Source of the DNA: Glomus cerebriforme
Lineage: Eukaryota > Glomeromycota > Glomeromycetes > Glomerales > Glomeraceae
Assembly: GCA_003550305.1 (NCBI GenBank)
Contig: QKYT01000156.1
Location: forward strand, 114,299-142,624
Length of the DNA stretch: 28,326 nt
Direction: 5' to 3'
The translations under genes were made by a program, and so were the position numbers. The first letter of the stretch is position 1, and each line of letters starts with the position of its first letter. The notes beneath the pieces are model-generated. The model did not search any database. It was not told the DNA's origin and saw nothing but the letters and a program-made list of their open reading frames with translations. Of the stretch, positions 1 through 28,326 are shown one piece after another.

Positions 1-1130
1 AAAATAAAAATAGTAAAGAGTAACAAATTATTTTGAATCATTTAAACGGTTTAAAAACGGAATATTTATTTAAAGTTCGAATTTCATCTTTAATGGATAA
101 ATGAAAATAATAAATGATTTAGATGACGTTATTCTCTAAAAAAAAAAAAAAAAATTGATATTCGATTTGTTTTTTGTAATCAATTTTGATTTACATAATT
201 ATAATTATCATTTGTTATTTATTTCCTTTTATAAAAAAATAATAATAATAATAATGTTAAAAAAAAAAAGTTCATGCATATTTTTTTTTCCTTCTTTTAT
301 TAATTAATTTTATTTGATAATTGTTGATTATTAATTTATTTAAAATGAAAAATAAATATTATTCGTAATTTGAAATTATCGTCGCGAATATCATTATCAT
401 CTGAAATCCCGTGATATTGCCGCAGTGTCAGGATTAATACTTAATAGATCCAAGTTTTTTTTTAAATTTGGTTAAGTTTTCGATCAGGTGGTTCAAATAT
501 TAGGATTGATTATTGATTTCGGTTATTCTAATACCCATTTAACATGACCCTATGGATTATCTAATATTTTTGTAGTTATTATGTAATGTCGTAATGTCCT
601 TAATTGATTTAGTTGGTGGTATTTTTAACGTACATGACGCATATGCAAGGAATAATATGTGAGATTATTTACTATGAGAATTATACATGTTAATACATTA
701 TTATTACATTATTAAAATTTCTCATACAGTATATTCGGTATATATGAATTATTCTTTAAAATAAATATTGATGATGATCTTTTAAAAAAAAATAATAAGA
801 AAATTTTTTTATGATCTATTCAACAAAATTTTTTAATAGATTAATCCAAATATTATCTGTAATATGAGGTAATATGAGGTATAAAAAAAACTATGTATCC
901 TGATGATTCTCCGATTACTCTATACCATATTTTAACGGGATATCCGGATCCTGGAATTTCCAAACATGGTCATTATATTATGGAATAATCCAATAGAAAA
1001 ATCTAAATACAAATTGGGTAAATAAAAAAATTATAATACCGGAATATTATTAAAATTTCACACTAAAAAAAATATTTTTTAATGTAATTGTACCTTATTC
1101 TATTGACCATTAAAAATATAATAAATTTAT
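1..1130. other. AT-rich intergenic, no gene seen
   Basis: No open frame of useful length and no recognisable protein on either strand. The stretch is dominated by A/T runs, including a 17-18 bp A-run near 138-155 and an ATA/AAT microsatellite near 236-255. A 10 bp unit (aatatgaggt) is directly duplicated near 862-881. The last part is presumably the 3' flank of the complex I gene that ends at 1131. Confidence 0.6.
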
Positions 1131-1727
1131 TTATTTATCTGTTTCTTCGTAAACCCATTGTCCTTTTGGTGGTTCAACTTCAAGTGATTCCCATCTAAAT
1201 AAAATGAATTAAAATTTAAATTATTTTTTTTACATTATAAATCTGCATTTAATATTCGAGAATTTTTAATACATACGGTTTCCATTCTTCCATTTTAGCA
1301 ACTAATTTTAATTCGTCTTCAGCTTGCCAAATTACTTCTTCGATTTGTCCTGCACCAATTTTTTCTTCAATTTCTTGAATATTTTTAGTAGATTCAACAA
1401 TTTTAAGCCTGTTTTGAGTTATAGCTTCAGTAGCTTGACGATAAGTTGCTGTAGGTGGAATATGTGTTAAAGCATTTAATGTTTTATTATAGGTTTTAAT
1501 TAAATGTGGTCTTGGATCTGGATGTACTGCTAATCCAAATATTCCTGTCGTTGCCTAAATAATTTTAATGATGATATAAAATGTGAAATTTAATATAATT
1601 TAATTTATGAAAATATCTAATGATCATTCAAATTTGCTATTTTTTAATTTATTTTTTAATTTATTAAATGTATTATAATTATTGTAACCTTTTGAGCTGC
1701 TTTCATTAAATGCCGAGTGACTTGCAT
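1131..1727 (-). CDS. NDUFA5: NADH:ubiquinone oxidoreductase (complex I) subunit NDUFA5 / fungal 29.9 kDa subunit
   Basis: Accessory subunit of the peripheral arm of mitochondrial complex I, on the matrix side. Seen: three minus-strand exons, 1727-1689, 1554-1277 and 1194-1131, joined by GT-AG introns, give 126 residues plus stop with every junction in frame. The product has the family landmarks: a short basic N-terminus (MQVTRHLMKAAQK), then TGIFGLAVHPDPRPHL, a YRQATEAIT segment, the QIEEVIWQAEDEL helix, and a C-terminal KMEEWKPWESLEVEPPKGQW motif corresponding to the conserved EWKPWEPL...PPxxQW end. Length fits the compact animal form (about 116 residues); Neurospora-type proteins are longer. 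The start is the only ATG before the conserved region in the first exon. The gene diverges from HMG-CoA synthase. Codon use and frame are undamaged, unlike the repeats further right. Confidence 0.93.
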
Positions 1728-2367
1728 CTTAAATAATAATATTCTACATAATTTTATATTAAAGAAAATAATATTAAAATAATTTTTATGATATAAAGAT
1801 AAAGAAACCCCAAAAAAAAAATAAACTTACTCGTTAAAAAAAAATTTTTTCGAAGACTTGTCTTTTCGTTGTAAAAAAGATCGATTAATAAGATTAGTTC
1901 ACATAGTTCACATGCAAATGTAACACAACATAAACATACATCCCCATGTAACATTGGTTTCACCACGGAATCTTTTAATCTAATCCCTTAATTCCCTTAT
2001 CTTTATCGGAACAATGGACATTTTAGACGCAGCTATTTAATTGGTATATTGGGCGTTTGCAGATATCTTGATTAGGCTCCCTTTTCTTTTTTTTTTAGGA
2101 AATCCGAACCTTAATAATTTAATTTAATCCAATCAAATGTCGAAATAAATTAAATTAATTAATATAATTAATATATTTTTTTTATCGAGAAAAAAATTTT
2201 TTTTCATACACAATATTCCATTAAATCCTAATTCGGGAATTCAGATTTAATTTCCAAATAACGCTATACTAGTGTTACAACTGTAGAATAAAAAGGGTTG
2301 CTAAGATTTTTATTACAAAAAAAAAAAAAAAAATTTTTTTTAAAACTTTATCGATAATATCATAATA
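1728..2367. promoter_or_regulatory. Shared divergent upstream region of NDUFA5 and HMG-CoA synthase
   Basis: The two start codons face away from each other across 640 bp. The stretch holds CCAAT-type boxes (for example ATTGG near 2040 and CCAAT near 2129), poly-A/T tracts near 2180-2205 and 2318-2340, and no convincing gene. A 70-codon minus-strand frame at 1754-1966 is hydrophobic low-complexity and has no family features. Its role as a bidirectional promoter is inferred from layout only. Confidence 0.4.
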
Positions 2368-4476
2368 ATGTATCCTGAAAACGTTGGTATTCTGGCTGTA
2401 GAAATATATTTCCCAAAGAGAGTATGTATAAATGAAAAAATTTTAAATTAAATTTGTTATATAAATATTTTCCGAACTGATAAAATTTTTTTTTATAAAT
2501 TGGTGATAGTATGTTGACCAAGCCGAGCTTGAAAAACATGACGGCGTTTCAGCAGGAAAATATACCATCGGATTGGGACAAACAAAAATGGGATTTTGTG
2601 ATGATCGCGAAGGTAAGAAGAATAATTTGATTCTTATAGCACATGTGTTAATGCATCACTATTTATTAATCATTTTCTTAAATACACTTTTAGATATCAA
2701 TTCTATCGCGTTAACAGGTAAGCAATCCTAGGAAATTAAATTTCAATTTTAATTCTTTCTTTGATTTAATTTATCTTCTAATATTTAGTGGTTCACAATC
2801 TTATTGAAAAATATAAGATCTCTTATAAAGATATTGGTCGGGTTGAGGTTGGAACTGAAACCATAAGTAAATTAATATTTAAATCAAATCAATCAATTTT
2901 TTAAAGTAAAAGAAATCTTTATCATAAATATTTATTTTTCTAGTCGACAAATCAAAATCGGTAAAGACTGTAATAATGCAAATTTTCAAAGAATCTGGAA
3001 ATACCGATATCGAGGGTATTGATACTACAAACGCATGTTACGGTGGTAAGATACCAATTCTAAATAAAATTTTTTTTTTCAAGATGCATTTTACTCATTT
3101 TTTTTTTTTTAAAAAAAATAACAATTATTGTTTTTTAGGTACTGCTGCTCTTTTTAACGCGTTGAATTGGGTCGAATCATCATCATGGGATGGACGTTAT
3201 GCTCTTGTGGTTGCTGGTGACATAGCTGTCTATGCAGCAGGACCGGCCCGTCCAACTGGTGGAGCTGGATGTGTTGCCTTACTCATTGGCAAAGATGCTC
3301 CAATTGTTTTCGATCGCGGTAATTAACTTGAATTGAAGTTTTTGTTTACTATAAATATTAATTTTTATATACATTTAGGTCTTCGAGGAACTCATATGGA
3401 ACATGTTTGGGATTTCTGTAAGATTTATTTCTTTGTAAATTTTATTTAGTTTAAGCTGCTTCTAATATTATTTAATTTTTAACTTTAAACATTTAGACAA
3501 ACCTGATTTGACATCAGAATTCCCAGAAGTTGATGGACACCTTAGTAATGATTGTTATCTTAAATCATTAGATATATGTTACAATCGCTATATGAAAAAC
3601 CTTATTACAAAGGTAAGTGTTGTCAGATTTATGAAAATTATATATATATATATTTTTTTTTAAAAAAAAAAAATAAAATTTTATAGGAAAAAGTTGAAAA
3701 CCCAATGATAAAATTCTTTGATTATGTACTCTTTCATGCTCCTTATTGTAAACTTGTGCAAAAATCGTATGCACGGTTATTTTATAATGACTTCACTCGT
3801 AATCCTGATCATTCCAGTTTTGTATCTGTTCAAAAATTCAAAGTATGATATTATATTATTATATTTGTTATTTCAGAATAAATTAATACTAACTTTTTTT
3901 TATAAATTATAGGATATAAGTGCAGAAGAATCTTTTCGTTCAAAAGATCTTGAAAAAGCATTCGTTGAACTATCGAAATCAGATTTTAACAAGAGAGTTA
4001 AACCTACTCTTTTAACTGCAACCCAAATTGGAAATATGTATTGTGCTTCATTATATGGAACTCTTGTATCATTGTTGTCCAATACCCCAGCTGATGAACT
4101 AGTATGTAACTGAAAATGTTTCTTATTTTAATGATTTGTTTAACTCACTTTAAATTTTTATTATTAGATTGGAAAACGCGTAGGAATGTTTTCATATGGA
4201 TCAGGACTTTCATCAACATTTTTTTCGTTTACAATTAAAAAATCGGTTGCAAATATTAGTGAAGCGTTAGACGTACTAAATCGGCTTGAATCTAGGTTAG
4301 AATTAACACCAAAACAGTTTAGTGAAGTAATGAGATTAAGAGAATCGGTTCATGATAAAAAAGATTACACGCCAGTAGGAGATAGTTCTTCAGAAAAAGA
4401 AGCATTCTTTTCAGGAACTTATTATTTAGAAAAAATAGATTCTAAACGTAGACGTTTTTATAAACGCGCATTGTAA
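2368..4476 (+). CDS. ERG13: Hydroxymethylglutaryl-CoA synthase
   Basis: Condenses acetyl-CoA and acetoacetyl-CoA to HMG-CoA in the mevalonate/ergosterol pathway. Seen: 11 exons (2368-2421, 2510-2612, 2694-2717, 2789-2866, 2944-3045, 3139-3318, 3379-3417, 3497-3612, 3687-3842, 3913-4101, 4168-4476), all with GT-AG introns, total 1350 nt or 449 residues plus stop, every junction in frame. The N-terminus [16 protein letters not shown] and the [11 protein letters not shown] segment are family signatures. The three catalytic residues are visible: Glu in VGTETIIDKSKS, nucleophilic Cys in [10 protein letters not shown], and His in [12 protein letters not shown]. The [18 protein letters not shown] and [15 protein letters not shown] motifs are also kept. 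Length is near the short end for eukaryotic enzymes (human cytosolic 520, yeast about 490). No targeting peptide is seen, so a cytosolic enzyme is likely. Exon 3 is only 24 nt. The gene appears fully functional. Confidence 0.97.
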
Positions 4477-6920
4477 TTATTAATACTTTGTTCATTTTTG
4501 TAAACTGACCTTCAGTTTTTTCACTATTTAATTTTAATTATTGTTGTACTGTATGTACTGTAATTATTAATATTGTTTGCATAATATGTAAAGATAATAA
4601 GCTGTATATTTAAATTAAATGAAAATTGTGCTTTTAAAAATTTTCATCTATTAATCCTATTAATCCATTAATCCCATTTATGGTAGTAATGCAAATTAAT
4701 TAATGATTGTAAAATGGTTGAAATTATATAAAAAATTTGCCAAATGCTGAAATTGCCAAAATTAATAATATTTCAGTAATATTTCAGGATGTATATAATT
4801 AAAATGTTATATATATTTTTTCGTGGGTTAATCCATAGCAGATTTATATTTTTATTTTTCAAAATATACATGATAATTTTTGTCCTTTTTTTTGGGTAAA
4901 GCGAAGAATAGGTTGGTTGTACTGTATATTTATTTTCTGCATTAATCATTAATTCGATTTTCATGATGCAAACATAATATGCGTAGGGTTAATTTATTCA
5001 AAAATTAACACTAGATATTATGAAAGAAATGTAGAGCTTAAGATACACTACTACTTTGATATTTTTTCATTTTATTAATTTAGATAATCCATTTACAAAA
5101 ATAAAGACTTTGAAAAATATAAAATACAAAAATATCAAATATAATTGTAATAAATCAAAACTTCTCTAGCTTTTCTATAAATAATATGATTAACAGAACC
5201 TATATACTATTAAATTGTATCATTTTACAAGTAAATTGTTTTATTTTATTTTCATAATCTAATTGATTTTTGTATCTGAAAATTTATATAAATAATACCT
5301 TTTTGTTTATATAATCAATTATACAGATTTATTTTAAAATTAAGGAATTTAATATATAAAAATGGATTTATCTAAATTTTAATATATTTTAGATTTATTA
5401 TTTTTGGCATTTGACTATGGCCAAATGGCTAATAGCTAATTCCTGACCAAATAGCAAATGCTAACATTAAATTAACTATAAATTTTTTATAATAAAAAAT
5501 ATTTTTATTAAATAACTATAAAAGAATATTGCTATAGTCTACTTTTTTTTTTTTAACAAGAGGTTCTAATATAGTTTACTATTTATAATTACTATATAAT
5601 TCTGATCAAAATTATAATTTTAGTTAGAATTAAAAATATAATTTATAAATTATAAACTTATAATATAAAATTTTTTTAATATTAATTTTATATAATTTAT
5701 TTTTTTTTTTTAACAAGAAATTCTGAAGACATTTATTAAATATTGATTTATAATTTAAGAAAAATTACAAATTTTTATTTATTTTTTATAAATTCTTTTT
5801 ACTCTTCTAATTAAAATTAAATAAGATATAATTTATTAGTATAATACTACTAGTATATATATCAGATATGTGAATTTATCTTTTATTTTATTACTAAAAT
5901 ACTATATGTAGATAGAATCCCAAAAATCTACTTATAATTTAATTTTATTATTAAAGTTTCAGCAAATTAAATCAAATTTAAAAAAGTTCAAAATCATTAT
6001 TTGATAAACTTTTTTTTTTAACTTGTAGTTTTAATCAAACTTTACAAAATAAAAAAAAGTTCATTCAAATTAAATCACTAGTTAATAAATAAATCACAAA
6101 AACTGTTTAAGTAAAAAGTATTAATTTTAATATAGATTAGTTATAAATTACTGTATATATTAGATATTTGGGATTTTATATAGATTTTGTTTTATATGAA
6201 ATGATTATTATTAAATTTTAAAATTATTTTTAAAAAACAAATAACAAAATTTTTAAACTATGAAAAAATTAGATTTTAAATATCTTATATTAACTATTTA
6301 TATATTTTTTCTTTAAATTAATCTATTGTACTAAGTTAAAACTTATATAAGCTATTTTTTTGGAAAGATACATCACTAATAATAAATATCTTCTATCTCA
6401 ATTTAGATAACTACAAGACAAAAGATAATTATATTTATTTTATATTTTTTTTTGAAGATAAGATGATATAAAAATATTTTATTTATTAAGTATTATAATG
6501 TACATAGTCAAAATAACGTAAAAGATTTAAAATCATAATTTACCCTTTAATTAGAAAAATATCACCTATCATACTTATGTAATATAAGTTCTTAGAGTGA
6601 GAACTAAAAGCAAGGTCTTCTTAGATACAAACTATATTTTAATTCTTCCTATACTCTAGTGCTAGAACTAATAAAAAATTTCTTTAACCAATCCATTTGA
6701 ATCTTCCTTTAAGAGAAATACCTTTCATCCAGTTTATCTGAATCTTCCTCAATTCATGTGGATTTTTAAACTAGTATAAAATATCATCTTTTGGCTTATT
6801 GTATTCAGCAAAAAGTACTTCACTAAGCTAGAATTCATAGTTAACATGAAAAAAAGGATTAGAAGTTTTTATTAATTTAGCTTTGAAAATAAGAATATCA
6901 TATAATATTTTTCAAGTTTT
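4477..6920. other. Very AT-rich intergenic tract, with possible remnant of the gag polyprotein end
   Basis: No intact gene. The first ~130 bp is the likely 3' UTR of HMG-CoA synthase. A T-run followed by AACAAGA plus (g/a)(g/a)TTCT occurs twice, near 5543-5566 and 5700-5724, as a direct repeat. On the minus strand at about 6820-6690 a protein-like stretch (PHELRKIQINWMKGISLKGR, with stops around it) lies downstream of, and collinear with, the gag-protease pseudogene, and may be its decayed continuation. The rest shows nothing I can support. Confidence 0.45.
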
Positions 6921-7120
6921 TTATAATTCACTTTTTTTTAATATCTCATCCTCACTTAAGTCCTGTGAGTTCTGAGAAATTTTGTCTGGAACTGTAATAT
7001 CATCATATTCAGAACTAATGTTCATGCAATTTACCTCAAGCTTATTATTAACCTTATATATAGTAATCAGAATAATATAATCTTTTTCATTAAAAAAGAT
7101 CTTTAGCTTATTGGTATCCT
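6921..7120 (-). pseudogene. gag-protease polyprotein relic, segment D (C-terminal piece after hAT insertion)
   Basis: Minus-strand continuation of the retrotransposon gag-protease gene after interruption by the hAT element at 7121-8832. The frame reads from DTNKLKIFFNEKDYIILITI through VNNKLEVNCMNISSEYDDI and VPDKISQNSQDLSEDE to a TAA at 6921-6923. Joining this piece at the 8 bp target duplication to the segment ending at 8833 gives a continuous frame across AIDW-N-TNKLKI with no gained or lost codons, which is the main support. I recall similar gag-protease C-termini from Rhizophagus retroelements. No reverse transcriptase was found downstream. Confidence 0.7.
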
Positions 7121-8832
7121 TAAGGTTGCTTGCCGAAACCTGTTTGGTCTGTTGCTGAAAGTTGAAATCCCTTATATAGTAGCAAAATACCAAAATGATA
7201 AAACTGCCAAAACTTACCAAAATGCCAAAACTGCTAAAACTACCAAAACCTTTATAATTAAGTTTCTCTATAGTTTTGGCATAGTTGATTATAAGATTTT
7301 AATATAGTTACTCCATATTATACTTTTAATAGTACAGATCAAAGATTATAATCAGATAATCTAAACACATTTTACTAATTCATCATTTTTCTATTCAGCA
7401 AAATTTCTTTAGCAGAATTTCTTTATCACAATATACAGATATACTATGCGTATGCTTACTCATTTCATTTATTTCTCCTTGAAAGACAAAGTTAAAGAAA
7501 AACCTTACATAATAATATTTACTGAATTAGCAAATAAGCCCATTTCTCAAAAAAAAAATAGAGGAGGTCAATTACTAAATAGTATTTGGAAAGATATTAA
7601 CAAAGGAGCCTCTGTCAGCTCTGATAAATTTGCAACCTCTTGCAAATATTATGATACTACATGGAATTACAGTGATATTCTGAAACTTAAAGAGTATCTT
7701 TCCAACTATTGCCAATATATACCAGCAATAGTTGTCAAAAAATACATGACTAAAGTAATGGAATAACAAGACAAATTGCCATCAAAAAAAAGAAAATTAA
7801 AATATAAGCAGCAAAATATGGATGATTATCATCATTCTACAGAACTTTGTGAAAGTAGAATTACATAAATTAATTGAGTATTGGTTTAGTTTTTTATTAC
7901 TTATGAAATTCCTTTCAAATTGTTAAACATCCTTTTTTCATAAATCTAATTAAAGAGCTCAACGTGAGATATGATCTACTAACAAGAAAATATCTGTCTG
8001 ATCAGTTACTTGAGTATAAACTGGCTCAAGTAAATTCAAAGATAAAGTCAGAAATTGAGAAGAGAACTCATTTAACATTAGGTTTGTTAAATTATTATGT
8101 TAATGTACTATAATTATTTTTATAATTAATTCTTACTTTCTTATTTAGCATTTAATGATTGGACTTTCAGTACCAATCATTCAATATGAAACTTCATAAT
8201 TACAATATCATTATGCAAAGAATATTTATATCAGCTTTCAGATTTGTCAGAAGAAAGGCATATTGCTAAATATTTAGCAGAGATAATCAAAAATATTATC
8301 AATGGAATAGGAGTAGATCAAATTTCAGCGATTCAAGGATTAAGAATATCTGATGCATTGCACATGCTATTAAGCTTATTATTCTGGCATAGACATTAAC
8401 TGTTTTCTTAATATTTTTATTTGTTTTTATGTCGTATTTTATTATTTTTTTAATTTTATATTTTGTAACTTTTTGATTATTAATTAAAATTTTAATACAA
8501 TACAATTTTTTTAAAAAAATAGACCTTAATAAATTTTTTATTTATTTTACTTTATTACTTTACATTATGTCAACAATACAATATTATTAAAATTTTTGTA
8601 AATCATAAAATTGCCAAAACTATAATTAGATCTTATAATTAACTATGCCAAAACTATGGAGAAGCTTAATTATAAAGGTTTTAGCAAGTTCAGCAGGTTC
8701 AGCATTTTGGCAAGTTTCATTAGTTTTGGTAGTTTTATTATTTTGGCATTTCTGAGTGATTTTGTGAAATCAGTTTTAACAGTTTCACAGTTTCGGCATG
8801 GCAAAATTCCCTAGTTTTGGCAAGTAACCTTA
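7121..8832 (+). mobile_element. hAT-family DNA transposon, internally deleted, nested in gag-protease relic
   Basis: Terminal inverted repeats are TAAGGTTGCTTGCCGAAAC at 7121-7139 and the complement of TAAGGTTACTTGCCAAAAC at the right end (8832 inward), 17/19 matching. The flanking 8 bp copies, GGTATCCT (7113-7120) and GGTATTCC (8833-8840), match 6/8, the target duplication size of hAT elements. Inside the ends lie long subterminal inverted repeats, about 7190-7320 against 8605-8760, built from repeated GCCAAAACT-like units, which in hAT elements are usual transposase-binding sites. Total length is 1712 bp, too short for a full hAT transposase of about 600-700 residues. Excision restores the frame of the host gag gene. 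Confidence 0.85.
7446..8399 (+). pseudogene. Truncated hAT transposase (BED finger plus start of catalytic region)
   Basis: An open frame 7446-7766 includes a BED-finger-like block, IWKDINKGASVSSDKFATS followed by CKYYDTTW. The expected second Cys of CxxC is Tyr here. After several stops a stretch resembling the hAT region HPFFINLIKELNVRYDLLTR...LSDQLL...KIKSEIEKRTHLTL follows. A probable GT-AG intron (about 8080-8148) joins it to AFNDWTFS, the usual place of the first catalytic Asp (DGWT in relatives). Then, after a frame change, ERHIAKYLAEIIKNIINGIG and VDQISAI correspond to the conserved His/E...IGxDKxxAIVTD region. The remainder, including the C-terminal dimerisation domain, is absent. 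Assignment rests on motif order rather than a search. Confidence 0.65.
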
Positions 8833-10627
8833 GGTATTCCAATCTATTGCGTATTTATATTTCTTCAAGAGTTGGTTAGAAAATATTAGGGTTGGCTTAT
8901 GATATTTTATTACAACAAAATCTTTATGGATAGTATAACCTGAGGCTAAAGTAATAGGCAAATTGTAAACAACTCTAACAAATTTAATTGGAACTATAGT
9001 AATACCACTAAAATCGTATATTTCAGATTTATTAATTTTAACATAATCTCTATATATTCAATAATATTTTCTATTATAAGTGGTAGCTTAGTCTTAGAGT
9101 CAATTGTCATAGCAGAAATCTTTAAGCACTTGATTTTACATTTCACAGTTGTAACATTTATCTTCAACTCCTTCTTCTTAATGAAATCTATTTTCATAGG
9201 ATCATTCAAATATTTTTCCTCCTCTGACAATATATCCTTAGCAATTGAAAAAGTTTTCTAGGTTGGAAACGCTTGATTTGGTATATTAGCTTTACTAGAG
9301 TCTTGGGAAAAATGTTTAGGAAAAAATAATTTAAATTCACTTTGAAGAATTTTATAAATACTTTTCTCTGAAAGAGTTTCTCTCAGTTTGGCGCTAAGTA
9401 TCTTTTTAGAGATTTCTACTTCACTTTTTTTTTGCCTTAGCAATATTAACAGTGATATCACTTTCAGAATTGCAAGAATCAAAAGAATTTGTATCAGAAT
9501 CAGAACTATTGCTAGAAGAAGTATCAGAAAAGGTATCTGAATCTGAATCTGAATCTACAGTAGTAAGATTAATCTTACTCTTTTTGAACTTCTTGCTTTT
9601 TTTTTTCAAGGGCAGTTTCAAGAATTGTGTTCAGATCTACCATAGTTGAAGCATTTGTGACCTAAAGACGATTTCTTAACAGCATGTTTAATAACAGTAT
9701 TTATAATACTATTTAGCATCAACCCTACCATACTATCTGTAATATTATCTATAGGATTATAATTATAATCATCTTTAGGTTACTTATTTGAATTTTTTCT
9801 TAGTAGGTCACTCAGAAAATGCCTAATAATAAAATCTTTCATCTCTTATTAACTGATTTTTTACTATTATCTAGAGTCTTAATTGCTCAAGATATAATTT
9901 CTTGCAAGGATTTAATAGTAGATTGTAAATTAGTATTTTATTGAGCTGTTTGAGACTGTAAAGACACCTTATAGTTTTTATCAAATTCTCAATTTCAGTT
10001 TTAGATAATTCCAATTTATTAGTATTTATATAGGAGTTGGCCGTCAGAAAAATAGGAATAGAAATTAGTGCACTCTTTTAAGATAATGTATATTTTTCTG
10101 CTTCAGCTAATGCTTCTGTAATATTATCTTATGTATTATAAAACTTAGTTATCATTCAAAAATTATATTAGTTCATTAATGATATTATTCGAATAAACTA
10201 TTCTTTTTGCTATTCAGAGGTCATTTCTGCTAGATTACCAATCTTCTTAATTTAGGCAGAAAACCCTTTAACACCCATATTCCTTTGCATAAGTTGACCA
10301 AAAACTACCATTTGTTTTAAGTGTTCAATGGTTGTATAGGAAGTTCTAAGTAAGAAAATAAGTTAATCAAGTTTGATATCAGAAGCAATTGTAATAGCAA
10401 AAAACCCTCCAGTAATATTTGGTGCTACTGATGCATTATTTATAGGTTCACTACTAGCTATAGTTTATAGACCAATTTTCATCGCATGTTCTATCTGAAA
10501 TAATATCAGCACCAATTGTGATTTCTGTTCTAATTCTACTAATTTTAGTATCTACCTTATTTTAGAATTCTTCTGTAGTGTTCAAACCACCAATTTGATT
10601 ACCACTATTTCCAGCTCCTATTGCTTA
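8833..10627 (-). pseudogene. gag-protease polyprotein relic, segment C (capsid region, zinc knuckle, aspartic protease)
   Basis: Minus-strand retroelement polyprotein. From its upstream end: GAGNSGNQIGGLNTTEEF, VDTKISRIRTEITIGADI, then a decayed capsid-like helical region to about 9750. A CCHC zinc knuckle follows near 9660-9616 (CFNY-GRSEH-NS-stop-NC, second Cys changed to Tyr). After an A-run frameshift come a lysine-rich segment and an Asp/Ser-rich acidic linker (9590-9440), then the protease region. Its catalytic Asp is at 9101-9099 in MTIDSKTKLPLI; relatives have DSGA, so the Gly is lost. A further conserved stretch includes SGITIVPI, NLPITLASGYTI and LLKKYKYAIDW up to the hAT insertion at 8833. 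Many premature stops show it is dead. The retroviral-type layout (gag, knuckle, protease) is clear; the superfamily (Ty3-like probable) is not settled without a reverse transcriptase. Confidence 0.75.
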
Positions 10628-10763
10628 TCGCAGTTTTCAAAATTCTGTACACTGCAGATCATCATGTGTTGTGAAATGATTATGATTACCAGTTCGTGAT
10701 TACTGGTGTAACTAACAAATAATACCAATCATTTCAATTTTATATAAAGCTAATTTATTCAAG

Positions 10764-12416
10764 ATGCGTTTTTGTTACGTCTCATTTTTTGTACCAAGTC
10801 TCTTTAATATGGTTGAATATAATATTGGAACATGCTATGGATGCCGCAAGTGTATATACTGCAGCTGTTATCTAACTGTAAAACAGTGTAACTGTGATAA
10901 AACAGTAAAGCCTACAAAAGCTAATCGTACTGAAAATGTTCCATATGTATTTACAAGAATCTTTAAAGAAAAACTTAATCTTTGTAAAAAAGTTTTTATT
11001 CAAACAAAAAATTCACTTTATTCTTATAATAGTAATTTGAAAAACAAATTTATTTTTTCTTTTTATTCTACATGTAATAGCCAATTTCAACGACTTTATA
11101 ATAAAAAAACTGTTACTTCTGAAAACACCAATGATTCTAATTTTTGTAATAAAAATTCAATTAGTTCTCTCATTATCGATCCTATTTTTCTTAATACAGA
11201 AGAATTTATCAGTCCCTAGCCAAATGATAATTATGTGAAAAATGATGAAGAAATACAAGAACAACAAGTTTCATTTATTTTAATTATCAAAAAAGCAAAT
11301 GGAAAGTTATTACCTGGGAAATGGCTTATCCTTGATGCATTATCTTTTAAAAAATTTGCTATTCAAGTTCAGAAATATATTAGAATCATATTGGAAGTTA
11401 ATGATATTGATCAAGAAGCATATTCTCTCGCTTTCAAATCAGCCAAATCAAATGGTGGAGATTTGGAGTTAAGTGATTTAAATGATTTTGGAAAATTTCT
11501 TAACAAATATAAAAAATTACACAGATTACAAAAAGAAATTGTTGTAATCGTGCAAATGAAACAAAAATTTGATAAGAAAAAAAAGCGAAAGCAAGTGNAN
11601 NTAAAATAATTACTTTTTTTATTTATATAACTATACATTTTTACTAAATACTAAATACTTTATTTTAGGAAGAAGTACTTGAATCTGATGAATTTTTGTC
11701 AGATGAGGATAATTCAAAAAAGAAAAAAATGAATGCAGTTCCTAAAATATCAGGCCTAACTTCTCATCAAAAAGCAATTGGTAAACTAGTATCTGAACTC
11801 CGTAAATAGTGATATTGTTCTCAAGATAATCTGCCATGCTATGTTGCTCAAGGAATTCATTTGAAACTATCAGCAAAGCTTCTTGCGACATGGGCAGAAT
11901 GCATTGTAAGTAAATATTTCTTACTTATTAATATTATTCAAAAACAATATTAATAGATAAACAAATTAGATGAACGGAACTGCAACTATTGAAATAGCAC
12001 CAACCCTTCCAGATTTCGCTGTACAGCATGCTTCTAAAAAGAATATGCATAATGTGACTAATGCTTATCCACTTGCACTTATGCCATCACAGATATTTAC
12101 AACTTATCCCATTCAGTATACGCCACATCAATATTATTCATCTTGTGTTATTTCTGAACCTTTAACATCTGCTTCTAATTTTAATACCTTACCATTATCA
12201 GAATATCCAATTCCAAGTGTAAAAGAATTTTTGAAAAAGTTGGATAAAGATGAGGGTGATAATGGCGACTTTACACAGTTTATTAATGCATTTATTGAAC
12301 AAAAAATAATTGTCAAACATATTAAAGATCTGGATGATAATGATTTTCAAGTATTAGGTNTAAAGACTATTNGCTGGNGTAAAACTATTCAAGCTGCANC
12401 AAAACAATATAAATAA
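10764..12416 (+). pseudogene. Transposon accessory gene: Cys-rich N-terminus, SAM-like C-terminus, three in-frame stops
   Basis: Three exons, 10764-11594, 11669-11905 and 11970-12416, are joined by GT-AG introns and total 505 codons. Exon 1 encodes a cluster of eight cysteines (residues 24-44, CYGCRKCIYCSC and CNC), a possible zinc-binding module. A Ser/Asn/Lys-rich linker and a conserved-looking block LPGKWLILDALSFKKFAIQV follow. Exon 2 has an acidic/lysine stretch (SDEFLSDEDNSKKKK), then LTSHQKAIGKLVSELRK, CYVAQGIHLKLS and LLATWAECI. Exon 3 ends in a helical domain (about residues 438-504: PSVKEFLKKLD...FINAFIEQKI...IKDLDDNDFQVLG) with the spacing of a SAM domain. In-frame stops lie at 11217 (TAG) and at about 11807-11812 (TAG TGA); otherwise the frame holds, so death is recent. 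Alternative start: the Met at residue 16. Seven N bases lie in the gene span. I cannot name a function; DNA or protein binding in transposition is a guess. Confidence 0.6.
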
Positions 12417-12544
12417 AACATNATAATTGTATTGAAAATAATATAATAGTTTAATAAAGCATAATAAATTTTGATTGATAATAATTTTTATAAATGTATA
12501 AAAAATGTTTANTTTTGATCTATATTATCTATATAATTTATTAT

Positions 12545-13718
12545 TTAAAGATATACAGTTCCTTTAAAAAACCCCTTCGCCATTGCAGTTGTAATATGAA
12601 AACTAGCTATAAGAAGAGCATAAATAGGATCATTACAGCTTTTTATAAAATCCTGATTTCTTTTTAGAAAACTTTTTATTACTAAAAAAGCAGTTTCAAT
12701 CAGGTTTAAGTCTGGAGAATAAGGAGGGAGGAATTCTACATGTATGCCAAATGCTTGAAGATATTCAATTAACCCTTCATCATGATGAATTCTTGCATTA
12801 TCAAGAACAATGATACTATTAGGACCTGGATATAGATTCATCTTGGGTAGCTAAAGATACAAGATATAAGAATTAGAAATTAGTATGATAAGATTATTGT
12901 ACTTAATCCATAAATAAAAAATTTTACCATATCAGAAATAACAAAGTTCTTAAACTGCTCCTTAGTACAACTTTCTTTTATAATATCAATTGTTATGAAT
13001 CCTTGTAATGACAATGCAGGCAAAATTGTATATTTTTTGTCACATACAAATACTACCTTTTTTCTTGTACGAATACTCATAAAAGAATATTCATATCTAC
13101 GTGACAAACTTCGTTCATCTTTGGCAGATTCATCTAAGAAAACTAGTTGATTAGGAGTATAATTAACTCTTATATTAGCAATAAATACACTGTGAAGTAT
13201 TTCATTTCATTTCTTAGCACTTTTATGAAGCTAATTGTAAAATAAAATTAATTAAAAAGAATAATAATATATAAATTCAACTGTTACTTCTTTACTTTTA
13301 CCTTTTTTCGCGTAATACCACAAAAACAAAGAGAATGCCACAATGTTAGAACAGACACTCTTTTTTCAGTTAGGATCTCCATCTCAGATACAAATTCATC
13401 TAAATACCAATCTACATTATCCACAAGTTGTCATAATGCCTAATATTGATAATATTGATTTATTGATAAATGAGACAACTTACATAAAAAATAAGTTATA
13501 ACACTTGCATTCATATCGTCTCCATTAAAAATTTTACATCGCCCAGCTTTCTTTAACCATAGATTAACCATATACCCCTATTTTCTATAGATTCTTAAAA
13601 CCTTCTTTACAGTATACTTGCTCATATAGAGTGTTTGTGCAATTTGCTTTGCAGAAAAGCCATCATAATGTAAATATACTATTCTCCACTTCAAATCATT
13701 ACTAAAAGCCACCAGCAT
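12545..13718 (-). pseudogene. Tc1/mariner-IS630 DD34E transposase, spliced, four in-frame stops
   Basis: Cut-and-paste transposase. Exons 13718-13302, 13230-12928 and 12850-12545 are joined by GT-AG introns in phase 0 and give 342 codons including stop, the normal size of the family. Exon 1 has a helix-turn-helix (LKWRIVYLHYDGFSAKQIAQ, then TLYMSKYTVKKVLRIYRK) followed by a second DNA-binding region. Exon 2 has the first catalytic Asp in LVFLDESAKDERS. Exon 3 has the second in IIVLDNARIHHDEG and the Glu in PPYSPDLNLIETAF, with exactly 34 residues between them: the DD34E signature, all three acidic residues kept. Stops TAG, TAG and TGA lie in exon 1 and TGA in exon 2. No frameshift is needed. 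This copy is inactive, but the catalytic core is unusually well preserved, so active relatives probably exist in the genome. Confidence 0.85.
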
Positions 13719-13980
13719 TAAGAAATTAGTAGAGAATAGAGAAAATCAGTGGAAATCAAAAACTTTGGATCAGAAATCTCAACAACCACTCAAAAATAAC
13801 AAGCTATATTTGGATATATTATATATAAAAGTCATAAAAGATGCAAAAATCTTAAGAAAATCATGAGTAATCATAGTATAGCAGTTTTTTTTCTAAGCGC
13901 ATTTCACTTTTATGAGGAAAATCTGATAATTTTTTTTATCAGGTGATCTGTAGAAGGTAGCACAATTTTGAAAACTGCGA

Positions 13981-14367
13981 TAAACAACAGTTAAATTAGC
14001 TATATCTAAGTTGTCTAAAAGATTATTACATTTTCAATTCTTATCTTTGATATGAGTTTCATATTATTGCTTAGCAAGTTCTTCAAGACAAGATATTAAT
14101 AAACCTAAAGCCTCTGCTTTTTCAGGAGTCTGTTCTGCTTCAGAAGTTACATTTATTCAATTAGCTATTACATATTTCTGAAAATCTCTAAGGAAATCTT
14201 CTGAATCTTTTTCAAGACATTTATAAAATATTGGGTGTTCATATCCTACCATTCCTATTTATTATATATTAGTGAGTTATTCTGAAGCGCTAAAATTTAT
14301 CCCTGCAAATTTAAAATATTTTGGTAAGAATTTTTTTCTTTAGCCTTTCATTTTTCATATCGCTCAT
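13981..14367 (-). pseudogene. gag-protease polyprotein relic, segment B (gag domain between mariner and MITE)
   Basis: Minus-strand frame from an ATG at 14252: MVGYEHPIFYKCLEKDSEDF, then LRDFQKYVIAN, AEALGLLISCLEELAKQ, YETHIKDKNWKCNNLLDNL and NLTVV at the mariner junction. Two stops (TGA, TAA) fall where Trp, Gly or Gln codons would be one transition away. Similar GYEHPIFYxCL gag segments recur in Rhizophagus retroelements by recollection. Upstream of 14252 the frame shifts by one base, but the coiled-coil part of the protein continues across the MITE. Confidence 0.7.
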
Positions 14368-14779
14368 TAGTGTTCCACACGAATCGAATCGAATCAAATT
14401 GAATCAGATTCGAATTTGATTCGATCGAATCACGAATCGTTCAAATTCGATTCGATATTCGAACGAATCAAATTAAATCAATTCGGATTCGATTCGAATT
14501 CAGTTCGAATTCGATGCCGATGTCACGTGATTCATAATTCCAGCTGGAATTAAATGATCTGCAAGAAAATTGCCTTTTTGGGAATCTTGTATAACCCAAA
14601 ATTCCAATTTTCGAGAGAAACAAAATTGCCTTTTTGGTTTGTGTAATGTTATATAAGATCCAAATAAGGCAATTTTGGCCAGCTTTATAAAATTTGGGCA
14701 AAATTAAACAATCGGTCGAATCGAATCCGAATCGAATCCNAATTAAATTCGATTCGGCCGAATCGACTGCGGAACACTA
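14368..14779. mobile_element. hAT-type MITE (412 bp) filled with GATTCG repeats
   Basis: Ends TAGTGTTCC (14368-14376) and GGAACACTA (14771-14779) are exact inverted repeats, flanked by 8 bp copies TCGCTCAT (14360-14367) and TCGTTCAT (14780-14787), 7/8 matching. Inside both ends are dense GAATCGAATC / GATTCGATTCG arrays in opposite orientations, so the whole element can fold. The CpG density stands out strongly against the AT-rich surroundings. No coding capacity; the 77-codon frame across it is incidental. One N at 14740. Excision rejoins the gag coiled-coil frame across NRLYER and YEK. Confidence 0.85.
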
Positions 14780-14787
14780 TCGTTCAT

Positions 14788-15715
14788 AGAGCCTATTCCA
14801 ATTATATTCTAATAAACCTATATACCTTCTGCTTCACTGTAGGTGATGAGCATTTTGCTGATATAATAATTATAAGGCAAATTTTTCCTGTAGTAATATA
14901 CCAATACAGATTCGCTTTCCTGTTATATTGCTATTTACTTGACTTTGAGCATTAGTTTGCAACTGCTAAAGAATATTAACAATCCTATATATTACTTCTT
15001 CAGCAAGATCTCTTCACATAATAGCAAGATCTTGCTCAGCCTTTGCATCATAACGTCTTTTTTGCTTACAGACTAAATCCTGATGCAAATTATTCTCTTT
15101 TTGGTGAATCTGCCTTGTTGTCCTTTTTATTTGATTTATTAGAATATTCCTGGTTATTATCCTATTTTTTACATAACCATTTATAGCATTTGCTAGATTT
15201 GTGATTGTGATCATTTTCAAATTAATATTAGGATTATATAAGTCTGGAAAATTTCTCCGCTCTGAAGAATTTTTTTGTGATAAGATAGTCTTAATCCAGC
15301 ATCATAATTTTTCTATCTGCTCCTCAGATTCTACTAACTACTTTTCTAAGCTAAAGATATATCTATCCTTATCTTATATATCTTTTCTAACTTGATATAA
15401 CTGATTTTTTAGGCTAGAGAGTTTAGATCTCAGTTCTAATATTTTTTCCTTCAAAATATTTTTTATTTTCCTATTAAGATTCTAAATTTTTTGCTCACAT
15501 TAAGCATATTTTTGCTTCAGTTGATTAATTCATCTTTCATTCTGACAATTACTATCAACTTCTGTTTGCAATTCATTATGAAGATGATAATTCTCCTCTT
15601 TCAATTTAGTTTTATATTCTTTACATATTCTTCTCTGTCTTGAGTGGAATTTCTGAAATGCTATTCTTTTTTGTGATTATAAAAGAGAATCAGAATGAGT
15701 CAACCATAAATTGTG
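14788..15715 (-). pseudogene. gag-protease polyprotein relic, segment A (N-terminal coiled coil)
   Basis: Minus-strand frame beginning near 15715 with YHNLWLTHSDSLL, SQKRIAFQKFHSRQRRICKE and a long heptad-like coiled coil (KLKEENYHLHNELQTEVDSN, LRSKLSSLKNQLYQVRKDI, DKDRYIFSLEK). It continues through ITNLANAINGYVKNRI and RDLAEEVIYRIVNIL to NSNITGKRICIGILLQEKFA, LLYQQNAHHL and LLEYNWNRLYER at the MITE junction. About nine premature stops break it, mostly TAA, TAG or TGA where Gln, Trp or Arg would fit. The true start is uncertain since no Met is visible before YHNLW. The region joins in frame to segment B's upstream part once the MITE is removed. Confidence 0.65.
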
Positions 15716-15959
15716 ATAAATCCTGATGAGACTCATAGTATAGAACAGAATCTTATTTTATGAGAGATATATTATTGACCTACTGGATATTTTTTTAACT
15801 CTAAATTCCTAAGAAATACATGTAAAAAAGAGGATATTGATTCAGTTTTCAAGCTGTGGAAGAATAGTTGAATCAATAAGAATCATATTAGATTTATAAG
15901 TACCCTTCTAATTATGTCCCAAGATTTAGCTATAGGCAAATAACATGACCAAATTGTAT

Positions 15960-16790
15960 TTATTAATATGATATATTATTCCTGATCCATGATCATTACA
16001 GAGATAAGACTTATAAAGTAATACTTAATGTAGTAGACTGCATCTCAAGATTTAAAGTTTCAGTTCTGTTCAGATCAAAAAGTACCTATGAAGTTGCTAA
16101 GATATTTAGAAGAATATATAAGAGTTAAAATAATCTATTGATATAGCTAAAACTTCTACAATGTAATAATAAAAAAGAATGGATGGGAGAAACTTTCTAT
16201 CTAATGCAAGAATATAATGTAATAATTTGAGTAATTAACCTATATAATCATCATGAAACTGCAATTGTAGAATGTTTCAATCAGACACTCTCAAAAATTC
16301 TATATAAGATTCAGTATGCTGTTGAGTCTATATCTTTTGATTCGAGATTAATAAGAATATGGGTTAAGTATTTGCCAAAAACTATCAATTATCTGAATAA
16401 CCATCTCATACATTTTATTAGAGATCGAAATGGGAATTAGTGTCTTTAGTAACTATTTTATTAGAAAAGATTGAGTTCAGACCATCTATAAAATCTAAAT
16501 GTTCTGTCAGAAAGAATAAATAACCCTTAAAGAAAATTAAAGAAAAGTAATACTATTCACTATCTTCTTACTAATGTGGAATGAGAAGGGAATATGGAGA
16601 ATTAAAGACATATAACTAATCCTATATGATCACCAAGTCTGATAAAGTCTAAAAAATTGTAGTATCTAAAAATGAACCTGTGTTTTATTATCTTGATGAT
16701 AGAGAATATATTCTAAAGCGAGGATTTGTAAGAGAGGAATTAATGTTAATATTCAATCCAGAAAAAGTTAGATATTCATCCCAAAGCTTA
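15960..16790 (+). pseudogene. Polinton/Maverick-type retroviral-like integrase relic
   Basis: Plus-strand frame with the integrase core: first catalytic Asp at 16036 in YKVILNVVDCISRFKVSVLF, second at 16165 where LQCNNKKEWMGE has Asn in place of the expected Asp, and Glu at 16270 in HHETAIVECFNQTLSKILYK. The second-to-third spacing is about 35 codons, the retroviral-integrase value. The same frame continues through IWVKYLPKTINYLNNHLIHF. After a frame change, NEPVFYYLDDREYILKRGFVREEL (16674-16745) matches the C-terminal region I recall from Polinton integrases of these fungi. Several stops and one catalytic change (Asp to Asn, a G-to-A transition) make it inactive. A Ty3-like integrase is the alternative, but the ATPase downstream favours Polinton. 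Confidence 0.65.
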
Positions 16791-17042
16791 TTATTTGAGT
16801 ATTTCATCCATGCTTCTCCTAATAATAATGAAATAGATCAAGCTATTGATTATACTAAAAGATATGGTGATCAATTTTTAGAAAGGACTGAGTGAATAAA
16901 TAGTCATCAGTAATGTATATCTTTGATTTTGTGAAAATGATGCACATCAGTGAAAATATCCATTAAAATATATTTATGAAAAATTTTGAATGGTATCCAC
17001 TATGTTATTATACTACCAAAAGGATATATTTTTGAAGATTTG
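16791..17042 (+). other. Tail of integrase frame and short unassigned stretch
   Basis: The frame that carries the integrase C-terminus stays open to 16895 (SQSLLFEYFIHASPNNNEID...RYGDQFLERTE). I do not recognise this tail. It could be the natural end of the protein or unrelated sequence in frame. The rest to 17042 has protein-like fragments that probably belong to the nuclease-like relic that follows. Confidence 0.35.
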
Positions 17043-17335
17043 CTAGGCAAAAAATTCTTATCATGCAAGCCAAATTTTTTGAATAGAATACAACTTGATA
17101 GATATAATGAGAAATTATATCTTGCATTCGAATTTTAGGGTTCTCAACATTATCATCACAATAGTTTATATCATCAGAAAAATGAAACTTTAGAAATATA
17201 AAAGATATATAATTAGAAGAAGTGAGATATATGTAAGAAACAAGGTATATACCTTATCGAAGTTCTGTATATCATTGATCTTTTTCTCTATATTAAACAT
17301 ATATTAATTGAGAAAGGATTTTTGGGTAATTCTTC
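17043..17335 (+). pseudogene. Nuclease-like relic (LDxYNxxLxLAFExxGxQHY family)
   Basis: A single frame with several stops reads [23 protein letters not shown]-stop-GSQHYHHNSLYH, KKQGIYLIEVLY. The arrangement Asp...Glu-x-x-Gly-x-Gln-His-Tyr followed by a later Glu-Val resembles small PD-(D/E)xK-like endonuclease proteins I recall from Rhizophagus repeats and large DNA viruses. The catalytic assignment is by recollection only. It lies between an integrase and a packaging ATPase on the same strand, which fits a Polinton gene block. Confidence 0.45.
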
Positions 17336-17561
17336 AAGTTAGATTGGAGAGTATTATTTTCTTAATGGGTCTGACTGAAATTTGCAAGATTATTTTAGAA
17401 TATTATTAGTAATAATTAGTCTAGTATGAAAATAAAAAAGCACAAGCCAGTTGATAGGCTTATATACCATATTAATGATACTCAAAAATTTAATAGATAT
17501 TTCAGTATATCTTAATGGCTTTTCATACTTTTAATCGCTAACCATACTAATTCAATCTTAT

Positions 17562-18173
17562 GCTTAAAAATAAGCTATATCGAATGTTTAATGAAAAGAA
17601 AGGAGAAATACACTATATCAAGTGTGATGATTTGCTTTTGATCAGTCACAATCTTAAGAAGCTGAAATATATGTATCTCAAATCGGTATATTAGATACAG
17701 TAATTGCAAATAGTCTAACATCATATCATAAAAATATTTCATTTTAGGCTATAAAGCCTGATAAAATTCCTAAGGTGAATTCATTTTCTCCAGATAAAAG
17801 TACAGAGGCTATATTTAAAGATATATGTACTGATCCAAAAAAAGTGCAGAAGAAAATTGTTTCTTATTTTGTTGAAGGACGCCATTATAATATCAATTTA
17901 ATATATGTATCTCAAAGTTACTTTGATTATCCAAAGATAATACAAAAAAATATCACATATGTCTGCCTATTTAACGGGTTATACACTACAGATGAGCTAG
18001 TCAGAATTGTACATTAATATGCTAATAACTGGCGTAGTGTGATTAAGATTATTGATAAGCATTTATTTGAGCAAAAATTCATTATTTTTGATTTAACTAT
18101 ACTCCATGAGCATCCATATAAGATATGTATCAGTTGGAATATACCAGTTATTAGTAAAAGTTTAATTTCATAG
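17562..18173 (+). pseudogene. A32-type genome-packaging ATPase relic (Polinton/NCLDV family)
   Basis: In related elements this ATPase drives DNA packaging into capsids. The main frame, open from 17775 and continuing in the same frame past a TAA at 18015 to a TAG at 18171, reads [55 protein letters not shown], then WRSVIKIIDKHLFEQKFIIF and DLTILHEHPYKICISWNIP. GRHxNxxxIYxSQSYFxxP and the following xIRxN-like segment are the A32 signatures (here the Arg is Gln). An upstream piece at 17562-17690 ([20 protein letters not shown]) is likely the same protein. I do not see a Walker A loop, so the N-terminus is lost or too decayed. Confidence 0.65.
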
Positions 18174-18780
18174 ATGCCAGCTCTTTTTCTGCCTTCTCTG
18201 CTTATAATTTCAGATTCTCAATTTCATATCTTAACTTCTTATTTGCATTGATCCGCTTATTGTATTCTTGATCAATGTCTCGTATGAACTTCCTAAAAGT
18301 TTTTTTATTATAATCAAGTAGATATTGGAATAGTACTTTAAATTCATTCATAATCTGGCAATTATTTTTTTTTTCATGATTATGCTTTAACACCTCTGGC
18401 CAAGTAATATGGTTAATTTGAATTCTATTATCTGCAATATATATAGCCAGTAATGCTAGGAATACATTATATTTTGGTCAGCTTCAAGAATGCAATATTT
18501 TTTCCTGAGCCATAGTTCTACATTTTTTATTTAATGAGTTTTTATAAAACCTCTAATGTGTACTTCAAATAGAATTCAATTCGTTTAGATTTCTTAGAAA
18601 TAGATTCTAATAGAACAGGATCTTTAGAATGATGCAAAAGTCTTTGGCAAACTCTTTTGATAAGATTTTTGGAAAGTCTATTGATAATATGTTTATAGTC
18701 AGAATGAAACATTTTATTAGGTATAATTTTGTGCAAAAAAAAGTTTGCATACAAGAAATTTACCTATAGGCTATAGTATT
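18174..18780 (-). pseudogene. Unrecognised decayed gene(s), minus strand
   Basis: Two protein-like minus-strand frames, 18754-18542 (NFFLHKIIPNKMFHSDYKHI, INRLSKNLIKRVCQRLLHHS, KKSKRIEFYLKYTLEVL) and 18393-18202 (IMNEFKVLFQYLLDYNKKTF, FIRDIDQEYNKRINANKKL). They are basic and helical with several stops between them, perhaps parts of one gene. The second starts immediately past the ATPase stop, on the opposite strand. I do not recognise either; neighbourhood suggests Polinton cargo, but that is only position. Confidence 0.35.
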
Positions 18781-19070
18781 AGAAGCTTTTATTTTAATAT
18801 TAATTTTATGTGTTAATGTCATGATACATTTGGAAGATTGGCTAGAAATATTAACTTTATGATCAAAAATCATGTAACTTTAATTGTTAACTAGTTAATA
18901 GTTTTTATTATGTGATATAGATATTAAATTTTTTATTAATTTATTTTGCAATTGCTTATTTTCCAATTTTGCAACTCTAGTTTTAAGCTTAATATTTTCA
19001 GCCTTCAAGCTTGCTAATATATTGTTTTAATGAATCAGTCTCACTAGGATTATCTATTTCAGATTGCATA
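18781..19070 (-). pseudogene. Short coiled-coil gene remnant
   Basis: From an ATG near 19068 the minus strand reads MQSEIDNPSETDSLKQYISKL and, after a one-base frame change, LKAENIKLKTRVAKLENKQL. This is a heptad-type coiled coil of the sort common in repeat-encoded proteins of these fungi. It lies just upstream of the helical frame at 18754 and could be that gene's N-terminus. No function can be given. Confidence 0.35.
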
Positions 19071-19352
19071 TTTGTGTAATGTAGTATTAGTATATTAATA
19101 TTCATGCTTAATATGTTATTCAAAGTAAAAAATCACATATTTTTGGCAAAAGGTTCTGGCCAAAATTATGCCAAGAAAAAAATTTTTTATTAATACAAAG
19201 TAAAAAATAAATATAAGGTTCAAAAATTTACCCGTAATATATAATATTTCTATATTAAAATACATGAAAAATCTCTATACTAACTATTTATTATATAGGG
19301 GTATGAAAATGGTAGGATTTAAATTAATATTTCAGGATGGATAAAAGGTAGC

Positions 19353-20640
19353 TTATTCTAATGCCTGCATTAGAAGACTCTTATTCATAATTATTATATT
19401 TCTTAAAGTTAATAATAAATAAATGAGAGATTTCAGACATGACTGATGAGTAGATAACGGAATTTCTGCATAATCTAAATAGAAGTATCTTGGTATACCA
19501 GCCAGATTCTTCATAAGAATATTCTGATACATAATTGTATTCATGACCTGAATTTTCATAACACCAAATTGATTACCAACCAGTCTACATAATATACTGA
19601 TATAACTTGCCCCATCTAATATTTCTCTTTATAACTTAACACCTATATTTTCTAGCAAAATTAAAAGGCCATTATCAAAATATTTCATCATGGGCAAAAT
19701 CAATTATGACAGTCATAATTTTACTAATAAAATATATGAATTATGTTAAATTACATCTTTGTATTATGTCAGTCATAATTCAAAAAAATCTATTTCACAG
19801 GGAAATATAGTCATACCCCCTTTATAAATACTGTACATTTATACTTGGCCTAAGATACTAATAATATTATTAAAAAAATATTCTTTATAGTCATATCATA
19901 TAGGATTTTTATAATCATACCTTTTTTTCAGTTTTTAAAAATGTAATTATATAGGAGAACAACTGTACACATGATACGTGATGGCTCGGTATACAATAAC
20001 TCAATAATTTTTTATCTTGCTTCAATAAATCCATAATGTCAGATTTTTTTTCCATCTACTTTCCAATTATTTCTAGATTTCTCTGAGCTTTACTTGTTAT
20101 ACTTTGTCATTCTACCATGCATAGACAAATAGCATTATTCAGAAAATCGCTCAAATTTGTTTAAAATAAAGAAATTATGATAACTGCAATGTATGTTCCT
20201 TTACTTTGCTCACTATAAGATGTACTGGTTATAAATGCAGGATTACTCCATATTTCACTACTGATAAAAGAAAGCATAATTAATATAGTAATTTTTCATC
20301 AATTTTTGAATAAGCATGCAACTTACATTATATCTAGAATACATTCTGTTATTTTTACTAATTTTGTCTTACTTTCTTTTTATTTTCTATTGTGAAGTAT
20401 GTTCTTTATAGACTTTATATTCTTCGCATTATTGAACACTTTCACAAAATTAATACATTTAACAATAACTGAATTGGGAAGGACATATTTCATATTTTCT
20501 TGAGGTTTCATAAAGATTCTTTTTTGCCTACTTTCTAAGTTTTCACGATATCTGAATTATCACTTAAAATCATGATTACTTCAGGGTCTTGCCATGTGAG
20601 ATCTGAAGAGTCTATAGTCTATACTCACTAAATTTTATTT
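19353..20640 (-). pseudogene. Unrecognised decayed gene, minus strand
   Basis: Coherent protein-like segments in order along the minus strand: SDLTWQDPEVIMILSDNSDI near 20610-20550, NMKYVLPNSVIVKCINFVKV with a basic continuation near 20490-20330, MLSFISSEIWSNPAFITSTS followed by EQSKGTYIAVIIISLF near 20280-20165, SDFLNNAICLCMVE, and finally 19660-19353 reading ILDGASYISILCRLVGNQFG, QVMNTIMYQNILMKNLAG, IPRYFYLDYAEIPLSTHQSC. Stops and frame changes separate them. The segment order and amino acid composition indicate a real former gene of about 400 residues. Its place in a Polinton-like block makes a structural protein conceivable, but no motif confirms it. Confidence 0.4.
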
Positions 20641-21568
20641 AAGTAAACCATAAAGGTTTATGTTTGCTTTTGTTATAGGATGCTAAGTACAAAAGTTTGT
20701 TAGTTTTAAATATAAAAAATCTCCAAATAGTATAATAATTACCTTGAGTTTAGATTTTAATATATTAAGATTTTGTTCTATTTCTTTCTAAGTACAGGAC
20801 GATCAATATTATATGAATATTTTATTCTACCTAAATTATGCTGATCATTATATATTAATGTAATATAAATTAACATATTATTCTGTACTTATAATCATAA
20901 TAAATAATTTCCTATACTTTATATTTTTTAGAATTTTTTTGCAAAATTCTGATTTATATAACTAGTATAATAAATAGTTAAAAATTTAAAAAAAAATAGC
21001 ATAGTTCGGTCATTATTAATCTAATCAATATGTATTTACCATCATTTAAATCATCTTAATAAAATAAATACAATAAGCTAAAAATCATGAAAGACCAACT
21101 ATTGAATCCAAAAATATTGTAAAAAATATCTAAATTTTTAAAGTGTAATTGTACATTGGATATTGATTATACAAAGACGATTTTATTATCATTCAAATTC
21201 TCTCAATAAGACAAATCTAATGAATATAAAATCATAGAATTTCAATTAATAGATATTGTAATATTTTTAAATGTCTGTATAGCATTAATCACTCTCACTT
21301 TTAATACTTTTATCCCATGAATACTAATATATCCACTCTCTAACTACAGTAAATATAATAAAAAAGTATTAGTCCATTATTTTTATTCCAAATTTATAAA
21401 TTATAATTAAAATTTTTAAAAAGGCATATTATCATTATTTTGGCTGAATAGTTATGCACAGTAAAGAGGAGTAGAAATCCTCAACATCCTAAGACATTGA
21501 TCTTTTAGATTAGTACTCTCTACCTTTAGCTATAATATATTAAAACTAAAGCCTATATCTACTATAAC
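20641..21568. repeat. AT-rich stretch with decayed ~147 bp palindromic-satellite units
   Basis: No gene seen. Two degenerate copies of a 33-35 bp near-palindrome (core CTCAATAAGAC-like) start near 21043 and 21190, 147 bp apart. They share flanking similarity with the better-preserved array at 25278-25603: the order 'cat-t-c-a-aatt...tctca...gaca-aatctaatg' then a tract ending 'atattgtaatatttttaaa'. The remainder is low-complexity AT. Confidence 0.45.
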
Positions 21569-21811
21569 TAGGAATACATAATTTGATTTGACATTTGACA
21601 TTTGATTTGAATTTGATTTGAATTTGCAAATTCAAATCAGTTTTTTTTGATTTGATTTGAATTTGATTTGATTTGATTTGAAAATTCTTTAATTTAATTG
21701 GTCAATTCGACAAATATTTGATATTTGATTTGAATTTGATTCGAACCTGATTTGATTTGACAAATTCAAATTGGTTTCATATTTGATTTGATTCGAGTTT
21801 AAGGAACCCTA
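21569..21811. mobile_element. hAT-type MITE (243 bp) filled with GATTTG repeats, perfect 8 bp target duplication
   Basis: Flanked by identical 8 bp copies ACTATAAC at 21561-21568 and 21812-21819. The ends are TAGGAATAC on the left and the complement of TAGGGTTCC on the right. The interior consists of TTTGATTTGAATTTGATTTG-type arrays in opposite orientations around a central CAAATTCAAATC. End sequence and internal design match the MITE at 14368-14779, with TTTGA here where that one has TTCGA. Non-coding. Confidence 0.8.
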
Positions 21812-21849
21812 ACTATAACATTATTATTAAAGTAAGAAATAGAAATAAA

Positions 21850-22420
21850 AATCTCATTTATGCCATATCTGCAGTAATATTTCTAATATATTAGTTCTTT
21901 AATCAAGATCTTCTATTTTGGATAGAAATAAATTGACTGCCCAATTAATTATTTTCCATACTTTGTCATATAGAGGTAGAATATTATTCTCTATTATTAA
22001 ATAAATTACGAACGCCTCACAAAAAGTATCAAATGATTCTTGTAATAAAAGAGCTTCAACCTTGGCTATTAAATTTGATATAGTAAAAAAAAATATTAAT
22101 AAAAATATACTGATATAATATAAAATTTTTAATGATTTACTGTAAATATAAATTTTCCATACTGCTTTTTTAGGAGAGGATCAGAAATAACATAATTTAG
22201 TTTTTGAAGTTTTGAAACCCCTCTCTCTTCTGTTATTATCTATTTTAGGAAATTTAAAATTATAATATAATTTTGGCTAGAATTAAATATATTATTAATT
22301 ACTAAAAATGAAAGGTCATTCTGATCTGACCCCTTAGAAAATGATATCATTTCTAACCCTTTCCTTAAATGCTACTATTTTTTATATTCACATTCTCTTC
22401 ATGTTTAGGAAAAAGATAAA
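21850..22420 (-). pseudogene. Unrecognised decayed gene, minus strand, probably spliced
   Basis: Upstream part (about 22350-22140): MISFSKGSDQNDLSFLVINN, a stop, then ERGVSKLQKLNYVISDPLLK and KQYGKFIFT. This is followed by a probable intron (GTAAATCATT at about 22140 to TTTAATAG near 22062) and a strongly protein-like second part: AKVEALLLQESFDTFCEAFV, IYLIIENNILPLYDKVWKII, NWAVNLFLSKIEDLD. The phase across the intron does not fit perfectly, so either a base change or another splice site is involved. No family recognised. It ends close to the MITE at 21569-21811. Confidence 0.4.
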
Positions 22421-22570
22421 AGAAATATGCAAGATATTTTTACATTAAAATTTTGTGTTCATTAGTAAAAACATGCTGAATGTACATTAAAGATCTCAAT
22501 ATTTATAAGAGCATTGGAGATAATGCATATACCTTTTTTTGCTTAATTATATAATGATCTGACACATATA

Positions 22571-23100
22571 CACTGGTCAAAAACTGATCTATCTTACAGA
22601 TATCTTATAAATATCAGGTACCCAAAATGCAGAAAATCTGCTATACATCGGGTACCCAATATGTATACTATAGAATTAAAAAATACAATTTATTAATTAT
22701 CTCGCTATCCAGTAATCATAAAAAGATGAAATATAGCTCATTCGATTTACCTCACTGAGACGTATCAAATAGTACTAATTTCGCATTTCTAGGTGTGATA
22801 GATGCTGAAATATTCAATAAATCATAAAAAAATAAACAAAAAATGCAATATCTCAATATCTATCGCACCTAGAAATGCAAAATTAGTACCTTCGATACAT
22901 CTCAGTGAGTCGAATCGAATGAGCTATATTTCATCTTTTTATGATCACTGGATAGCAAGATAATTAATAAATTGTATTTTTTAATTCTATAGTATACATA
23001 TTGGGTACCCGATGTATAGCAGATTTTCTGCATTTTGGATACCTGATATTTATAAGATATCTGTAAGATATCTGTAAGATAGATTAGTTTTTGACCAGTG
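22571..23100. mobile_element. 530 bp foldback element with ~250 bp inverted arms
   Basis: The left arm starts CACTGGTCAAAAACTGATCT and the right arm is its near-exact complement ending GACCAGTG at 23100. The arms pair for about 250 bp each, leaving only a short A-rich loop near 22820-22845. Differences between arms are few: mainly transitions, many at CpG (for example cgtatcaaa against tgtatcgaa), plus an extra 11 bp tandem copy of gatatctgtaa in the right arm. Both sides are flanked by ATATA, a possible 5 bp target duplication, though a TA duplication is hard to exclude in such AT-rich DNA. No coding capacity. Superfamily unassigned; mariner-derived is one possibility. Confidence 0.75.
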
Positions 23101-23455
23101 ATATAGATATTATTCTACTCAAAATATAATAGAAATATTCTGTCTTTCTGAAATAAATATACATATTAGTAAATATTATTCTACTAAAAATTATTTGGCT
23201 AAATGTTGTAAGGAAAAAAATTCAAAATATTTTTTGGGATTGATTTCTTATATATAAAAATTAATTTGTTACACAAATAGTCACAGAGTTACAGATGATT
23301 TATGGTGTATTATTATTACATCATATACACTTTAATGAGAATTAAAAACATGCTAATTTATGTTATATACACTTACATGTATTGTAATAGAACAAATATG
23401 ACAAATTTTTTTATTAATAATATTTAAGATCTTGATTAAGAACTAATCTGAAAAA
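23101..23455. other. AT-rich spacer, nothing recognised
   Basis: Low-complexity AT sequence between the foldback element and the next pseudogene. No open frame, repeat or RNA gene I can support. Confidence 0.5.
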
Positions 23456-23940
23456 TTTGTTATGCAAACTTATAATTATCATCCAAATCTGTGAAATTCA
23501 TAATAAAAAGATCCTCTTTTTAGAAAACATATGTGAATTTTAACATTGGTGAATCACATATACATTCTATTTCTAATGCTTTACCTCTATATTTTTTACA
23601 TTCTGAAATTTTGATGATATTTATAAAGTTGTATTTTTTATTATTAAGGTAATATTCAGGATTCTGTAGCCATTTTAACATGTCAATCCAATATGTATCT
23701 CCATAAACTATATAATCTTATTGATATAATAATTTTGTAATAAGTATATTTACTATATTTCCCAATTGTATCCACAACTGTTATTTCTTCTCTTCTGCCC
23801 AAGCATGAGGAACAATACCTAAAAACTTCTTATTAGGAATGACATTATTTCTTACCATCTTCCAAATCTGTTTTGCCAAAGATTCAGGTCTTTTCTTGTA
23901 ATTCCTATAAGCTCACTGAATAACTGTCATATAAAAATTT
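23456..23940 (-). pseudogene. Decayed gene with IQ-like motif, copy 1
   Basis: A single minus-strand frame of about 160 codons with four stops and no frameshift. It begins MTVIQ-stop-AYRNYKKRPE, SLAKQIWKMVRNNVIPNKKF, LGIVPHAWAEEKK. It continues LWIQLGNIVNILITKLLYQ, GDTYWIDMLKWLQNPEYYLN, FINIIKISECKKYRGKALEI, CICDSPMLKFTYVF and ends FTDLDDNYKFA-TAA. The IQxAYRNYxKRP part is a calmodulin-type IQ motif in form and is shared with the gene at 26513-27305. The first stop is TGA where the relative has an Arg codon, consistent with CGA to TGA. Function unknown. Confidence 0.5.
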
Positions 23941-24605
23941 TTAAAGCCATAATTATAGTAATATTAGAAATCAAAAATTCTCAAGATTACTTTATTGATC
24001 TTTCTAAACTCCTCAAAAAATATTTTGTTATAGATTAGAGAATCTAATTCAGAATAGACAAATTACAATTTTTATCCTATCTGTATAAACCTACAGGCGG
24101 TATATTACAATATTACACTAGATGATCACTGCCTTAATTGAATTGCAAAAAAAAGTAAATATAGTTAAAATCGTTAATATTCAGTCAAAAGATATTAAAT
24201 CTATTTTCTTTTTTACATTTTTTTGTATAGAAGACTATTAGGGCCATGACATATATTACCTAATATTAATTTCAACCCTCCCTAGGTAAGATTTTTTCAA
24301 CCAATAATATTTAAATATATATATAGTATTAATTTTGACCAATAAAAATGCATAATTTTATGTCATGTAAGATTTTGTTTTACTCCCACTCCCTAAAATA
24401 TTATCTAATAAATGTCACACCTCTAATACTTATCAATATTAATAAAGCTAGGTGCATATTACATGTATGCAATAGGTTTCAGTGGTAATAGAGGAGGAGT
24501 TAATAAATATGACTTATTAATCAAACTAGGTATAAAGCTCTTAGTTTTCATAGACTTGGTTGGCATGATATTTGTAAGTTTAGTAGACCTACTAGGCATT
24601 ATATA
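23941..24605. other. AT-rich intergenic, nothing recognised
   Basis: No protein-like frame, repeat pair or RNA gene I can support between the copy 1 pseudogene and the long-arm element. Short fragments upstream of 23940 could be the decayed N-terminus of the IQ-like gene, but no motif confirms this. Confidence 0.45.
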
Positions 24606-26272
24606 TAGTGGCACTCAAAAGGTTTGTATCACCTGAAAGAAAAAATAAAATCATAATATTACATGATCTAAAGCTCATTGGCATCTAAATAAAGAAATCT
24701 AAAAATAGAATACTAGAATTACCTAAATGTATAAATTTATTTTAAATTGATTAGTTAATTTTTGAATCACATAATATTAAGTCACAAACTACCGATGCAT
24801 TTCTTTTGATTGCTTAAAAATTTTTTAAAAAATTAAAAATTTTTATAAGAATTAGCAATATGACTTATGATAAATTAAGTAATAAATTAAGCATTTTATA
24901 GCTTAAATTAATATTTAAACTTAAAAAAAATTAGTAATTTTAGTAATTTATTAATTGACTTATTTAAGCAAAAATATTCAAAATTACTAAGTAACATAGT
25001 AAATTAGTATGACTTTTATTGTATATAAAGTTTTGGGAAGAGTTTTTATAATAAAATCATTCATAAATTTAAATTCTTCCAATCAAGAAGATTAATTCAA
25101 GCCAAATTTTGTGCAAATCGGGCTATAGTTGTTTCTGAAATTCAATTGGCAAATCTGAAATCTGAAATTCCGTAATCATAATTAATTACGTAATTCTGTA
25201 ATTAATTACGTTTTGTATAACAATGCGAAATTGATATTTTCTTACGATCTAGTGATCCGATTTTATTGATTTTACTACCATTAAATTTGTCTCATTGAGA
25301 CGAATCTAATGGTATATATTTCATTTCTCTAGCTTCGATATTGACGAAGTTAAAATACTATAAACATTTAAAGATTATTGAAGTCAGAGCAAGTTCTAAT
25401 GATTAGATTTAAATGAATTTACTACCATTCGATTTGTCATGATAAGACGATTCTAATGGCAGTAAGATCATATTTTTAGCATTAATATTGACAAAGTTAT
25501 GATACTATAAATATTTAACAATTATTGATATCGGAATACGATCTAGTGATTGAAATTAAATGATTTCAATATATTAGAATCGTCATACTGAGACGAATCA
25601 AATGGTGGTAAGATCATCCAAAACGGATCACTAGATGCTAAGTTATTATTTATTAAATTTTCTAAATATAATTCGGCCAAAATTAAGGTTAATTCTGGCC
25701 AAATATTTTCGTAATACGAAATTAATTACGGAATTCGGAATTTTTTTGATAAATTACTTAATAATTACAGAATTACATAATTACAGATTTCTGTAATACT
25801 AAAATAATTTCAGCTACAACTATAAATCGGGCCAGTAAATCAGGAGGAATTAAGTGGTAAAGTTGGTCAATAATTTTTGATTTACATATAGAAACTCTTC
25901 CCAAAACTTTGTATGCAATAAAGTCATATTAATTTACTATGTTACTTAGTAATTTTGAGTATTTTTACTTAAATAAGTCAATTAATAAATTACTAAAATT
26001 ACTGATTTTTTTTTAAGTTTAAATATTAATTTAAGCTATAAAATGCTTAATTTGTTATTTAATTTATCATAAGTTATATTGCTAATTCTTATAAAAATTT
26101 TCAAGTGATCAAAAAAAATGTATTGGTAGTTTGTGACTTAATGTCATGTGATTTAAAAAGTAACTAATCAATTTAAAATAAATTTATATATTTAGGTAAC
26201 TTTAGTATTCTATTTTTAAATTTCTTTATTCATTTTTTCTTTCAGGTAATGCAAAACTTTTGAGCGCTACTG
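24606..26272. mobile_element. 1667 bp long-inverted-arm element, probably non-autonomous mariner-like
   Basis: The ends are TAGTGGCACTCAAAAGG (left) and the complement of CAGTAGCGCTCAAAAGTT (right), each next to a TA (24604-24605 and 26273-26274). Inverted arms of about 440 bp are recognisable throughout: caaag-tttt-gggaagag near 25030 against ctcttcccaaaactttg near 25895, and CACCTGAAAG near 24630 against CTTTCAGGTAA near 26240. Weaker inverted similarity continues inward to the GTAATTAATTACG blocks near 25190 and 25715. The ~830 bp centre carries the palindromic tandem repeats listed separately. No coding capacity. The mariner assignment rests on TA flanks and CAGTGGC-like ends. Confidence 0.7.
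25245..25640. repeat. ~146 bp tandem repeats, each containing a 35 bp near-palindrome
   Basis: Three copies of a near-palindrome begin at 25278, 25425 and 25570 (steps 147 and 145 bp). The first, 25278-25312, pairs CCATTAAATTTGTCTCA with TGAGACGAATCTAATGG around one base; only two of 17 positions fail, both C/T-type differences. Shared flanks include acgatctagtgat before and gatcat, atattgac-aagtta, actataaa-atttaa after. This is a short satellite inside a transposon centre. Confidence 0.65.
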
Positions 26273-26512
26273 TATTTGCATTTTATCAGACATTTACTAT
26301 TTGATGATTTATGTTAGTACAACCAGTTACTATGCATAATAAAAGTTTAATAAAGGCTAAGCCTGATAAAATAATTACTCAGTACTACATGACCTCATAA
26401 CTGCAGCACTATTGTGCCTTACATGTATTTACATAAGAATATAATCAGTAAAATTTGCTAAGCTACATTTAGCAAATTTTACTAATCATATTGCTTATTG
26501 CAAATACAACAG

Positions 26513-27305
26513 TTACTCAGCACTTTGTGCTGAGTAACTATTAAGTATTTTATTTTTTGCTATGACTAATCTATCAGATAATTGGCATCTCTTATACTTT
26601 GAATAACTTATATAATCATAAAATTGATCTTGTGAAATATGATAAGATCTATACCATCCATTAATAGAATACCATATATCCAAGTTTACAGTGCAATGAA
26701 TTTCTTTACCAGGCATATTAAGAACCTTTTTTTTCTTAGAAGTGTTATCATTTCTAACCACTTTTCAAATTTGTTTTGCTAATGAAACAGGCCTTTTCCT
26801 GTAATTTCTATAAGCTCTTTGGATAAGCCAAGTACTTCTATTCTCAGTTTTAGCTTTAGAGCATTTGTTATTTAAATAAAGTTTCATCAAGTCTTTAGAT
26901 TTAATTTCATAGCCATATTTGCACCATTTACTGAAATATGTTTTTCTTAGTTTTATATTAGTGATCTTTACCAATTTCCAGCAGTCAAAGCAAATAGCCA
27001 TTTGACTTTTATGGGTTCTGGGTCTATAGTATCTATTATTTGTCACCTTACCTTCACCAAATCCTACATAAAGACAGTACATATGATAAACACTCCAATA
27101 TTTCTCAGCTAACAGTATTTGCACAGTACCTCTTACTCAAACAGCCTATCTGTGAAGTTTCACATGATCTAATAATTGATAAATAATCATATAGTTTTTC
27201 TGTTTTGATTATTTTTTCAAGGTCAGTACCATATCCGTAATTTCTCATGTATGTGCTAACATATTTCATATCATGTCCAGGACGAAGATTGATAGGTTTA
27301 GACAC
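26513..27305 (-). pseudogene. Decayed gene with IQ-like motif, copy 2
   Basis: The N-terminal part (27305-27110) reads MSKPINLRPGHDMKYVSTYM, RNYGYGTDLEKIIKTEKLYD, YLSIIRSCETSQIGC. A frame change near 27120 leads to LLAEKYWSVYHMYCLYVGFG, NRYYRPRTHKSQMAICFDCW, KLVKITNIKLRKTYFSKWCK and IQRAYRNYRKRPVSLAKQI. A TGA at 26762-26764, where copy 1 has TGG, is followed in the same frame by KVVRNDNTSKKKKVLNMPGK, EIHCTVNLDIWYSINGWYRS and YISYSKYKRCQLSDRLVIAK to the stop at 26513. About 260 codons. The CFDCW pair and other Cys/His could bind metal in intact relatives. The IQ motif aligns with copy 1 at 23940. I recall many such proteins in Rhizophagus, without a known role. Confidence 0.55.
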
Positions 27306-27388
27306 AGTTTTATTAAAAATCTCATAATGATACTAACAGTTTCTCCAGGCATATTTATTATAAAGTTAGTGATATATACTGATTTATA

Positions 27389-28326
27389 GTGTTTTTAGTG
27401 AATTTTAGCAATTTATTAATTTATAGTGATCCTTTATCAACTTATACTAGAGAATATTATAATTCATTTTTTGCGAAATATGTATATGTAATAATATTTC
27501 CATTAAAATCAATAAATATTTTTCCGGGGACAACTCTCCCTGCTGATCCCTATGCCCATTTCTCTGAAGAAGTTTTGGAAAGAAAAGTTGCGCTTTTTGG
27601 CTATTTTGTCCTAAGAAAGCGGTCTTTTAGTCATAGGAAAAGTTGCTCTACGACGTTGGATTTAACTAAAAAGGTTTAGAAAGTTTGTTATTTAGTGTTT
27701 AGCTCACCAAGTTTTTCTGCAAGTCAGGTCAACATAATTTTCAGTTATCTACGTTCTTCTCAAAAGTTGATACCCAAGCAGTCATTTGATATTCTAAGAT
27801 ACGTTCTACGTACACAAGACGGATGGGTTGGACTTGTGGCTGCTCCTGGTGGACCCTGGAGCAGGCCTAGCATGGAGTTTCTTTGGAAGTGTAGTGGTTT
27901 TTCACTGAGTTGTCATATGGGCTTGGCTCAGCAGGGAGAGGCTTTTCTGGCGTATAAGTTTGGTGATTATTTCATTTAATCTAATTTTATTTTCATTTTC
28001 TGTTGGTGGAAAGGTGGAAGGCATCAAGATTTTTAGGCTCGTGAAGATAAATACTGAACTGACGTTGGTACATAAACATATACCGCTATATCATGTCTGC
28101 TTCTCCTTGGCTGCGGATTTGGAAGAACTACTGTGGAGTGGTGTCCTCTGGCGGGGATAGGGGTACTGGAAATTTTGATTGACAGTCGATCATCTGTTAA
28201 TGATTGGTTCTCTTGTTGTAACACATTCCTAGGTTTTGTTTCACAGATGGTGATCCCTATTTTTGCCCCTTAAGGTGACGTCATTGTAGTTGAATAGAAA
28301 ATTTAATAAAAAGAATAAAATAGTGC
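27389..28326 (+). other. GC-richer block with long plus-strand frame, unknown repeat or pseudogene
   Basis: From about 27520 the base composition rises to near 40-50% GC, unlike all other non-genic parts of the window. A plus-strand frame runs 27389-27979 with a single TAG at 27677-27679, reading SEEVLERKVALFGYFVLRKR, ILRYVLRTQDGWVGLVAAPG, KCSGFSLSCHMGLAQQGEAF. The same frame goes on with more stops to IPIFAP near 28270 and an A-rich tail (28295-28320). A hairpin CTGCTCC/GGAGCAG with an 11 nt loop lies at 27840-27864. The pattern (coding-like, A-rich 3' end) could be the end of a retroposon or an mRNA-derived copy; I do not recognise it, and the window edge cuts it off. Confidence 0.35.

Follow-up and report, generated by a model that had tools for sequence, protein, structure and literature searches.

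The DNA analysed here, a stretch of 28,326 nucleotides from Glomus cerebriforme (the window), contains a mariner element in which an earlier note had read a second gene beside that of the transposase. This locus raises the question of whether the second gene is a chance passenger in a single copy or a working part of a mobile lineage. We are highly confident that a selected two-gene element exists, in which copies readable end to end carry a DD34E transposase gene and a convergent three-exon second gene, referred to below as the accessory gene. The window element is almost certainly a dead copy of such an old two-gene Tc1/mariner lineage in a Rhizophagus-like fungus. Whether the accessory protein of this lineage acted as a transposition cofactor by the mechanism proposed below is a more finely balanced matter, and we lean neither way on it.

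Borders and genes of the window copy

The element occupies positions 10628-13980 of the window (3353 bp; contig C254), and its borders are exact. The 17 terminal bases match perfectly as inverted ends when compared with each other (left repeat 10628..10644, plus strand; right repeat 13964..13980, minus strand), and the target-site TA is present at both flanks (10626..10627 and 13981..13982), a placement that empty paralogues support. To find these paralogues, the element flanks were joined into a query of 600 letters with the junction at 300, which was searched against the genome. The query runs unbroken across the junction in paralogous host sequences on C247 and C483 (query 1-600; 77 and 76% identity) and in another on C673 (query 3-588), while C606, C221, C470, C546, and C900 give partial matches that include the junction. 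At the window locus, the query breaks at the element. Since the borders are set by the empty paralogues and the ends, the insertion and its limits are independent of any gene call. The inverted ends, flanking TAs, and boundaries given in the earlier note are thus exact and are now joined by empty paralogous sites. That note also relied on closure of the host gene, and the frame does close when the element is removed. However, the host gene is itself decayed and repeated, and its many stops include one in the codon at the junction, so closure is a weak argument and the empty paralogues serve better. The host repeat itself lies on the minus strand at 9000-10626 and 13983-14300, has matches on 11 other contigs, and by eye includes a CCHC zinc-knuckle-like, gag-like stretch. 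Nearby, at 14370-14777, a GAATCGAATC-rich segment of 408 bp is bounded by the inverted ends GTGTTCC/GGAACAC, has a TA at each flank, and resembles an independent insertion of the MITE kind.

The transposase gene has four exons on the minus strand between 13718 and 12545, with three stops and no frameshifts. Exon 1 (13509..13718) encodes the N-terminal helix-turn-helix region, as judged from HTH families on relatives, and is followed by exon 2 (13302..13439) and by exon 3 (12928..13230), which carries the first catalytic D. Exon 4 (12545..12850, stop codon included) encodes the DDE_3 region with the second D and the E, which are separated by 34 residues when counted on the sequence (DD34E), and matches PF13358 with an E value of 9.4e-16. 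DDE_3 and HTH matches are also found on transposase relatives, and in its domains the family transposase seems complete. A DD34E PF13358 transposase, a TA target-site duplication, and terminal inverted repeats all mark the element as Tc1/mariner. A single transposase gene is a usual though not strictly defining trait of Tc1/mariner elements, and here a second gene is conserved instead.

The accessory gene is on the plus strand, 128 bp from the transposase gene, and intron-aware alignment to homologues gives it three exons, three in-frame stops, and no frameshifts. Exon 1 (10809..11600) encodes a Cys-rich N-terminal domain and a PB1/ubiquitin-like domain and contains an in-frame TAG at 11217; its donor falls on masked N, and the exon end was taken from copies L002 and L003. 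After intron 1 (11601..11668), exon 2 (11669..11905) carries a C..C..H stretch, a WA..I helix, and two adjacent in-frame stops at 11807-11812. Intron 2 (11906..11969) precedes exon 3 (11970..12416), which encodes a linker and the C-terminal SAM domain, recognized from homologues, and includes the stop codon. The convergent three-exon gene with three stops described in the earlier note therefore stands, with a product of about 491 residues in place of about 504 codons, the start having been set here 15 codons after the first ATG in the frame. The eight-Cys cluster also recurs in the family (C9, C12, C15, C18, C27, C29, C86, and C89 of homologue P0001), but the window copy has Tyr at position 86.

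The SAM-like C-terminus is borne out on P0001, and homologues combine a profile match above the curated cut-off with a SAM fold. The Cys-rich N-terminal domain is probably zinc-binding, and it gave no zinc-finger match in Pfam and no significant fold match in the PDB. The tentative PB1 assignment is a fold match only (beta-grasp), with no PB1 in Pfam at E values up to 1 for P0001-P0008 and no Foldseek match at E 0.001 or better. A model of the whole accessory protein has a pTM of 0.34, so the arrangement of its domains is undefined.

Two genes between one pair of ends across the genome

The genome (112.5 Mb in 1117 contigs) holds another full-length copy on C355, with both genes, TA ends, and 92.5% identity over 3329 aligned positions, as well as numerous more distant relatives. 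In searches of the genome, the accessory protein gave 93 matches and the transposase 162. In a first clustering, 37 of 58 accessory loci were at most 6 kb from a transposase locus, and all 37 pairs were convergent. Further queries brought the totals to at least 91 accessory and at least 81 transposase loci. The former were pooled from two match lists (93 and 107 rows) and partial rows of three others (34 of 100, 46 of 102, and 18 of 115) meant for accessory loci still uncovered, and the latter comprise the matches listed from the first search and 14 rows of a second. A related transposase is found within 3 kb of 51 of the 91 accessory loci, always in convergent orientation and with a median gap of 148 bp, versus about 0.4 pairs expected by chance from simple arithmetic; 40 of the 91 accessory loci and 29 of the 81 transposase loci are unpaired at this distance. 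The pairing is also specific to one transposase group. Among 148 PF13358 loci listed, an accessory gene is within 3 kb of 31 of the 52 in the group of the window transposase versus 3 of the 96 outside it, and alignment places one of these three, on C249 (L029), within the family. Co-occurrence of the accessory gene with this transposase clade, which the earlier note had proposed as a check, thus holds in this genome.

Family ends were sought in 25 loci, and in 15 of them both genes lie between TA-flanked ends, with one insertion counted twice and sizes of 2.9-3.7 kb. These are on C254 (the window), C355, C360, C380, C457, C589, C942, C666, C715, C308, C280, and C302, with further cases on C696, C379, and C3. 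For C457, C589, C666, and C942, the family end pair scored second or third best, and the left end on C379 deviates from the family motif; a stricter motif test found both ends in 10 of 22 loci (without three of the 25, in L003, L007, and L054). The end type is TA-flanked TCRCNRTTTTCAAAWT, and genome-wide there are 190 occurrences of the end pattern TATYRCNRTTTTCAAAWT versus 2 of a reversed control. Other copies with family ends therefore hold both genes rather than the transposase alone, and a one-off capture, the alternative that the earlier note had set for itself, does not fit 51 of 91 paired loci, all convergent, and 15 of 25 with TA-flanked ends around both genes.

The doubled insertion, L047 (C589) and L054 (C942), has identical flanks on two contigs and represents a haplotype or a segmental duplication. 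Among the matches listed, facing end motifs also occur 89-1218 bp apart (C2:96394-96551, C26:15850-17067, C311:115625-115713, C331:37849-38465, and C364:86388-87003), and these short pairs are likely non-autonomous derivatives of the two-gene family. A subterminal ATCATGTGA-like motif, chosen after inspection, lies 20-110 bp inside the ends in 15 of 28 cases versus 2 of 28 for an internal control.

The gene plan is shared as well. Accessory intron 2 falls at residue 327 of P0001 in 26 of 30 aligned rows (29 loci) and intron 1 at residues 246-257 in 28 of 30, with several loci incomplete. In the transposase gene, introns are found repeatedly near residues 70, 117, and 217-219 of P0009, although the middle one is absent in some loci (C380, C3, and C666). 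Intact reading frames have survived in a few places: both genes on C696 are free of stops and frameshifts, with start and stop codons present in the accessory gene, the accessory frame on C280 has neither defect, and the same is true of the transposase on C3, which contains masked bases. An extra 69-base "intron" with a GC donor in the C696 accessory gene was set aside as an alignment effect.

Could the arrangement be an artefact, in which unrelated repeats happen to be neighbours or alignment has forced the gene models? In favour of this, the window is AT-rich, its surroundings are repeat-rich, and a single query per gene guided the models. We find this hardly credible, since the 25 loci used for the trees score at least 293 for the accessory protein and at least 261 for the transposase versus at most 64 and 57 for shuffled sequences (12 trials each), and since the excess of pairs over chance, the end motifs with their control, and the empty sites all contradict it.

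The unpaired loci that were read are a mixed set. Those on C57, C503, C373, and C388 border long runs of N, that on C918 is a fragment, and that on C620 begins at a contig end, while C120, C249, and C251 were listed as unpaired but, when aligned more closely, prove to retain remnants of a transposase. The loci C205:199203-201487 and C1085:234609-235792 hold long stretches of open accessory sequence, with stops in some matches and no transposase listed nearby, and these may be solo or domesticated accessory genes. Such stretches, along with the frequency of SAM proteins among host proteins, are what could be said for the accessory gene as a captured host gene carried as passive cargo. We disfavour this explanation and rate it very improbable because recurrent capture would not yield the matching distances and clades of the two genes described in the next section, and because one intron plan, one orientation in 51 of 51 pairs, and constraint between lineages also speak against it.

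Shared history, selection, and the possible role of the accessory protein

Protein distances of the two genes are correlated over 25 loci, one insertion (that of C942 and of the second C589 locus) being included twice (Mantel r 0.80; none of 5000 permutations reached this value, and the best gave 0.26). The transposase and accessory trees have the same main clades and differ inside some clades and at the base. When chosen outside proteins were added (36 transposases and 20 accessory proteins), transposases of R. irregularis or R. clarus fell inside most subclades of this genome's transposases. Named accessory homologues come from Rhizophagus only and fall in two subclades, the window/C421 group and the C3/C380 group, with accessory proteins lacking a species name in two more. 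Because subclades contain other species, at least those families are older than the species. Among the best 120 of 257 proteins, transposase relatives include those of R. irregularis, R. clarus, Acaulospora, Entrophospora, Ambispora, Gigaspora, and Cetraspora, with other fungi at a greater distance. In a tree shown without support values, the transposases of the last five of these glomeromycotan genera nest among those of this genome. The homologue search found no accessory homologues named from Acaulospora, Entrophospora, Ambispora, Gigaspora, or Cetraspora, where an accessory partner of these transposases may have been lost, be too diverged, or lack annotation.

Selection was assessed from 25 pairwise dN/dS values for pairs that are not independent. 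For the accessory gene, the values are 0.30-0.74 in the 14 older-lineage pairs and 0.62-1.79 in the 10 young pairs; for the transposase, they are 0.17-0.60 and 0.98-2.18 (one young transposase pair being identical). The middle-aged pair C433/C360 (0.76 and 0.80) belongs to neither group and was excluded from both ranges. Both genes have been under purifying selection between lineages, and young copies decay about neutrally. Such a pattern would arise if the spread of the element had relied on both genes and individual copies had died afterwards. These values, another check proposed in the earlier note, support function in past lineages, and the suggestion that the two genes moved and died together agrees with the correlated distances and the matching main clades. 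Three older pairs show a pN/pS of about 0.23-0.62 across the four accessory domains and of 0.5-1.4 in the linkers, and the accessory gene evolves faster than the transposase.

What would the accessory protein do for the element? Its most likely role, on the evidence of sequence, would be that of a self-assembling protein for transposition or for silencing escape. As a cofactor, it would be encoded by the element and act on the DNA of the element itself or together with the transposase. In other proteins, PB1 and SAM modules commonly form oligomers through head-to-tail contacts, and the PB1-like and SAM modules here may let the accessory protein multimerise, while the Cys-rich N-terminal domain would provide contact with DNA or protein. 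The resulting assembly would build or stabilise the transposition complex at the element ends. Cutting and joining would be left to the transposase alone through its helix-turn-helix and catalytic domains, whose presence means that these steps need not involve the accessory protein. The same observation counts against a cofactor, as a transposase that seems complete does not obviously need one. Also weighing against this role are the absence of a recognized DNA-binding family in the accessory protein, the undefined arrangement of its domains, the loci of both genes that stay unpaired, and the transposases of other glomeromycotan genera for which no accessory homologue came up.

The faster evolution of the accessory gene would also fit a role in silencing escape or in regulation. 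Silencing escape is the main rival and is favoured by this rate difference. Here, the accessory protein would be an anti-silencing or chromatin factor that binds element DNA and keeps transcription on with no part in strand transfer, analogous to the VANC proteins of plant VANDAL elements. An arms race would be consistent with linkers that are close to neutral and with change faster than in the transposase; the transposase, by its domains, looks self-sufficient, and polymerising SAM domains occur in chromatin proteins. Searches of Pfam and PDB folds, however, recognized no chromatin-reader or DNA-binding family in the accessory protein, and we regard this role as possible but on the unlikely side. 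We are still more doubtful of a transposase regulator or inhibitor that uses a PB1/SAM polymer to limit copy number and host damage. The modest copy number (at least 91 accessory loci in 112 Mb) would suit such a regulator, and the convergent 3′ ends could also give antisense control. Yet a selfish element should experience little selection for limiting itself, and the accessory gene is present in each subclade read and constrained between lineages. Returning to the cofactor and its main rival together, the accessory protein may define an undescribed Glomeromycotina branch of Tc1/mariner in which autonomous elements are obligately two-gene, and in which transposition or silencing escape would require a Cys-rich/PB1-like/SAM protein that assembles with itself and has a new zinc fold at its N-terminus. 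We place the chances of this full statement near the midpoint between belief and disbelief.

Significance and comparison with known systems

The use of Tc1/mariner elements as tools and models stems from the view that a single protein suffices. A long-lived lineage that keeps an unrelated second gene under selection indicates that one protein may be too little in some hosts and that fungal mariner elements are not bound to a one-gene format, and it makes the reason for needing a second protein testable. The lineage also amounts to a defined repeat family of arbuscular mycorrhizal fungi. In the accessible portions of one report, about two thirds of the transposable elements of R. irregularis are described as unclassified before one recent curation (PMC11075540). 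The family further suggests that some annotated Rhizophagus "SAM domain-containing proteins" may be mobile-element genes.

Fungal Tc1/IS630-like DD34E elements normally have one gene. The two-gene group resembles them in its PF13358 transposase family, TA target, and short TIRs, and unlike this group, the other PF13358 loci of the same genome have an accessory gene within 3 kb in just the 3 of 96 listed. CACTA TnpA, the Harbinger Myb-like protein, and VANDAL VANC are second element-encoded proteins that accompany a DDE transposase and act on element DNA; these elements belong to other superfamilies and are likened to the present case by role alone. By profile and fold, the accessory protein shares its C-terminal SAM domain with tankyrase, SHANK, BICC1, and ANKS3, which are host scaffold proteins and not mobile, and only the SAM part aligns. 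Literature searches found no fungal counterpart of a two-gene Tc1/mariner element. Curated repeats of R. irregularis include Tc1-Mariner families, for which the available sections of the two sources mention no second gene (PMC11075540; PMC8647823). The closest parallel is the Oxytricha TBE element, a Tc1/mariner element described, in the excerpts available, as having a 42-kD transposase and 22-kD and 57-kD ORFs, all three under purifying selection, with stops or frameshifts in many copies and the function of the extra ORFs unknown (PMC4724952). The glomeromycete element is similar to what is described there in having an extra gene under purifying selection and many decayed copies. It differs from TBE, a three-ORF element of the ciliate germline, in being fungal and in having one spliced second gene. 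By the same partial description, the 57-kD ORF combines a zinc finger with a kinase, which sets it apart from the Cys-rich/PB1-like/SAM protein. Multi-gene Tc1/mariner elements are known from ciliates, and the fungal variant described here has a different second protein.
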